Source: Hyphomicrobium sulfonivorans (lineage in GTDB: Bacteria > Pseudomonadota > Alphaproteobacteria > Rhizobiales > Hyphomicrobiaceae). Taken from it: 64,000 nt of DNA. A model generated the notes under the pieces. It was not told the origin of the DNA, did no database searches, and saw only the letters and a list, made by a program, of their open reading frames with translations. This document shows positions 1 through 64,000 of the stretch, in pieces. The stretch spans positions 136,501 to 200,500 of the forward strand of contig NZ_PZPO01000002.1 in the NCBI RefSeq assembly GCF_013306565.1. The letters are read 5' to 3'. Position numbers and translations under genes: made by a program. Numbering within the stretch: the stretch's first letter is position 1; every line of letters starts with the position of its first letter.

Positions 1-616
1 GTACGGACCCGGCGGAGATGTCAGCTGCGCCTTTGCCGGGGTCGACCGTGATGCCTTGCCCGGCATCGCCCACGACCGCGCGGGCGGCGGTCTCGCCATA
101 GCGGGCGCCAACGAAGGCTTTCAGACAGGCCAGTGCCGGCTCGGTCGCGTCTTCGCTGGCAAATTCCATCTGGCGGCCAATTTCGTTGCCGACGCCCACC
201 GCGAGCTGCTCAAGCGCGCCCTTCATGGCGTCGGAGCGATAAACCCGTTCAGCCACAGCGGTGGCCAGCTCCTGGGCTTTCTGCTGGTTGGCCAGTGACT
301 GGAGAAGATTGGCCCAGCTCGTCTGCTGGCGCACTTCCTCGACCGCGAGGTCGACCCTGGTATCAATGATGCCGTCCATGCCGATGCGGCGCCATTGATC
401 CCGCACCGCTGCGTGATAATCGACGCCGGCGATGCCGGCCTTTAGCGCCCGCACTGAAATGCCCTGAATAGTCTTGCGGAAGGCCGCCTCGTCCTGGGCC
501 TGGCAGGCCTCATATTCAGCGCGGGAAAGCGGATCGGCAAATGCCGGAGCGACCGGTCCAGCGGCGATGGCAATGGCGAGGAGCAGCGAGAGGGGGCGGC
601 GAGCGTGGGCGAGCAA
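1..616 (-). CDS. Secreted hypothetical protein, 3' part missing (window edge)
   Basis: An open frame on the minus strand runs from a TTG at 616-614 off the left edge (205 codons seen). A stop lies three codons upstream in frame, so TTG is the only sensible start; a GAAGGA motif sits about 10 bases before it. The first ~27 residues form a signal peptide (Arg/His, a Leu/Ala/Ile core, then APAFA before ADPLS). The rest is helical and Ala/Glu/Gln-rich without a domain I recognise. It is probably periplasmic. The function is unknown. Confidence 0.7.
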   Translation of the reverse strand, partial: MLAHARRPLSLLLAIAIAAGPVAPAFADPLSRAEYEACQAQDEAAFRKTIQGISVRALKAGIAGVDYHAAVRDQWRRIGMDGIIDTRVDLAVEEVRQQTSWANLLQSLANQQKAQELATAVAERVYRSDAMKGALEQLAVGVGNEIGRQMEFASEDATEPALACLKAFVGARYGETAARAVVGDAGQGITVDPGKGAADISAGSV

Positions 617-689
617 CGCGGGTCATTCCTTCGGTCTGCGATCGCAGCCCATCCGCGGTGCGATCCGGTGCGAGGCTTAATTATATATG

Positions 690-707
690 CACCTTACTTA
701 TAAGGTG
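690..707. promoter_or_regulatory. Perfect 7-bp inverted repeat, candidate operator
   Basis: CACCTTA and TAAGGTG are separated by CTTA, 74 bases upstream of the TTG start of the left-edge gene and next to an AT-rich TTATATAT tract that could hold a -10 element. The form resembles operators of MarR/HxlR-type regulators, but no regulator gene is adjacent, so the assignment is inference. Confidence 0.4.
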
Positions 708-961
708 TGTCGATTGCGCTCGCAGCGTGGCGCGGCGGAATCGCATTTGTTCGACCTGCGCCCTTATCAGTTTGAGCTCACCCTCGCGGATGGCCCGAGC
801 CGGGCGAAATGCCCTCCCGGAGGGGCGCTTCGGGCATCACAAATTCTTTCAAATTTATACGATTTGAGACACTGCGGCTTGTGACCGAGATGCTTCATTG
901 GGCCGATCGCGCGGTGGCGGCCCCAGAAAAAATCGAGCCGGAATATCGACTTATATGTGGC

Positions 962-1479
962 GACTGTACAACACTGAGTTGAGGTATTAGCAGTGGTGTT
1001 CCCGAGGGAACCGCAGGCTTTTTAACCCTCAATTACAGTCCTGACTAATCGACCAATTGAGAAATGTTATTGTTTTAAGGCGTTTACCAATGAAGCTGGG
1101 CAGTCGCATCGGATTTCTGGGCGGGAAAATAGTTACTCTCAATTCCCGTTCAGGTGGCAGGAGAATGGCCTCGTTCTCGTCATTCTTTCGCCTCAGGTGG
1201 ATTTGCACCTTCCCTTGCCCTTATGCGGGAAGGCCACACCAAGTGGCTCGGGGGAGGTTAGTTCGGAGGGAAATGTCGGTTCCTGGCTTTGAGTGGCTGC
1301 GGCAAGGTGACCAGTCGCACTTCAAGGCTGATCCGTTCAGTGAGGGGGTTCGACCCCTCTCGTACTATACGGGTGCGGGGCCTTACCCGGTGCAGCGGCT
1401 GATCATTTTCAGAGGGACGTCTGCACTAAACTAGCAATTGTTCGGCAACCGCTCTCTATCAAGGAAACGAAATAGAGAG
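962..1479 (+). ncRNA. Candidate large structured RNA (about 0.5 kb), class unknown
   Basis: The stretch has no convincing ORF but many closely packed helices. Examples are 962-968/1034-1040 (7 bp, perfect), stacked directly on 978-984/1027-1033, which encloses 998-1002/1007-1011; then 1120-1127/1143-1150, 1161-1167/1181-1187, 1195-1199/1206-1210 (alternative to 1208-1214/1227-1233), 1233-1237/1243-1247, 1286-1295/1318-1328 (one bulge), 1342-1347/1354-1359, 1370-1374/1385-1389, 1390-1395/1421-1426 and 1452-1459/1472-1479. The non-Watson-Crick pairs in these helices are G-U in the plus sense and would be A-C on the other strand, which argues for plus-strand transcription. I found no tmRNA, RNase P, SRP or 6S signature. 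It could be a free RNA or a long leader of the downstream hydrolase gene. Confidence 0.5.
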
Positions 1480-1589
1480 AGTTTCAGCGACAATCTCCGG
1501 TCATCGCGGACTGAGTCTCCCGCGGTCTACCGGAGCCGGATGGGGTTCTTTTGGCTTCGTCTAGTAAGCGAGCGAGTTCAGTTACCAAG

Positions 1590-2486
1590 ATGCAAAACAG
1601 CGAAAAAATGAAAGCGGCTTGGGGTAGCATTTTCGTCCCGGGGGGGCGTAACGGCGTGCTTTTGGTGCACAGCCTGGGTGGTTCCCCGCTTGAGCTGAAG
1701 TTCGTTGCACACACGCTGGGCCAACTTGGCTACACCGTATATTGCCCACTCATTCCAGGTCTTGCCGGCGGGACGGACGTCTCGGGCCTTTCGACCTGGC
1801 GTGACTGGTATGGCGCGCTTGAGCAGGCGCACAACGATCTGACCGAGCAGTGTGACGCCGTTATTGTAGGCGGCATCTCGGCCGGCAGTATGCTGGCCCT
1901 GCGCCTGGCGGCTACGCGGCCTGAGAAGGTCCATGGCCTCATGCTGTTCTCGCCCACGCTGAAGCCTAATGGCTGGGCGATCCCGTGGTATTTCCGCTTT
2001 TTCAGCCTCGTGCAGCAGAAGTGGACGGCGCGCCTGTTCAAGTTCCAGGCCCGTAACCCGCACGGCATCAAGGATGAGCGCCTGCGCAACTTCATCCTCG
2101 ACAGCGTGAACAGCGAGTCCAGCACGATGCCGGATCTGTTCGCCCGCGGCGGTGGACTGATCTATGAGTTCCGCCGACTGGTGAACAACGTCAAGCCGCT
2201 GCTTGGCCAGATCACGCAGCACACGCTGATGTTCCACCCGCGTCACGACGATCAGAGTGATCTGGTCAACGCCATGGTTCTGCAGCGCAAGCTTTCCGGG
2301 ATCGTTGAGACCTGCGTGCTTGATGACTGCTATCACATGGTGACGCTGGACCGTCAGCGCCCGATCGTGATGGAGCGCGTCAAGGAATTCGCGACCCGTC
2401 TCACCGCACGGTTCGAGAAGCTGCGGGCTGAGGAAGCGATCATTTCCTCCGCCAATCGTGGCGAAGGGCGTGGCGCTACTCCCTGA
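1590..2486 (+). CDS. Alpha/beta hydrolase (carboxylesterase/lipase-like)
   Basis: The 298-residue product is a cytosolic serine hydrolase of the alpha/beta-hydrolase fold, closest in style to monoacylglycerol lipases and Est30-type carboxylesterases. An HSLGG oxyanion motif lies near residue 30, the nucleophile elbow is GISAG (GxSxG), an Asp occurs in PRHDDQSD, and the catalytic His is in CYHMVTLD. The substrate cannot be deduced. A TTG 13 codons upstream (1551), preceded by GGATGGGG, is an alternative start. The gene is followed by a strong terminator and appears monocistronic, directly downstream of the candidate structured RNA. Confidence 0.85.
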   Translation: MQNSEKMKAAWGSIFVPGGRNGVLLVHSLGGSPLELKFVAHTLGQLGYTVYCPLIPGLAGGTDVSGLSTWRDWYGALEQAHNDLTEQCDAVIVGGISAGSMLALRLAATRPEKVHGLMLFSPTLKPNGWAIPWYFRFFSLVQQKWTARLFKFQARNPHGIKDERLRNFILDSVNSESSTMPDLFARGGGLIYEFRRLVNNVKPLLGQITQHTLMFHPRHDDQSDLVNAMVLQRKLSGIVETCVLDDCYHMVTLDRQRPIVMERVKEFATRLTARFEKLRAEEAIISSANRGEGRGATP

Positions 2487-2556
2487 TTAAGGGTGGAGCA
2501 TGAGCGGAGCGGGCATGGAGGATTGTGCCCCTCGCTCTCAGATCAAATCGATAAAC

Positions 2557-2590
2557 AAAAAGCCCGGCCTTGGAGCCGGGCTTTTTGTTG
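2557..2590. terminator. Rho-independent terminator, probably bidirectional
   Basis: The stem AAGCCCGGC / GCCGGGCTT around a short loop has an A-run on the left and a T-run on the right. It sits between the hydrolase gene and the convergent DUF2147 gene and can serve both. Confidence 0.9.
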
Positions 2591-2730
2591 TTTGGCCGTA
2601 CTAGTGAAAACCGCACGTTCTGATGTGCGGAACGAGCCGCAACGTCTACGCCGCCCGCGCTGCCCCGTGAGAGATCAGCTTATCCATCTCCAACGCCCGA
2701 GCCCGGACTGACCACCAGTTAGTGAAGCGG

Positions 2731-3366
2731 TCAGTCGAGTGCCTTCGATTGCTCAATCGGCTTGGGCCGCACCGCTGGAACTGGCCGCGGCACCTTGAGG
2801 GCGGGCAAAGCCTTCGCTTCTTGCGTCTTGGCGCTAGCCTTCTTGCGGGCATCTTGCTGGACACCGTCGCAGCGGGGCAGATCGTCCGGAGCGCGCTTCC
2901 AGGTAAACGACTTTGAGAACAGCTTGATGCCCTTATAGCCAGTAAGTACCAGCCGATCGCGGTTGGCCAGCTTTATGGCTGCATCGAACGAGGCCCCCTG
3001 CTCCGGGTCGTACACCCAGCCATTGTCCCAGCCGCCGCTGACACGCTGCAACGAGCCGAGCACGGGCAAACCGCAAATGCTGCGATTACGTTTCGTCGGG
3101 TCGGGATTGTAGCCATCCGTCAATGGCTCGCCGCGCTTGTTCGCCGGGTCTTTGAGCCAGACGATGTAGCCGCAAAGATTTCTCGATGCCGGACCTTGCT
3201 CTGCGCACGGACGGATCTCTACGGCGCCGCGGCCGGTGTGATTGATCCAGACCCCGAGTTCCGGGGAGGCGGCAGAAACGCTGGAGAAACAACCAAACAA
3301 AACGCTAATAACCAACGCGCCGGCCAGTGTTTTCAGGGCTGTTAAGCCAGGAAGATCATGACGCAT
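2731..3366 (-). CDS. DUF2147 family secreted protein
   Basis: This 211-residue protein starts with a signal peptide (residues ~1-32, ending SVSAAS) followed by a DUF2147 domain of about 120 residues: GVWINHTGRGAVEI, LCGYIVWLKDP, CGLPVLGSL and a closing LTGYKGIKLFSKSFTWKR segment. A Lys/Ala/Pro-rich tail of ~45 residues follows. DUF2147 proteins are small periplasmic or surface beta-barrel-like domains of unknown function, common in Hyphomicrobiales. The gene stands alone, convergent with the hydrolase. Confidence 0.85.
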   Translation of the reverse strand: MRHDLPGLTALKTLAGALVISVLFGCFSSVSAASPELGVWINHTGRGAVEIRPCAEQGPASRNLCGYIVWLKDPANKRGEPLTDGYNPDPTKRNRSICGLPVLGSLQRVSGGWDNGWVYDPEQGASFDAAIKLANRDRLVLTGYKGIKLFSKSFTWKRAPDDLPRCDGVQQDARKKASAKTQEAKALPALKVPRPVPAVRPKPIEQSKALD

Positions 3367-3679
3367 GGTGGTATCGCCGATCCTGTGTCAGACATTGCAA
3401 GCGAAAACTAGGCTTTGAAAGCGGCAGAAAACCGATCAAATGACGGGTGTGCCAGGGTTTTCAACGGGTAGTATGGGGTTGAGAAGATCTTTATCCAACT
3501 GCTCGACATAACCCTTTTTTGACCTATTCGCGTTAACGCCCCGTGAGCGAATTGAAACTCGCGTATCTAAACGGAGCGCTTTAGCGTTATACTTGGGCAA
3601 CTCTTAAGCATGGGTTTGCCATTTCATGGCCAAGTTGGTCGGATAGCAGCGGTGCCGCGGCGCCAGCGCTATTGGCGAA
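3367..3679. other. Divergent intergenic region (DUF2147 / ABC exporter)
   Basis: These 313 bases separate two divergent genes and should hold both promoters. A TTATACT -10-like hexamer near 3588 faces the exporter operon, but I see no well-spaced -35 box. There is no ORF, tRNA or repeat. Confidence 0.4.
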
Positions 3680-4837
3680 TTGAAATCCTTATCACTGCGG
3701 AACCGATCTATGATCTTGACGCTTGCTTTCCGTAATCTGTTTCACGACCGCATTCGTCTTGCGGTTACGCTGATTGGTATTCTGTTTTCGATCGTGCTGG
3801 TGGCGGTGCAACTTGGTCTCTACCTCGGTGCCAGCAAAATGATCACCTCGAATATCGATCATGCGAACGCGGATCTATGGATCACCGTCTACGGCGCAAA
3901 GAGCTTCGAGGATGGCGGCATGCTGCTGACCTCAAGGGAGCGGCATCAGGCGTTGGCAACGCCTGGCGTGAAGGCTGTCATTCCTCTGATCGTGCGCTTT
4001 GCCGAATGGCGTAAGCCTGAGGGCGGTTCAACCCGCGTCGTGCTTGTTGGTACTGACGCCGAGGATGGCGGGCTGGAGCCGTTCGATCTTGTCGAAGGCT
4101 CCTGGGAAGACATCAAGGCGCCGGAAGCTATCGCAGTGGACCGCACCTATTTTAACGAGCTGGGTATCAAGGGCGTTGGCGACACCGCGCAGATCGCCAA
4201 TGGCCGTGTCCGCATTCGGGCCGTTACCGATGGCGTTCGCTCGTTCACTCAGTCGCCCTATGCCTATACGACCCTGAACCGCGCCCGCGCCCTGTTCGGC
4301 GATGGTGATGGCACCACGTTCTATCTTGTGCAGACCGTGCCTGGCGCTGACGTCAAGCAGGTGCAGCAGGATCTTGTAAACCGTCTTGAGGGCGCTGAAG
4401 TTCTGACCAAGGAAGAGTTCCGCGATCGCAGCCTGAAGCAGTGGCTGTTCCGCACCGGCGCCGGTGTTGCGCTGATTGGCGGCGCGTTGCTGGGTATCCT
4501 GGTTGGTACGGTTATCGTTGCGCAGACGCTTTATTCCAGCACCAAGGATCATCTTGGCGAGTTCGCAACTCTGCGTGCGCTGGGGTCATCGTCAGGATAT
4601 ATTTACAAGGTTATCCTGGCACAGGCGGGCATCAGCGCCATTGTCGGCTATATCCTTGGTATCTCGATAGCGCTGATAATCTTGGTGCTAAGTCATAATA
4701 CGGCGCTGCCGATGGTGATGACGCCGGCGCTGGCATTCTGGCTCTTCACCCTGACGGTCGGCATGTGCGCCATCTCTGCGCTATCCGCGATCATGAAGGT
4801 TACAAAAATCGATCCTGCAGTGGTGTTCAACAAATGA
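3680..4837 (+). CDS. devC: ABC exporter permease, DevC/MacB-FtsX type
   Basis: The 385-residue inner-membrane permease has one N-terminal transmembrane helix (LAVTLIGILFSIVLVAVQLGL), a ~200-residue periplasmic domain and three C-terminal helices from about residue 265, the FtsX/MacB topology. The AFRNLFHDRIRLAVTL start is characteristic of the DevC group that exports glycolipids with DevB and DevA. An ATG at 3710 is a possible shorter start; neither has a strong ribosome site. The stop overlaps the ATG of the ATPase gene as ATGA, so the genes are translationally coupled. The substrate is unknown. Confidence 0.88.
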   Translation: MKSLSLRNRSMILTLAFRNLFHDRIRLAVTLIGILFSIVLVAVQLGLYLGASKMITSNIDHANADLWITVYGAKSFEDGGMLLTSRERHQALATPGVKAVIPLIVRFAEWRKPEGGSTRVVLVGTDAEDGGLEPFDLVEGSWEDIKAPEAIAVDRTYFNELGIKGVGDTAQIANGRVRIRAVTDGVRSFTQSPYAYTTLNRARALFGDGDGTTFYLVQTVPGADVKQVQQDLVNRLEGAEVLTKEEFRDRSLKQWLFRTGAGVALIGGALLGILVGTVIVAQTLYSSTKDHLGEFATLRALGSSSGYIYKVILAQAGISAIVGYILGISIALIILVLSHNTALPMVMTPALAFWLFTLTVGMCAISALSAIMKVTKIDPAVVFNK

Positions 4838-5592
4838 TCGATCAGCCGCAGCCTGTTCTGGAAGCCATCGACATCGTCAAAGAGCTGGGCTCTGGCGCCG
4901 GCAAGGTGCGTGCCGTGAAGGGCGCGAGCCTTGCGCTGGTACCCGGCGAGCTGACGTTGCTGATGGGGCCATCCGGTTCGGGCAAAACAACATTGCTCTC
5001 GATCCTCGGCTGCATCCTGTCGTCGACGTCCGGCAGTCTGCGCGTCGCGGGCACTGAAACAAGCAATCTGGATTCGGAAGAGCTGGCCGATCTGCGGCGC
5101 AAGCACATGGGCTTCATCTTCCAGTCCTACAACCTGTTTCCAACGCTGACCGCGCTTGAGAACGTGCGCATTGCGCTGGACGTGCGCGGACAGAAAGGCT
5201 TCGCCGCTTCCAATCGTTGTGAGGAAGTGCTGCGTGATGTGGGCCTGGCCCATCGTTTGCGCAGCTATCCGGGCAATCTTTCGGGCGGTGAGCAGCAGCG
5301 TGTCGCTGTGGCGCGCGCTATCGCGTCGTCGCCATCGATCGTGCTGGCGGACGAACCGACCGCAGCGCTTGATGGCGAAAACGGCCATGCGGTGATGGCG
5401 CTGCTGGCCCGCATCGCCAAGGAACAGAAGCGTAGCGTTCTGGCTGTTACGCACGATCCGCGCACATTGAGCTACGCCGATCGTGTGGTTCGGATTGAAG
5501 ACGGGCGAATTGTTGGTGAGGAGCGCCGGCCGGACGGCCTTGATGCTCCAGAAATTGCAGATCTTACAAAGAGACGGAAGGCCCATGGGTAA
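4834..5592 (+). CDS. devA: ABC exporter ATPase, DevA type
   Basis: The 252-residue nucleotide-binding subunit carries Walker A GPSGSGKTT, Q-loop FQSYNLFPTLT, signature LSGGEQQR, Walker B IVLADEPTAALD and H-loop VTHDPR. It belongs to the MacB/LolD/DevA branch that energises FtsX-like permeases. The ATG overlaps the permease stop, giving a start that fits the family; the frame stays open further upstream without a better start. It drives the DevC-like permease and works with the membrane-fusion protein encoded next. Confidence 0.92.
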   Translation: MIDQPQPVLEAIDIVKELGSGAGKVRAVKGASLALVPGELTLLMGPSGSGKTTLLSILGCILSSTSGSLRVAGTETSNLDSEELADLRRKHMGFIFQSYNLFPTLTALENVRIALDVRGQKGFAASNRCEEVLRDVGLAHRLRSYPGNLSGGEQQRVAVARAIASSPSIVLADEPTAALDGENGHAVMALLARIAKEQKRSVLAVTHDPRTLSYADRVVRIEDGRIVGEERRPDGLDAPEIADLTKRRKAHG

Positions 5593-6691
5593 TAAAGTCA
5601 ATTCTACCGTCGTCACGCTTGCGATCGCTGGCGCTTTGGCGGTCGCCGTCGGCTTCTACGTGAACAGGGTGAGCTGGGCGCCGGTCGGCGAGCATGTAGC
5701 TTCGTCGGGCACGGAAACCGGTAGCAACAAGAAGGCCGCTGTTACGGCAGCAGCCATGCGCCCGACCTGGGCAGCCTCGGCAACCGGTCGCGTCGAGCCG
5801 AAGAGCGGTGAAGTGCGCGTGACGGCCACTACGCCGGGTCGCATCGTCACCATTCCTGTGGCGCTGAACGACAGCGTGAAGTCTGGCGACGTTCTGCTTC
5901 GCCTGGATGACGAAGACGCAATGACCAAGGTGACGGCCGCAACCGCTGAAGAGCAGGTGCGGGTGCGCGAGCGCGACGAGGAAGAGGCCGTTGGCCTGCA
6001 ACTTGAGCGCCGCAAGGCCGAGGACGCCGTCGCTGAAGCCAAGCGCGCGGTATTCGCTGCGCAGCAGGAACTGGACGCCGCTTACATCGAGGCGCGCACC
6101 AAGAACGGCGCCGAGACTGCGGTCGACAACGCGCGCACGAAGCTGGCCGACACCGAAAAGAAGCTCGACGACGAGCTGACCAAGATGTCGACGGTTCTCA
6201 ACAAGGGCGGGATGCCTTTGCCGACGCGTCTTGAATCGGCACTCACGATTTCCCGCACCGACGTTGATGCTGCTGAGCTTGGCGTTTCGCACACGCGCAT
6301 CCGCGCACCGTTCGACGGCACGGTTCTCAACGTGATCGCGAAGGAAGGCGAAGTTGCTGCGCCGTCGCCTGAGAATACGCTGGTCGTGTTCGGCGATCTC
6401 ACCAGCATGAAGGTGCGGGCTGAGGTTGAAGAGCGTGACGCCGCCAAGATCCGCAAGGGGCAGCGCGTGGTTGTCCGCGCCGATGCCTATCCGAACCAGG
6501 ATTTTGAAGGCAAGGTCGATTCGATCGCCCAGTCGCTTTCGCCGCCCAACATCGTTTCACGCGGTCCGCGCCGTCCGAACGACGTTGAAGTGCTGGAAGT
6601 CCTGATCGACCTCGACGGCAATCCGCCGCTGCTGACGGGTATGCGCGTTGACGTGTTCTTCAAGCACGACGCCACGGCTTCGACGAACTGA
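5585..6691 (+). CDS. devB: Membrane-fusion protein, DevB/HlyD type
   Basis: The 368-residue periplasmic adaptor of the same exporter has an N-terminal anchor helix (TVVTLAIAGALAVAVGFYV), a lipoyl-like half near residue 70 (GRIVTIPVALNDSVKSGDVLLRLDDEDA), a long coiled-coil hairpin (~residues 110-225, Glu/Arg/Ala-rich) and the returning lipoyl and beta-barrel part (IRAPFDGTVLNV). The ATG overlaps the end of the ATPase gene by 8 bases and follows GGAAGG. No outer-membrane TolC-like channel is encoded in the window. Confidence 0.9.
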   Translation: MGNKVNSTVVTLAIAGALAVAVGFYVNRVSWAPVGEHVASSGTETGSNKKAAVTAAAMRPTWAASATGRVEPKSGEVRVTATTPGRIVTIPVALNDSVKSGDVLLRLDDEDAMTKVTAATAEEQVRVRERDEEEAVGLQLERRKAEDAVAEAKRAVFAAQQELDAAYIEARTKNGAETAVDNARTKLADTEKKLDDELTKMSTVLNKGGMPLPTRLESALTISRTDVDAAELGVSHTRIRAPFDGTVLNVIAKEGEVAAPSPENTLVVFGDLTSMKVRAEVEERDAAKIRKGQRVVVRADAYPNQDFEGKVDSIAQSLSPPNIVSRGPRRPNDVEVLEVLIDLDGNPPLLTGMRVDVFFKHDATASTN

Positions 6692-6718
6692 CAAGCCGAG
6701 TAAAATCGGAAATCCATG

Positions 6719-6756
6719 GACGGGCGCATCGGCAACGGTGCGCCCGTTTTGTTTTG
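6719..6756 (+). terminator. Rho-independent terminator of the exporter operon
   Basis: A GGGCGCA / TGCGCCC stem with a short loop is followed by TTTTGTTTT, 28 bases after the adaptor stop. Confidence 0.85.
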
Positions 6757-7082
6757 CGCGGTGGGGACGGCGGGAAAGACGACCGGTGCAGGGTGGGAAT
6801 GATACCGGGGCAAGGCGCCCAACGTCCGGTTAGACACAGCGCAAAAAGCCGGGCGGGCGTCGCGAGCCGCACGAGCTGGGATCCTGTGCCGGACTGGCTC
6901 GCTACACGAGCGCGCATGATTACATTAGCGGAGAGGTGGACCGAACCACCATCGGATCAAACCAAGTGGCCGGGCGTGAGCCTGTCCGGCAGCATCGCGG
7001 CGTTGCCATTTGCTTACTCGCCGCGCCGCATACTCAGACGGCGCGGACTCGGATCGCCGCTATGCTGCTGCGTATCACTCAA
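6757..7082. other. Intergenic, no gene recognised
   Basis: This 326-base spacer lies between the exporter terminator and the end of the convergent RND gene. Short open frames here have no ribosome site, and I see no repeat or RNA. Confidence 0.4.
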
Positions 7083-10000
7083 TCACTCCGCCGGAGCGTG
7101 CGGCTGGGCACTCTCATGCGCCGGTTTGCGGGCCGCAGCTTCCGCCGCCAGATATTCGGGCGACTCGTCTGTCGGACCGATAAAGCGGCCGAAGATCCAC
7201 CAGACGCCCCTGCCGAAGTCGTCCATCACCGTGAAGAACGACGGCACGAACACCAGCGACAGCACTGTTGACACCAGCAGGCCGCCGATAACCGCGATCG
7301 CCATCGGAGCGCGGAATTCGCCGCCGTCGCCCATCGCCAGCGCGCTGGGGATCATGCCCGCCACCATCGCCAGCGTGGTCATGATGATCGGTCGCGCCCG
7401 CTTGCGTCCGGCGTCGATGACAGCATCGAAGCGCGGAACGCCGCTGGCGATTTCCTCAAGGGCGAAATCAACAAGCATGATGGCGTTCTTGGTGACGATG
7501 CCCATCAGCATCAGCAACCCGATATAGACCGGCATACTGATGGAGTTGTTGGTGGCCAGCAGTCCTATCACCACGCCGCCGAACGAAAGCGGCAGCGACA
7601 GCAGAATGGTGATCGGCTGTGCGACACTGCCGAACAGCAGCACCAACACGCCGAACACGATCATCAGGCCGGTGCCCATGGCGGTCATGAAGCCGGTTGC
7701 AACTTCATCCTGCACCTCGGCGTCGCCCGATGCCTGCAACCGCACAGCGGCTGGCAGTTTCTGCTGTTCAAACACCGTGAGGAATGTTTCGCGCGCATCC
7801 GACATCGCACCGGTCGATTCCAGATCGACACCGATAACGGCGCGCCGCTCGCGGTCGTAACGCTTGATGGAGCTCGGCCCCTGACTGAATGAAACATCGG
7901 CAACCGCGGCCAATGGTATGGCGGTGCCAGCCGCATTGGTGACGCGCAGGTTCTTGAGACGCTGTATGTCGGTGCGCGCGTCTTCCTCGATCTGAACCCG
8001 AATGGGAACGAGGCGATCGCCTGCGTTGAATTTCGCCAGATTGGCGTCGACGTCGCCGATGGTTGCGACACGGATCGTTTCGGCGATCTGGCTGGGCGCT
8101 ACGCCGAGGTGCGCAGCGGCTGCGAAATCAGGCGATACGCGCAGCTCCGGCCTGTCGACCGCTGCATCGGCGGCGACATTCTTGAAGCCCGGCACCTTGC
8201 GCAGTGCGCCTTCCAGCTTGTGCACGGCATCGCTGAGAACGTCTCCGTCCTTTGCCAGCATGGAGAACGACAGCTCACGTTCGCCGCGTTCGTTCACGTA
8301 CCATGCGCGTGCGTCCGGGATGTCGGCGAGCTTGGCGGAGATGATGTTTTTGACATCCTTCTGCGCCAGCTTGCGTTCGGTCTTGGGCACCAGCTGCACG
8401 AACAGCGAGGCCACGCGCACTTCCAGCGTGCCGGTTGGCGTTGCACCGCCGAGCACGAATACCTGGTCGACCTCCGGAATGCTGGCGAGTGTTTTCACCA
8501 TGCGATCGGTAGTGACGCGCGTGTCCTCCAGCTTGGAGCCGGGCGGAAGCTCTACCGACAGCACAACGCGGGCGGTGTCTTCGTCGGGCATGAAGCCGGT
8601 GGGCAGCAGCGTGGTTGCATAAATTGAGCCGACGAACAGCCCCAGACCGACGACAAGTGTGAGATAGCGCACGCGCAGCGTTGCACGCAGGAAGCCGACA
8701 TAGCCGCGCATCAGCGGGCCATTGCCTTCGTGCTCTTCTTTGATCGGCCGCATGAAATAGGCGGCCATCATAGGCGTTATGAGACGCGCAACGAGCAGCG
8801 AGATAAGCACGGCGATGGCGACGGTGAGACCGAACTGGCGGAAGTATTGCCCCGCGATGCCACCCATGAACGACACTGGCGAGAAAATCGCGACGATGGT
8901 CAGCGAGATCGCGATCACCGCCAGGCCGATTTCGTCGGCGGCTTCCACAGCGGCGCGGTAGGGCGATTTGCCGGTGCGCATGTGGCGCACGATGTTTTCG
9001 ATTTCGACGATGGCGTCGTCGACGAGGATGCCGGTTACGAGGGTGATGCCGAGCAGGCTGACGAGGTTGAGCGAAAAGCCCAACATGTCCATCGCCCAGA
9101 ATGTCGGTATCGCCGATAGCGGCAGCGCAACTGCTGCGATGATGGTGGCGCGCAGATTGCGCAGAAACACGAACACCACCAGAACAGCCAGCACCGCGCC
9201 TTCAATCAGCGTTTCCATCGCCGATTTGTAATTGCCGCGCGTGTAGGCGACAGCATCATCGATCTTGGAGAGGCGAATTTCCGGATTCGCCTTCTGCATC
9301 TCGTCGAGCTTTGCCGCCACCACATCGGCGACGGAAAGCTCGCTGGCGCCCTTCGATCGGAACACCGCGAAGGTGACGACAGCCTCGCCATCGAGACGGG
9401 CGAATGCGCGTTGTTCGCTGGCGTCGTCTATCACGCGGCCAAGATCGGAAAGCCGCACGCGCCGCCCGCCCGAAAGCACGATCTGCGTTTCGGCCAGCTC
9501 CTCCACCTTGCGCGCGCCGGCGAGCGTACGGATGGCCTGCTCCTGGCCACCGATTTCGCCACGGCCACCGCCCAGATCGACGTTGGTGGCGCGCACCTGA
9601 TTGTTGACCTCGGCGGCGGTGATGCCAAACGCGAGCAGGCGATCAGGATCGAGCAGGATGCGGATTTCGCGGTCGACGCCGCCATAGCGCTCAACGCGGC
9701 CGACGCCCTTGAGCCCCTGCAGCTGGCGCTTGATAACGTCATCGACGTGCCAGGACAGGGCCTCCAGCGTCATGCCGGGCGAAGAGGCCGCGAACGTGAG
9801 GATGGACTGCCCCTCAACGTCGATGCGCTGCACGATCGGTTCGTTGATGTCGCGCGGCAGATCGAGACGGATCTTGTCGATAGCGTCCTTCACGTCGTTG
9901 AGGGCGCGATCCTGATTTATCTCCAGCCGGAACTCGATCACCGTTGACGACAAGCCATCGGAAACGGTCGACATCACGTGCTTGACGCCGGTGATGTTGG

Positions 10001-10220
10001 CGACAGCGTCTTCGACTTCCTTGGTGACCTGACTTTCAAGCTCGGCCGGAGCGGCGCCCGACTGCACAACCGTGACAGATATCAGCGGGATGTCGATGTT
10101 CGGGAAGCGCGTTACCGGCATCGTCATGAAACTGATGATGCCAAGCAGAGTGAGCACGCAGAACAGCACGATTGCCGGAACGGGACGGCGGATTGACCAG
10201 GCGGAAATGTTAAGGCGCAT
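7083..10220 (-). CDS. RND efflux pump inner-membrane transporter (HAE1 type)
   Basis: The 1045-residue protein has full RND length. It begins MRLNISAWSIRRPVPA and has 12 predicted helices in two halves, each followed by a large periplasmic domain. Helix 4 carries GILVDDAIVEIEN with the paired Asp of the proton relay. It belongs to the AcrB/MexB/AcrD-like hydrophobe-amphiphile efflux family; the substrate is unknown. The start ATG overlaps the adaptor stop by one base (TAATG). It is the last gene of a TetR-adaptor-pump operon. Confidence 0.93.
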   Translation of the reverse strand: MRLNISAWSIRRPVPAIVLFCVLTLLGIISFMTMPVTRFPNIDIPLISVTVVQSGAAPAELESQVTKEVEDAVANITGVKHVMSTVSDGLSSTVIEFRLEINQDRALNDVKDAIDKIRLDLPRDINEPIVQRIDVEGQSILTFAASSPGMTLEALSWHVDDVIKRQLQGLKGVGRVERYGGVDREIRILLDPDRLLAFGITAAEVNNQVRATNVDLGGGRGEIGGQEQAIRTLAGARKVEELAETQIVLSGGRRVRLSDLGRVIDDASEQRAFARLDGEAVVTFAVFRSKGASELSVADVVAAKLDEMQKANPEIRLSKIDDAVAYTRGNYKSAMETLIEGAVLAVLVVFVFLRNLRATIIAAVALPLSAIPTFWAMDMLGFSLNLVSLLGITLVTGILVDDAIVEIENIVRHMRTGKSPYRAAVEAADEIGLAVIAISLTIVAIFSPVSFMGGIAGQYFRQFGLTVAIAVLISLLVARLITPMMAAYFMRPIKEEHEGNGPLMRGYVGFLRATLRVRYLTLVVGLGLFVGSIYATTLLPTGFMPDEDTARVVLSVELPPGSKLEDTRVTTDRMVKTLASIPEVDQVFVLGGATPTGTLEVRVASLFVQLVPKTERKLAQKDVKNIISAKLADIPDARAWYVNERGERELSFSMLAKDGDVLSDAVHKLEGALRKVPGFKNVAADAAVDRPELRVSPDFAAAAHLGVAPSQIAETIRVATIGDVDANLAKFNAGDRLVPIRVQIEEDARTDIQRLKNLRVTNAAGTAIPLAAVADVSFSQGPSSIKRYDRERRAVIGVDLESTGAMSDARETFLTVFEQQKLPAAVRLQASGDAEVQDEVATGFMTAMGTGLMIVFGVLVLLFGSVAQPITILLSLPLSFGGVVIGLLATNNSISMPVYIGLLMLMGIVTKNAIMLVDFALEEIASGVPRFDAVIDAGRKRARPIIMTTLAMVAGMIPSALAMGDGGEFRAPMAIAVIGGLLVSTVLSLVFVPSFFTVMDDFGRGVWWIFGRFIGPTDESPEYLAAEAAARKPAHESAQPHAPAE

Positions 10221-11473
10221 TATCTCGCCTCGCTGATTTTAGAGTCCGGCAGCACCGGGCGCACCTGGTCGCCCGACCGCAGGAATGATCCCGCGCGAGC
10301 GACGATGACGTCGCCGTCGCCCACCCCTTCCAGAATTTCCACCAGGCCGCCGGAAATGAGCCCCGGTTTGACATCGCGGCGCTCGACACGGTTGTCATTC
10401 ACGACCTGAACGTATGCGCCGGACGGGTCGAAGATGACAGCGGCCGACGGCACCGCGATGCCATGGCTGCGACCGGTGGTGATGGTGCCGCGCGCGAACG
10501 CACCTATGCGCAGGCGTGCGTCGTCACCAAGAAAGACGCGCACACGGCCGAGGCGTGTCTGGCGATCCACTTCCGGTGATACGAGGCGCACGGTGCCCTG
10601 CACGGGGCCAACGCCTGCAACGTCGATAACGGCCTTCTGTCCATTGGCTATCTTGCCGATGTCGGTTTCGATGACCTCAGCGTCCAGTTCGACCTCGCCG
10701 CGATAGATGATGCGGAACATCGGTTCGCCGACGCCGCTTGCCATGCCGCCGATGCGCGCGGTGCGGCGGCTGATCAGACCGTCAGCGGGCGATGTCACCT
10801 TAGTGTTCGCGTGCTTCCACTGAAGCTCGCGCCGCTGTGCTTCGATTTGAAGTTTGTCGGCCTCGGCAACGCGCAATCCGTCCTCAGCGGCCTTGAATTG
10901 AGCAGCGGTGCTTTTGGCTGCCGCTTCGCGCTGGTCGTAGGTTGAGCCTGAAAGGAACCCGGAGTTTTTCAGCGGTTTGGCGCGATTGAAATTGGCTTCT
11001 GCTTCCTCGCGCCGGGCGGTTGCTTCAACGATCTGGCTGCGGGCCTGGGCAATGGCCGCCTCTGCGCGTGCAAGGGACGCTGCATTCTGCGCCAGCTGCG
11101 CTTCGAGAGATTCCTGCACCAGCACAGCCAGCACGTCGCCCTGCTTGACGCGGTCGCCTTCGTCCACATTGAGCTGCAGCACGCGGAAGCCTTCGACCTC
11201 CGGCGTGACGAGAATTTCATCGCGCGGGATCAGCGAGCCGGAAACCGTCACCATCGCGGTGAAGTCGGCGTGCTGCGCCTTGATGACCGTGACGGCCGGG
11301 GGCGGCGTCAGCTTTGCAGCATCGGGGGGAAGCGACGCCGTTTCAATCGGTGTCTGCTGGCCAGTGACTGCAGCTAGCAGCGGTGCGATGTATGGCTTGA
11401 TTTGAGGCGCAAAGAAGTATGCTCCGCCCCCCAGGATCGCCAGCAAAAGCAGGGTTTTGATAACTCGCTTCAT
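10220..11473 (-). CDS. RND periplasmic adaptor (membrane-fusion protein)
   Basis: The 417-residue AcrA/MexA-type adaptor has an N-terminal anchor (TLLLLAILGGGAYFFAP), a barrel-lipoyl start (VSGSLIPRDEILVTPEVEG, then NVDEGDRVKQGDVLAVL), a long alpha-hairpin rich in Ala/Glu/Arg (residues ~120-215) and the returning lipoyl and barrel part (KVTSPADGLISRR). Its start ATG lies in ATGA with the TetR stop. It links the RND pump to a TolC-like channel encoded elsewhere. Confidence 0.92.
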   Translation of the reverse strand: MKRVIKTLLLLAILGGGAYFFAPQIKPYIAPLLAAVTGQQTPIETASLPPDAAKLTPPPAVTVIKAQHADFTAMVTVSGSLIPRDEILVTPEVEGFRVLQLNVDEGDRVKQGDVLAVLVQESLEAQLAQNAASLARAEAAIAQARSQIVEATARREEAEANFNRAKPLKNSGFLSGSTYDQREAAAKSTAAQFKAAEDGLRVAEADKLQIEAQRRELQWKHANTKVTSPADGLISRRTARIGGMASGVGEPMFRIIYRGEVELDAEVIETDIGKIANGQKAVIDVAGVGPVQGTVRLVSPEVDRQTRLGRVRVFLGDDARLRIGAFARGTITTGRSHGIAVPSAAVIFDPSGAYVQVVNDNRVERRDVKPGLISGGLVEILEGVGDGDVIVARAGSFLRSGDQVRPVLPDSKISEAR

Positions 11474-12159
11474 GTGCGTTTTGCCTTGGCTGGCTTTGAG
11501 GGCTGACTTGATGGCGCGGCCACATCGGATGGCGCATTTTTCGAAAGGGCTTGGACTTGGTCGGGCGGCACGACATTCAGCAGCTTGCCGACGAGATTCA
11601 GCGCGCCTGCAATGATGGGTTCCATGTCGAGTTCCGGCTCGACGACGCGGCGGGTGAAAAGCCCGTCGCCGATGAGCGAGAAGACCTTGGCCACGGTCGG
11701 AATGTCGAGATCGGGCGCGATGCGTCCTTCGTCGGCGAGTTTCGCGAACAGCGTTTCAAAGCTCTGCGAGACTTCGCGATCAACGGCGCGATAAATCTCT
11801 CCAACCCGCTCGTTGCGGGTCGATTCCAGCGCAATCTCCAGGCAGAGCGTACGGCGGTGAACCGGCTCTTCGTTGAAGTAGTGATTGCCGAGCTCGCTGA
11901 GCGCACCGATAAAATCATGGCCATCGGCAACAGCGGCGAAGCGCTGGGCGAATTCGGCGCGGTCGCGTTCAACCAGTCCCGCGATCAGATCCTCTTTCGA
12001 GCTGAAATAGACGTACAGCGCGCCGGGGCTGATAGCGGCCTCGCGGCAGATGTCCTGCATGGTCGTGCGGTGAAAGCCACTGCGGGCGAAGCATAGCTCC
12101 GCCGCGTCGAGGATATGCTCCCGCCGGGCAGCCTGCGTGGCCGGTTTGAGTTTGGGCAT
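11470..12159 (-). CDS. TetR-family regulator of the RND operon
   Basis: The 229-residue regulator has the N-terminal helix-turn-helix typical of TetR/AcrR proteins: REHILDAAELCFARSGFHRTTMQDICREAAISPGALYVYFSSKEDLI, here split over residues ~14-60. The remainder is the helical ligand-binding domain. It is the first gene of the operon, with an overlapping stop/start to the adaptor, so the repressor is probably autoregulated through the inverted repeat 55 bases upstream. A Pro/Ser/Ala tail ends the protein. Confidence 0.9.
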   Translation of the reverse strand: MPKLKPATQAARREHILDAAELCFARSGFHRTTMQDICREAAISPGALYVYFSSKEDLIAGLVERDRAEFAQRFAAVADGHDFIGALSELGNHYFNEEPVHRRTLCLEIALESTRNERVGEIYRAVDREVSQSFETLFAKLADEGRIAPDLDIPTVAKVFSLIGDGLFTRRVVEPELDMEPIIAGALNLVGKLLNVVPPDQVQALSKNAPSDVAAPSSQPSKPAKAKRT

Positions 12160-12213
12160 GGTGTGCGCCGCGGTAAATGATGCCTAAGCAAGTGTCTTGT
12201 AGCGGTAGGGCAT

Positions 12214-12231
12214 AAAACGAACAATCGTTTT
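12214..12231. promoter_or_regulatory. Putative TetR operator
   Basis: AAAACGA and TCGTTTT form a perfect inverted repeat around ACAA, 55 bases before the tetR-family start. Size, symmetry and place fit an autoregulatory TetR operator; binding is inferred. Confidence 0.6.
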
Positions 12232-12352
12232 GTTTGCATGGGATCGTGGCGCCGTGAAGGCATATATGCTGCATCGCGGAAAGATGGTTTCCCGGGGGAC
12301 AGCTGGAGCTTTCAATCTGGCGTTGGATTGAGGGCTGAGGGGGCGGGGAGGC

Positions 12353-13162
12353 CTAAAACTGCAGCAGCAACGTTGCTGTCGCGTAGGGATCTTTCAGCTC
12401 TTTCGCTTCTTCCAGGAAGCGTCCGGAATATCCGCCAGCGATTGAAAACTCGCCGCCATTCCAGGCAAATCGCGTGAACAGGCCGCCGCGCAGATCCTCG
12501 CCCATGTCGTTGGCATGCAACGCGCCCTCGATGCCGATCGAGGTGTCTTTCCACACACGATAGCCGGTGCGCACGCGGGCGCCGGATGTATTGTGTGCTG
12601 AGGTCCAGGAGGCATCGACCTGCCCCCAGGCTGAGGCCCCCATGTTGATCCACAGCTCCGCCACAACCTTCGGCCCGATCTCCTGGCCCTGCACGGGGTT
12701 GTCGGGGTCGTAGGGTGCAATGTCGTGTTCGATCGCGGTGACGCCTGCAAAGGCTTTGGCAGTGACGGGACCAAGCCGCATCAGATAGCCAGCCAGAGCC
12801 TCGGCGTACGACGTGCGGGCGGTGAAGGTGTGCAGCTCGGAGCGGCGTTCGCCGGTGTAGACGTAGCCGCCGTATCCGCCTGAGACGCGCAGGCGCAGGC
12901 CATTCTCATAGACATTGCTGAACGGCGAGACGGTTACGCCGGAAAACACCAGCCAGGTGTGACTGGCGGCATCGGCACCGGCCCAGACTTCCACCCAGCC
13001 GGGCTGGTAAGCCGGCGCTGCATCATCGGCGGTTGCGTTGTGATGGGGTGCTGAGATGGCAGTCAGCGACATGACGAAAAGCGCAAACGCAGCTGCGCGC
13101 CCTTTCGGAGCGAGCCACGCAATCGAACGAAGATGGCGCCAACACAACATCGCAATACGCAA
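12353..13162 (-). CDS. bcsS: Cellulose biosynthesis protein BcsS-like outer-membrane barrel
   Basis: The 269-residue protein has an N-terminal signal region (~residues 1-45) and then amphipathic beta-strands ending in aromatic LLLQF, as expected for a small outer-membrane barrel. WVEVWAGADAASHTWLVFSG and GGYGGYVYTGER fit the BcsS family of Hyphomicrobiales, placed in cellulose secretion by gene neighbourhood elsewhere. No bcsA, bcsB or other cellulose gene is in this window, so the role here is inferred. Confidence 0.75.
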   Translation of the reverse strand: MRIAMLCWRHLRSIAWLAPKGRAAAFALFVMSLTAISAPHHNATADDAAPAYQPGWVEVWAGADAASHTWLVFSGVTVSPFSNVYENGLRLRVSGGYGGYVYTGERRSELHTFTARTSYAEALAGYLMRLGPVTAKAFAGVTAIEHDIAPYDPDNPVQGQEIGPKVVAELWINMGASAWGQVDASWTSAHNTSGARVRTGYRVWKDTSIGIEGALHANDMGEDLRGGLFTRFAWNGGEFSIAGGYSGRFLEEAKELKDPYATATLLLQF

Positions 13163-13462
13163 TACAAATTGAACAACGTGCGCGTTCTATATGGTGTGAT
13201 TAGAATCCTGGATGCCGACATGCAACACGTCTGTGGCGCCGTCCGTGAACTGAGGTATCGAGTGGGCCTTAAAAGGCACAGCGGCCGCGCTACACAAAAG
13301 TTTGATTCGTGGCTGTGTATAGTTTGACCACTGTCAACGTATTGCCCGGTTGTTTTGCTAAGGGTTTGTTTGTCGGGTTGGTTCAAAACCCTAGACGGAG
13401 ACGGTCGTCAGTCTGGCTCCCCCGCCGCAATCTGCGCCCGTCCCATAAGGGAGGACGTCACC
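13163..13462. other. Divergent intergenic region (bcsS / phasin)
   Basis: This region of 300 bases is visibly less GC-rich than its flanks and should hold two divergent promoters. TATAGT near 13317 and TTGACC just after it are loose matches to sigma-70 boxes without good spacing. No ORF with a ribosome site is present. Confidence 0.4.
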
Positions 13463-13930
13463 ATGGTTGCTCACGCGTCGCCTTCGTCCGCGAATGAAAA
13501 GTCGCCGACGCTTTCCGGATTTCAGATGTACTTTGATGGATTGGACAACGTCGGCCGCTCCTATGACAGCTTCGTCAAGGGAATGGCTCGCGCACAGCTT
13601 GAAATGATGGGCTTTTTCAATCGGCGCGCCCAGGCCACGATGCATTTCCCAACGAGATTGGCCAACTGCCGTTCGGCTCAGGACGTTGCCGGGGCTCAGC
13701 TCCAGTACTGGCGTTCGGCGATGGACGACTATGTCGAGAGCGCAACCCGTGCCGGCCGCGCGTTCGGCACCGTGCCGGGTATCGTGCCTGCAATGGCCGA
13801 AGCCGCCCGGACGGCCAGGGACTACATCACCTTCCCGGAGCCAGAGCTGGAAGCGGGCGCCGAGGTTGCTGCGCCCGCAGCCGCTGCAAAGGTCTCAGAG
13901 ACGCCGCGTCAGCAGCGCAAGGCCGCCTGA
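13463..13930 (+). CDS. Phasin family protein
   Basis: The 155-residue protein has a phasin-like core: FQMYFDGLDNVGRSYDSFVKG, helical repeats, then AGAQLQYWRSAMDDYVESA, and an Ala/Pro/Lys-rich tail. Phasins coat polyhydroxyalkanoate granules in the cytoplasm. The ATG follows AAGGGAGGA at good spacing, which settles the start against longer frames. The gene is monocistronic with its own terminator. The granule role is from family knowledge only. Confidence 0.8.
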   Translation: MVAHASPSSANEKSPTLSGFQMYFDGLDNVGRSYDSFVKGMARAQLEMMGFFNRRAQATMHFPTRLANCRSAQDVAGAQLQYWRSAMDDYVESATRAGRAFGTVPGIVPAMAEAARTARDYITFPEPELEAGAEVAAPAAAAKVSETPRQQRKAA

Positions 13931-13968
13931 CGGAGAGGCGCGGGACAGGGCGTCTGGACAAAAAATCA

Positions 13969-14010
13969 AACGCCCGCGCGACAGCTTTCGTGCGGGCGTT
14001 TTCTGTTTTT
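13969..14010 (+). terminator. Rho-independent terminator after phasin gene
   Basis: Stem ACGCCCGC / GCGGGCGT is followed by TTTTCTGTTTTT. It may also serve the convergent gene, since A-runs precede it. Confidence 0.88.
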
Positions 14011-14043
14011 ATTTCAAGGTGAAATTGCAAGTGAGTGCAGAAC

Positions 14044-14544
14044 TCACTTTAGCTTGGCGAGGGCCTCTTTGAAGCCCGCCAGCGAGATCGGAATGCCGAT
14101 GCCGGCTTCCTCTGCCTGGAAGATGATGAAGATGGCGGTTTTGCCGTTCTTCAGCTGCTCGACCAGCGGATCCTCCACGACGACCTGCGCGTAACAGGCG
14201 AACGTGTGACAGCGCAAAAACGGCGCGTGGCCGACATCCTTGTCGTCGATCTTCAGGCCCAGCCCCGGCGGCAGCAGGATGCCAAGCGGTGCGAATACGC
14301 GCAGCACGCGCGTGCCGTTGGAGAAAATCTGGAAGTAGACGGTGAGGCCGATGTTGTCCTTGTCCTCCGCCGTCACGCTCTGGACCAGCGCGCAGACTTC
14401 GCTCTTCGCGCCCGGTGGCGGATCCTTGCAGACGACCTGCCAGTCGCCGTGTTGCGCCTTGACGGTGCCTTCCTGGGCCGACGCCGCATGTGGAAAAAGG
14501 CACGCCGCGCTGACCCACATCAGCGTGCATAGGAACCGGATCAT
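14044..14544 (-). CDS. Invasion-associated locus B (IalB) family protein
   Basis: From the ATG at 14544 the protein has 166 residues with a clean signal peptide (MIRFLCTLMWVSAACLF ... HAASAQ). The mature part matches IalB proteins: HGDWQVVCKDPP, CALVQSV, VLRVFAPLGILLPPGL, LRCHTFACYAQV. Four mature-part cysteines suggest disulfides in the periplasm. The frame is open for 72 codons upstream, but that part looks non-coding and the signal peptide decides the start. In Bartonella IalB is tied to invasion; in free-living relatives its role is unknown. Confidence 0.85.
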   Translation of the reverse strand: MIRFLCTLMWVSAACLFPHAASAQEGTVKAQHGDWQVVCKDPPPGAKSEVCALVQSVTAEDKDNIGLTVYFQIFSNGTRVLRVFAPLGILLPPGLGLKIDDKDVGHAPFLRCHTFACYAQVVVEDPLVEQLKNGKTAIFIIFQAEEAGIGIPISLAGFKEALAKLK

Positions 14545-14939
14545 ACCATGCGCGGTTGTGCTTGATGCGCTGCGGTATGGGGCGCGATCAAGCGGCTTGA
14601 AATATTGCACACGGTTCTCCTGAGGCTTCACGGCGGTGACACTCGGCTTTGCTGAGGTGGTGTGCCCGGAATCGGGCCAAATTTTGGATTGATCCGGCAC
14701 TGATTTTGCTGCGTAGCGGAATGGCGATTTGTTGTCTCGCAACGCGTAGAAATGACGCATAAAGCTTGACTTGAGGCATGGAAGTCGATTGTGCTCTTAG
14801 TAAATGAGGGGACGAGTCTTCTACGCTGAGACTTTATGTCCTCCAACACGGGTGTCACAGGGCAGCTGACCTAGCTCAGCGACTGTTTTGGGGAAAGACT
14901 CGGCCAGAGAGCCGAGCAGTACTTTGGGGAGCGGACGCA
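14545..14939. other. Divergent intergenic region (ialB-like / coxB)
   Basis: These 395 bases lie between the IalB-like gene and the cox cluster. A TTGACT at 14766-14771 could be a -35 box towards coxB, but the -10 region is weak. There is no gene or repeat that I can support. Confidence 0.4.
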
Positions 14940-15914
14940 ATGTGGAGACGACTGCTTTGCTCGGCGCCAGCCGCAGCATTGGCAATGCTATGGCTCGGGG
15001 CTTCAGTCGCGTGGGCCGGGATGGGGCAGCCGTCACCGGGTGAAATGGGTTTGCAGACCCCAGCCTCGCCGGTTGCCGAGAGTATTCACAGCTTCCACGA
15101 CCTGGTGAACGCGATCATCATCGCGGTTACGGTTTTCGTGCTGCTGCTGATGCTCTACGTCATGTACCGCTTCAATGCGCGGGCCAACCCGACCCCTTCG
15201 AAGGTTACGCATCACACGCTGCTTGAGGTTGCCTGGACGGTTATCCCGATCCTTATCCTCGTGGCGATTGCCATTCCCTCGTTCCGCCTGCTGCATTTCC
15301 AGTACAGCTATCCGAAAGCCGATGTGACGCTGAAGGCCACGGGGCACCAGTGGTACTGGGAGCATTCGTATCCTGAGCTTGGGTTGTCGTTCGAAACCCG
15401 CATGCTCGATGACGCTGCGCGCGAAGAGCTGATCGCAGCCGGACACGATGCGCCGCGCCTTCTGGCGGTGGACAACGAGGTCGTGGTTCCCGTCAACAAG
15501 GTGGTGAACGTGCTCATCACGGCAGCACCCGATGGCGTCATTCACAACTGGACGATCCCGTCCTTCGGCTCAAAGGTCGATGCTGTACCTGGCCGCGTGA
15601 CGACGACCTGGTTCAAGCCCCTCTATGAAGGTGTTTTCTACGGTCAGTGCTCGGAGCTTTGCGGTAAGGACCATGCGTTCATGCCGATCGCCGTTCGTGT
15701 GGTGAAGGAAGAGATCTACACTTCCTGGGCCGACACGATGAAGGAAGCAAACGAGGTGGCGAAGTCCGCTCGCACTGAGAAGGACAAGGACCGCCGTCGT
15801 GAACTTCTGCAGCAACGCAATGAGCTGCTGGAGAAAGCCAAGGGAATGGTGCGTCAGGCCTCGGGTCCGCAAACGGATGTCCGTCAGGTCGCGGCCGCCA
15901 CTCCGGCGAAGTGA
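14940..15914 (+). CDS. coxB: Cytochrome c oxidase subunit II
   Basis: The 324-residue subunit has a signal peptide (to about residue 26), two transmembrane helices (IIIAVTVFVLLLMLYVMY and VIPILILVAIAIPSF) and a periplasmic cupredoxin domain with the binuclear CuA site: His202, Cys237, Cys241, His245 and Met248 (CSELCGKDHAFM). It takes electrons from cytochrome c and passes them to subunit I. A GGGGAGCG ribosome site precedes the ATG. The C-terminus has an extra Lys/Glu-rich helical tail of ~60 residues. First gene of the cox cluster. Confidence 0.97.
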   Translation: MWRRLLCSAPAAALAMLWLGASVAWAGMGQPSPGEMGLQTPASPVAESIHSFHDLVNAIIIAVTVFVLLLMLYVMYRFNARANPTPSKVTHHTLLEVAWTVIPILILVAIAIPSFRLLHFQYSYPKADVTLKATGHQWYWEHSYPELGLSFETRMLDDAAREELIAAGHDAPRLLAVDNEVVVPVNKVVNVLITAAPDGVIHNWTIPSFGSKVDAVPGRVTTTWFKPLYEGVFYGQCSELCGKDHAFMPIAVRVVKEEIYTSWADTMKEANEVAKSARTEKDKDRRRELLQQRNELLEKAKGMVRQASGPQTDVRQVAAATPAK

Positions 15915-15988
15915 TCAATCCGGTTTGACCGCATCACTTCCGGCATTCGTCCGGCAACAAGAACACCGACTTACAAGGCAAACGCACC

Positions 15989-17611
15989 ATGGGAAGCACA
16001 ACATCAACGGCACATGACAGCCACGACGATCACACGCCAACGGGCTGGAGACGCTGGCTGCTATCCACGAACCACAAGGACATCGGCTCGATGTACCTTG
16101 CGTTCTCGATCTTTGCGGGCCTGATCGGCGGCGCGCTTTCAGTCGCAATGCGACTGGAACTGCAAGAGCCGGGCATGCAGTATTTCGTCGACGGACACGC
16201 CTACAACACGTTTGTCACCGCGCACGGTCTCATCATGGTGTTCTTCATGGTGATGCCGGCGATGATCGGCGGCTTCGGCAACTGGCTTGTTCCACTGATG
16301 ATCGGTGCGCCGGACATGGCGTTCCCGCGCATGAACAACATCTCGTTCTGGCTGCTGCCAGCCGCGTTCGCGCTGCTGATACTGTCGATGTTCGTTGAAG
16401 GACCGCCCGGTGGCATGGGCGCGGGCACGGGCTGGACGGCCTATGCGCCGCTTTCCACCTCCGGCCATCCCGGCCCGGCAATGGACTTCGCGATCCTGGC
16501 ACTGCACGTCGCGGGTGCCTCGTCGATCCTTGGCGCCATCAACTTCATCACCACCATCTTCAACATGCGCGCTCCTGGCATGACGATGCACAAGATGCCG
16601 CTGTTCGCATGGTCGGTGCTGGTTACCGCGTTCCTGCTGCTGCTGTCGCTGCCGGTTCTGGCCGGTGCCATCACGATGCTGCTGACGGACCGCAACTTCG
16701 GCACGGCATTCTTCAACCCGCAGGGTGGTGGCGATCCGCTGCTCTACCAGCATCTGTTCTGGTTCTTCGGTCACCCTGAAGTTTACATCATGATCCTGCC
16801 GGGCTTCGGCATGGTCAGCCACATCGTGTCCACGTTCTCGCGCAAACCGATCTTCGGTTACCTCGGCATGGCCTACGCCATGGTGGCGATCGGTCTCGTC
16901 GGCTTCATCGTGTGGGCGCACCACATGTACGCGGCCGGTATTTCGGTGAACACACAGGCCTACTTCGTGTTCGCGACGATGGTGATCGCGGTTCCGACCG
17001 GTGTGAAGGTGTTCTCCTGGATTGCCACGATGTGGGGCGGCTCGATCGAGTTCCGCGTTCCGATGCTGTGGTCGCTGGGCTTCATCTTCCTGTTCACCGT
17101 TGGCGGTGTCACGGGCGTGATGCTCTCGAACGCGGGCGTCGACCGCGCACTGCACGACACCTACTACGTGGTGGCGCACTTCCATTACGTGCTGTCGCTG
17201 GGTGCCGTGTTCTCGCTGTTCGCTGGCTGGTACTACTGGTTCCCGAAGATGTCGGGCCTGATGTACAACGAGACCATCGGCAAGCTGCACTTCTGGCTGA
17301 CCTTCATCGGCGCCAACATTCTCTTCTTCCCGCAGCACTTCCTCGGACTGTCGGGCATGCCCCGCCGTTACGTCGACTATCCGGATGCCTTCGCATTCTG
17401 GAACGGCGTTTCGTCGGCCGGTGCCTACATCACCAGCATTGGTACCCTCGTGTTCATCCTTGGCGTGCTGCAGGCCTTCATGGCTCGCAAGCAGGCTGCG
17501 GGCAATCCGTGGGGTCCGGGCGCAACGACGCTGGAATGGACGCTCTCTTCGCCGCCTCCGTTCCATTGCTTCGAGACGCTGCCGCGCATCAAGGCATCTG
17601 ATCCGCACTAA
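15989..17611 (+). CDS. coxA: Cytochrome c oxidase subunit I
   Basis: The 540-residue catalytic subunit of an aa3-type oxidase has twelve helices. Family signatures visible are [11 protein letters not shown] with the low-spin heme ligand His, [17 protein letters not shown] with the CuB His and cross-linked Tyr, WAHHMY with the two further CuB His, and [10 protein letters not shown] with the heme a3 and heme a His ligands. The E-containing GHPEVY places it in the A-family heme-copper oxidases. It lies 74 bases behind coxB. Oxygen reduction and proton pumping follow from family knowledge. Confidence 0.98.
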
Positions 17612-17664
17612 CCCGCGATCGATGCTTCGCGACTGGACCGGGGTTGCCCCGGTCCCACGATCAA

Positions 17665-17694
17665 GCCGCACAGTGGCCAAGGTCACTGTGCGGC
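17665..17694 (+). other. 11-bp perfect hairpin between coxA and ctaB
   Basis: GCCGCACAGTG and CACTGTGCGGC pair perfectly around the 8-base loop GCCAAGGT. No T-run follows, so it is not a classical terminator. It lies in the 221-base gap between coxA and ctaB and could stabilise the coxBA message or mark processing. Confidence 0.6.
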
Positions 17695-17832
17695 CCTCGG
17701 GAGGAACCTGCAGGCAGCTGTTCGGTGCGGACACAAGCATCGGAAGAAGCCGGCAGCACGAGAAAAACAATCAGGCTGTGCACGACCTCAAACAATTGGG
17801 GCGGAAGCATAAGTCGATGGGGTGGAGTGGAC

Positions 17833-18765
17833 ATGCAAGGAATGCGCGCGCGAGCCGACCTCGGGCATGCTGGCCCGGTATCCGGCTCAAATGTTGGCGA
17901 TTTTATCCAGCTTCTTAAGCCGCGGGTGATGTCGCTTGTTGTGTTCACGGCTCTTACGGGAATGGTCGCAGCGCCGGGATCTCTGCATCCGGTGCTTGGC
18001 GTTATCGCGCTGGTTGCGATCGCAATCGGTGCCGGCGCGGCCGGCGCGTTGAATATGTGGTACGACGCCGACATCGACGCGCACATGGCACGCACGGCTG
18101 CAAGACCGATCCCGCGCGGACGCGTTACGGCCGATGAGGCGCTGAGCTTTGGCACCGTGTTGTCAGTGTTTTCCATCCTGACGCTCGGTGTGCTGGTGAA
18201 CTGGACTGCGGGCCTTCTGCTCGCGATCACCATCGGCTTTTATATGTTCATCTACACGATGTGGCTGAAGCGCTCGACGCCGCAGAACATCGTTATTGGC
18301 GGCGCTGCGGGTTCGTTCCCGCCGATGATCGGCTGGGCTGCTGTCACCGGTAGTGTCAGCATTGAAAGCGTGCTGATGTTCCTCATCATCTTCATGTGGA
18401 CGCCGCCGCATTTCTGGGCGCTGGCGCTTTATCGCTGCCGCGATTACGAGCGCGTTGGCGTGCCGATGCTGCCTGTGGTGCATGGCCCGCAGGAAACCCG
18501 TCGACAGATCTGGCTCTATTCACTGCTGCTGGTGCCGCTGGCGGTTTCGCCCGCACTGATCGGCCTTGCCGGTGTGGTTTACGGCGTAACCTCTGTGGTG
18601 CTTGGGGGCATCTTCCTCTGGCTGGCCTGGCGGGTGCGTACGATCACTGAGGGACGCGAGGCTGATGCGGCCGCCCGCAAGCTGTTCGCATTCTCAATTC
18701 TGTATCTTTTCCTGCTGTTCGCCGTCATGCTCGTCGAGCACGCGGTAACGCGTTTGATGGCATAA
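17833..18765 (+). CDS. ctaB: Protoheme IX farnesyltransferase (heme O synthase)
   Basis: The 310-residue UbiA-family membrane prenyltransferase has the first Asp motif [19 protein letters not shown] (the N-x3-D-x-x-x-D Mg-PPi site) and a second conserved loop after [29 protein letters not shown]. It converts heme B to heme O for subunit I. The ATG at 17833 has GGAG six bases upstream; the open frame continues back 63 codons without a plausible start. It is 221 bases behind coxA and 23 before the small coxF-like gene. Confidence 0.95.
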
Positions 18766-18788
18766 CGAAAATGGCAGCAGGATTAACA

Positions 18789-18941
18789 ATGACCGACCCG
18801 AATGAGGAAGAGCGCGAGCGTCTGAGGCGGCAGCGTATGCGTTCGTTGGCGATCGCGTTTGCCCTGATCGCGCTCGTGGGGCTGTTCTATGCGGCAACGA
18901 TCGTCCGCCTGGGCGGCAATGTTTTCAACCGGCCGATGTGA
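18789..18941 (+). CDS. CoxF-like small membrane protein of the cox cluster
   Basis: The 50-residue product has a charged N-terminus (MTDPNEEERERLRRQRMR), one transmembrane helix (SLAIAFALIALVGLFYAATIV) and a short RLGGNVFNRPM tail. Small proteins of this design sit at this place, between ctaB and ctaG, in many alphaproteobacterial cox clusters and are called CoxF. GCAGGA lies six bases before the ATG. Probably an oxidase-associated or assembly peptide in the inner membrane; the exact role is unproven. Confidence 0.88.
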   Translation: MTDPNEEERERLRRQRMRSLAIAFALIALVGLFYAATIVRLGGNVFNRPM

Positions 18942-18958
18942 CGGAAGGCGTCGATAGA

Positions 18959-19573
18959 ATGGATGAGATCAACGCACCACAGCAGGACAAGCGCCCAACG
19001 GGACGGCGCGACAATGCTGTCGCGTTGATCTGCGGTGCCATTGTGGTTGGCATGATCGGGGCTTCATTCGCCGCGGTTCCACTCTATCGGCTCTATTGCC
19101 AGGTGACCGGTTATGGCGGCACGACTCAGCGTGCTGAAGCGCTGCCCACCAAGGTGCTGGACCGCGTCGTTCGCGTACACTTCGACGCCAACGTCGCCAA
19201 GGAATTGCCGTGGACGTTTGAACCCGCGCAGCCGTGGATGGATGTGAAGGTGGGTGAAAACAACCTCGCCTTCTATCGCGCCACCAATACGTCGGATCAC
19301 GCCACCACCGGCACTTCGATTTACAACGTCACGCCGGACAGTGTCGGGCGGCACTTCGCCAAGGTGCAGTGCTTCTGCTTCAACGAGCAGCGTCTGGAGC
19401 CGGGGCAGTCGATCGACATGCCGGTGTCGTTCTTTGTCGATCCGGAGTTCGTCAGCGATGAGGAGACCGGCCATCTGTCGGAACTGACGCTGTCGTACAC
19501 GTTCTATCCGGTGACAACGCCAAGCAAGATCGGCGGGCAGGCAGGCATCGCCACGGAGGGACGCGGCGGATGA
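18959..19573 (+). CDS. ctaG: Cytochrome c oxidase assembly protein CtaG (Cox11)
   Basis: The 204-residue protein has one N-terminal helix (AVALICGAIVVGMIGASFAAVPLY) and a periplasmic domain with the Cox11 copper motif QCFCFNEQ and earlier YRLYCQVTGYGGTT. It delivers copper to the CuB site of subunit I. The ATG at 18959 is preceded by GGAAGG; a GTG at 18938 overlapping the coxF-like stop would add seven residues. It lies between the small gene and coxC in the usual order. Confidence 0.95.
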   Translation: MDEINAPQQDKRPTGRRDNAVALICGAIVVGMIGASFAAVPLYRLYCQVTGYGGTTQRAEALPTKVLDRVVRVHFDANVAKELPWTFEPAQPWMDVKVGENNLAFYRATNTSDHATTGTSIYNVTPDSVGRHFAKVQCFCFNEQRLEPGQSIDMPVSFFVDPEFVSDEETGHLSELTLSYTFYPVTTPSKIGGQAGIATEGRGG

Positions 19574-19721
19574 AAACCTGAACGCTGGAACGGGACACAC
19601 AGAATAACAGCCGCGGATCCTACGACCGATCCTTACGGACGGCGGCAAGGTTTCTCCCTGGGGGTGGAACCACACGATAAATGGATCGGGAGTACCATCG
19701 GGGACTACGGGAGAAACAACA

Positions 19722-20681
19722 ATGGCCGCGTCGCACGCGAAACAACACGATTATCACCTTGTAAATCCTAGCCCATGGCCGCTGACGTCATCGATCGCGG
19801 CGTTTGTGCTGATGTTCGGCGCTATCGTCTGGATGCGCTCGCAGGACGGCGGCGCCGGTATTTTCGGCGTCACAGGACCGTGGGTGTTCTGGCTTGGCTT
19901 CCTCGGCGTTGTTGCAAGCGCTGCTGCCTGGTGGCGCGATGTCATTCGCGAGGGCAATGAGGGCGAACACACGCCGGTCGTGCAGCTTCATTTCCGTTAC
20001 GGCATGATCCTGTTCATCGCCTCGGAAGTGATGTTCTTCGTCGCTTGGTTCTGGGCCTACTTCGATGTCGCCCTGTTCCCCAAGTCGGTACACGATCTTC
20101 TGAACACGACCGACCTTGTCGGGCAGGTTTCGCGCGATCAGCTTGTCGGTGGTCAGTGGCCGCCTGTTCCGGTTGAAGGCACTGGCGTGACGGTGCCTGC
20201 AACGGGTGCGGCAACGCCGGGCGTGTTCCAGCATACGTTTGATCCGTGGGGCATTCCGCTGCTCAACACGCTGATCCTGCTGGCATCGGGCGTCACTGTA
20301 ACGTGGGCTCACCACGCGATGCTCAAGAATGATCGCCGCGGCATCATTCTCGGCCTGCTGCTGTCAGTTTTGCTGGGCATGATCTTCACGTTCTTCCAGT
20401 GGTATGAGTATCAGCATGCCGCGTTCAGCTTCGCAGGCCATATCTATGGCGCGACGTTCTTCATGGCGACCGGCTTCCACGGATTCCACGTTATCGTCGG
20501 CACCATCTTCCTGCTGGTGTGTCTGATCCGTGCGATGCGTGGCGCCTTCACGCCCAAGGCTCACTTCGGCTTCGAAGCCGCCGCCTGGTACTGGCACTTC
20601 GTCGACGTGGTCTGGCTGTTCCTGTTCGCCTCCATCTATGTGTGGGGCGCTGGTCCGAATGCCGGTGGCGTAGGACACTGA
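19722..20681 (+). CDS. coxC: Cytochrome c oxidase subunit III
   Basis: The 319-residue protein has seven predicted helices typical of subunit III. Signatures are HDYHLVNPSPWPL at the start, RYGMILFIASEVMFFVAWFW and GFHGFHVIVGTIFL, and the C-terminal FGFEAAAWYWHFVDVVWLFLF. It is somewhat long for the family, the extra length lying in the loop before TPGVFQHTFDPWGIPLLNT. Subunit III stabilises the catalytic core and proton uptake. It is 148 bases downstream of ctaG. Confidence 0.97.
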   Translation: MAASHAKQHDYHLVNPSPWPLTSSIAAFVLMFGAIVWMRSQDGGAGIFGVTGPWVFWLGFLGVVASAAAWWRDVIREGNEGEHTPVVQLHFRYGMILFIASEVMFFVAWFWAYFDVALFPKSVHDLLNTTDLVGQVSRDQLVGGQWPPVPVEGTGVTVPATGAATPGVFQHTFDPWGIPLLNTLILLASGVTVTWAHHAMLKNDRRGIILGLLLSVLLGMIFTFFQWYEYQHAAFSFAGHIYGATFFMATGFHGFHVIVGTIFLLVCLIRAMRGAFTPKAHFGFEAAAWYWHFVDVVWLFLFASIYVWGAGPNAGGVGH

Positions 20682-20738
20682 CTCGGATGACGCATTCAGC
20701 CGGGCTCAGTTCGGGCTGAACGTCGAGTGGTTACGAAG

Positions 20739-20766
20739 CAGGGCGGCCCACTTTGGAGCCGCCCTG
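20739..20766 (+). terminator. GC-rich stem after coxC (weak terminator candidate)
   Basis: CAGGGCGGC / GCCGCCCTG form a 9-bp stem, 58 bases behind coxC. The T-run is poor, so termination is doubtful. Confidence 0.45.
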
Positions 20767-20883
20767 TGCCGTTTCAGGATGCTGTTTGCGGAGAACCGGC
20801 GCATTGCACATGGCTCCGTCACCATATCGAAATGGTCTCCTGGAACAGTGCTTGCGGTGAGTGATTGCCCCACCATTACATTC

Positions 20884-20980
20884 GTGCTTGCGGAAAAGTG
20901 GGCACCGGTTTTCCGATAAGAAGCACGAAGGAAAGCAGTGCTTCCGCAAAAGCGGATGCCGATTTTGCGACCGGAGACGC
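20884..20980. repeat. Dispersed 43-bp palindromic repeat, tandem pair
   Basis: Copy one (20884-20926) begins GTGCTTGCGGAAAAG and ends GAAGCAC; its middle is GGGCACCGGTTTTCCG. A diverged second copy begins at 20938 with GTGCTTCCGCAAAAG. The same unit occurs at 22914-22956, 32913-32955 and, inverted, 54641-54683. Each copy is intergenic and can fold on itself. Confidence 0.85.
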
Positions 20981-21079
20981 GGCGGAGCGGGTGGCTACTT
21001 CCCGCCTCTATAAAAATGCAGTGCCGCCATCTGTCGCCGTTCAGTACGGCCTGCAGGTCTGGTGCACAGGAGGCATGCG

Positions 21080-21454
21080 ATGGATACAGCGCCCAAATCC
21101 GTTTCACCGGTTTACGCGGCGATCACAGCGCGGTGTCCCCGCTGCGGAAAGGGGCCGCTGTTCAAGAACGTGCTTGAGCTGCGCGATGCCTGCAACCACT
21201 GTGGCCTTAACTACCGCTTCATTGATACCGGCGACGGCCCTGCCGTGTTCGGCATCTTTATTCTTGGCTTTCTGGTGTGCGGCGCCGCGCTCTACGTTGA
21301 GTTCACGTTCGAGCCGCCAACGTGGGTGCATTTCCTTTTGTGGGGCATCGGCACCCCGCTGATTGCTCTGGCGCTGTTGCGCTTCCTGAAAGCGCTGCTC
21401 ATCACACTGCAATATCGCAATCGCGCTGAAGAGGGCCGACTCGCTGACGAATAG
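21080..21454 (+). CDS. DUF983 family membrane protein
   Basis: The 124-residue protein has an N-terminal zinc-ribbon-like pair of Cys motifs (CPRCGKGPLF and CNHCGLNY) and two helices (AVFGIFILGFLVCGAALYVEF and WGIGTPLIALALLRFLKALLI). DUF983 genes are a standing member of alphaproteobacterial cox clusters; a role in oxidase biogenesis is presumed. AGGAGG six bases before the ATG settles the start. It lies between coxC and surf1. Confidence 0.9.
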   Translation: MDTAPKSVSPVYAAITARCPRCGKGPLFKNVLELRDACNHCGLNYRFIDTGDGPAVFGIFILGFLVCGAALYVEFTFEPPTWVHFLLWGIGTPLIALALLRFLKALLITLQYRNRAEEGRLADE

Positions 21455-21495
21455 CAGCGCGGGAAAATTCGGCGGCGAGACGTTGGGCTGGGCTT

Positions 21496-21539
21496 GGGGG
21501 ACTAGGCCGGGAAACTGGGTCGGGGGGACTGGGCCGGGA
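21496..21539. repeat. G-rich direct repeat (two 17-bp units)
   Basis: Two near-identical units, GGGGGACTAGGCCGGGA and GGGGGACTGGGCCGGGA, follow each other with a period of 27 bases in the gap between the DUF983 and surf1 genes. The many G-runs could form a quadruplex. Confidence 0.6.
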
Positions 21540-21803
21540 GCCAAGGCTTCGGACCGCTCGTGACAAATGTCAGGAGATCATCTGCGCTGCAACGGCTGCG
21601 GATGTGACGCGTTCAGCGCGGAGCAGGCTCCTATCGAGCGTCAAACAGCAAGCGGCGTGACGCAGATGGATGGACGCAGATTAAGGGACTTGCCTTATAG
21701 CGCGGTTGACCGCTTCCGGCTGAAAGGTGCATTTGCTGGCCTGTTGCGGGCGGCTGGGGCGTGAACAGTTCTGGCCGGGCGAACGGCCGGGAGTGTCTGA
21801 CTG

Positions 21804-22568
21804 ATGATTGCCACCATACGAAAACGGGGTTTGCTTTGGCCGACGATTGCAACGCTTGCCGGCCTTGCGCTGCTGATTTCGCTGGGCAACTGGCAGATGC
21901 GTCGGCTGGCGTGGAAGCAGCACCTCACGGAAAACATTACCGAGCGCGTGCACCGCGATCCGCTGCCGCTGGAAGCTGTCGATGCCGCTGCGGCGCGGGG
22001 CGACGATATCGAATACACGCGCGTGGCTGCGCAGGGGCAATGGCTGCACGACCGCGAAATGCATCTTTATGCGCTGGACGCGAGCCACGGGCCGGGCTTT
22101 TACATCATCACGCCGCTGAAGCTGGCCGATGGCAGCGTGCTGCTGGTCAATCGCGGCTTCGTGCCGAACGAACTGAAGGAGACCGCGCAGCGCGCTGAAG
22201 GGCTGGTCGCGGGCGACGTGCGCGTTGTCGGTCTTGTGCGTGGACCTGAGGCGCATGGCGCCTTCGTGCCGCCAAATGAGCTGAAGCGAAACATCTGGTA
22301 CTGGCGCGACATCGCCGCCATGGGAGCCGAAGCCGCCGGTGGCGCCGATGGCGGCACCGCGCATGTGCACGCCTTCTTCGTCGATGCCGAGAAGGAACCG
22401 GTGCCGCCGGGTGGATGGCCGATAGGCGGAACAACGCGGCTGGAGCTACCCAATCGCCACCTGGAGTATGCGCTGACCTGGTACGGTCTGGCGGCGACGC
22501 TCGTCGGGGTGTTCGCGGCTTTTGCCGTGGCGCGCTGGAGACGCAAGGGCACCGACGCAGGCACGTGA
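21804..22568 (+). CDS. surf1: SURF1 family cytochrome oxidase biogenesis protein
   Basis: The 254-residue protein has the SURF1 plan: N-terminal helix (LLWPTIATLAGLALLISLGNWQ, with the LGNWQ signature), a periplasmic domain with GFYIITPL and LLVNRGFVP, and a C-terminal helix (LTWYGLAATLVGVFAAFAVA). RHLEYALTWYGLA is the usual closing motif. SURF1 helps insert heme a into subunit I. Last recognised member of the cox cluster. Confidence 0.95.
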   Translation: MIATIRKRGLLWPTIATLAGLALLISLGNWQMRRLAWKQHLTENITERVHRDPLPLEAVDAAAARGDDIEYTRVAAQGQWLHDREMHLYALDASHGPGFYIITPLKLADGSVLLVNRGFVPNELKETAQRAEGLVAGDVRVVGLVRGPEAHGAFVPPNELKRNIWYWRDIAAMGAEAAGGADGGTAHVHAFFVDAEKEPVPPGGWPIGGTTRLELPNRHLEYALTWYGLAATLVGVFAAFAVARWRRKGTDAGT

Positions 22569-23053
22569 GGCCGCCCATCCCGTGCTCTGCCACCTGATCA
22601 GGGCCCCGCTACACCTCGCCGCCAAACCGCTGCGAATCGGAGGGCCGAGCGCGGCAAGTCCTACGCTTGCAGCTATCACGCACTGGCCTGGCGGTGCGGC
22701 ATTCTGTCGGCCGGACCGAGCGCGAGCGTGTGCCCCCGCCCACGCACGGCAATCGCCAGCGTCCATTTCGCGCTTGAAATAGAGCCCAACTCGAACGGAC
22801 GCGGCTTCTGGTCCTGTCTGCGTCAGGTGCTTTGGGTTAACCGGAAATCGCCTGTGCGGCAGGCGCTTCCGGGTGGTCAGGTTCGCTTGTAGGCACGTGT
22901 CTCGGGCTCTAAAGTACGGCGCGAAATCAGGGTGCCGGTTTCCGACAGGAAAGTACGGTCAAACGAAAAGATTAGGGGCGTTCTGCCAGTCCGCGCGGAA
23001 AGCGGAACACCCTATGCGGCTGCCCATCTGCTTCGCACGGAGAACGACGCGCT
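22569..23053. other. Intergenic region between surf1 and thrC
   Basis: This 485-base gap holds the diverged palindromic repeat at 22914-22956 and otherwise no gene, tRNA or terminator that I can support. Confidence 0.5.
22914..22956. repeat. Dispersed palindromic repeat, diverged copy
   Basis: A 43-base unit starting GTACGGCGCGAAATC and ending GGAAAGTAC aligns over its length with the other copies; the core GGTGCCGGTTTCCGA is kept. Confidence 0.6.
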
Positions 23054-24460
23054 TTGAACTACATCTCGACCCGGGGTGAAGCACCCTTGCTGGGCTTTGA
23101 AGACGTTGTGCTGGCGGGACTGGCCCGCGATGGTGGGCTGTATGTGCCGGAAACGTGGCCGACGCTCTCGCCTGAAAAGATCGCGTCGTTTGCCGGTATG
23201 CCGTTCGCCGATGTGGCCGCTGAGGTCATCGCGCCATTCACCGGCGGCGCCATCACCCGTGACGAACTGCGCGCCATGGCGGCCGACGCCTATTCCGGCT
23301 TTGGCCATTCTGCTGTGACGCCGCTTGTGCAGATCGGCCCCAACCGTTTCGTGCTGGAGCTGTTCCACGGCCCGACGCTTGCGTTCAAGGATGTGGCGAT
23401 GCAACTGCTCGCCCGCCTGATGGAGCGCGTGCTGGCTGCGCGCGGGCAACGTGCCACCATCGTCGGCGCTACTTCGGGCGACACTGGCGGCGCGGCGATC
23501 GAAGCTTTCCGCGGCTCGCCCCATGTTGATGTGGCGATCCTGTTCCCCGAAGGGCGTGTGTCGGATGTGCAGCGGCGCATGATGACGACGCCAACGGAAG
23601 GCAACGTTCACGCCATTTCCGTGCGCGGCAACTTCGATGATTGTCAGTCGCTCGTGAAGGCGATGTTCAACGATCACGGTTTCCGCGACCGCATTTCGCT
23701 GGCGGGCGTCAACTCCATCAACTGGGCGCGCATCGCGGCACAGGTGACATATTACTTCGTGGCCGGCGCGGCGCTGGGCGCGCCTTTCCGTCCGGTTTCG
23801 TTCGTCGTGCCGACCGGCAACTTCGGCGATATCTTCGCCGGCTATGTCGCCAAGCGCATGGGTCTGCCGATCGAGAAGCTGGTGATCGCCTCGAACGTCA
23901 ACGACATTCTGCCCCGCACGCTGGATAACGGCGCTTATCAGATGCGCGGCGTCGTCGCGACGTCATCGCCATCAATGGACATTCAGATTTCATCGAACTT
24001 CGAGCGCTACCTGTTCGAAGCATCGGGCCGCGACGCCCCGTTCATCCGCGCCAAGATGAGCGCGCTGCGTGAAACCGGCGGCTTCGACCTCGGCCCGGTG
24101 AAAGACGCGATGCGGCGCGAGTTCGGTGCGTCGGCGGCCAGTGAGCAGGACGTGGCGGAAGCTATAATGCGTACGCGGGCAGCGACCGGCTATGTCGCCG
24201 ATCCGCATACGGCGTGCGCGATTGTTGCCGCTGAGCGTGTTCTGGGCGAAGGCGGTGCGCCGCAGGTCGTGCTTTCCACTGCGCATCCGGCCAAGTTCCC
24301 CGACGCGATGGAGGACATCACCGGCGAGCGTCCTGGCCTGCCGCCACGGCTCTCGACGCTGATGACCGACAAGGAGCGGTTCACCACCATCGACAACGAC
24401 ATTGCCGCCGCGGAGGCTCATGTGGAGGCGCTGACGCGCGCAACCGCGGAGCGCACCTGA
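23054..24460 (+). CDS. thrC: Threonine synthase
   Basis: The 468-residue PLP enzyme converts O-phosphohomoserine to threonine. It starts with TTG (NYISTRGEAP follows), the position where relatives start, with GGAGAA nine bases upstream. PLP lysine motif: HGPTLAFKDVAMQ; phosphate loop: SGDTGGAA; VPTGNFGDIFAGY and VINSINWARIAAQ-like segments complete the fold-type II core. It belongs to the longer (fungal/proteobacterial) class. Its TGA overlaps the start of the peptidase gene (TGATG). Confidence 0.96.
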   Translation: MNYISTRGEAPLLGFEDVVLAGLARDGGLYVPETWPTLSPEKIASFAGMPFADVAAEVIAPFTGGAITRDELRAMAADAYSGFGHSAVTPLVQIGPNRFVLELFHGPTLAFKDVAMQLLARLMERVLAARGQRATIVGATSGDTGGAAIEAFRGSPHVDVAILFPEGRVSDVQRRMMTTPTEGNVHAISVRGNFDDCQSLVKAMFNDHGFRDRISLAGVNSINWARIAAQVTYYFVAGAALGAPFRPVSFVVPTGNFGDIFAGYVAKRMGLPIEKLVIASNVNDILPRTLDNGAYQMRGVVATSSPSMDIQISSNFERYLFEASGRDAPFIRAKMSALRETGGFDLGPVKDAMRREFGASAASEQDVAEAIMRTRAATGYVADPHTACAIVAAERVLGEGGAPQVVLSTAHPAKFPDAMEDITGERPGLPPRLSTLMTDKERFTTIDNDIAAAEAHVEALTRATAERT

Positions 24461-25728
24461 TGCCGGTTGAAATCACGACGCTGTCGAACGGCCTGCGGGT
24501 TGTGACCGATACTATGCCGCGGCTTGAGACAGTTTCGCTCGGGCTATGGGTCGGCACCGGGGCGCGCCACGAGAGCGAGCGCGAACACGGCATCTCGCAT
24601 TTCCTTGAGCACATGGCGTTCAAGGGCACCGGCACACGCACGGCGCAGCAGATCGCGGAAGAGATCGAGGCGGTGGGCGGCGACCTCAACGCCGCCACCA
24701 GCATGGAGACCACCGCCTATTACGCGCGTGTGCTGAAGGGCGACGAGAAGGTTGCGCTGGGTATCATCGCCGACATCCTGCGCAATTCCGAGTTTGGCCG
24801 GCCGGAGTTGGAAGGCGAACGGCAGGTTATTCTGCAGGAAATTGCTGCGACGCGGGATAGCCCGGACGATATGGGCTACGACTTCCTGCACGACGCGGCA
24901 TTCCCGGGCCAATCGGTGGGGCGGCCCATTCTCGGCACGCCGGAAAGCGTCGGCCGATTTACATCAGGGGATCTGCGGCGGTTTTTGGGGCGGCGCTATG
25001 GCCCAGCCAACATGGTGATCGGCGCCGCTGGCGCTGTCCGCCACGGAAATCTGGTTCGCCACGTTGAAGCCCTATTCGGAGACTTTGCTGACAAGAAGCG
25101 AACAACCCGCGAACGGAAGGCCAAATATGTTGGTGGCGTCCGTTTTTCGGAGAAATCCTTTGAGCAAAGCCATCTTCTGATCGGGTTTCCCAGTCCATCC
25201 TATCAGGACGAATCATTTTTTGCGGCTCAGGTGTTCTCGGGCCTGTTCGGTGGGGGCATGTCGTCCCGTCTGTTTCAGGAGGTGCGTGAGAAGCGCGGGC
25301 TTTGTTATGCAATCTACTCCTCGGCCTGGAGTTTGAGTGACACCGGGTTGTTTGCGGTTCATGCGGCAACGGGCACGGGACTGATGACGCAGCTCGTCGA
25401 CGTCGTGGGCGCTGAGTTCAAGCGTGCAGCCGAGCAGGCGCCGACGACAGCGGAGCTTGAGCGTTCCAAGGCACAGCTCAAGGCTGGGCTGTTGATGAGC
25501 CTGGAGAGTTCTTCGGCCCGCGCCGAGCAGGTGGCCCGCAACGTGATGATGCATGATCGTGTGCTCACCAACCGGGAGCTGATGGATAAGGTTGACGCCG
25601 TAACCGCGGAGGAAACGCGGGCGTTTGCGGCTAAGCTGCTATCGAACAAGGCGTCGGTATCGCTTGTTGGAAGTGGGAAGCGCTCGCGAAAATACGCCGA
25701 GCTTGCGGCTGCTACGGTCGGCACGTAG
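24460..25728 (+). CDS. M16 family zinc metallopeptidase (mitochondrial processing peptidase-like)
   Basis: The 422-residue protein carries the inverted zinc motif HFLEH at residues 47-51 and the distal Glu in ETTAYYARVL, so the active site looks intact. The C-terminal R/Y loop (GGGMSSRLFQEVREKRGLCY) is typical of M16B/PqqL-like peptidases related to mitochondrial MPP. The position directly after thrC, coupled by a one-base overlap, is conserved in alphaproteobacteria. Substrates are unknown. Confidence 0.93.
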   Translation: MPVEITTLSNGLRVVTDTMPRLETVSLGLWVGTGARHESEREHGISHFLEHMAFKGTGTRTAQQIAEEIEAVGGDLNAATSMETTAYYARVLKGDEKVALGIIADILRNSEFGRPELEGERQVILQEIAATRDSPDDMGYDFLHDAAFPGQSVGRPILGTPESVGRFTSGDLRRFLGRRYGPANMVIGAAGAVRHGNLVRHVEALFGDFADKKRTTRERKAKYVGGVRFSEKSFEQSHLLIGFPSPSYQDESFFAAQVFSGLFGGGMSSRLFQEVREKRGLCYAIYSSAWSLSDTGLFAVHAATGTGLMTQLVDVVGAEFKRAAEQAPTTAELERSKAQLKAGLLMSLESSSARAEQVARNVMMHDRVLTNRELMDKVDAVTAEETRAFAAKLLSNKASVSLVGSGKRSRKYAELAAATVGT

Positions 25729-25752
25729 CGCCTGTTAAGGGGGACACAGCCG

Positions 25753-26367
25753 ATGGCATTCCTGCGATCCAGCAGCATTCCGGACGTCAGCATTGCGCTG
25801 CGCGGTCGCGGCGTGTGGCTGCGGGCGCCGGTTATGGCCGACTATGTTGCGTGGGCGGAACTGCGCGCCGTCAGTCGCGACCACCTGACCCCGTGGGAGC
25901 CGCTGTGGCAGCGCGATGAGCTGTCCCGCAGCGCCTTCCGTCGCCGTGTGCGCTACTATCAGCGCGAGGCGCGGGAGGACATGGGCTATGCCTTCCTCAT
26001 TTTCTCCGAGGCCGATGATGAACTGATCGGCGGCCTGACCATGTCGAATGTGCGTCGCGGTGTGACGCAGTCGGCCGTGTTGGGCTACTGGATGGGCAAG
26101 CCGTTTGCCGGTCGCGGTTACATGACTGAAGCGGTGCGTGCGGTAGTGAATTTCGGCTTCGAGACGCTGCACCTGCACCGGCTGGAAGCTGCGACGATGC
26201 CGCACAACATCGCTTCCATTCGCGTGCTCGAACATAACGGCTTCCGACGTGAGGGCTTTGCGCGGGGCCTGTTGAGAATAAACGGCGCTTGGGAAGATCA
26301 CGTTCTGCATGCTCTCCTGTGTGATGAAGTCCCCCGTGATGTGGGCCTGGAGGCGCAGCTGGAATGA
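25753..26367 (+). CDS. GNAT N-acetyltransferase, RimJ/RimL-like
   Basis: The 204-residue protein has the GNAT fold of ribosomal-protein N-alpha acetyltransferases: VWLRAPVMADYVAW start, LIGGLTMSNV, GYWMGKPFAGRGYMTEAVRAV with the acetyl-CoA loop, and LEAATMPHNIASIRVLEHNGFRREG. It is 24 bases behind the peptidase gene and overlaps the next gene by ATGA. The acceptor, likely a protein N-terminus, is inferred from the family. Confidence 0.9.
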   Translation: MAFLRSSSIPDVSIALRGRGVWLRAPVMADYVAWAELRAVSRDHLTPWEPLWQRDELSRSAFRRRVRYYQREAREDMGYAFLIFSEADDELIGGLTMSNVRRGVTQSAVLGYWMGKPFAGRGYMTEAVRAVVNFGFETLHLHRLEAATMPHNIASIRVLEHNGFRREGFARGLLRINGAWEDHVLHALLCDEVPRDVGLEAQLE

Positions 26368-29300
26368 ACGATCACTGCGGCAATACCATCGGACATCGAA
26401 GCGCGTTCGCGAGCGGCCCCCGTTCGGGCGTCGCTGGCTGGCTGATGTTCGTTGCCGCGATGCTGATGCTGCTTGCCTCGCTGTCGGGCCGCGCGCTGGC
26501 GCTTGGGCCTATTGCGATTGACCCTGAGCAGGATCGGCTGGAACTGACTACGCTGGGCGAGTTCTATGACGCGCGCGGCGATAGTCTGCAGGTTGAAACG
26601 GCGCCGGCCGCCGATGGCATGTCGGGCCGTATGTCCGTGTCGGCCCGCACTCCGGGCACCAGCCCTAACTGGGTTGTGTTCGCGCTCACTAATCCGACTG
26701 ACAAGCCGATCGAGCGCTGGCTGACGGCGGCCCGCTACAACATCGTCGGTTCAGGCGCGGTGTGGCCCGATCTGGACGCCAAACGCATCGAGGCGGTGAC
26801 GCCGTCGATGGGCTTCATTCCCGAGCGCATCAAGAGTGACCGCGCCGACATCTTCCGCATCACCATCGAGCCCGGCCAGACGGTGACGTATGTGGTGGAG
26901 CTGGCGGCCGATCGCTTCGCCCGCATCTATCTCTGGAAGCCATTTGAATACGAGCTTTATTCGCGCGATCGCCAGTTGATGAACGGCATCATGCTGGGCC
27001 TTACCGGCTTGCTGGCCATCTTCCTCACCGCGATCTTTGCCGCCAACCACAAGGCTATCTTCCCGAGCGCTGCGCTCGTTGCATGGTGTGTGCTGGCATA
27101 TCTGTGCGTCGACTTCGGCTTCTTCCATAAACTGTTCCAGCTTAAACCCGAGGACAACGCCGTCTATCGAGCGGCGAGCGAGGCGGCCGTCGCGGCCAGC
27201 CTCGTCGTTTTCATATCGGTGTTTTTGCGCATCGCGTTCTGGCATGGCCTGATACGCATGCTGTTCACGGTGTGGATCATCGCCCAGCTCACGCTGGTCG
27301 CGGTGGCGATAATCGATCCGCGCCTCGCTTCGACGTTTGCGCGCATGTCGTTCCTGGTCATTGGCGGCGTCGGCGGAGCGTTCGCTCTGTTCCTTGCCGT
27401 TCGCGGACAGGATCGCGCGCTGTCGCTTATCCCGACGTGGATTCTGTTCCTGATCTGGATCTTCGGCGCCTCAATGGTGCTGACGGGCCGCATCTCTGGT
27501 GATGCCGCTGTGCAGGGCCTTGTCGCCGGTCTGGTGCTGATCCTCATTCTCATCGGCTTTACGGTGACGCAGTTTGCGTTCCGATCGCTGGAGCCGCTGT
27601 TCGGCACCACGCCCAGCGAGCTGCAGTTGCGCGCACTTGCTGTCGATGGCGCCGGTTCTGCGGTGTGGGAATGGAGCGCACGGCGCGATGAAGTGAAGGT
27701 CAGCCCCGCCATTGAGGCGTCGCTGGGGCTCAACCCGGGCGAGCTGTGCACGAAGGTCGACGACTTTATAAAGCACCTGCATCCCACGGATCGGGAGCGT
27801 TTCCGCACTATTCTATGGTCGGTGCAGGAGCGCACCTGGGCGCGCATCCGCACCGATTTCCGGATGCGCCACACCGACAACAGCTATCGCTGGTTCGAGC
27901 TTGAGGCGGCGAGCGTTCCCAATGCTGACGCACGCTCAATGCGCTGCGTCGGTCTTGTGCGCGACGTCACTGACGCCAAGCGCGCGCATGAGCGGCTGTT
28001 GCACGATGCCGTGCACGATAGTCTGACCGGCCTGCCCAACCGCGAGCTGCTGCTTGACCGGTTGGGTGTTGCCATCACGCGCACGAAAACCGAGATCGGC
28101 GTGCGGCCCAGCGTGATGGTCGTCGACATCGACAAGTTTAAAAGCGTCAACGTCTCGTTCGGGCTTGTCGTCGGCGACAGCCTGCTGCTTACCATCGCGC
28201 GGCGTCTTCAAAGCCATCTCGGCCCGCATGATACGCTGGCGCGTGTCGGTGGTGATCAGTTCGCCATTCTGATGATTGCGGGTCAAAGCCCGCAGGACAT
28301 GGCCGGCCTTGCTGAGCGCGTCCGCCGTTCGCTGCGTGCGCCGATCAAGATCGCCGGACAGGAAATCGTGTTGACCGGTTCAATCGGCATCGCGGTTTAT
28401 GATGGCGCGACGCCTTCGCACCTCGATCTCTACAAAGAGGCTGAGATTGCGATGCACCGCGCCAAGCGTGGCGGTGCCGACCGGATTGAGATCTTCCGCC
28501 CCGATATGCGATCGGATCGAGACGATCGCGTTGCGCTGGAAAATGATCTGCGCAAGGCGCTGGCCAAGAACCAGATCAAAATTTTGTATCAGCCGATCAT
28601 CTACCTGCCGACCGAAGAACTCGCCGGGTTCGAGGCGATGATCCGCTGGGAGCATCCCAAGCGCGGCTTGCTTGCGCCGGAGGATTTCATCCCGGCTGCG
28701 GAAGAATCCGACCTGATCGTGCGTCTGGGATCGCACGTGTTGTTGCGCGCGGCGCAGGATGCTGCGCGTTGGCAGCGTGAACTGCCGCGCGATGAGCGCC
28801 CTCTGTTCGTTTCGGTGAACATCTGCAGCAGCCACATCTTCCAGCAGAATCTCATCCAGGAAATTCGCCACATCCTGGGCCGCAACATTGTGCCGAAAGG
28901 CACGTTGCGACTTGAGATCTCCGAGAGCCTGGTGATGGAAAACCCCGAGCGGGCCACGGAAATTCTGGAGTGGCTACGCGGCGCGGGTGCTGGGCTGGCG
29001 CTGGATGAATTCGGCACTGGCTATTCTTCGCTGGCCTATCTGCAGCGCTTCCCGTTCGACACCATCAAGGTTGATCGTGCGCTTGTGCAGGCGGGCGGCG
29101 ACAGCGGCAGCGCGGGCTCGGCCATTGTGCGCTCGATTGTGGCGCTGGGACATGAGCTGGGCAAAAGCGTTGTCGCTGAGGGCGTGGAAACATCCGAGGA
29201 TGTCGCATTCCTGCGTTCCATAAGCTGCCAGTACGCGCAGGGCTTTTACTACGGCGAGCCGATGGCGGATCGCGATGTGCAGCAGCTTCTGAAGATGGTG

Positions 29301-30515
29301 CGCACCGCCGAGCACAAGCTGCGTCCGCGTGGTCTGTTCCGCAACAAGGTGAAGTCGAAGTCGCGCAACAAGGGTCAGCCTGGTGCTGATGAAGCGCAGG
29401 CCGATGTTGCTGTTGCCGCCGTCGGTAATGCAGTGGCCGCCAACGGCGCCACGCCACCGCCAAGGCCGGGAAGCAACGGTATATTGAGCGCGGCGATGCC
29501 GGCGGCAGGCGCAGGTAACGCATCGGGTGGCCCGTTGCGCTCCCGCATCCGCACGCAGCCGCCAGGAGGCAACGGAGCGGGGCCAGGGCGTGGCGTGCGT
29601 CCGCCACCTCCAGCGCCGGTGGCGCTGACCAACGCCGATATCTCTGCCGCGATGGCGGAACTTGTTGCATCATCTGCGGGCGGCGCATTGGCGACGTCCA
29701 ATGCTGCGATACCGCCGGGCGTGATGCCAAACGGCGGTGGTGGAATGCCGCCGCGATCAGCGCCGAACCCTGCTGGCAGCATGGCCCCCGACAACGCTCA
29801 TCCTTCGCAGCAGCCAGTTCTGCGCGGCGGGCATGATCTCGCTCCACCGCCTGGACCGGGCGCATCGCAGACGCGCAGGGATGGGATGCATCCGCCCGCT
29901 CCGTCACCTGCACCAATGCCTATGCAGGCGATGAACCAGGATGCAATTGCGCATGGCGTTGGGTTCGCTGCGGCGCCTCCTTCGGCCATGCCCAACGGTG
30001 GACGTCCCGTTGAACACCAGCAGGAGCCGGCTAAGCGGCCTGATTTCACGCCACCGCCCGCGCGCTCGCCAACACCAATGACGGAAGCCAGCGCATCGCC
30101 GTTCGATGCGTTTGTCGATCCGCCGTTGGTGCATGCCGCCGCCCAGTCGTTTGCGCCGCCTGCCTCCGGTGCGCCGATGGAACCACAGCAGCGTCATGCC
30201 GGTGGCGTTGAGGGCAATCACGCGCAGCATCAGCAGAACGGTCAGATGCCGCCGCCTCAGCACGGCAATGAATCTATGCCAACGGCTGTGACGCCAGCGC
30301 CGGGCAATGCGGCTGCATTTGCGCCGCCGCCGCAGAATGCACCGACAGATGCACCTGCGCGCCGGACACCACCTGATTTTGCAAGCTTGCCGCCAACGAT
30401 GGCCGCAAGCCTAGCCAAGCTCGCGGGTGTGCCGTGGCCGCCGCGTGAGGAAGATGAGCGCGAGCTGGCCGATCATGCGGCGGGCGGAAGCGCGCCGCCA
30501 CCGCGTCAGAGCTGA
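26364..30515 (+). CDS. Membrane PAS-GGDEF-EAL protein with long proline-rich tail
   Basis: The 1383-residue protein has: a signal/anchor helix (~25-47); an extracytoplasmic domain to ~195; seven or so helices (~205-410) in a 7TMR-DISM-like layout; a PAS-like domain (~420-543); GGDEF (~548-709, active-site variant GGDQF near 628); EAL (~720-976); and ~390 residues of Pro/Ala/Gly/Asn-rich low complexity. The EAL domain has EAM for EAL, LDEFGTGYSS for DDFGTG, but keeps LEISESLVMEN, KVDRAL and VVAEGVET. Either activity may be weak or absent. The domain layout suggests sensing coupled to cyclic-di-GMP. It is translationally coupled to the acetyltransferase gene. Confidence 0.88.
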   Translation: MNDHCGNTIGHRSAFASGPRSGVAGWLMFVAAMLMLLASLSGRALALGPIAIDPEQDRLELTTLGEFYDARGDSLQVETAPAADGMSGRMSVSARTPGTSPNWVVFALTNPTDKPIERWLTAARYNIVGSGAVWPDLDAKRIEAVTPSMGFIPERIKSDRADIFRITIEPGQTVTYVVELAADRFARIYLWKPFEYELYSRDRQLMNGIMLGLTGLLAIFLTAIFAANHKAIFPSAALVAWCVLAYLCVDFGFFHKLFQLKPEDNAVYRAASEAAVAASLVVFISVFLRIAFWHGLIRMLFTVWIIAQLTLVAVAIIDPRLASTFARMSFLVIGGVGGAFALFLAVRGQDRALSLIPTWILFLIWIFGASMVLTGRISGDAAVQGLVAGLVLILILIGFTVTQFAFRSLEPLFGTTPSELQLRALAVDGAGSAVWEWSARRDEVKVSPAIEASLGLNPGELCTKVDDFIKHLHPTDRERFRTILWSVQERTWARIRTDFRMRHTDNSYRWFELEAASVPNADARSMRCVGLVRDVTDAKRAHERLLHDAVHDSLTGLPNRELLLDRLGVAITRTKTEIGVRPSVMVVDIDKFKSVNVSFGLVVGDSLLLTIARRLQSHLGPHDTLARVGGDQFAILMIAGQSPQDMAGLAERVRRSLRAPIKIAGQEIVLTGSIGIAVYDGATPSHLDLYKEAEIAMHRAKRGGADRIEIFRPDMRSDRDDRVALENDLRKALAKNQIKILYQPIIYLPTEELAGFEAMIRWEHPKRGLLAPEDFIPAAEESDLIVRLGSHVLLRAAQDAARWQRELPRDERPLFVSVNICSSHIFQQNLIQEIRHILGRNIVPKGTLRLEISESLVMENPERATEILEWLRGAGAGLALDEFGTGYSSLAYLQRFPFDTIKVDRALVQAGGDSGSAGSAIVRSIVALGHELGKSVVAEGVETSEDVAFLRSISCQYAQGFYYGEPMADRDVQQLLKMVRTAEHKLRPRGLFRNKVKSKSRNKGQPGADEAQADVAVAAVGNAVAANGATPPPRPGSNGILSAAMPAAGAGNASGGPLRSRIRTQPPGGNGAGPGRGVRPPPPAPVALTNADISAAMAELVASSAGGALATSNAAIPPGVMPNGGGGMPPRSAPNPAGSMAPDNAHPSQQPVLRGGHDLAPPPGPGASQTRRDGMHPPAPSPAPMPMQAMNQDAIAHGVGFAAAPPSAMPNGGRPVEHQQEPAKRPDFTPPPARSPTPMTEASASPFDAFVDPPLVHAAAQSFAPPASGAPMEPQQRHAGGVEGNHAQHQQNGQMPPPQHGNESMPTAVTPAPGNAAAFAPPPQNAPTDAPARRTPPDFASLPPTMAASLAKLAGVPWPPREEDERELADHAAGGSAPPPRQS

Positions 30516-30681
30516 TTACTGACTGCGGATCGCAGGTAAGCCGCGCGCGGCGGCGCGTGCGCCAAATTAGCGATTGGCCGGTGCAGGTGATGCCTGGATG
30601 TTAGCCTGCTCACATCTCGCGCGGGGCCGGAGCGCTCAGCGCGTTCCGGCCACCTGTCTCGCGGTGTGTTCGCTGCTCGCC

Positions 30682-31296
30682 TCAGGCGTGTCCGGCGTCG
30701 CTGACCAGATGTGAGGGATCTACGCCCAGCTTCGCCAGTGCGCGCACATACTTGGTTTCGAGATTTGGATCGAAGATGATGTCGGGATCGGCCGGACAGC
30801 TTAGCCAGCCGTTAGCCTGGATCTCGCTTTCAAGCTGACCGGGTGACCAGCCGGCATAACCGAGCGCAAGTATAGCGCGATCGGGTCCGTCGCCAGAGGC
30901 GATGGCTTTCAGAATATCGACGGTAGCCGTCAGGCACACGCCGTCCTCGATCGTAAGTGTGGAATCGTCGGCGAAATAGTCATCGCTGTGCAGCACGAAT
31001 CCGCGACCGGTCTCAACCGGACCACCAACCTGGATCGCCATGTTGTTGATCTCGCCGACGCCATCCTCATCGGTTTCGGCGTCCAGTATCCCCAAACGCT
31101 CAAGAAGGTCGGGGAAGGAAATGTGCGATGCGCGTTGATTGATGATCAGACCCATGGCGCCCTCGGCGGAATGGGCGCACAGATAAATGACAGAGCGCGC
31201 AAAACGCGGGTCTGACATTACCGGCATGGCAATCAGAAGCTGGCCATCAAGATAACCATCTTCCAAGTCCCAGTTTGTATCGTGATCTATGCTCAT
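30682..31296 (-). CDS. YqgE/AlgH family protein
   Basis: The 204-residue cytoplasmic protein matches the YqgE/AlgH (DUF179) family: [27 protein letters not shown]-type start, [28 protein letters not shown] and the closing [15 protein letters not shown]. The biochemical role of the family is not settled. It stands alone, divergent from the DsbD-alpha-like gene. Confidence 0.92.
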
Positions 31297-31480
31297 GCCC
31301 CGACATTACCGTGATCGCCGCGCGGCTGTGAAGCGGGCAATTGCCCTCCCGGTTCAAACCGGTGCCGGAAGCGCTTATATGGCAGGTGTTTAGACTGGGT
31401 TGTAATCTGGCTACATGGATAGGCTGTTACAACGCAAGGCAACGCCTTCGCCCCGGAATATTGCTGAGGAACTCACAGCC

Positions 31481-32311
31481 ATGCGCAGCAAACGGAATTT
31501 TCTGCAAAGTGCATTTGTCTGCGTAGCTGCATTTTTAGCAGCGGCAACAGCCAGCGCAGAGGTCGCTTCTGACTGGGCCGAAGGCCACTATTCGCGCACG
31601 CGCCTCATCGGCGGCGGCGGCCTGATCGGTGTTGAGCTGGAACTGCCGGAAGGCTGGAAAACCTATTGGCGATATCCGGGTGAAGCGGGCGGCGTTGCGC
31701 CATCGTTCGATTGGTCGAAATCATCGAACCTTGAAAGTGCCGAGGTGCTTTATCCGGCTCCGCTACGAATGTCCGACGCCGGTGGCGAGACCATTGGATA
31801 CAAGGGCAGCGTCACGTTTCCGGTGCGGCTGAAGGCGAAGGATCCGGCCAAGCCCATCGATGTCCGGCTCGGGTTGGAGTATGGCGTATGCAAGGACATC
31901 TGCATTCCCGCCGAAGCCCAGCTTGCGCTGACACTGCCCGCGAACAGCAATGCTGAAACAAGCGAGCCACTGATTGCAGCGATGTCTCGCATTCCCGCGA
32001 CGCCCGATGCGAGGCGTGAGAACGATCCGCTCATCAAGCGGGTGACGCCGGAGCTAGCGGGCGATAAACCGCGCATCGTGATTGAAGCGCAGATTCCCGG
32101 CGGCACCGATGGCGTGGATGCGTTTGTAGATGCGCCGGGCGGGTTTTACGTCCCGTTGCCGAAGCAGATAGCTGCCGGCCCCGATGGAACGGTTACGTTT
32201 GAAGTCGACTTGTCCAGGGATGTCGACGTCGCCGATTTCAAGGGCAAGCCGCTGACCGCAACAGTTGTGTCCGGCAGCGGGCAATCTCAGATGACGTTTT
32301 CATTGGAATAG
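31481..32311 (+). CDS. Secreted DsbD alpha-domain-like protein
   Basis: From ATG 31481 (GAGGAA nine bases upstream) the protein has 276 residues: a signal peptide (LQSAFVCVAAFLAAATASA), then a domain like the N-terminal alpha domain of DsbD/ScsB: VELELPEGWKTYWRYPGEAG, GYKGSVTFPV and GVCKDICIPAEAQL with its CxxxC pair. No membrane thiol-transfer domain follows, so a partner reductase would have to be encoded elsewhere. Periplasmic redox or copper-tolerance work is the family inference. It is 72 bases upstream of a peroxiredoxin gene. Confidence 0.8.
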   Translation: MRSKRNFLQSAFVCVAAFLAAATASAEVASDWAEGHYSRTRLIGGGGLIGVELELPEGWKTYWRYPGEAGGVAPSFDWSKSSNLESAEVLYPAPLRMSDAGGETIGYKGSVTFPVRLKAKDPAKPIDVRLGLEYGVCKDICIPAEAQLALTLPANSNAETSEPLIAAMSRIPATPDARRENDPLIKRVTPELAGDKPRIVIEAQIPGGTDGVDAFVDAPGGFYVPLPKQIAAGPDGTVTFEVDLSRDVDVADFKGKPLTATVVSGSGQSQMTFSLE

Positions 32312-32383
32312 AGCGTCCGGGCGGCGCATCGAAAAGCGCAAGCGCCGTGACGTGTTGCAACAAATCCAGGAGGAGACAAATCA

Positions 32384-32881
32384 ATGGCAATCAAAGTCGG
32401 CGACAAGCTGCCGGATGCAAGCTTTGTGGTGATGACGAGCGACGGCCCGGCTGAGCGCTCAACCGGCGATGTGTTCGCCGGCAAAAAGGTGGCGCTGTTC
32501 GCCATCCCCGGCGCCTATACGCCGACGTGCCAGAACCAGCACGTGCCCGGCTTTGTCGATCGCGCCGAAGAACTGGCGGGCAAGGGCATCGACACCATTG
32601 CCTGCACGGCGGTGAACGACGTGTTCGTGCTGTCGCACTTCGCCAAGGACACTGGCGCTGAAGGCAAGATCGTGATGCTGGCCGATGGCAACGGCGACTT
32701 CGCCAAGGCGATTGGGCTTGATCTCGACCTCACCAGTCGTGGTTTCGGTGTGCGTTCGTCACGCTATGCGATGCTGGTGGAAGACGGCGTCGTGAAGGTG
32801 CTCAACGTCGAGGACATTCCTCCGCAGCATGACAAGTCGAGCGCGGCGACGCTGTGCTCCATGATCGATCGCTCGCTGTAA
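32384..32881 (+). CDS. Peroxiredoxin, Prx5 type
   Basis: The 165-residue thiol peroxidase has the Prx5 active-site motif PGAYTPTCQNQHVPG with the peroxidatic Cys, the catalytic Arg in RSSRYAML, and a second Cys near the C-terminus (ATLCSMID) that could act as resolving residue. It reduces hydroperoxides in the cytosol. CCAGGAGGAG precedes the ATG. Palindromic repeat and terminator follow in its 3' region. Confidence 0.93.
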   Translation: MAIKVGDKLPDASFVVMTSDGPAERSTGDVFAGKKVALFAIPGAYTPTCQNQHVPGFVDRAEELAGKGIDTIACTAVNDVFVLSHFAKDTGAEGKIVMLADGNGDFAKAIGLDLDLTSRGFGVRSSRYAMLVEDGVVKVLNVEDIPPQHDKSSAATLCSMIDRSL

Positions 32882-32912
32882 CGGCGTAAATTCGCGACGG
32901 CCTGCGAACAGA

Positions 32913-33010
32913 GTGCTTCCGGAAAAGCGGGAACCGGTTTTCCGATGAGAAGCACGGCAAAACAAACGGCTGGAGTCTTTCCGCGATTCAAACGAAACGA
33001 CTGAAAGTCT
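32913..33010. repeat. Dispersed palindromic repeat with extended flank
   Basis: The 43-base palindrome (32913-32955) begins GTGCTTCCGGAAAAGCGG and ends GAGAAGCAC. A further ~50 bases (CTGGAGTCTTTCCGCG ... CGAAACGACTGAAAG) match the flank of the inverted copy at 54582-54683, so the whole element is about 100 bases. It lies in the 3' region of the peroxiredoxin gene. Confidence 0.88.
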
Positions 33011-33016
33011 CTAGGC

Positions 33017-33046
33017 AAAAGGGGAGCTGAAAGGCTCCCCTTTTTT
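33017..33046 (+). terminator. Rho-independent terminator after peroxiredoxin gene
   Basis: GGGGAGC / GCTCCCC stem with loop TGAAAG, A-run before and T6 after. It may work for the convergent rnhA operon as well. Confidence 0.9.
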
Positions 33047-33080
33047 GTGTGCTCCGGTGCGATCGCGATGGCCTGCATCA

Positions 33081-33545
33081 TTAAGCGCGGCTGCGCTTGC
33101 CCGGTTTGAAGTCTTCCATGCCGAGGCGTGCAAGTTCGTCAGCGCGCTCGTTCATTGGGTGGCCAGCATGGCCCTTGACCCAACGCCAATCGATTTCGTG
33201 AATACGGCGCGCTTCATCAAGTCGCTGCCACAGATCGGCGTTCTTCACCGGCTTTTTGTCGGCGGTGCGCCAGCCGTTGCGCTTCCAGCCGTGTATCCAG
33301 GCCGTGATGCCGTTCTTCACGTATGCGCTGTCGGTGTGCAGTTCCACCTGGCTTGGACGCTTCAACGCTTCCAGCGAGGAAATTGCCGCCATCAGCTCCA
33401 TGCGGTTGTTGGTGGTTTCGGCTTCGCCGCCGAAGATTTCCTTGCTCGTCTCGCCATAGGTGAGGATAGCGCCCCAGCCGCCGGGGCCGGGATTACCGGA
33501 GCAGGCGCCGTCCGTGTAAATGATGACAGGCTTCGGATCGCTCAT
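33081..33545 (-). CDS. rnhA: Ribonuclease HI
   Basis: The 154-residue enzyme has all four acidic residues of RNase HI: Asp in [15 protein letters not shown], Glu in [10 protein letters not shown], Asp in LHTDSAYV and the last Asp in NERADELA, plus the VKGHAGHP loop. It cleaves RNA in RNA-DNA hybrids. Start overlaps the thrB stop (ATGA), so it is coupled to thrB in an ispH-thrB-rnhA block. Confidence 0.97.
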
Positions 33546-34516
33546 TGCGCGCTGTCTCCGAGACCATATTCCGCGATTGAGCTGACACCCTGATGGAAAC
33601 GCAGCTTGCGAACGTATTCCATCGGGTTCTTCGGGCTCACCAACGCGTCCTTCGGCGTGTTCAGCCAGTCGTAGGCGCGCGTCAGCAGAAAGCGCGTTGC
33701 AGCACCGCGCGCCAGCGTCGGCATGGCGGCGCGCTCGGCATCGGTGAGCGGGCGTACGCTTTCATAACCGCGCAGCAGCGCGCGCCCCTTGGTGATGTTG
33801 AACGCGCCGTCCTTTTCAAAGCACCAGGCGTTGAGGCACACGGCGATGTCGTAAGCCAGTGCATCGTTGCAGGCGAAATAGAAGTCGATCAGGCCGCTCA
33901 GTTCATCGCCGATGAAGAACACGTTGTCGGGAAACAGGTCGGCGTGGATGACGCCTTCGGGCAGGTCCTGCGGCCAGTTTGCTTCCAGATAATCGAGCTC
34001 GCCTTCAATCAGCGGGGCAAGATCCGGCACGATGCCGTTCGCGTCCGGAGCGAACTTATCATACAGCGGCCGCCAGCCATTTAGCCCAAGCGCATTGGCG
34101 CGCCGGATCGCAAAGTCTTCGCCGCCGCGATGCATTTCCGCCAGCGCACGGCCGACATGCCCGCAGTGTGCCGCCGTTGGCTGGCGCACCCAGAAGCCTT
34201 CAAGGAACGTCACCAGCGCTGCGGGGCGGCCGGAAAGCTGACTGAGGTTTTCACCCTCAGCATTGCGCACCGGCGTCGGGCAGGTGACGCCGTTCTCCGC
34301 CAGATGCTCCATCAGGCCGAGATAGAACGGCAGATCCGAAACCTCGACGCGCTTTTCGTAGATCGTCAGGATGAACGGGCCTTTCGAGGTGTGCACGATG
34401 TAATTCGTGTTCTCGACGCCCTCCGCGATGCCCTTGAACGACAGCAGCTCGCCCAGGCCGTAGCTGGCAATAAAGCTGGCCAGCTCTGCGTCGCTGACTT
34501 CCGTGTAAACAGCCAT
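33542..34516 (-). CDS. thrB: Homoserine kinase (type II, APH-like)
   Basis: The 324-residue kinase belongs to the aminoglycoside-phosphotransferase-like ThrB group, not the GHMP type. Catalytic loop [13 protein letters not shown] (HxDxxxxN) and following [10 protein letters not shown] with the metal Asp are intact; an N-terminal [13 protein letters not shown] lies at the nucleotide loop. It makes O-phosphohomoserine, the substrate of ThrC encoded 10 kb away. Sits between ispH and rnhA. Confidence 0.95.
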
Positions 34517-34545
34517 TTTTATCTTTCGAAGATCGGTGGCGAAGA

Positions 34546-35553
34546 TCAGGTGGCAGCGGGTGCCGGGCGCAGTTCACGCGGTACGTTGAAGGCGATGTTC
34601 TCAACCGCTGTGGTCACGGTTTCGACGGTGACATCGTACCGGGAGCGGAACGCATCGACGACTTCCTCGACAAGTTGCTCGGGCGCTGAAGCACCGGCAG
34701 TTATACCGATCGCCGACAAAGCTTCCAGCTTCGCCCACGGGATATCCGCTGCCCGTTCAATCAGAAACGCAGACTGGCAGCCCGCACGCTCGGCCACTTC
34801 TACCAGTCGCAGCGAATTGGAGCTCTTGGGGCTACCGACCACCAGCAGGCTGTCGATCTTGTGTGCGATGGACTTCACCGCCGCCTGGCGGTTGGTGGTG
34901 GCATAGCAGATGTCTTCCTTGGCCGGGGCGGCAATGGCGGGAAAGCGGCGGCGCAGCACAGCGGCGATGGCAGCGGTGTCATCAACGGAAAGCGTCGTTT
35001 GGGTAACGAACGCCAGCTTGTCGGCATTCTCGGGCTGGAATGCTTCGGCGTCCTCGGTTGTTTCGATCAGTGTCACGGCACCCGGCGGCAGCTGACCCAT
35101 GGTCCCTACAACCTCGGGATGGCCGGCGTGTCCGATGAGCAGAATCTGCAGGCCGTCCGCGTGCAGGCGCGCGGCTTCGATGTGAACCTTGAACACCAGC
35201 GGGCAGGTGGCATCGAGCACGAACATGTTGCGCGACTTGGCTGCAGCCGGCACCGACTTGGCCACCCCGTGTGCCGAAAAGATCACGGGTTGATCGGTCT
35301 CTGGAATGTCGGTCAGCTCTTCCACAAAAACGGCGCCTTTGGCCCGCAGGGAATCGACGACAAATCGGTTGTGTACGATCTCGTGACGAACGTAGACGGG
35401 CGCGCCGTATTTGGCCAAAGCCAATTCTACGATTTGAATGGCCCTGTCGACGCCGGCACAAAAGCCGCGCGGGGCCGCCAGATAGACAGTCAAGGGCGGT
35501 CGCTGATCCAGCGGCTGGGACGGGGGCGCTGACGATGGTGATGCGGCAGACAT
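34546..35553 (-). CDS. ispH: 4-hydroxy-3-methylbut-2-enyl diphosphate reductase
   Basis: The 335-residue iron-sulfur enzyme performs the last step of the MEP isoprenoid pathway, giving IPP and DMAPP. The three cluster cysteines are in [23 protein letters not shown] and [22 protein letters not shown] carries a substrate-binding His. About 20 Pro/Ser-rich residues precede the conserved start. It heads the ispH-thrB-rnhA block with a 29-base gap to thrB. Confidence 0.97.
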
Positions 35554-35719
35554 TGCTTTCTCTGTCTATCCCGAAGCAACTTGGCGCAATGCGCTTGGTC
35601 CGGTTCGGTTAGGGGTGGTAGTATTGGTAGACAATAATACAGGAAGCCTCCACCGCTGGCCTAGGGCTTTGGCCCATTGCGGATCAGAAGGGGCCAACAC
35701 AGGGTCAATCCGGGGCACG

Positions 35720-36376
35720 ATGAGGCTAGCCGTATTTAATGCTGCGCGCACGGGGGTGTGTGCGTCTCTGCTGGCACTCGGTGCGGTGTCGCTGGCTGGG
35801 TGCGGCATATCTTCCATCACGTCCGGTCTCGGTGGCGGCATGTTCGGCGGCGGGTCTTCCTCGCAGACCACCGGTGCCACCGGCGTCAGCGAAGAACAGC
35901 TACTTTCCGCCGCCAAATCCGACGGCGGCAGCGGCTCCGCAGTCGGTGAGGTCGCGCATGGTTGTCCGCGTTTGAGCATATCGCCTCACGGCGGCCATCT
36001 GACCATCTACGAAAATGGTCGTGCCGGTGACGGCCTTGCGATCATGCATCGCGGTGAAATCACCAAGACCGCACGCGAATGCCACATCGAGCCCGGTAGG
36101 GTAACGGTGCGCTACGGCTTCTCCGGCCGTGTGCTGCTCGGTCCGCGCGGCCATGCCGGCAACGTGCGCCTGCCGATCAACGTTGTAGTCACTGACGCCA
36201 AACGTGCCCGCATCAGCGGCGATTCCGTCAGCGTCGATGCGAGCGTCGCGGTCGACAATCCGATTGGCTATTTCTCGACAGTGCGCTCGGTAACGTTTGA
36301 TATTCCTGAGGGCACACGCCCTGGCGAATATGAAGTGTTCGTCGGCTTTGACCAGAACGCCCAAGGCGCCGGCTAA
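35720..36376 (+). CDS. Hypothetical lipoprotein
   Basis: From ATG 35720 the protein has 218 residues with a lipoprotein signal (ASLLALGAVSLAGC, lipobox LAGC). A Gly/Ser-rich linker (GLGGGMFGGGSSSQTT) leads to a beta-rich domain (GCPRLSISPHGGHLTIYENG, VLLGPRGHAGNVRLPINVVVTD, VGFDQNAQ). I do not recognise a named family; related outer-membrane lipoproteins occur in Hyphomicrobiales. The ribosome site is weak; the lipobox decides the start. It is divergent from ispH. Confidence 0.75.
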   Translation: MRLAVFNAARTGVCASLLALGAVSLAGCGISSITSGLGGGMFGGGSSSQTTGATGVSEEQLLSAAKSDGGSGSAVGEVAHGCPRLSISPHGGHLTIYENGRAGDGLAIMHRGEITKTARECHIEPGRVTVRYGFSGRVLLGPRGHAGNVRLPINVVVTDAKRARISGDSVSVDASVAVDNPIGYFSTVRSVTFDIPEGTRPGEYEVFVGFDQNAQGAG

Positions 36377-36849
36377 TAACGCATTTGCAGAACCCGGGCC
36401 GCCTGATGTCCCGGAGCATTGTGCGTTGGCGCTGAGCTCCCGACTGGAAACGGAGCGCTTCAGCCACATCGCAAGATGCACAATTGGCCTTCGCTGTTTG
36501 CTCTGAAAGCCACATCCTTTTGTGTGGTGAGCCGAAAACGGGAGCCTGCGTTCGCAGCGCCGATGTTCTCAGATTTTTTGGCGGTATCCGTCCAAGGGCA
36601 GCGATGGCGTTTCTCTGCTGACGGTCACCGTCGATGGTCGTCGAAGAGCAGAGAATAACGCCCCGCTCCCTTGTGATCACGTTAGCTGGTGCCGACGTTG
36701 TTGCCCTCGAAGGTCTGCCAGCGTGTAGCTTTCCTTGCAGGCTTCTCTGCCCGCTGGGCGCACACTGATGCGCGTTCCACTGAACTTGGAAGCGGGCAGG
36801 GCAGCGAGACCGACCGACTCTTATGGGGCCGCTTCTACGACCGAAACGC
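36377..36849. other. Gene-free spacer between lipoprotein gene and F0 operon
   Basis: About 470 bases between two convergent units. It holds short hairpins (for example CCACA/TGTGG near 36510-36526) but no ORF with start signals and no tRNA. Confidence 0.45.
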
Positions 36850-36888
36850 AAAACAAAAACGCCCCGGACGGTGAGGTCCGAGGCGTTT
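36850..36888 (-). terminator. Rho-independent terminator of the F0 operon
   Basis: Read on the minus strand, AACGCCTCGGAC and GTCCGGGGCGTT pair with a two-base mismatch, followed by TTTTGTTTTG. It lies 51 bases behind the last F0 gene. Confidence 0.85.
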
Positions 36889-36938
36889 GAATTTGTGTAG
36901 CGAGTGTAAGGATGAAACGGGCGAACCCGCACAATCCG

Positions 36939-37448
36939 TTAGTTCAGCTTGCCACCCAGATCCTTGATCCCTGCTTCGATCAGGCCGGCTGCGGTGGTCG
37001 CCGCAGAAGCCTTCGATTTCAGGATTTTCTCAGCGGCTGAAATTGCGTTCTCAACCGCGGACGAGCGCACATCGGCGATGGCCTGAGCTTCCGCCCGGGC
37101 GATCTTTTCTTCGGCAGACTTGGTGCGACGTTCAACCGATTCGGTCAGAGCCTCACGGGTCTGCGCTGTCAGCGCCTCCGCTTCACGCTTGGCCTGCTCG
37201 AGGATTTCCTTGGCCTCGTTCTCGGCTTCGCGGCTCTTGCGCTGATAGTCGGCCAGCAGTGCCTGCGCTTCGTCACGCAGGCGGCGGGCTTCATCCAACT
37301 CGTTCCGAATGGCATCGGCTCGCTGGTCCAGCGTTTTCCCGATGATTGCCGGGACCTTGTAGTACAGCACCAGAGCGACGAACCCGAGGAACGAGATCAT
37401 CACCCAGAAGGTCGGATCGGCTAAATCGAAATGCATCGGCGTCCTCAC
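36939..37448 (-). CDS. atpF: F0F1 ATP synthase subunit b
   Basis: The 169-residue stator subunit has one N-terminal helix (FWVMISFLGFVALVLYYK) and a long charged coiled coil (residues ~35-150). With b' it forms the peripheral stalk between F0 and F1. It is the last gene of the operon, eight bases behind b'. Confidence 0.95.
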   Translation of the reverse strand: MRTPMHFDLADPTFWVMISFLGFVALVLYYKVPAIIGKTLDQRADAIRNELDEARRLRDEAQALLADYQRKSREAENEAKEILEQAKREAEALTAQTREALTESVERRTKSAEEKIARAEAQAIADVRSSAVENAISAAEKILKSKASAATTAAGLIEAGIKDLGGKLN

Positions 37449-37456
37449 TAGGCTGC

Positions 37457-37996
37457 TTACTGCAGCGCGTTCTTGACCTCGGCGGGGCTTACGTCCTCGC
37501 CGAGAAGCTTGCCGACGACTGCGGTCGCGGTTTCAGCGGCGATATCATCGACGCTGGCCAAGGCCTTGGATTTGGTGGCGGCGATGCGCGCCTCCGCTTC
37601 CGAGATCTTGGCAGCCAGTTCGCTCTCGACCCGGTTCCGCTCGGCTTCGGTGTCGGCCGCGAGACGATCGCGGACGTCCTTGGCCATCGAAGAAGCCTTC
37701 TGACGGGCATCGGCCAGCGCCTTTTCATAGGCGGCAAGCGCGCTGTCCGTCTCGCCCTTGAAGCGTTCGGCGGCGTCGAGATCACGTTGAACGCGATCAC
37801 GACGCTCCTCAAGCACTTCACCAATGCGCGGCAGCGTTGAGCGCGACAGGATCAGGTAAAGGATGACGAAGCTGACCGCGAGCCAGAAAAGCTGCGGGGC
37901 AAAGTTCGCCGGGTTGAGCTGTGGCAACCCGCTTGACCCCTCCCCGTGCGCAGCCGCTGCGGCGGCTACGACGAGAGCTGAGACAGCTGCGATCAT
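37457..37996 (-). CDS. atpF': F0F1 ATP synthase subunit b'
   Basis: The 179-residue homologue of b has an Ala-rich N-terminal stretch of ~30 residues, a membrane helix (NFAPQLFWLAVSFVILYLIL) and a coiled coil. LPRIGEVLEERRDRVQRDLDAAE is typical of alphaproteobacterial b'. Lies between atpE and atpF, as is usual for split b/b' operons in this class. Confidence 0.93.
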   Translation of the reverse strand: MIAAVSALVVAAAAAAHGEGSSGLPQLNPANFAPQLFWLAVSFVILYLILSRSTLPRIGEVLEERRDRVQRDLDAAERFKGETDSALAAYEKALADARQKASSMAKDVRDRLAADTEAERNRVESELAAKISEAEARIAATKSKALASVDDIAAETATAVVGKLLGEDVSPAEVKNALQ

Positions 37997-38031
37997 GCTA
38001 TCCTCCTAAGCGCGTGTTGGTCCGTTGCCGA

Positions 38032-38256
38032 TTAGGCGAACAGGATCATCAGCGCGATCAGCAGGCCGAACAGGCCGGTCGCTTCGCAGAGAGCGAAGCC
38101 GATCAGCAGGTTGGTGAACTGACCGGGAGCGGCAGACGGATTGCGCAGAGCGCCAGAGAGGTAGTTGGCAAAGATGTTGCCGATGCCGATACCAGCGCCG
38201 ATGAGCGCGAAGCAGGCGAGGCCGGCACCGATGAACTTAGCTGCCTGAGGATCCAT
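38032..38256 (-). CDS. atpE: F0F1 ATP synthase subunit c
   Basis: The 74-residue proteolipid has two helices joined by the polar loop with ALRNPSAA (RNP), and the proton-carrying Glu in [22 protein letters not shown] is the Gly-rich packing motif of helix 1; no Na-binding residues are seen, so it is a proton-type ring. The ATG at 38256 follows GGAG; an ATG five codons upstream has no ribosome site. Confidence 0.96.
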
Positions 38257-38342
38257 GGTCGTAGTCTCCATAAGGGTTTTTTGCTGGGATCAGGTACGAT
38301 GAAGTCCGGCCCGGGCGGACCCGTTGACCGGACTTCATAGCG

Positions 38343-39083
38343 TCAGTGTTCGTGCATGTTCACTGCGTCGTTGAGATAGATGCAGGTCAGCACGGTGAAG
38401 ATGAATGCCTGAAGGAAGGCGACGACGAGTTCCAGACCGGTGAATCCAACAAGGAACACCAGCGGCGCCCAGCCACCAAGAACGCCCAGACCGACGACAA
38501 AGCCGGCGAAGACCTTCAGCATCGCGTGTCCAGCCATCATGTTGGCGAACAAACGAACCGAATGGCTGATCGGGCGGATGAGATAGGAAATCAGCTCGAT
38601 CACCACGATGATCGGAAGCAGCCAGAACGGCACGCCCGACGGCACAAACAGCTTCAGGAAGCCGGGGCCATGGTTCATGAAGCCGATCGCGGTGATGACC
38701 AGCCAGACCATTGCCGCAAGGGCGAAGGTCACGATGATATGGCTGGTGACGGTGAACGAGTAGGGCAGCAGGCCCAGCATGTTGACCGTGAGAATGAACA
38801 TGAAGATCGTGAAGATCCACGGGAAATACTTCATCCCGCCTTCGCCGACGATGTCCTTGATCATGTTGGCTATGAATTCATAGCTGAGCTCGGCGATCGA
38901 CTGTAGCCGACCTGGCACGAGAGCCCGGCGATTCATGGCGAAAAGATAGAAGAGCGGGATCAGCACCACTGCCAGAACCATGAACAGCGACGCGTTAGTG
39001 AACGATATATCCCATCCGAACAGTTCCAGCGGAATGATCCGCTTGATTTCGAACTGTTCCATAGGACCATGTCCGGCTGCCAC
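38343..39083 (-). CDS. atpB: F0F1 ATP synthase subunit a
   Basis: The 246-residue membrane subunit has five to six helices and the essential Arg in HSVRLFANMMAGH, with conserved Glu/His partners in the last helices (GLELVVAFLQAFIFTVL). It forms the proton half-channels next to the c ring. Lies between atpI and atpE. Confidence 0.96.
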   Translation of the reverse strand: MAAGHGPMEQFEIKRIIPLELFGWDISFTNASLFMVLAVVLIPLFYLFAMNRRALVPGRLQSIAELSYEFIANMIKDIVGEGGMKYFPWIFTIFMFILTVNMLGLLPYSFTVTSHIIVTFALAAMVWLVITAIGFMNHGPGFLKLFVPSGVPFWLLPIIVVIELISYLIRPISHSVRLFANMMAGHAMLKVFAGFVVGLGVLGGWAPLVFLVGFTGLELVVAFLQAFIFTVLTCIYLNDAVNMHEH

Positions 39084-39094
39084 GGTCGAATCCC

Positions 39095-39505
39095 CTACCT
39101 GTCGTCTTCATCGTCGTCCGGTACGGACGGCGATGCAAGCTGCGATGCTTGCTGTTTTGCCTGTTCCTGCCGTGCAACCCGGATCAAATTCGAAAGCCCT
39201 GCGGCAAAGCCGAGGATTACGAACAGAACCATGAACCACGGCCGCGTATTGAGTTGGCCGTCAATTGCCCACCCGATAAACCCACCGACGCCTACACCAG
39301 CAACCAGCTCCGCGGCAAACCTAAAAGCCTTGGCGAAAGCTTCGCCCCGGGCCTTGTTGGTATCCGCACGGCTTACTGTGGATCGGCGGGTCTGGACATC
39401 ATCCAGTCGCTTCCCGATAGCAGCCGAGCGCTGGCGAAACGCCTCGCGTTCCTCAGGGCTGATTTCGCCTTGTCCCGGGGGTAGGTCTTTCCCTTCTGAG
39501 GACAT
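39095..39505 (-). CDS. atpI: AtpZ/AtpI family F0 assembly protein
   Basis: The 136-residue protein has a charged N-terminal half and two helices (FAAELVAGVGVGGFIGWAI and FMVLFVILGFAAGLSNLIRV) joined by a short loop, the AtpI/AtpZ plan. It assists c-ring assembly and Mg/Ca handling in some species. First gene of the operon, 11 bases before atpB and 64 behind the -10 box. Confidence 0.9.
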   Translation of the reverse strand: MSSEGKDLPPGQGEISPEEREAFRQRSAAIGKRLDDVQTRRSTVSRADTNKARGEAFAKAFRFAAELVAGVGVGGFIGWAIDGQLNTRPWFMVLFVILGFAAGLSNLIRVARQEQAKQQASQLASPSVPDDDEDDR

Positions 39506-39568
39506 GGTTTCACCGGCCCGATTGTGTTTCTGAGGCGTCCCAAACGGCAGGTCTTATCAACGGCGCGC

Positions 39569-39597
39569 ACCATAGTGACGCCCCCTAGGGGTGTCAA
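39569..39597 (-). promoter_or_regulatory. Sigma-70-type promoter of the F0 operon
   Basis: On the minus strand TTGACA, a 17-base spacer and TATGGT lie about 64 bases before the atpI start. The -35 box is a perfect match; the spacer contains CCCCTAGGGG, itself a palindrome. Confidence 0.75.
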
Positions 39598-39666
39598 GAA
39601 AACGCGGCCAAGCTTTGGGGTGCGTTTGGGTACGGCGAAACCGCGCAGCCGCAATGGCGGTTGACA

Positions 39667-40305
39667 CTAGCCGGCTCCACGCTTGCGCAGCAGGAAAACT
39701 GCCTTTTCTCCCAACAGGTTCTGCAGCGAGATCGACTTGCGAATCGGCAGCCGCTGACCGGAGGTATTGAAGGCCACGGCCTGCTCAACCTCGGCATCGA
39801 TCAGAGCAACCAGATCGACGAAATCCTTAATTGTGCACAGGTGTGCATCCGCTGTCGTGTACCAGGGCTCCGGCAGGTTGCGCGTTCGCGGCATGCGGCC
39901 GGTGAACAGCAGCTCGGTCCGGATGCGCCAATGGCCGAAATTCGGGAACGACACGATCGCGCGATGGCCGATCCGCAGCAGGTTCTCCAGCACGGTTTTG
40001 GGTTGCCGGGTGGCCTGGATGGTGAGGCTCAGGATGGCGTAATCGAATGCCTGATCCGGATAGTCGGCCAGATCCCGGTCAGCGTCGCCCTGGATGACCG
40101 ACAGTCCACGCATCACACAGGCATTCACCTTCTCGCGCGAGAGCTCGACGCCGCGACCGTCAGTGTTCTTGGTTTCAGCCAGCAACTGCAGCAGTGCGCC
40201 GTCACCGCAGCCGACGTCCAGCACGCGTGAGCCGGGCTCGACCATTTCGGCGATGAGCTGATGATCGACGCGCGACGTTCCCGGATATTGTAAGGCTTTT
40301 TGCAT
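39667..40305 (-). CDS. metW: Methionine biosynthesis protein MetW
   Basis: The 212-residue protein is a SAM-methyltransferase-fold protein: SRVLDVGCGDGALLQLL is motif I, FDYAILSLTIQATRQP and ERHAIVSFPNFGHW-like segments (here HRAIVSFPNFGHWRIR) are MetW signatures. MetW acts with MetX in homoserine acetylation and methionine synthesis. Four bases separate it from metX; both are under the SAM-II riboswitch. Confidence 0.95.
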   Translation of the reverse strand: MQKALQYPGTSRVDHQLIAEMVEPGSRVLDVGCGDGALLQLLAETKNTDGRGVELSREKVNACVMRGLSVIQGDADRDLADYPDQAFDYAILSLTIQATRQPKTVLENLLRIGHRAIVSFPNFGHWRIRTELLFTGRMPRTRNLPEPWYTTADAHLCTIKDFVDLVALIDAEVEQAVAFNTSGQRLPIRKSISLQNLLGEKAVFLLRKRGAG

Positions 40306-40309
40306 CGCG

Positions 40310-41548
40310 TCAGACCTTCAGACCGCGCTTCACGCCCGCTGAGCTAAGGAAACCGTGGATGGTGGCGAAGAATTCCGGCTCTTTCAGTAGAAAGGCGTCG
40401 TGACCCTTGTCGCTGTCGATTTCGACGAAGGAAACATTGGCGGCAACTGCATTCAGCGCATGCACGATGGCGCGGCTTTCGCGCGTTGGGTAGAGCCAGT
40501 CGGAGGTGAAAGAAACCACGCAAAATCGCGTTTTTGTGCCGCGAAACGCATTCGCCAGCACGTCGCCGCGACTGGCGCCGAGATCGAAATAGTCCATCGC
40601 CCGCGTGATGTAGAGATAGCTGTTGGCATCGAAGCGGTCGACGAACGTCGAGCCCTGATGACGCAGATAGCTCTCCACCTGGAAGTCGGCGTTGAACGAA
40701 AACGTCAGCTGCGAACGGTTCTGCAGGTTGCGGCCGAATTTGTGGTGCAGCGCGTCTTCCGACAGATAGGTGATATGCGCAGCCATGCGCGCCACGGAAA
40801 GCCCGTTGCGCGGCACCTTGCCGTGGGAATGATAGTCGCCGCCGCACCAGTCCGGGTCGGCCATCACTGCCTGGCGGCCGACCTCATGGAAGGCGATGTT
40901 TTGCGATGAGTGTCGCGGTGCGGTTGCGATCGGCACGGCCGAAAACACGCGCTCAGAGTGGCTCGCCGCCCATTCCAGCACCTGCATGCCGCCCATCGAT
41001 CCGCCAACGACGCTGAAAAGCTGGTCGATGCCGAAGTGATCGATCAGGCGCACCTGCGCATTCACCATGTCGCCGATGGTGATGACCGGGAAATTCAGCC
41101 CGTAGGGTTTGCCGGTCGCGGGATCGATCGATGCCGGACCGGTTGAGCCCATACAACCGCCGAGAATGTTGGAGCAGATGACGAAGTAGCGGTTGGTATC
41201 CACCGGCTTGCCCGGCCCCACCAGTGTCGACCACCAGCCCGGCTTTTTCGTCACCGGATGCTCGGAGGCGACGTACTGATCGCCTGTCAGCGCATGGCAA
41301 ACCAGAATGGCGTTGGATTTGTCAGCGTTGAGCTCGCCATAGGTCTCATAGGCGATGGAGATCGGCGCCAGCAACTGGTCGCATGCCAGCCGCAGCGGCT
41401 GATCCTGCGGCAGACGCAGCACCTTGCTGGACGGGTTGTTTGCTTCGGTCAGCCGTTGGCGAGACCCGCTACCGGTGTCGGTATTCGCAAAATTCGGGGG
41501 CACCGACATTGATCCGCGCACTCCAGGCCCCGGCATCAACCGAGGCAT
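40310..41548 (-). CDS. metX: Homoserine O-acetyltransferase
   Basis: The 412-residue alpha/beta-hydrolase-fold acyltransferase activates homoserine for methionine synthesis. Nucleophile elbow [12 protein letters not shown], catalytic Asp in FTSDWLYP and His in DKGHDAFLL are intact. The first ~30 residues are not conserved; an ATG at 41509 is a possible shorter start. Regulation by a SAM-II riboswitch 65 bases upstream is visible. Whether acetyl- or succinyl-CoA is used cannot be told from sequence alone. Confidence 0.95.
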
Positions 41549-41612
41549 AAAAAAACCGGCCGGATATTGAGGACCTAGAAGGCCGCCTCATCCGTTAACC
41601 GGGTGCGCGCGG

Positions 41613-41669
41613 CCCTTTTTAGCGACTTATTTAACGTGGTTGCAAGCCGGCCGGCCAAATCACCACGAC
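41613..41669 (-). promoter_or_regulatory. SAM-II riboswitch (metX leader)
   Basis: On the minus strand the element reads CGTGGTGATTTGG, then GCTTGCAACCACG, then TTAAATAAGTCGC and TAAAAAGGGC. CGTGGT/ACCACG form P1. The GATTT, TTGCAA, TTAAA and GCTAAAAAGG blocks match the known SAM-II consensus in order and spacing. SAM binding folds a pseudoknot over the AAGG region and lowers metX expression. Location in front of metX is the classic one in Alphaproteobacteria. Confidence 0.92.
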
Positions 41670-41848
41670 ATCTGACATCGAAATATCGGCATGGGCGCCT
41701 TAACGTCAAGTGTCGGGCCCTGCACATCAGATCGCAGCGTCAATCAACGCCAGTCTATTGGCGTGCAAAGCTTTGCGTTTCGCTTTCGGCGTCTGTATCA
41801 CTTCCCGCGCCTGAAAACTAAAGGCTCCATACATCCGGAAAGCCCGCA

Positions 41849-42952
41849 ATGACCCTCGCTGCGCCCCAGCCCAAGCCCGGCATTCTCGAAATCGATCCCT
41901 ACGTGCCAGGCGAAAGCAGCCTGCCGGCTGGCATCAAGCCGATCAAGCTGTCGTCGAATGAAACGCCGTTCGGCCCCAGCCCGAAGGCGGTTGAAGCCTA
42001 TCGCTCCGCTGATGCTGCACTTGAGCGATACCCCGACGGCGCGGCGACCAAGCTGCGCGAGGCGATCGCGCGCCGTTACGGCCTCAATCCTGCGCGTATC
42101 ATCTGCGGCGCAGGCTCCGATGAGCTGCTGACGATGCTGGCGCATGCCTATCTGGGCGAAGGTGACGAGGCCATCTACACACAGCACGGCTTTCTGCTGT
42201 ATCGCATCATCATTCTGGCCAACGGAGCAACGCCCGTCGTCGCGCCCGAAACCGGTTTGCGCACCGACATCGATGCCATTCTGAACCGCGTGACCGAGCG
42301 CACCAAGATGGTGTTTCTCGCTAACCCGAACAATCCGACCGGCACCTATGTGTCGTTCGACGAGATCCGTTCGCTGCGCGCGCAACTGCCGCCGCATGTG
42401 CTGCTGGTGCTGGACGCGGCGTATGCTGAATACGTCCGCCGCAACGACTATGAAGCCGGCATCGAGCTTGTCGCGACGACGCACAATACAGTGATGACGC
42501 GCACGTTCTCGAAAATTCACGGCCTTGCAGGGTTGCGCATCGGCTGGGGCTATTGCCCGGAAGCGGTGGCCGATGTGCTCAATCGCATTCGCGGTCCGTT
42601 CAACCTTTCCGTGCCGTCGTTGTTGGCCGGTGCTGCCGCCATTGAAGACAGCGCGCACGAAGAAATGTCAGTGGCGCACAATGAGCATTGGCTTGCGTGG
42701 CTGACGGGCGAGATCGCGGCGCTGGGGCTGAAGGTGACGCCGAGCGTTGCCAACTTCATTCTGGTGCACTTCCCGAATGAAGGGGCGCGCACTGCGAACG
42801 AAGCTGATCGCTATCTGAAGCAGCGTGGCATCATCGTGCGCAAAGTCGCTTCCTACGGGTTGCCCGATTGCCTGCGCATCACCATCGGCTCAGTGGATGA
42901 CAACCGCGCCGTAGCAACGGCGCTTACGGATTTTATGGCGGGCAGTGTATGA
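41849..42952 (+). CDS. hisC: Histidinol-phosphate aminotransferase
   Basis: The 367-residue PLP enzyme has [14 protein letters not shown] near the start, NPNNPTGT, the PLP Asp/Tyr in LDAAYAEYV, the Schiff-base Lys in [16 protein letters not shown] and the C-terminal LRITIG. In relatives this hisC copy sits with tyrA and may also serve aromatic amino acid transamination. It overlaps tyrA by ATGA. Confidence 0.94.
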
Positions 42953-43986
42953 GCGAGCAGCAAACCACCGCGTCGGCTTCTGCAGCGCCGATGTTCAAGC
43001 GCGTGGCGTTGATCGGCATCGGCCTCATTGGCTCGTCGATCAGTCATGCGATGCGCCGTGGCGGACTGGCAGCCGAAATTGTCGGCAGCGCACGCACGCC
43101 TGCAACGCTCGAAACTTCACTGCGTCTTGGCCTGATCGACAAGGGATATGCCTGCGCAACCGAAGCGGTTGAGGGCGCAGACCTTGTAATTCTCAGCGTT
43201 CCTGTCGGTGCGTGCGGGCCGATCACGGCTGAGATCGCGCCGCATCTGGCCAATGGTGCGATCCTCACTGACGTCGGTTCGGTGAAGGCGCAGGTGGTGC
43301 GCGACATGGCTCCGCACGTGCCTGCTGGTGTGCACTTTGTGCCAGGGCATCCCATCGCGGGTACAGAGCAGTCCGGTCCGGAGGCGGGCTTTGCGGAACT
43401 GTTCGACGGCCGCTGGACGATCCTGACGCCTACGCCGGACGTGGACGATGCGGCGGTCGAAAAGCTGCGCACGTTCTGGGAAGCGCTGGGCGCCAAGGTT
43501 GAAGTGATGGACCCGAGCCATCACGACATGGTTCTGGCTATCACCTCGCACCTGCCGCATCTGATTGCGTTCAACATCGTCAACACGGCTGAAGACCTTG
43601 GGCGCGTTACCGACAAGGAAGTGATCAAGTTCTCCGCCGGTGGTTTTCGCGATTTCACCCGTATCGCGGCGTCCGATCCAACCATGTGGCGCGATATCTT
43701 CCTCGGCAATCGCGACGGTGTCATGGAGATGCTGCGACGGTTCTCGGAAGATCTCGATGAACTGAAACGAGCGATCGAAGCCGGTGATGGCGATACGCTG
43801 TTCCGCCGCTTCACTGAAGCGCGAGCCATTCGGCGTGGCATTGTGGCGGCCGGTCAGGATACATCGGCGCCGGACTTCGGCCGTGCGCACAAGGTTGCGC
43901 AGCCGGGCGATAAGCGCGCGGACGCAGATGCCGACGCGTCAAGCGCGTCGGGTGGAACGGCAGCGAGCGGTAGGTCACGCAGTTGA
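42949..43986 (+). CDS. tyrA: Prephenate/arogenate (cyclohexadienyl) dehydrogenase
   Basis: The 345-residue enzyme has the NAD(P) loop [28 protein letters not shown] of the TyrA core, and a helical dimerisation domain ([22 protein letters not shown]). It makes the tyrosine precursor. No ACT or chorismate mutase domain is attached; a Ser/Ala/Asp-rich tail of ~35 residues ends the protein. Coupled to hisC upstream and to the chaC-like gene downstream. Confidence 0.94.
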
Positions 43987-44675
43987 GCAGACGCGGCCAG
44001 CACGACCTCTGGATCTTCGCTTACGGCTCGCTGATGTGGCGGCCGGGGTTCGAGGCGGAAGAAGTCGTACACGCGCGTTTGACCGGCTGGCGCCGCAGCT
44101 TCTGCATCTATTCGCGCTTCCATCGCGGTTCGCCACGCAGGCCCGGTCTTGTGCTGGGGCTTGATCGCGGCGGCGTGTGTGAAGGGCTTGCGTTCCGTGT
44201 TGCGCCCGAAGCGGAACGCGAAACGCTGCGCTATCTGCGTGAGCGCGAGCAAGTTGCCAGTGTCTATCGCGAGGCCCTGGTGCCGCTCACGCTGCTTGAG
44301 CGTGATCACACCGAAGTGCAGGCGCTCGCCTATCTCGTCGAGCCGGCGCATCCAAGCTATGCAGGCAGGCTTGCGCTGGCGGAGCAGGCGCATCTGGTCC
44401 GCGGTGGCATTGGCCGCTCAGGCAATAACATCGATTATCTCGCCAGCACCGTGGCGCACCTTACCAAGCTTGGCATCCGCGAGCGCGAACTTGAGCGCTT
44501 GATGGGGCTTGTTGGGACCTACGCGAGTCGTGGCCCCGGCAACCGGGATACGCGCGCCAGTGCCATTGCGATGGGGCGGGAATTCGAGCGCAGTCCAGTA
44601 AAGGTGCGGCCGCTGCAATCGGGCGACGCGCAGCGCTTCTGCTACCGCTCGGTACTGAGCGCGCGCCGCAGCTGA
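43983..44675 (+). CDS. chaC: Gamma-glutamylcyclotransferase, ChaC type
   Basis: The 230-residue protein has the ChaC signature FAYGSLMWRPGFE (YGSL substrate loop), FCIYSRFHRGSPRRPGL and GNNIDYLASTVAHL. ChaC proteins degrade glutathione to 5-oxoproline and Cys-Gly. Translation starts at a TTG within the tyrA stop (TTGA); I see no better in-frame start, and the product begins where relatives begin. It ends the hisC operon. Confidence 0.92.
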   Translation: MSRRGQHDLWIFAYGSLMWRPGFEAEEVVHARLTGWRRSFCIYSRFHRGSPRRPGLVLGLDRGGVCEGLAFRVAPEAERETLRYLREREQVASVYREALVPLTLLERDHTEVQALAYLVEPAHPSYAGRLALAEQAHLVRGGIGRSGNNIDYLASTVAHLTKLGIRERELERLMGLVGTYASRGPGNRDTRASAIAMGREFERSPVKVRPLQSGDAQRFCYRSVLSARRS

Positions 44676-44699
44676 GCGGCTCGGGGTTGTCGCATCGAT

Positions 44700-44905
44700 A
44701 GCGATCAAGTTGGGTGCGCCGCTGGCGCGACCCGGGCGTTGTCGCCGCGGGCGCAAGGTGGAGACAAGACGCGCGGATCGCATCGAAAGCCACGCAGCCG
44801 AGATTCTCGGGCTCGTCGCCTCCAAGGTCGACATCATACTTTACCAGAACACTTCGGCGGGTGTTTCGAAGCCCAGGCATCATCTGGGGCGCGTTGTAGT
44901 TTGCA
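44700..44905 (+). pseudogene. Decayed IS630-type transposase fragment
   Basis: Two overlapping frames read like the N-terminal part of IS630 transposases: RRWRDPGVVAAGARW resembles the R-x-T-G-x-V-x-P region, and after a frameshift RIESHAAEILGLVASKVDI resembles the R-I-E-A-H-x-x-x-I-L-A-L helix. A third frame may continue as TLPEHFGG. No start, catalytic DDE or terminal repeats remain. Recognition is from motif memory only. Confidence 0.5.
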
Positions 44906-45661
44906 ATGACGCGGGCGAGCTGTCGCGCTGAACCCCGCCCGCGGCCAGATCCGACTTGCGCGGCAATGCGCGCCGCAAGCGCAGGATGGCATTTTCAACG
45001 CGATGGATCGGCCTCCCTGTGGCCGATGTCGCCGCGGCGGGCTAGGCGGTGCTTAGCTAGGGCACGTGAACGCATTCCCAGGCGATGCCGCGATTATTGC
45101 TTTGGCCGCGCCTATCGCCGGTGATGCTGTGGCCGGCTTTCGCAAATCTACTGAAATCCTTGTGCCGATGTGGATGATTTCACAGTGTTTCGCGCGCTCA
45201 TGGCGTGGACGTGGCCTGGCGGCCTGAGCACCGACGGGTTGACACCGCAGCGCTGGAGGATGCGGGAGCGGGTTTAGTTCAGCCGCTATCGCGGTTCGTG
45301 TTCGCCTCTAGCTGCGCAGGTTTTCAACCTCTTCGCATTGGCAGAGATCTGGCTCAGCATGGAATGCTGTCGCGAAGAGCGATCCAAGAGATTCGATGCT
45401 GCCGGAGAAAGCGGCCGCCCCAGTTGCTGACAGTGTCGCGCTGTCACCTTAGCCTTTTTGATGCGATCGATGCTTCATACTGCGGCTTCGTGGGTCTAAA
45501 GCGTTCAGGCGCCAATGCCGCGCATCGGATCGCGCGCGTTTCCACGCGCGCAGTTCAGGCAATACCGGACGAGAGAGCTGCTTGCTTCGCGTTGAAGCCA
45601 CGTCTTGAGGCACGCAGCTAACGCGTCTGTCTGGGTGACCAAATATTTCGACAAGCCGGGT
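44906..45661. other. Gene-free stretch after the transposase remnant
   Basis: About 750 bases with only short, unconvincing open frames on both strands and no ribosome sites. It may be further decayed mobile DNA. No tRNA or hairpin-T-run terminator is visible. Confidence 0.4.
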
Positions 45662-46102
45662 TCAGTGGAGGCGATTGGAGCCCGCACTCGCTACGTTCAG
45701 CTCAGTCTGTGCCTGGGCCGTGCGCAGATCGAACTCAATCAACTTGCTGATCTTGTTCGACGGTGCCAGTAGGTGGACATGCACCTCGTCGGCGGCGAGC
45801 TCGGCACCGCGCTGACGAATTTCTGCGAGGTTCAGAGTGTCAGCCTCGTGCGTCACGCGACCGATAGCAAGCGCTTCTGCGCGGCCGTCTTCATGTCGGC
45901 GAACAAGCACATAATTTGCGGCGGGCAATGCCGGGCATTCACGCAGGCTGTAGATGTGATGCACATAGCGCTTGCCTGAAGCGCCGGCCCAGAAGTGGAA
46001 GCTTGCTCGCTCCTTCGCGAGCGCGGCTTTCTCAGCAACTTCCCGGTTAGCTAGGGTTCGCTGTGCCCGATACACGGCCAGCTCAATGATACGCGCAACC
46101 AT
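45662..46102 (-). CDS. Hypothetical protein downstream of nrdJ
   Basis: From ATG 46102 (AAGGGAA eight bases before) the product has 146 residues: a helical N-terminus, then a likely alpha-beta domain with FHFWAGASGKRYVHHIYSL, PALPAANYVLVRRHEDGRAEALAIGRV and VHVHLLAPSN. An ATG at 46180 would add 26 Lys/Arg-rich residues but has no spaced ribosome site. I know no function. It follows nrdJ on the same strand after a 240-base gap. Confidence 0.75.
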   Translation of the reverse strand: MVARIIELAVYRAQRTLANREVAEKAALAKERASFHFWAGASGKRYVHHIYSLRECPALPAANYVLVRRHEDGRAEALAIGRVTHEADTLNLAEIRQRGAELAADEVHVHLLAPSNKISKLIEFDLRTAQAQTELNVASAGSNRLH

Positions 46103-46342
46103 TACTGATGTTCCCTTCGCGGCCTTGCGGCGCGCGCTGTGTTCGACGCTCTTTTCTTTTCGTGCCAGCCTAGGGTTCATTCCTTAACGATGAACGTGGT
46201 TTCGAGCTTAATTGTGGCTCGATGTCAGTGTTTTTTGGGCAAAGTGAATGCATTCTTGCGGCGTGTCGCAGACATTGATGCGCCGGCGCGGAGCAATAAT
46301 TTAATTGACCGTTAGTGTCCGTTTATGGACTTTCAGCGCCAA

Positions 46343-48952
46343 TCACCCGCAACGGGAAAATCCGCATCTGTTGCATGTCCAGCAGCCTTCTCTTTGCACG
46401 TAATCGGCGTCCGAGCAGCGCGGGCACAATTTGATGGGAGCTCGCGCAGTCTGTTCCGCTGATGGTGTGGCACTGCTGCGTGAAGGCGCGCGTTCGCTAG
46501 AACTGATCAGTGAGTGAGCAGCGTGTCCGGCAGCGGATTTCGCGGTGTCGTTATCGCGGGCCTCAGCCGGTGCCGCGCTGGAACCGCTGAGAGCACCGAT
46601 GCGGCGCATGTGGTTTTCTATGACCTCGCCGATGGCAGCCAGCAGGCTGGGTACGTAGCGGCCGCCGAGCCAGTGGCCTCCCTGCGGGTCAAATACCGCT
46701 TTCAATTCCTCCGCGACGAAACTGACATCGCCGCCACGGCGGAACACCGCGCTGATCATTCGCGTGAGCGCGACTGTCCATGCATAGTGTTCAAGGTTGC
46801 GGGTGTTGATGAAAATCTCGAACGGTCGCCTACGTTTTTGTGACGTTCCCGGCACAATCTGTTCGATGTCGTTGATGGTGACGTAAATCGCGTGGTCGCT
46901 GGCTGGCCACCTGAGTTTGTAGGTTTGTCCGGACAGCACCGGCTCGCGCTGCAGCGGTTGAGCCATGTAGACGACGCCGTCGTGGCCGGCGGTGGAGTTG
47001 CGGAGAGCTGAAGTGCCAAGCTCGCGCGTCAAACCCTCGCCTTCGAAGTCATGCGTTGAGGAGAGTGGCGATGGCTCCGGCTCCAGATATGGGACTGCGG
47101 GGCGAGGCGTAGCGCCTAGTGTTGTGCCTGAAGCCGCTTCCTCGACCCCAGAATGGGGTGAAGGCGAACCGGCAGTCGATGGCATAGCAGCGGCAGCGCC
47201 GGGAGAGGGCGTGGATGGGGCAGCGGCAGCGGTTTGCTGGATCGATTGCAGGACCGACCCGGTGATTGGGTTGGGACGGTAGGTGGTGCACCCCTTCAAG
47301 CCTGAACCGTACGCGCTGAGATATACATCTTTGAAGTTATCGAACGGGATGTCTTCCGGGCAGTTGATGGTCTTGGAGATGGCGCTGTCGACATAGGGCT
47401 GCAGCGCTGCCTGCATCGCCAGATGTTCTCCGGGCGTAAGATCAGACGCCCGCACGAAGGTGGCGGGAAGTGGCGTATCTGCGCCAAAGCGTTCCCGGAA
47501 GCGAGCGTAAGCGTAGTCCTCAACGGTTTCTTCGTGGCTAGTTCCGTCGCGGGCCAGGATGCGCCGCGTGTAACGGTAATCGAACACGGGTTCAATGCCG
47601 CTGGAAACGTTGCCCGCGAGCAATGAGATTGTCCCTGTCGGTGCGATCGAGGAGAGGCAGCCATTACGAATGCCATGCTGGCGGATCGCCTTGCGCACGT
47701 CCTTGTCCAGCAGTGCAACGTTGGGCGAGGCAAGAAATGCATCGGCCTTATAGAGTGGAAATGCGCCTTTCTCAGCTGCAAGGTCGGCGCTAGCGGCATA
47801 GGCTGAGTTTTGGATGGCTGACATCCAGCTCTCCGCGGCGTTGACTGCTTCGGGAGAGCCATAACGCAACCCGCAGAAAATGAGCGCATCGGCAAGCCCT
47901 GTTATGCCAAGGCCGATACGTCGCTTTGCGAAAGCTTCATCCCGCTGAGCTGCCAACGGATAGTTGGAAATATCGATGATGTTATCGAGGAAGCGAACGG
48001 CCACCGCCACCCGCTGCCTAAGCTTCTTCAGGTCAATCCGTGCGCGATCGGTGAACGGATGCTCGACGAGCCGGGCAAGATTGATCGAACCGAGAAGACA
48101 CGCGCCGTAGGGCGGAAGAGGCTGCTCTCCGCAGGGGTTCGTGGCGCTTATTTGCTCACAATAGTGCAGGTTGTTGCGCGCATTGATGCGGTCAATGAAG
48201 ATGACGCCGGGCTCGGCAAAGTCATAGGTGGAGCGCATAATGCGCTCCCAAAGCGCCCGTGCTGAGACTGTGCGATACGTCTTGCCTTCGAACTTGAGAT
48301 CCCACGGCTGGTCAGCGCGCACGGCGGCCATAAAGGCATCGGTTACGAGCACCGATAGGTTGAAGTTGCGCAGCTTGAGCGGGTCGGATTTGGCATCGAT
48401 GAAAGCCTCGATGTCCGGATGATCGCATCTCAGCGTTGCCATCATGGCGCCCCGCCGGCTGCCTGCCGACATGATCGTGCGGCACATGGCGTCCCACACT
48501 TCCATGAAGCTCACTGGGCCGGAGGCATCGGCGCCTATGGAAGCGACGGCGGCGCCGCGTGGGCGCAGGGTGGAGAAGTCGTGACCTATGCCGCCGCCCT
48601 GCTGCATCGTGAGTGCAGCTTCCTTCACGCCGTCGAATATGGCGGACAGATCGTCTTCTATGCGGCCGAGGACGAAGCAGTTGAAAAGCGTGACTTGCCG
48701 GCCGGTGCCAGCGCCCGCGAGAACACGCCCTGCGGGCAGAAAGCCGAAGTCAGACATGGCTGAGTGGAAGCGGCTGGCCCACTTGGACCGTGCTTTCCGC
48801 CCTTTTTCTGGTGCGGCGGCGGCATTGGCTACACGCCAGAACGTGTCATCCAGCGCACCATCGATCGGGGCACCGTGTGCATCCTTAAACCTGTACTTGC
48901 TGCCCCATATTTCGCGGGAAATTGGGGCTGGAAAGTCGCCTACATCAGACAT
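46343..48952 (-). CDS. nrdJ: Adenosylcobalamin-dependent ribonucleotide reductase (class II)
   Basis: The 869-residue enzyme makes deoxyribonucleotides from ribonucleotides with AdoCbl. Seen are LFNCFVLG with the active-site Cys, NPCGEQPLPPYGACLLGSINLA (catalytic loop N-C-x-E), SSIAPTGTISLLAGNVSSGIEPVF, TINCPEDIPF, GCTTYRPN and, at the C-terminus, CPRC ... CWTCNRCGFSRCG, a Cys-rich redox tail. Residues ~570-655 are a Pro/Ala/Ser-rich linker. Many alphaproteobacterial NrdJ are much longer. A cobalamin requirement follows; no cobalamin riboswitch is visible upstream. Confidence 0.95.
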   Translation of the reverse strand: MSDVGDFPAPISREIWGSKYRFKDAHGAPIDGALDDTFWRVANAAAAPEKGRKARSKWASRFHSAMSDFGFLPAGRVLAGAGTGRQVTLFNCFVLGRIEDDLSAIFDGVKEAALTMQQGGGIGHDFSTLRPRGAAVASIGADASGPVSFMEVWDAMCRTIMSAGSRRGAMMATLRCDHPDIEAFIDAKSDPLKLRNFNLSVLVTDAFMAAVRADQPWDLKFEGKTYRTVSARALWERIMRSTYDFAEPGVIFIDRINARNNLHYCEQISATNPCGEQPLPPYGACLLGSINLARLVEHPFTDRARIDLKKLRQRVAVAVRFLDNIIDISNYPLAAQRDEAFAKRRIGLGITGLADALIFCGLRYGSPEAVNAAESWMSAIQNSAYAASADLAAEKGAFPLYKADAFLASPNVALLDKDVRKAIRQHGIRNGCLSSIAPTGTISLLAGNVSSGIEPVFDYRYTRRILARDGTSHEETVEDYAYARFRERFGADTPLPATFVRASDLTPGEHLAMQAALQPYVDSAISKTINCPEDIPFDNFKDVYLSAYGSGLKGCTTYRPNPITGSVLQSIQQTAAAAPSTPSPGAAAAMPSTAGSPSPHSGVEEAASGTTLGATPRPAVPYLEPEPSPLSSTHDFEGEGLTRELGTSALRNSTAGHDGVVYMAQPLQREPVLSGQTYKLRWPASDHAIYVTINDIEQIVPGTSQKRRRPFEIFINTRNLEHYAWTVALTRMISAVFRRGGDVSFVAEELKAVFDPQGGHWLGGRYVPSLLAAIGEVIENHMRRIGALSGSSAAPAEARDNDTAKSAAGHAAHSLISSSERAPSRSSATPSAEQTARAPIKLCPRCSDADYVQREGCWTCNRCGFSRCG

Positions 48953-49739
48953 CGGACCATCCTGGCACTCATTTCTTTCAATATAGGAATGCGGGAGCTA
49001 CACGTCAATCAAATGTTCCCACTATGATCGCTAAATGTTCTTGCGCAAATGATTGGCTGTGGCTAGGCTGCAGAGGATGACAGTCAGCGCGCGGAATAGA
49101 GGGCATGGGTGTCGGGATTGGAAAGTACGGTCTTGGAGAGGATGAGGCTGGGGCCTTTGAACGAAGGGGGAAGCAAGAACCCGTACAGCTTGCGTGTTCA
49201 GTGAACGTCATCGCGTGCGGTAGCGGAGCACTGCAGATGCCATAGCTTCAGAGATAGGAGGCAGAGAAGAGGAAGATCTCGTGCTGTGAGGTCAGGCGTA
49301 ACCAGACAATGGGCACGGAAGCAGCGCACAGCAACTAAGGGCTGCTCAGCTGTGAACAGGCCGGGCGTGCGGTGTCGAGCGGGGTGCGCGAAGGCGTGTG
49401 CGCATGGTGGCAATGATGGGTTTTACGTGAATATCGGGCCGGTCGGCCGAGCGCGCGGGCGATCTGGAATGTCGGCTATCGCCTCGAGCAGCATAGCGCG
49501 GCGGTCCGCCAAGCACGCACGACGCCGATGTTGCAGTGCTGTTGCGCAACTGCGGCCGAGGTTCAATGCGCTCTTCTATCGTGCGCAGATGTGAGGAGAC
49601 GCTCGAACGCCAGCGGATAGATGCATCCGGGTGATTTGCGGGAAGTGAGCGAGTGTAGGAGGGGCAGAACCAACTGGGCTTGGGGCCAGTGCGTGAGCAG
49701 GGAAGTCGAAGCATGATTGAAGGCAGCGACGGGTGCTGC
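48953..49739. other. Gene-poor spacer upstream of nrdJ
   Basis: Nearly 800 bases in which all open frames look like chance frames. I looked for B12-box and NrdR-box motifs ahead of nrdJ and found none. The stretch may contain the nrdJ promoter and a decayed gene. Confidence 0.4.
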
Positions 49740-49937
49740 TCAACGACGTGGCAATGATGGCGCATCGAGGCCGTTCTGCACAACTTTACATGCAGCACAC
49801 TGAATAGCGCCGGTGGACCACTGGTAGAATGTGATACAGCCGCAATCGCAGCACCACATTTCGGGTTCATGCTGCTCTTTGCATTGCGTGTGATTGCGAC
49901 GCTGACGTTCTGTATCCAGATCGACGAGGTTCGACAT
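49740..49937 (-). CDS. Small zinc-ribbon protein
   Basis: The 65-residue product starts MSNLVDLDTERQRR, as do small phage- or plasmid-linked zinc-ribbon proteins in this class, and has Cys pairs EMWCCDCGCITFY and IQCAACKVV that can bind zinc. Its ATG (49937-49935) shares CATG with the ATG of the plus-strand histone-like gene. GGAAGAAG lies ahead of it inside that gene. Function unknown; possibly nucleic-acid binding. Confidence 0.6.
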   Translation of the reverse strand: MSNLVDLDTERQRRNHTQCKEQHEPEMWCCDCGCITFYQWSTGAIQCAACKVVQNGLDAPSLPRR

Positions 49938-50109
49938 GGCAAAAGCTTCTTCCACTAAGAGCTCTGGCAAAGCACCGGCCACGGGTAAATTCGTGGCTCC
50001 GGCGGCGACCAAAGCGAAAACAGCGGTTGTTGAACGCCGCAGCTCTGCTGCTCCGGCGAAGACAAAGTCCGCATCCGTGAAAACTAAAACGGCCGCCAAA
50101 AAGAAGTAG
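49936..50109 (+). CDS. Histone H1-like Lys/Ala-rich small protein
   Basis: The 57-residue product (MAKASSTKSSGKAPATGKF ... KTAAKKK) is dominated by Lys, Ala, Ser, Thr and Pro, as in bacterial H1-like DNA-binding tails. ACGAGG seven bases before the ATG and a strong terminator 61 bases after the stop support it. It is divergent from the zinc-ribbon gene with start codons overlapping. DNA binding is inferred from composition. Confidence 0.7.
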   Translation: MAKASSTKSSGKAPATGKFVAPAATKAKTAVVERRSSAAPAKTKSASVKTKTAAKKK

Positions 50110-50169
50110 TTGTGAAATTAGATAGAGTTTTTCGCATCCCGCATGAATTGCGTGCGGCAGATGTGAAAT

Positions 50170-50200
50170 GCGCCGCTCCAGGGCGGCGCTTTTGTTTTTG
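50170..50200 (+). terminator. Rho-independent terminator of the histone-like gene
   Basis: GCGCCGC / GCGGCGC stem with loop TCCAGG, followed by TTTTGTTTTTG. Confidence 0.92.
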
Positions 50201-50279
50201 TAAAGCATGGCCGGCGCGGGGCGGCGGCGGTCACCAGCAGTCTCGTAGCGTCCGAGTTTGTAAGCGGGTTGCTGCGGGG

Positions 50280-51068
50280 CTATTCGGACGTGGCGGCTTC
50301 GGCGCGTCCCAGGACATCAGCGGGAATCGGCGGCGGGTTCGCGGAGCGGGATGCTTCGGCGATCAGGCGATTGGACGCGGCTTCGATGCGGCTCTGCAAC
50401 TCGGTGCGGAAGGCAGCGCGCGATAGGCCAGCGGGGATCGGATCGAGGATCTCGACGACGATGGTGCCAGGATAACGCATGAGCTGGCGACGCGGCCAGT
50501 AGAGGCCGGAGTTGAGCGCTACCGGCACGCAGGGAAGCCCAAGGCCTTCATAAAGGGCGACCGCGCCGGATTTGTAGTCGGGCTGGGCGCCGGGTGCGCG
50601 ACGGGTGCCTTCGGGGAAGATCAGCACTTCGCGGCCGGCTGCTGCGCGATCCTTGGCGTCGGCGATGAGGCGGCGCAGGGCTGCCGGGCCGCGATCGCGC
50701 CGGACGAAGATGTGCTCGAACTTGCGCGAGAACCAGCCGTAGAACGGGATGAGCGTCAGCTCCCATTTCATGACCATCGCCGGGTCGTTGAAAATGGGGA
50801 TGAGGGCGAAGGTGTCCCATGCGGATTGATGCTTGGCGGCGACGAGGTGGGGCGCTTGCGGCAGCCGTTCGCGTCCGCGCACCTCCATGCGGATGCCCGC
50901 GATCCAGCGCAGCAGCCACAGACTGAACCGCGCGTGGCATTTCAGGCCAGCCATGGCCCAGCGGCGCGGGCCGAACATGAGCGGAAAGCCGCCGATGACG
51001 AAAACGGCTGTGCCGACATAGAACAGCGCGGCGAAGATGAGCGAGCGGATATAGATGATGGTGGACAA
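50280..51068 (-). CDS. plsC: 1-acyl-sn-glycerol-3-phosphate acyltransferase
   Basis: The 262-residue membrane acyltransferase has an N-terminal helix (IFAALFYVGTAVFVIGGF), motif I HQSAWDTF (HX4D variant), motif II FVRRDRGPAALR, motif III FPEGTRR and motif IV PCVPVALNSG. It makes phosphatidic acid from lysophosphatidic acid. Three bases behind the ydcF-like gene and part of the ftsEX-ydcF-plsC block usual in Hyphomicrobiales. Confidence 0.93.
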   Translation of the reverse strand: MSTIIYIRSLIFAALFYVGTAVFVIGGFPLMFGPRRWAMAGLKCHARFSLWLLRWIAGIRMEVRGRERLPQAPHLVAAKHQSAWDTFALIPIFNDPAMVMKWELTLIPFYGWFSRKFEHIFVRRDRGPAALRRLIADAKDRAAAGREVLIFPEGTRRAPGAQPDYKSGAVALYEGLGLPCVPVALNSGLYWPRRQLMRYPGTIVVEILDPIPAGLSRAAFRTELQSRIEAASNRLIAEASRSANPPPIPADVLGRAEAATSE

Positions 51069-51071
51069 GGG

Positions 51072-51725
51072 CTAAAAGATCCCGGCAGACGAACTCTCAG
51101 CTGCTTCCTTCGCGACCGAGCTTGATGAGGCCGATCGCACCAGCCGCGCCATGGTGAGGCGGGCCGCACGGGGCAGAAATTTAAGGTACTCGGAAATGAG
51201 CGTGCGCGTCACGGCGGTGTTCAGCCACCAATGCGAGGTGGGAAAGCTGCCGGGCATCACCGGGTGCGGAATGAGCTCGACATCGGGCAGCGCCAGGGAC
51301 AGTTCGGCGAGGCTGCGCGGCATGTGATAGCTGGCGGTGACGACGATGACGCTGTTGTAGCCATGGGCAGCGGCCCAGTTGCGCGTCTGCTGCGCGTTGC
51401 CGACGGTATCCAGGGCGGCATAGTCTATATCGACACAGCAATCGAACTTGTCTTCGGGCAGGCCGGATATCTCCAGCAACGCCTTTTTGCCGGTGCGTGG
51501 GAAGACGCCCGAAATCAGCATGCGGCCGGCGCGGCCTTCATCCAGGAGGCGGGCGCCTTCGGCAATGCGTGCGCTTTCGCCGGTAAGGACAACGATGGCA
51601 TCGCCGTTCGGGTTGGCTTCCATGACAGGGCTGGTGACGACGTTGGCGAAGACAACAAATCCCAGCATCAGCAGCACAGCAATGGCCGCCGACCCGAAAA
51701 CCAGAACTCGCCACAAGCTGCTCAT
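51072..51725 (-). CDS. YdcF-like DUF218 protein
   Basis: The 217-residue protein has one N-terminal helix (VFGSAAIAVLLMLGFVVF) and a DUF218 domain: DAIVVLTGESARIAEGARLL, MLISGVFP, TVGNAQQTRNWA and VVTASYHMPRSLAEL. Some DUF218 members (SanA, ElyC) affect the envelope. The position between ftsX and plsC fits an envelope role, which is inferred. Confidence 0.9.
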   Translation of the reverse strand: MSSLWRVLVFGSAAIAVLLMLGFVVFANVVTSPVMEANPNGDAIVVLTGESARIAEGARLLDEGRAGRMLISGVFPRTGKKALLEISGLPEDKFDCCVDIDYAALDTVGNAQQTRNWAAAHGYNSVIVVTASYHMPRSLAELSLALPDVELIPHPVMPGSFPTSHWWLNTAVTRTLISEYLKFLPRAARLTMARLVRSASSSSVAKEAAESSSAGIF

Positions 51726-51915
51726 TGCCAGGGCTATTCGCCTACGCTTTCTTTCATCGCGCTGTCTGCAATCTAAAAACGCGGCACCACCCTAACCGAT
51801 TTGATGGCGAATGGGACAGCCACTCAAGGGTGCAGCGACCACCTGCCCACACCGGAGCGGGGCACGCAGGTCGGGGACCGATTCAGGTCAGCATCCGGCA
51901 ACTTTGCGGAGCCTG

Positions 51916-53022
51916 TTACAGCTTGGCATTGAGGATGCGGAAGACGCCAAATCGCGACGTGAGCATGCACAGCGCGGATATGATTATGACAACGATGCCG
52001 AGCAGCACGTAGCCGGTGGCGTCGAGCCCGCCCGATCCGATCAGGCGGTGTACCTCGGCATTGGTCATGCCGCCGCCGCCCAAAACGCGCATCATGTAGG
52101 GCATGCCGAAAAACACGCCCATAGCGCTCGCGGCGCCGACGATGCCGGCACGGATGCCGAGGCGCAGGAAGTGGCGCTCGAACTCGCGGGCGATGTAACG
52201 GTCGGTGGCGCCAACCAGATGCAGCACCTCGACGATCTCGCGGTTCGATGCCAGCGCCGAGCGGGTGGCGGAAATGATGATGGCCGTGGTGGCGGCCGCA
52301 ACCAGCAGCAGGATGAACAGGCCACCCAACGCGAACGAGCGCATCACGGTGCGGATCTGCTGCTGCCAGCGGCGATGGTCGTCCAGCGTGGCCGAAGGAA
52401 ATTTGCGCGTCAGCTCGGCGCGCAGGGCATCGGTGTCGGGCGCAGCGCTGCGATCAATCTCGACCGCGATCATACGCGGCACCGGCAACTCGGACAGCAC
52501 ATCGGATTTGCCGAGCCACGGCTCCAGCATCTTGGTGGAGCTTTCAAGGCTGAGCGCGTCGGCGCGGGCAATACCCGGCTGCGCACGCAGGAAATTCTCC
52601 GCATCGCGCAGGGTTTTTTCCATGTCGATGCCGTCGCGCGGCTCAACCTGCACGGTGACTTCGCTGGCGATGTCCTGCAGCCAGGCGTTGGCCGACTGGT
52701 TGATCATGTAGACAGCGCCGGCGGTGAGGCAGGCGAGGAAGCACATGATCGCGATGACGAGCGTGAGCGAGCGGCCCGTTACCGAATCGGGCGGCACCAC
52801 GGGCGTGCTGGCGCTCTCGTGCTTCGGCTTGCGGCCGCGCGTTGAGGGGATGCGTCGGCGCGGTGGCTCGGTGCGCGTCGGCTCCGGCTGCGCGCCATAG
52901 CCCTGCTGGCCGTAGCCATCCGGCGACCCGGTCATCGTGCTGTCATAGGGATCATAGTCGGCCGCTGCGTGCGACCCACTGCGATCCCCGCGACCGCTCG
53001 GCCTGTCATACGATCCGGACAT
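51916..53022 (-). CDS. ftsX: Cell division permease FtsX
   Basis: The 368-residue protein has four helices in FtsX layout (LTLVIAIMCFLACLTAGAVYM, then three after residue 235: LGGLFILLLVAAATTAIII, GAASAMGVFF, YVLLGIVVIIISALCML) and a ~150-residue periplasmic domain. The N-terminal ~85 residues form a basic Gly/Pro/Arg-rich cytoplasmic tail. FtsEX links ATP hydrolysis to peptidoglycan hydrolases at division. It overlaps ftsE by 17 bases. Confidence 0.94.
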   Translation of the reverse strand: MSGSYDRPSGRGDRSGSHAAADYDPYDSTMTGSPDGYGQQGYGAQPEPTRTEPPRRRIPSTRGRKPKHESASTPVVPPDSVTGRSLTLVIAIMCFLACLTAGAVYMINQSANAWLQDIASEVTVQVEPRDGIDMEKTLRDAENFLRAQPGIARADALSLESSTKMLEPWLGKSDVLSELPVPRMIAVEIDRSAAPDTDALRAELTRKFPSATLDDHRRWQQQIRTVMRSFALGGLFILLLVAAATTAIIISATRSALASNREIVEVLHLVGATDRYIAREFERHFLRLGIRAGIVGAASAMGVFFGMPYMMRVLGGGGMTNAEVHRLIGSGGLDATGYVLLGIVVIIISALCMLTSRFGVFRILNAKL

Positions 53023-53662
53023 GGCCGTCGTGAAGCTCCAGTCGCGGCGCCTTGAACTGCCGCATCAGTTGATGGTCGTGGGTGGCGATCAGCACCGAGG
53101 TGCCGAGCCGGTTCAATTCGATAAAGAGGCGCAGCAGCCGGCGCGCCATCTGCGGGTCGACGTTACCGGTCGGCTCGTCGGCCAGCAGCAGCTCCGGCTT
53201 GCCGATGACGGCGCGGGCGATGGCCGCACGCTGCTTTTCACCGCCGGAGAGAATGGATGGATATGCATGCATGCGATCGCCCAGGCCCACCCACTGCAGC
53301 AGGTCGGTCACATCCTCGCGGTAGTCGCCGAGGCGTTTGCCGACGACGCGCAGCGGCAGGGCGACATTCTCCCACGTGGTGAGATGGTCGAGCAGGCGGA
53401 AATCCTGAAACACGATGCCGATGCGTCGGCGCAGCTGCGCGCGCTTGGCGGTGGAGATGCGGCTCACGTCCTGATTGAACAGATGGATCTGCCCGCGCGT
53501 CGGGTGACGCGACATGAACAGCAGCCGCAGCAGCGAGGTTTTGCCGGCGCCCGATGGTCCGGTGAGGAAGTGGAACGAGCCCGGCCGCAGATGAAAGTCC
53601 ACCTCCGAGAGGATGTCCGGGCCATCCTCATAGGCGAGGGCGATGTTCGAGAGGCGAATCAC
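53006..53662 (-). CDS. ftsE: Cell division ATPase FtsE
   Basis: The 218-residue ABC ATPase has Walker A GPSGAGKTSLL, Q-loop VFQDFRLLDHLTTWENV, signature LSGGEKQR, Walker B ELLLADEPTGNVD and H-loop IATHD. It acts with FtsX. The ending HDGHVRIV is typical. It is the first gene of the ftsE-ftsX-ydcF-plsC block. Confidence 0.96.
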   Translation of the reverse strand: MIRLSNIALAYEDGPDILSEVDFHLRPGSFHFLTGPSGAGKTSLLRLLFMSRHPTRGQIHLFNQDVSRISTAKRAQLRRRIGIVFQDFRLLDHLTTWENVALPLRVVGKRLGDYREDVTDLLQWVGLGDRMHAYPSILSGGEKQRAAIARAVIGKPELLLADEPTGNVDPQMARRLLRLFIELNRLGTSVLIATHDHQLMRQFKAPRLELHDGHVRIV

Positions 53663-53886
53663 GGATGTCAGCTAGCCGGTTGCAGCGCGGGGCCTCAAGG
53701 CTCCAGGGACGACGGAAACCACGGGAATTGCCGATCAATCGGGTACGAATGTGGCGGGTTCGTGTGCAGCGAGACGCACGAATGGAATAAACCCGTTATG
53801 GCGGTATTGCCGCGGGGATGCAATGTCCTGCTATTCTGCCGCCATATGATGCGGGTAGGCGCGGGACAGGGCTGGGGGTGGAGCTG

Positions 53887-54438
53887 ATGAACGACGTGAC
53901 GAATGCACCGAATAACGAGCTTGAGGTCATCTTCACGCCTGAAGACATCGCCCGGCGGCTGGACGAGCTGGCGCAGGCGATCGCGGCGGCGAAGCTGGAC
54001 AACCTGCTGGTGGTGGCGATCCTGAAGGGCAGCTTCGTGTTCGCGGCCGATCTGATTCGCGCGCTGCACCGCCACGGGCTGGCGCCGGAGGTCGATTTCA
54101 TGACCCTCTCCAGCTACAAGAAGGCGCGCATCTCGTCAGGCCAGGTTTCCATCCTGCGCGATCTCGATCTCGACGCGCGCGGCCGTAACATTCTCATTGT
54201 CGATGACGTGCTCGATTCCGGCCGCACGCTGGCGTTCGCAAAGGACCTGCTGGCGGCGCGCGGCGCGGCCTCGATCCGCACCTGCGTGCTACTCGACAAG
54301 CAGCTGCCCCGGGCCGTCAATCTTGAGCCCGATTATTATGCCTTCCTGTGCCCGAACGAGTTTGTGGTCGGCTACGGCATGGATGTGGCGCATCGCTATC
54401 GCGAGCTGCCGTTCGTCGGTCGGCTTGTGCGGCCGTAA
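53887..54438 (+). CDS. hpt: Hypoxanthine phosphoribosyltransferase
   Basis: The 183-residue enzyme salvages hypoxanthine/guanine with PRPP. PRPP loop ILIVDDVLDSGRTL, pyrophosphate loop LKGSFVFAADL, VDFMTLSSYKKAR flexible loop, and purine-binding NEFVVGYGMD are seen. GGAG six bases before the ATG at 53887 decides the start. The palindromic repeat and a CpdR-like gene follow. Confidence 0.95.
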   Translation: MNDVTNAPNNELEVIFTPEDIARRLDELAQAIAAAKLDNLLVVAILKGSFVFAADLIRALHRHGLAPEVDFMTLSSYKKARISSGQVSILRDLDLDARGRNILIVDDVLDSGRTLAFAKDLLAARGAASIRTCVLLDKQLPRAVNLEPDYYAFLCPNEFVVGYGMDVAHRYRELPFVGRLVRP

Positions 54439-54581
54439 GGGCAGCTGTGTGCGGCGCGGGCTGCGGGTGTGTGGTGCGCGTGGCGCTGACGGGGTGATGA
54501 CTGACAGCGACGATGGTTGGCGTGGCGTGCTGGTGCGTGTGGTGGACGAAAGACGACGCGGTTCCTGACATTGAGAGATGC

Positions 54582-54683
54582 TCTTGAGCCTTTCAGCGTT
54601 TCGTTGAACCGCGGGAAGACTCCAGATGATTTGTTCTGTCGTGCTTCTGTCGGAAAAAGCGGTTCCCACTTTTCCGGAAGCAC
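54582..54683 (-). repeat. Dispersed palindromic repeat with extended flank, inverted
   Basis: The minus strand reads GTGCTTCCGGAAAAGTGGG ... GACAGAAGCAC (54683-54641), then a flank with CTGGAGTCTTCCCGCGG and CAACGAAACGCTGAAAGG that aligns with the copy at 32913-33010. It lies between hpt and the CpdR-like gene, ending 24 bases before the latter. Confidence 0.88.
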
Positions 54684-54707
54684 TCAAGCCCCGGAGGCAC
54701 CATCACC

Positions 54708-55094
54708 ATGGCCCGCATTCTCCTTGCCGACGACGATGCATCGACGCGCGATCTGGTGCGGCGCGCGCTGGAGGCCGATGGCCACAGTGTGCTGGTCACG
54801 CAGGACGGCGCGGAGGCGCTGGAGCAGTTGCAGGCTGGCGGCGGCGGTGCAGGCGGGAAGGCCGGCGGGAATACGTTCGATGTGCTGGTGAGCGATGTGG
54901 AGATGCCGCTGCTGGACGGCATCTCGCTGGCCGAGCACGCGCTGAAGCAGCCGCAGATGCGTGTGCTGCTGATGTCAGGCTTTTCCGAGCAGCTCGATCG
55001 CGCCCGCGCGCTGGCGGGCACGAAGCTGGCGGTGATTTCAAAGCCGTTCACGCTTGAAGATGTGCGTGCGGGGGTGAGGCGGCTGTTGGGTTAG
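54708..55094 (+). CDS. cpdR: Single-domain response regulator, CpdR-like
   Basis: The 128-residue receiver has the acidic pair in LLADDDAS, the phospho-acceptor Asp in LVSDVEMPLLDG, the Ser/Thr in LLMSGFSEQ and Lys in VISKPFTLEDV, with no output domain. CpdR controls ClpXP-dependent proteolysis in the cell cycle; in relatives it lies next to hpt as here. A Gly-rich insert (GGGGAGGKAGG) at residues ~44-54 is unusual. The start is ATG 54708. Confidence 0.85.
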   Translation: MARILLADDDASTRDLVRRALEADGHSVLVTQDGAEALEQLQAGGGGAGGKAGGNTFDVLVSDVEMPLLDGISLAEHALKQPQMRVLLMSGFSEQLDRARALAGTKLAVISKPFTLEDVRAGVRRLLG

Positions 55095-55212
55095 TTATCG
55101 GCGCTTTCCGCCAACTCGGTCGACAGACATCCACAGTATTTGCTGTTCGCGGCTATCAAAATTGATGGATAGACGCTCTGATTGTGCTTGGCGAACGATT
55201 CGGGTGGCGCAA

Positions 55213-56544
55213 ATGCAGCTAGCACTTTTACCGCTTTCAGACCTCGTAGTGAATCCGCACAATGATCGACACGGTGAACTCACGGATGAGAGCACTGCTG
55301 TGGCGTGGCTGTTGTCACACCGAGAAGAACATATGCGAAATTTAGCTAGCGATATCGTAGCTCAAGGAGGAATATTTGAATCACCGCTTGTTATGCTACA
55401 GGGCCGCAAACACATCGTTTATGACGGAAACAGGCGTGTAACATGTTTGAAGCTGCTTGCTAATCCGAGTGCCGCGCCAACACTAGAACTTCACAGGTTC
55501 TTTGAAAAGTTGCGCGGCAACTGGCAGGGACCTTTCCCAGAAGCGATTAAGTGTCAGGTCGAGGATGACCGGGAAAGGATAGACAAGATCCTGTTTCGCC
55601 GACACACAGGATCGCAGTCAGGCGTTGGTCAGAGCGACTGGGATGCAGCTGCGAAGCAGAATTTCATTTTACGGACCGGTCGCGGTTCGGGAACCCTCGC
55701 CGCGGGGATAGAAAAGAGGCTGGTATCAATGGGGGCCGTTGCGGCTGAAGGGGATCTGCCTCGATCCAACTTAAATCGGCTTCTCTCATCTGAGGAGCTG
55801 CGCAAACTTGTTGGAGTTTCTTTTGCTAATGGGAAGCTTCGCTTTACGGCGACGCCAGATAAAGTGCTTAGGGTTCTTGATCGGATTGCACAAGACTTAA
55901 TGACTAAGAAGGTTGTGCTGAGCCACATTTGGAATAACGAAGGTAAGCGCGCGTATCTTTCTGAGTTGCGAGATGAGGGATTGCTTCCTTCTAAGGAAGA
56001 CGAACTTTTACAGCCAGTCTTGTTTAATAGCGCTCCGCCAATAAAACGGGCGCAGCCTCGCTCGAGGCCAATGTTGGTTCAGCCTCGTTCGACGTTAATC
56101 CCACATGAGATGAATAATGCGATTTCTTGGACAAACGCGACAATTCGTTTGAAAGAAATTTGGAATGAGCTCCAGCAGCTGCATGTTGAGCGCTATCCGA
56201 ATTCTGTTGGGATAAGCCTTCGCGTTTTTCTTGAGCTCGCTGTAGATCACTACCTTCGAACTAATCCCGGTGCAGGCGCGGGGGAGCACGATAGGTTGGC
56301 GAAGAAGGTAGAACGGTCGGCGCTCCATTTGGAAACTGCGGGTTTGATCTCGCAAAAGTACATGAAGGAGATCCAGCGTTTTGCGAACGGTGACGAATTA
56401 ATTTCGACGTCAGCAATGCACAGGTACATTCATTCTCTAACATACGCCCCATCTCCACGACATTTGATGGCGGTATGGGACACTCTGTCAGAGTTTCTGA
56501 TTCAATGTTTGAATACTAAACGGGCGCAGCTGCAGGTCGCATAA
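55213..56544 (+). CDS. ParB-like nuclease-fold protein with helical C-terminal domain
   Basis: The 443-residue protein starts with a ParB/Srx-like domain: LSDLVVNPHNDR, GIFESPLVML and VYDGNRRVTCLKLL (DGNRR at 71-75), where ParB-type NTPase/nuclease sites lie. A middle region and a helical C-terminal domain (~300-443: IWNELQQLH, ISLRVFLELAVDHYL, SALHLETAGL, YIHSLTYAPSPRHL) follow. That C-terminal pattern occurs in defence- or mobile-DNA-associated proteins, but I cannot name a system. Base composition is AT-richer than neighbours. An ATG at 55165 is a longer start. It is not part of a parAB locus. Confidence 0.75.
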   Translation: MQLALLPLSDLVVNPHNDRHGELTDESTAVAWLLSHREEHMRNLASDIVAQGGIFESPLVMLQGRKHIVYDGNRRVTCLKLLANPSAAPTLELHRFFEKLRGNWQGPFPEAIKCQVEDDRERIDKILFRRHTGSQSGVGQSDWDAAAKQNFILRTGRGSGTLAAGIEKRLVSMGAVAAEGDLPRSNLNRLLSSEELRKLVGVSFANGKLRFTATPDKVLRVLDRIAQDLMTKKVVLSHIWNNEGKRAYLSELRDEGLLPSKEDELLQPVLFNSAPPIKRAQPRSRPMLVQPRSTLIPHEMNNAISWTNATIRLKEIWNELQQLHVERYPNSVGISLRVFLELAVDHYLRTNPGAGAGEHDRLAKKVERSALHLETAGLISQKYMKEIQRFANGDELISTSAMHRYIHSLTYAPSPRHLMAVWDTLSEFLIQCLNTKRAQLQVA

Positions 56545-56566
56545 TTTATGCGCTGGCGTATTAACT

Positions 56567-57250
56567 TCACGCACTCCCAACCCACCCCCTGAACGTAAAA
56601 CCGGCGTAGAACAGCTCGATGTCGGTGAAGTCGGCGTCGCGCAGGATGGCTTCGTCCTCGTCGGGTGAGAGGATCGTCAGTTGTTGGGCGATGGCGGCGC
56701 GGGCGGCTTCGGCCTTTTCCGCATCGACGCCCGACGCAGTCGCGAACGCTGAATAACGCTGCAGCCACAGTGCGCGCTGCGCCTCACTACCCGGAATGGA
56801 AAAGTGCGCGACGACGAATGGCGCGCCGGGCTTCAGGCGTCGGCGGACCTCGGCGGCTGTGCGGCGGCGCTCCTCCACATCCAGAAAATGCATCGTAAGC
56901 AGACACGTTGCGCCGTCGAACGGGCCTTCGGGCGCGTCATCTATGGTGCCGCGGTGGAGGCGGATGCGCGCCATGTGCGGGGCGGCCACCTGCTCCGCCA
57001 GGGCCAACATTTCCGCTGACGGATCAACGCCGTCGAAGGTCCAGTGCGGGTGGGCGTCGGCGAAGCTTTTGAGTTCGAGGCCGCCGCCCGCGCCGAGCAC
57101 CAGCACGCGGCCGGTGGGGCCGATGCGCTCGGCCAGCAGCAGGCCGGCCATGCGTTGCATGCCGGTGTAGCCGGGCACGATGCGCGGCGGGCCTTCGGTG
57201 TAGCGCGCGACCGCCTGCGGATCGGAGAACGCGGTGCTGGCGCTGGTCAT
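56567..57250 (-). CDS. Class I SAM-dependent methyltransferase
   Basis: From ATG 57250 (AGGAGAA upstream) the product has 227 residues. Motif I VLVLGAGGGLELKSFAD, the acidic residue in FDGVDPSAEMLALAE, and CLLTMHFLDVEERRR fit the methyltransferase fold; the layout is typical of small-molecule methyltransferases. The substrate is unknown. A GTAACA-N5-TGTTAC palindrome lies 70 bases upstream, hinting at repressor control. Convergent with the ParB-like gene. Confidence 0.85.
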   Translation of the reverse strand: MTSASTAFSDPQAVARYTEGPPRIVPGYTGMQRMAGLLLAERIGPTGRVLVLGAGGGLELKSFADAHPHWTFDGVDPSAEMLALAEQVAAPHMARIRLHRGTIDDAPEGPFDGATCLLTMHFLDVEERRRTAAEVRRRLKPGAPFVVAHFSIPGSEAQRALWLQRYSAFATASGVDAEKAEAARAAIAQQLTILSPDEDEAILRDADFTDIELFYAGFTFRGWVGSA

Positions 57251-57319
57251 GGCGGGGTTCTCCTGCTGCTTGCGTGCGTTGCGGTGAATGGGCCGGGTGC
57301 GGTGGCGTCGGCAGTTGAC

Positions 57320-57336
57320 GTAACAATAAATGTTAC
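57320..57336. promoter_or_regulatory. Inverted repeat, candidate operator of the methyltransferase gene
   Basis: GTAACA and TGTTAC flank ATAAA, 70 bases before the methyltransferase start. Size and sequence resemble TetR-family operators. No regulator gene is next to it. Confidence 0.5.
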
Positions 57337-57416
57337 ATGACGGGGCGAGGGTCAAGGGCAGCAGTGTGGGCAAGGCGCACGGGGGCAAGGTGGTGGCGAT
57401 GTCAGGGAGCGCGCGG

Positions 57417-58442
57417 CTAACCGCCGGTGACGCTCATGTGGCGGGCGACGGAGGGGCGGCCAGCGCGGCGATCGATGACGAAGTCGTGGCCCTTGGGCTT
57501 CAGCAGCATTGCTTCGTCGATGGCGGCGTGCAGCGCGGCGTCGTTCGATCCGGCACGCAGCGGCTCGCGCAGATCGACAGCATCTTCCTGACCCAGACAC
57601 ATGAACAGCGTGCCGGTGCAGGTGAGGCGGACGCGGTTGCAGCTTTCACAGAAGTTGTGCGTCATCGGCGTGATGAAGCCGATGCGGCCGCCGGTTTCGC
57701 GTACGCGGACATAGCGCGCGGGGCCACCGGTTTTGTAGGGGATGTCGTCCAGCGTCCAGCGGTCGAGCAGGCGCGCGCGCACGATGGAGAGCGGCAGATA
57801 TTGGTCGAGGCGATTGCCGTCGACTTCGCCCAGCGGCATCGTTTCGATGAGGGTGAGGTCGTAACCGCGCCCGTGCGCGAAACGGATGAGATCGTCGATC
57901 TCGTCCTCGTTGGTGCCCTTGAGCGCGACCGCGTTGAGCTTGACCTTGAGCCCGGCTTCGCTGGCGGCGTCGAGCCCCTGCAACACGGTGTCGAGGTTGC
58001 CCCAGCGGGTGATGGCGCGGAAGCGATCGGGCTGCAGCGTGTCGATGGAAACGTTGATGCGCTCAACGCCGGTGGCCTTAAGCTCGCGAGCGAAGCGCTT
58101 GAGCTGGCTGCCGTTGGTGGTGAGCGTCAGCTCCTCGAGCTTGCCGGAATCGAGGTGGCGTGAGAGCGCCTGAAACAGCGACATGATGTTTTTGCGCACG
58201 AGCGGTTCACCGCCCGTGATGCGCAGCTTGCGCACGCCCCGTTCGACGAAGGCGGTGCAGACGCGGTCAAGCTCCTCCAGCGATAGCAGGTCGCGCCGGG
58301 GCAGGAAGTTCATGTTCTCGGACATGCAGTAGACACACCGGAAGTCGCACCGGTCGGTGACGGACACCCTGAGGTAGGTGACCGCGCGGCCGTAACGATC
58401 AATGAGCTCTGGCTGTGCCTGAGTTTTAGCTGGCTGACCCAC
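57417..58442 (-). CDS. moaA: GTP 3',8-cyclase MoaA
   Basis: This radical SAM enzyme starts molybdenum cofactor synthesis. The N-terminal cluster motif is CDFRCVYC, the C-terminal cluster Cys are in [14 protein letters not shown], and the protein ends with the essential Gly-Gly. A GTG start at 58442 gives 341 residues, the usual length; an ATG at 58577 would add 45 residues that look non-coding. It shares the region with mobA and mobB. Confidence 0.93.
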
Positions 58443-58603
58443 GGCTTGTGGTACGCTCCGAGGCTTAGGTGTGAGGCCGGTTGGCCTTTCGCTTATGGAT
58501 AAATGGTACGGGCCTGTCGGGCAACCCACGCCGCACCGGACCGTTATGAAGATTGGGGCGGTTGAGCAAGTGATCAAGGCCGCCGCGCCGGGGTGGAGCG
58601 GTG

Positions 58604-58909
58604 ATGCGTACGGTCATAGTTCTGCAATGGCTGGTCGCTCGGGCCGGATTGGGGGCGCGGTTTGCGGGCGGCGGCGAACTCGGTGGCGCGACGGCGGATC
58701 GCGCTGCCCGGCTGGTTCCCGTGCCCGGAGAAGAGCTGGAGCCGGAAGTTGGGCGGTCTCTGATTGAGAGCGGCGCGTTGTGGCTTTTGATCGGCTTTGT
58801 GCTGGTTTTGGTGGGAATTGGATATCTGCGGCGGCGCTGGCGGGGCAGGCACGGGGAGAGCCCGGTGTGGGCGAGGCTTAGCCGTTTTTCGCAGCGCCGG
58901 CCGCGATGA
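58604..58909 (+). CDS. Small putative membrane protein
   Basis: The 101-residue product has an N-terminal hydrophobic stretch, one clear helix ([19 protein letters not shown]) and a basic tail. GGAG five bases before the ATG supports translation. It overlaps the 3' end of the convergent mobB by 32 bases. No family recognised. Confidence 0.45.
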
Positions 58910-59420
58910 AAGCCGCGATGGCTGCAACATCATCAAGATCGAACAGCGGCAAGTTACCAACATCGGTGGCGTGATCGGTGGCGATGGCGATGATGTGCGG
59001 ATCGGACGGCGCCAAGGGATCGCGGGTTTTCGAGGCGGTGCGGCGTGTTTCGATTTTTGCAATCGGCGCCGACTTGAAGCCCTCGGCGATGATGAGATCG
59101 GCGTCGCCAATGATGCGCGGAATTTCCGTCAGCTGCGGTGGTGGCGATGGCTGATGCGCGCCGTCAATCTCCCAGGTGTCCGGTGCGATGACGATGGACG
59201 CGATGGCGCCAGCGCGACTATGGCGTTCGCCGTCGGTGGCGCCGTCGTGCGGGCGCAGCTGATGGTGCGTGTGCTTGACGGTGACAACGCGCCAGCCGCT
59301 GCGTGTGAAGTGCGCGACCAGCCGTTCAACGAGTGTGGTCTTGCCGGAGTTTTTCCATCCCGCGATACCGATCATGTAGGGCGATGATGCCGCTTCTGGC
59401 GGTGTGCGATCAGCGCTCAT
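58878..59420 (-). CDS. mobB: Molybdopterin-guanine dinucleotide biosynthesis adaptor MobB
   Basis: The 180-residue P-loop GTPase has GWKNSGKTTLVERLV and later IIAEGFKSAP, as in MobB, which assists MobA in making the dinucleotide cofactor. Fifteen residues precede the conserved MIGIAGWKNSGK start, so translation could begin at that Met. It overlaps mobA by ATGA. Confidence 0.92.
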   Translation of the reverse strand: MSADRTPPEAASSPYMIGIAGWKNSGKTTLVERLVAHFTRSGWRVVTVKHTHHQLRPHDGATDGERHSRAGAIASIVIAPDTWEIDGAHQPSPPPQLTEIPRIIGDADLIIAEGFKSAPIAKIETRRTASKTRDPLAPSDPHIIAIATDHATDVGNLPLFDLDDVAAIAAFIAAGAAKNG

Positions 59421-60097
59421 AATGCACCGAGATTTGTGGCCGCTGCATGGATGGCGCGCGCCTGTTCGTATTCTTCGGGTGTGTTGACGTTGAAGAACGG
59501 GTCAACAGAAACATCGCCAAACGATAGAGCTGGAAATTCGACGATGGCGCAGTCGTTGGCGTCGGCAAAGCGGTGCAGGGCCCGCATGTTGCGCGCCAGT
59601 GCGTCGGCGGCGGCATCGGCGAGGCTGACGCTCCATAGCCCGGCAACGGGGTATTTCTCGCCAGCGTGGGCGGCGATGGCGCATGGTTTGCCGGATGAGC
59701 GGATGGCGTCGGCGAGACGTTGCACGAGGTTGAGCGGCACGAACGGGCTGTCGGCCGATGCTGTTGCAATATAACGCGCGGCTGGGGCTTCGCGTTGCGC
59801 CCAGAGGAGGCCCGCATGGAGACCGGCCAGTGGGCCCGCGTGGCCCGGGATTGCGTCGGCGATGATCGGGTAAGGGAGCGCGGTGAAGCGAGCCGGATCG
59901 CCGTTGGCGTTGATGGCAATCTGGTCGACCTGCGGCTCCATGCGGTCCAGCACGCGGCGGAGCATGGGCTGACCGCCGAGATCGAGCAGCGATTTTTCCG
60001 GCCCGCCCATGCGCGATGACAGTCCGCCAGCCAGCAGGATGCCGACGACGCTGGCGCGGCGGTCGGGGATGTCAGCGGTGCCGGTCTCACTTTGCAT
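59417..60097 (-). CDS. mobA: Molybdenum cofactor guanylyltransferase MobA
   Basis: The 226-residue nucleotidyltransferase has GILLAGGLSSRMGGPEKSLLDLGGQPML (the GGxSxRMGxxK loop, with Glu-Lys), the metal Asp in ATASADSPFVP, and NVNTPEEYEQA near the end. It couples GMP to molybdopterin. It is the first gene of mobA-mobB. Confidence 0.94.
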   Translation of the reverse strand: MQSETGTADIPDRRASVVGILLAGGLSSRMGGPEKSLLDLGGQPMLRRVLDRMEPQVDQIAINANGDPARFTALPYPIIADAIPGHAGPLAGLHAGLLWAQREAPAARYIATASADSPFVPLNLVQRLADAIRSSGKPCAIAAHAGEKYPVAGLWSVSLADAAADALARNMRALHRFADANDCAIVEFPALSFGDVSVDPFFNVNTPEEYEQARAIHAAATNLGAL

Positions 60098-60356
60098 GCT
60101 GGCGATTTAGGGGGCCGGTGCGATTGCGGCAAGCTTGCTGCGATGCAGCATGGCAGGCCGATGGTAGAGAAGTTGGTAACTGGCGCCGCGATCGACGTCG
60201 GCCATGACGCGCGTGGGCGCGCGGAACGGGTTGGTGGACGAAACGGTGCGCAGTATAACGGCGGCAACGGAATGATGTCTGTCGATCCTGCGCTGAGCTG
60301 GATACAGGCGAGCGGGCTGCCTTGAGCGCGGTGGCTGCACGGAAGGATGAGGCCCG

Positions 60357-61478
60357 GTGCCGAACAATGTTGATCGACGCAAATTTCTGACCACGACCGC
60401 GGCCGGAGCGGCGGGTGCGAGCATCGCTATTCCGGCGGTGGCGTCGCCAGCGGTTATTGCATCCAATCCGGTTGTCGAGTGGCGGCTGGTGTCGAGCTTT
60501 CCGAAGTCGCTCGATACGATCTATGGCGCGGCTGAAACGTTCGCCAAGGCGCTTGGTGAAATGTCAGGCGGCAATTTTCGCGTGCGTGTGTTTGCGCCGG
60601 GAGAACTGGTGCCGGGGATGAACGCGGCTGACGCGGTGCAGAATGGCTCCGTCGAGGCGGCGCATACAGCATCGTATTACTATTGGGGCAAAGATCCGAC
60701 ATTCGCCATCGCGACGGCAATGCCGTTCGGCCTGAATTATCGGATGCAGAATGCGTGGATGTATCAGGGCGGCGGCATCGACCTGATGAATGCGTTTTAT
60801 CAGCGCTACAACATTATCGGGTTTCCCGGCGGCAACACCGGCACGCAGATGGGCGGCTGGTATCGCCGTCAGATCAATGCGCCGGAGGATTGGCGCGGAT
60901 TGAAGATGCGCATCGGCGGACTAGCTGGCGCGGTGATCGCGAAGCTGGGCGGTGTGCCGCAGCAGATCGCGGGCGGCGATATTTATCCATCGCTGGAGAA
61001 GGGAACCATCGACGCCGCCGAGTGGGTCGGTCCGTACGATGACGAGAAGCTCGGGTTCTCGAAGGTTGCGCGCTATTATTATTATCCCGGCTGGTGGGAA
61101 GGGCAGGCGATGCTGCACTTCTTCATCAACATGGACAAATGGAACGCGCTGCCGAAACATTATCAGGCGATGGTGCGCAGTGCGGCGACGATGGCGGACA
61201 TCGGCATGATGACGCGCTACGACCTGCAAAATCCGGCGGCGATCAAACGGATTGCAATTGGCGGTGCGGAACCGCGGCCGTTTTCGGAGGCGGTGCTGGA
61301 AGCCTGCTTCAAGGCATCGAACGAAGTGTTCGACGAGATCTGCGCCAAGAACGCCGACTTCAAGAAAGTGTATGAGGCGACGCTGGCTATTCGCGGCGAG
61401 GACTATCTGTGGTTCCAGCTCGCCGAGCACACCTATGACACGTTCATGATGATCCAGCAGCGCAAGGGGCTGGTTTAA
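60357..61478 (+). CDS. TRAP transporter substrate-binding protein, TakP-like
   Basis: The 373-residue periplasmic protein starts at GTG and carries a twin-arginine signal (DRRKFLTTTAAGAAG ... AIPAVASPA). GGDIYPSLEKGTIDAAEWVGPYDDEKLGFSKVARYYYYPGW, split here by eye over residues ~204-245, is the binding-protein core known from TakP (2-oxo acid binding). No DctQ or DctM membrane genes are nearby, so partners must lie elsewhere. GGAAGG lies upstream of the GTG. Confidence 0.9.
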   Translation: MPNNVDRRKFLTTTAAGAAGASIAIPAVASPAVIASNPVVEWRLVSSFPKSLDTIYGAAETFAKALGEMSGGNFRVRVFAPGELVPGMNAADAVQNGSVEAAHTASYYYWGKDPTFAIATAMPFGLNYRMQNAWMYQGGGIDLMNAFYQRYNIIGFPGGNTGTQMGGWYRRQINAPEDWRGLKMRIGGLAGAVIAKLGGVPQQIAGGDIYPSLEKGTIDAAEWVGPYDDEKLGFSKVARYYYYPGWWEGQAMLHFFINMDKWNALPKHYQAMVRSAATMADIGMMTRYDLQNPAAIKRIAIGGAEPRPFSEAVLEACFKASNEVFDEICAKNADFKKVYEATLAIRGEDYLWFQLAEHTYDTFMMIQQRKGLV

Positions 61479-61543
61479 GCGCATAGTGCGAAACGATGCA
61501 CGGTTCAATCCGGCGCATTTATCAAAGCGCCTCTCTGCAGGAT

Positions 61544-62029
61544 TTATTCGATCGGCAGGTCGTCGTCGACATTCAGTGCCCGGATAAATTTTTCGTTCAG
61601 TCCGAAGTAATCCGACAGGTCTTCCTGATACAGCGCGTTGCCTAGCAGCAGCCGATCCGCTTCGGCCTTGCTGATCTGCGGCACGAAGAAGGCGCAGACA
61701 TCGAGCTTGTGCTCCACCGTTGTGAGGCAGCGAGCGTAGTCTGGCACTGGCGCGCCGAACCGGACCGCGGCGTATTCGTTGGTGAACTCAAATTCGCCCA
61801 GCCGTTTCTCGCGCACATCGGAATATAGCTGCGCCGCTTTCGGACCGGTGCAACGGATGACCACGCCGATGATCTTGCCGCTGCTATCCTTGAACTCGCG
61901 CGCATCGGCCCGGTCGCCGAGGCAAATGTCGAGGCTAAGCGCGACGTCACTCGTCAGGCGGTCGGCGTGTGCCGGCGCGGTGCACAGCAAGGCCGCCGTC
62001 AGCGCCACAAGTTTGCGGAATGCGGTCAT
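61544..62029 (-). CDS. Secreted hypothetical protein
   Basis: From ATG 62029 the product has 161 residues with a signal peptide (AFRKLVALTAALLCTAPAHA) and a mature part with four Cys (LDICLGD, VIRCTG, YARCLTT, LDVCAFF). The ATG overlaps the stop of the TPR gene (ATGA), so the two are coupled. No family recognised. Probably periplasmic. Confidence 0.75.
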   Translation of the reverse strand: MTAFRKLVALTAALLCTAPAHADRLTSDVALSLDICLGDRADAREFKDSSGKIIGVVIRCTGPKAAQLYSDVREKRLGEFEFTNEYAAVRFGAPVPDYARCLTTVEHKLDVCAFFVPQISKAEADRLLLGNALYQEDLSDYFGLNEKFIRALNVDDDLPIE

Positions 62030-63243
62030 GGCTTTTGCCCCGTTCGCGCCGAAAGCGTATTGGCCAGCTTGCATTTGCTGAAGCCGGCTTCTTTGAACAG
62101 CTCTTCCACTCCGCGCTTTGCATCAGCCGCGTTGGCGCTAGCGAAGGCGGCGCAGCCGACGCGAGGTTTGCTGCAGCACATAACTGCGAAGACATCGTCC
62201 AGGTTGCCAGTGACCGCAGGCTTGTTTCCGCATGCATCCGATGTCGATCTGCATTGCTGCATCGACAACTCGCTTGCAACCTGTACCGACGGCCCCCAGA
62301 CGACACGCGACGTATGGTGCTCCGTCGGCGTGTAGGCTGCGAAAATCCCGCTGGTTGCGGGGACGCTGGAAGTTTCAGCCGATGTTTCGTTGGGCGGTGT
62401 TTCGCTGCCAGGATTTTTCTCTGCGGGGCTTTCGTCGAGAGGCGCAGCCATTGCCGTGGCGAGCAGCTTCAGGTCACTGCCGGTGAGATCTTGCGCTTGC
62501 AGACGTTGCAGAGATGCGGCGCACGCTTGTCGCTCGGGGTCGTACTCCACGCAACGTGCGTAGTCGCTTCTCGCGCGGAAAATCAGCTGTAGCTTTTCAT
62601 AGATGGCGCCGCGCGTTTCGTAGACGTCAGCCTGATCGGGCGAGCGCGGTTCGGTGCTTTTTGTCAGCAGATTAAAAGCCATGTCGGCATCCCGAAGAGC
62701 GGAGTTGTCGAGATTGAGTTCGGACAGCGCCCTGGCGCGACCCGTGTAGGCAAATATGAAATCGTCATCGCGATTGATGTATGCGGTGTAGTCAACCACC
62801 GCGTTGGCGAATTGTCCGCTGCCGAGATGGGCGTTTGCGCGGTGATACAACCCGCGGAGATTACGCCTGTCGTTGAGAAGCTGGTTTGCGTCGGCGATGG
62901 CAGCATCGAAGCGGCCCAGGCGAAAATTGACGTGGCTTCTTGCGGTGAGATTAGCCTCCTGGTCGGTGTCCTGAAGCAGCGCCGCGTTTAGGTCGCTCAG
63001 CGCCTTTTCATACTGACGCGCGGTAGCGTACAGCATACCACGCTGGCTGAGTGCAGCTGCGTTAGTTGGATCTTTGGTGAGGATGCGCGTGCAGGCGACG
63101 ATGGCCTCGATGCCTTCGCCCTCGCATTCCTTTGCTTCTTCTAGCGCATACGCAACCGAAGTTACCAAAAGCAACGCGAGCACCGCTTTGCCTGCTTGCT
63201 TCAGCGCAAAGGCGATGCGCGCGCGGACTTCCCCCAACAACAT
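62026..63243 (-). CDS. Secreted TPR-repeat protein
   Basis: The 405-residue protein has an N-terminal signal (AGKAVLALLLVTSVAYA), several TPR units between ~residues 45 and 245 (for example AAALSQRGMLYATARQYEKALSDLNAA), a Pro/Ser/Glu linker and a small Cys-rich C-terminal domain (VMCCSKPRVGCAAFAS, FSKCKLAN). It probably docks partners in the periplasm, possibly the coupled protein downstream. Function unknown. Confidence 0.8.
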   Translation of the reverse strand: MLLGEVRARIAFALKQAGKAVLALLLVTSVAYALEEAKECEGEGIEAIVACTRILTKDPTNAAALSQRGMLYATARQYEKALSDLNAALLQDTDQEANLTARSHVNFRLGRFDAAIADANQLLNDRRNLRGLYHRANAHLGSGQFANAVVDYTAYINRDDDFIFAYTGRARALSELNLDNSALRDADMAFNLLTKSTEPRSPDQADVYETRGAIYEKLQLIFRARSDYARCVEYDPERQACAASLQRLQAQDLTGSDLKLLATAMAAPLDESPAEKNPGSETPPNETSAETSSVPATSGIFAAYTPTEHHTSRVVWGPSVQVASELSMQQCRSTSDACGNKPAVTGNLDDVFAVMCCSKPRVGCAAFASANAADAKRGVEELFKEAGFSKCKLANTLSARTGQKP

Positions 63244-63478
63244 GATTTTTGCCCTATCACACGAGCCAAACAGGCGCTGGAAAGATGCGTCGGGAATGGC
63301 CGTTGTTCAGTGAAAACGAGCAGTAAAGTAATGTAGTAATTGAGGCTTCAGAATATTATCCGCGCACGAACTTTTCAATGACGGTTTTCATACGGCGAAG
63401 CTGTCGCGCGCCGGGCCGACGATATGATTGGTAGGGAGTTGGGGCGGCAGGCGAGGGCGGTGCAATTGATGTAACTGT

Positions 63479-63925
63479 CTAGGCCATCTGTTTGGCGATG
63501 CGGGCGATGGCGGCTTCGGCCACCTCTTCCAGCTCTGGCAGCAGCACGACGCTTTCCTGCTCGTTGGGGTCGGTGCGCGCAATGACGGCGGAGATGGGTT
63601 TGTCGGTGAGGTTGACCGGCAGATGCGGCACGCCGGCGGGGATGTAAAACAGGTCTCCGGCTTTGGTGAGAATGTGATGCTCCAGGTTGTCGCCATAGAG
63701 CGTCAGGCCCTCGCCATCCAGAATGTAGATCGCGGTTTCGTGGCTCTCATGCATGTGCGCCTTTGCGCGACCACCGGGCGGGATGGTGAGCAGGTGCATG
63801 CAGATGGCCTGCGACCCGACAGTCTCGGCGGCGATGCCGGCGAAGTAGGTTAGCCCCTGCTTGCCGTCATAGGTATCGCTGGGCCGGATCAACCGGCAGG
63901 TCGGTTTTGTCGGTTGCTCGCCCAT
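63479..63925 (-). CDS. Cupin-domain protein
   Basis: The 148-residue protein is a single cupin: PPGGRAKAHMHESHETAIYILDGEG is motif 1 with His/His/Glu metal ligands, and AGDLFYIPAGVPHLPVN is motif 2 with the last His. Such proteins bind a metal and act as isomerases, dioxygenases or sensors; the reaction is not evident. It stands alone near the right edge. Confidence 0.88.
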   Translation of the reverse strand: MGEQPTKPTCRLIRPSDTYDGKQGLTYFAGIAAETVGSQAICMHLLTIPPGGRAKAHMHESHETAIYILDGEGLTLYGDNLEHHILTKAGDLFYIPAGVPHLPVNLTDKPISAVIARTDPNEQESVVLLPELEEVAEAAIARIAKQMA

Positions 63926-64000
63926 CAGATGCGCCTCCAGTGACGATCAGCACACGTCTCGAAGTACAGCTTAGGGCCGTTCCGTTTGTTATAGAACAAC

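Follow-up and report, generated by a model that had tools for sequence, protein, structure and literature searches.

The intergenic region between an alpha/beta-hydrolase gene and its divergent neighbour in a Hyphomicrobium-type alphaproteobacterium contains a hairpin, HP-C, that covaries among relatives on the plus strand, and it carries several conserved sequence blocks. We suspect that this region controls both divergent genes and that HP-C lies in the 5' leader of the hydrolase mRNA, where it would act in cis; we give this reading about an even chance. From the sequence we infer that HP-C is co-transcribed with the hydrolase and influences it. The preliminary description had taken 962-1479 as a whole for a candidate large RNA, and had offered as options an ornate bacterial RNA, an orphan omega/HEARO-type RNA or a long leader of the hydrolase gene. 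The long leader is the best supported of these options, although only for a smaller element, HP-C at 1358-1380 within 1294-1391.

The window is the whole stretch of DNA that was analysed (64,000 nucleotides; G000, contig C8, 136501-200500) and is part of a 3.55-Mb genome. The relatives compared were Hyphomicrobium species and other Hyphomicrobiaceae. In window coordinates, the features are as follows.

2-616, minus strand: divergent gene for a protein without an assigned family, with a signal-like N-terminus; open at the window edge
617-1589, no strand: putative intergenic control region, from the divergent gene to the hydrolase
955-1015, no strand: conserved block B1 (TGTGGCG..ACAACA..GTTGAG..ATTA), from the alignment
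1148-1191, plus strand: possible stem-loop, variable in sequence and followed by a conserved TTTCGCC; marginal in the alignment fold (z -2.0 plus, -0.15 minus)
1294-1391, plus strand: conserved element of ~98 nt, block B2 (TGCGGCAAGGTGACC..TCG) followed by a hairpin; covariance model R1
1358-1380, plus strand: hairpin HP-C, nine pairs and a 5-nt loop, covarying, from the alignment fold and covariation
1462-1497, plus strand: conserved block B4 (AGGAAACGAAA.AGAGAGAGTTTC), from the alignment
1531-1559, plus strand: possible hairpin HP-E, with seven pairs in four of eight genomes, six in two, and absent in two
1561-1580, plus strand: conserved block B5 (CTAGTAAGCGAGCGAGTT) directly before the start codon, from the alignment
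1590-2486, plus strand: alpha/beta-hydrolase gene (Abhydrolase_6, 4.3e-12)
2566-2586, plus strand: terminator-like hairpin 3' of the hydrolase, from a consensus match

The product of the divergent gene has no Pfam or NCBIfam match. By tblastn synteny, this gene and the hydrolase stay together in ten genomes, including four from other genera. The hydrolase frame is open already from 1551, and the ATG at 1590 was chosen as the start because a TAA precedes the matching ATG in three relatives. Downstream of the hydrolase lies a gene for a DUF2147 protein (2731-3366, minus strand; PF09917, 6.7e-26).

A sliding alignment-fold scan, comprising about 30 window-and-strand tests, returned one strong and plus-strand-specific signal, at 1298-1454. 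This signal was traced to HP-C alone (z -6.5 on the plus strand, +1.3 on the minus strand), and 1298-1589 without HP-C is indistinguishable from shuffles. Over nine pairs in eight genomes, the cells of HP-C comprise 53 Watson-Crick pairs, 15 G-U pairs, 4 mismatches and no A-C. The covariation score exceeds those of all 500 shuffles, and among the eight pairs that were counted, two have changed on both sides. Given that the alignment holds only eight sequences, including two close pairs (G000/G001 and G004/G007), and that none of the other predicted helices passes this test, the conservation of HP-C might be a coincidence arising from the many windows scanned in so small an alignment. We consider this very unlikely, since none of 500 shuffles was as good despite the small number of tests, and controls with slid partners fell far below HP-C.

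HP-C could also be a DNA dyad, that is, an operator in a region that acts solely as DNA. Other blocks in the region do resemble DNA sites: of 53 regions upstream of the hydrolase, 26 contain TGCGGCA (2.7 expected) and 11 contain CTGC-N3-GCAG (0.7 expected), and TGC-rich sites have been reported for PhaR (PMC10888616). However, the excess of G-U over A-C cells in HP-C argues against a dyad, because a dyad has no need for mismatches limited to those that pair in RNA of one strand, and the positive minus-strand z points the same way. We therefore regard a purely DNA-level role for HP-C as unlikely.

The covariance model R1, built from 1294-1391, finds one strong copy (87-102 bits) in each of the eight genomes of the window's genus-level clade, in every case upstream of the hydrolase. 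Elsewhere in 103 family genomes it scores about 20 bits or less, and no full copy was confirmed there. A few weak hits in front of the hydrolase in other genera were rejected as copies of the element, in that they span block B2 and not the hairpin; HP-C is confined to the clade. A literature search for Hyphomicrobium small RNAs or RNA motifs yielded nothing relevant. It is conceivable, if doubtful, that 1294-1391 is the core of an undescribed class of regulatory RNA, either a leader element or a small RNA, that is particular to one Hyphomicrobium clade and has its own binding partner.

HP-C might instead belong to a separate, trans-acting small RNA on the plus strand, with its location before the hydrolase being incidental. 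In favour of this, HP-C has the character of an RNA hairpin, lies about 210-230 nt before the start codon, and is tied to the hydrolase by position alone. Nevertheless, a small RNA of this kind is a minor possibility in our view: HP-C is always found beside the same gene, a conserved terminator after it is absent, and the conserved blocks extend beyond 1479 as far as the ATG at 1590. A leader hairpin of the hydrolase mRNA, our preferred reading, is consistent with what was found, namely conserved structure with compensatory changes (in one hairpin only) and a constant place upstream of the same gene. Bacterial cis-regulatory mRNA leader hairpins are similar in these respects, and in having conserved blocks up to the start codon, but differ in that the putative leader here has a single hairpin and is without a known ligand, protein or expression platform.

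In this leader scenario, the upstream part of 617-1589 would work mainly as DNA, providing promoter and operator sites. The hydrolase message in the window's clade would begin above 1358, and its 5' leader would thus be at least 230 nt long, with a block of DNA control sites upstream of it. HP-C would most likely act in cis on the hydrolase mRNA, through its stability, its translation or a protein-binding site. If transcribed, HP-C would add to the leader elements not yet described and would reveal how this conserved hydrolase is controlled.

Some of the properties first ascribed to 962-1479 are borne out. The region is indeed AT-rich, with 52.1% GC compared with 61.2% for the window, which places it in the lowest 2% of 518-nt windows. 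It also appears to be protein-free, as proposed: tblastn with its open reading frames gives only short matches that coincide with conserved DNA blocks and are spread over several frames and both strands, and the longest frame (minus strand) is interrupted by stop codons in relatives. On these grounds a conserved reading frame was rejected. The 7-bp helix at 962-968/1034-1040 (GACTGTA/TACAGTC) is present in the window, and seven perfect 7-mer inverted repeats occur within 80 nt, compared with 2.2 in dinucleotide shuffles (5 of 300 shuffles reach seven).

The description of the region as heavily structured fared less well, as the fold of 945-1500 is only mildly stable (z -1.93 plus, -2.47 minus). 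G-U pairs had been read as a sign that pairing is directional; the minus strand folds slightly better than the plus strand, and G-U pairs give no directionality because whichever strand is folded makes use of them. The predicted structure of 945-1500 was projected onto the alignment of the eight clade genomes, six of which are diverged and not near-identical to the window. For predicted pairs wholly below 1290, 40-43% of cells can still be formed in the six diverged relatives, compared with 39-42% in the slid-partner control. The helix at 962-968/1034-1040 is lost in all six, and in the homologues neither strand of the upstream part is unusually stable. Because of these three results, we conclude from the comparison of sequences that 962-1290 does not encode a conserved structured RNA.

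A large, ornate RNA of half a kilobase spanning 962-1479 is the least likely of the explanations considered here, and we regard it as highly improbable. It draws on the excess of inverted repeats and on a single borderline alignment-fold result for 944-1297 (z -2.5 plus, -1.7 minus). Against it stand the helices below 1290, which pair no better in relatives than slid controls, the ordinary stability of homologues, the fold of the minus strand in the window, which is as good as that of the plus strand, and the lack of an Rfam match; conservation is lowest in the middle of the region. A large ornate bacterial RNA would be expected to keep many helices over several hundred bases, and these were not seen. 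Covariation in relatives, proposed as a check, was found for one hairpin (1358-1380) and not for the helices below 1290. Most of 962-1479 is ordinary intergenic DNA that changes quickly. The region is a clear case in which abundant inverted repeats between two genes suggest a large RNA to the eye, and comparison with relatives upholds one small piece and not the whole.

Searches with Rfam 15 at the gathering threshold gave no match, either in the region itself or across 20 related loci, and relaxing the cutoff to E<=10 gave no meaningful match in the region. The suggested HEARO or omega RNA (RF02033) is not supported and resembles this locus solely in being a noncoding stretch with predicted helices. 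RF02033 had no match at gathering, nor at E<=10 in 640-1700, and the neighbours in the window are the hydrolase and a protein without a family rather than an IscB-type gene, although orphan HEARO RNAs do occur. A whole-genome search with RF02033 was empty, and the control genomes were silent as well. The sole Rfam match in the window is a SAM_alpha (SAM-II) riboswitch aptamer at 41598-41676 on the minus strand (75.9 bits).

The 3' end of B1 carries a TTGC-N3-GCAG-like site in most clade relatives, which is degenerate in the window according to motif counts, and we infer that B1 is a DNA control site. Enrichment of CTGC-N3-GCAG and TGC-type sites upstream of the hydrolase in relatives is reminiscent of PhaR-regulated promoters in alphaproteobacteria (PMC10888616), whereas the degenerate state of the candidate CTGC-N3-GCAG-type site in the window itself is unlike them. 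A terminator-like match at 1148-1191 is found in the window and not in relatives. Similarly, an 8-bp hairpin at 1452-1479 in the window is not kept in relatives, whereas the sequence of B4 is. HP-E is not significant by itself in the alignment fold. At the place of B5, most genera have an AGCGAGT-like sequence.

In most loci of other genera, TTGGC keeps a nearly constant distance of 65-66 nt from the ATG that follows, and it can be read as a proximal promoter there. It is absent from this position in the window's clade, an absence that agrees with a longer leader starting further upstream. A search of 600-2650 for sigma-70-type promoters gave no match, which counts against the leader reading. 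A perfect GGAAC-N16-CGTT, resembling an EcfG promoter, is present about 557 nt before the hydrolase ATG in the loci L070 and L071 of G004 and G007. Within the clade it is perfect only in these two genomes, and its counterpart in the window (about 1064-1088) is degenerate; an EcfG-like promoter was rejected for the window. In genus g10 (L079-L103 and L118), a nearly invariant GCGCGACAAAGTTGCGTTGGCAT is found about 100-60 nt before the hydrolase ATG. The GCGCGACAAAGTTGCG hairpin of this genus is plus-strand-specific by energy, but its sequence is almost invariant, so that a DNA dyad overlapping a -35-like TTGGCA is just as plausible.
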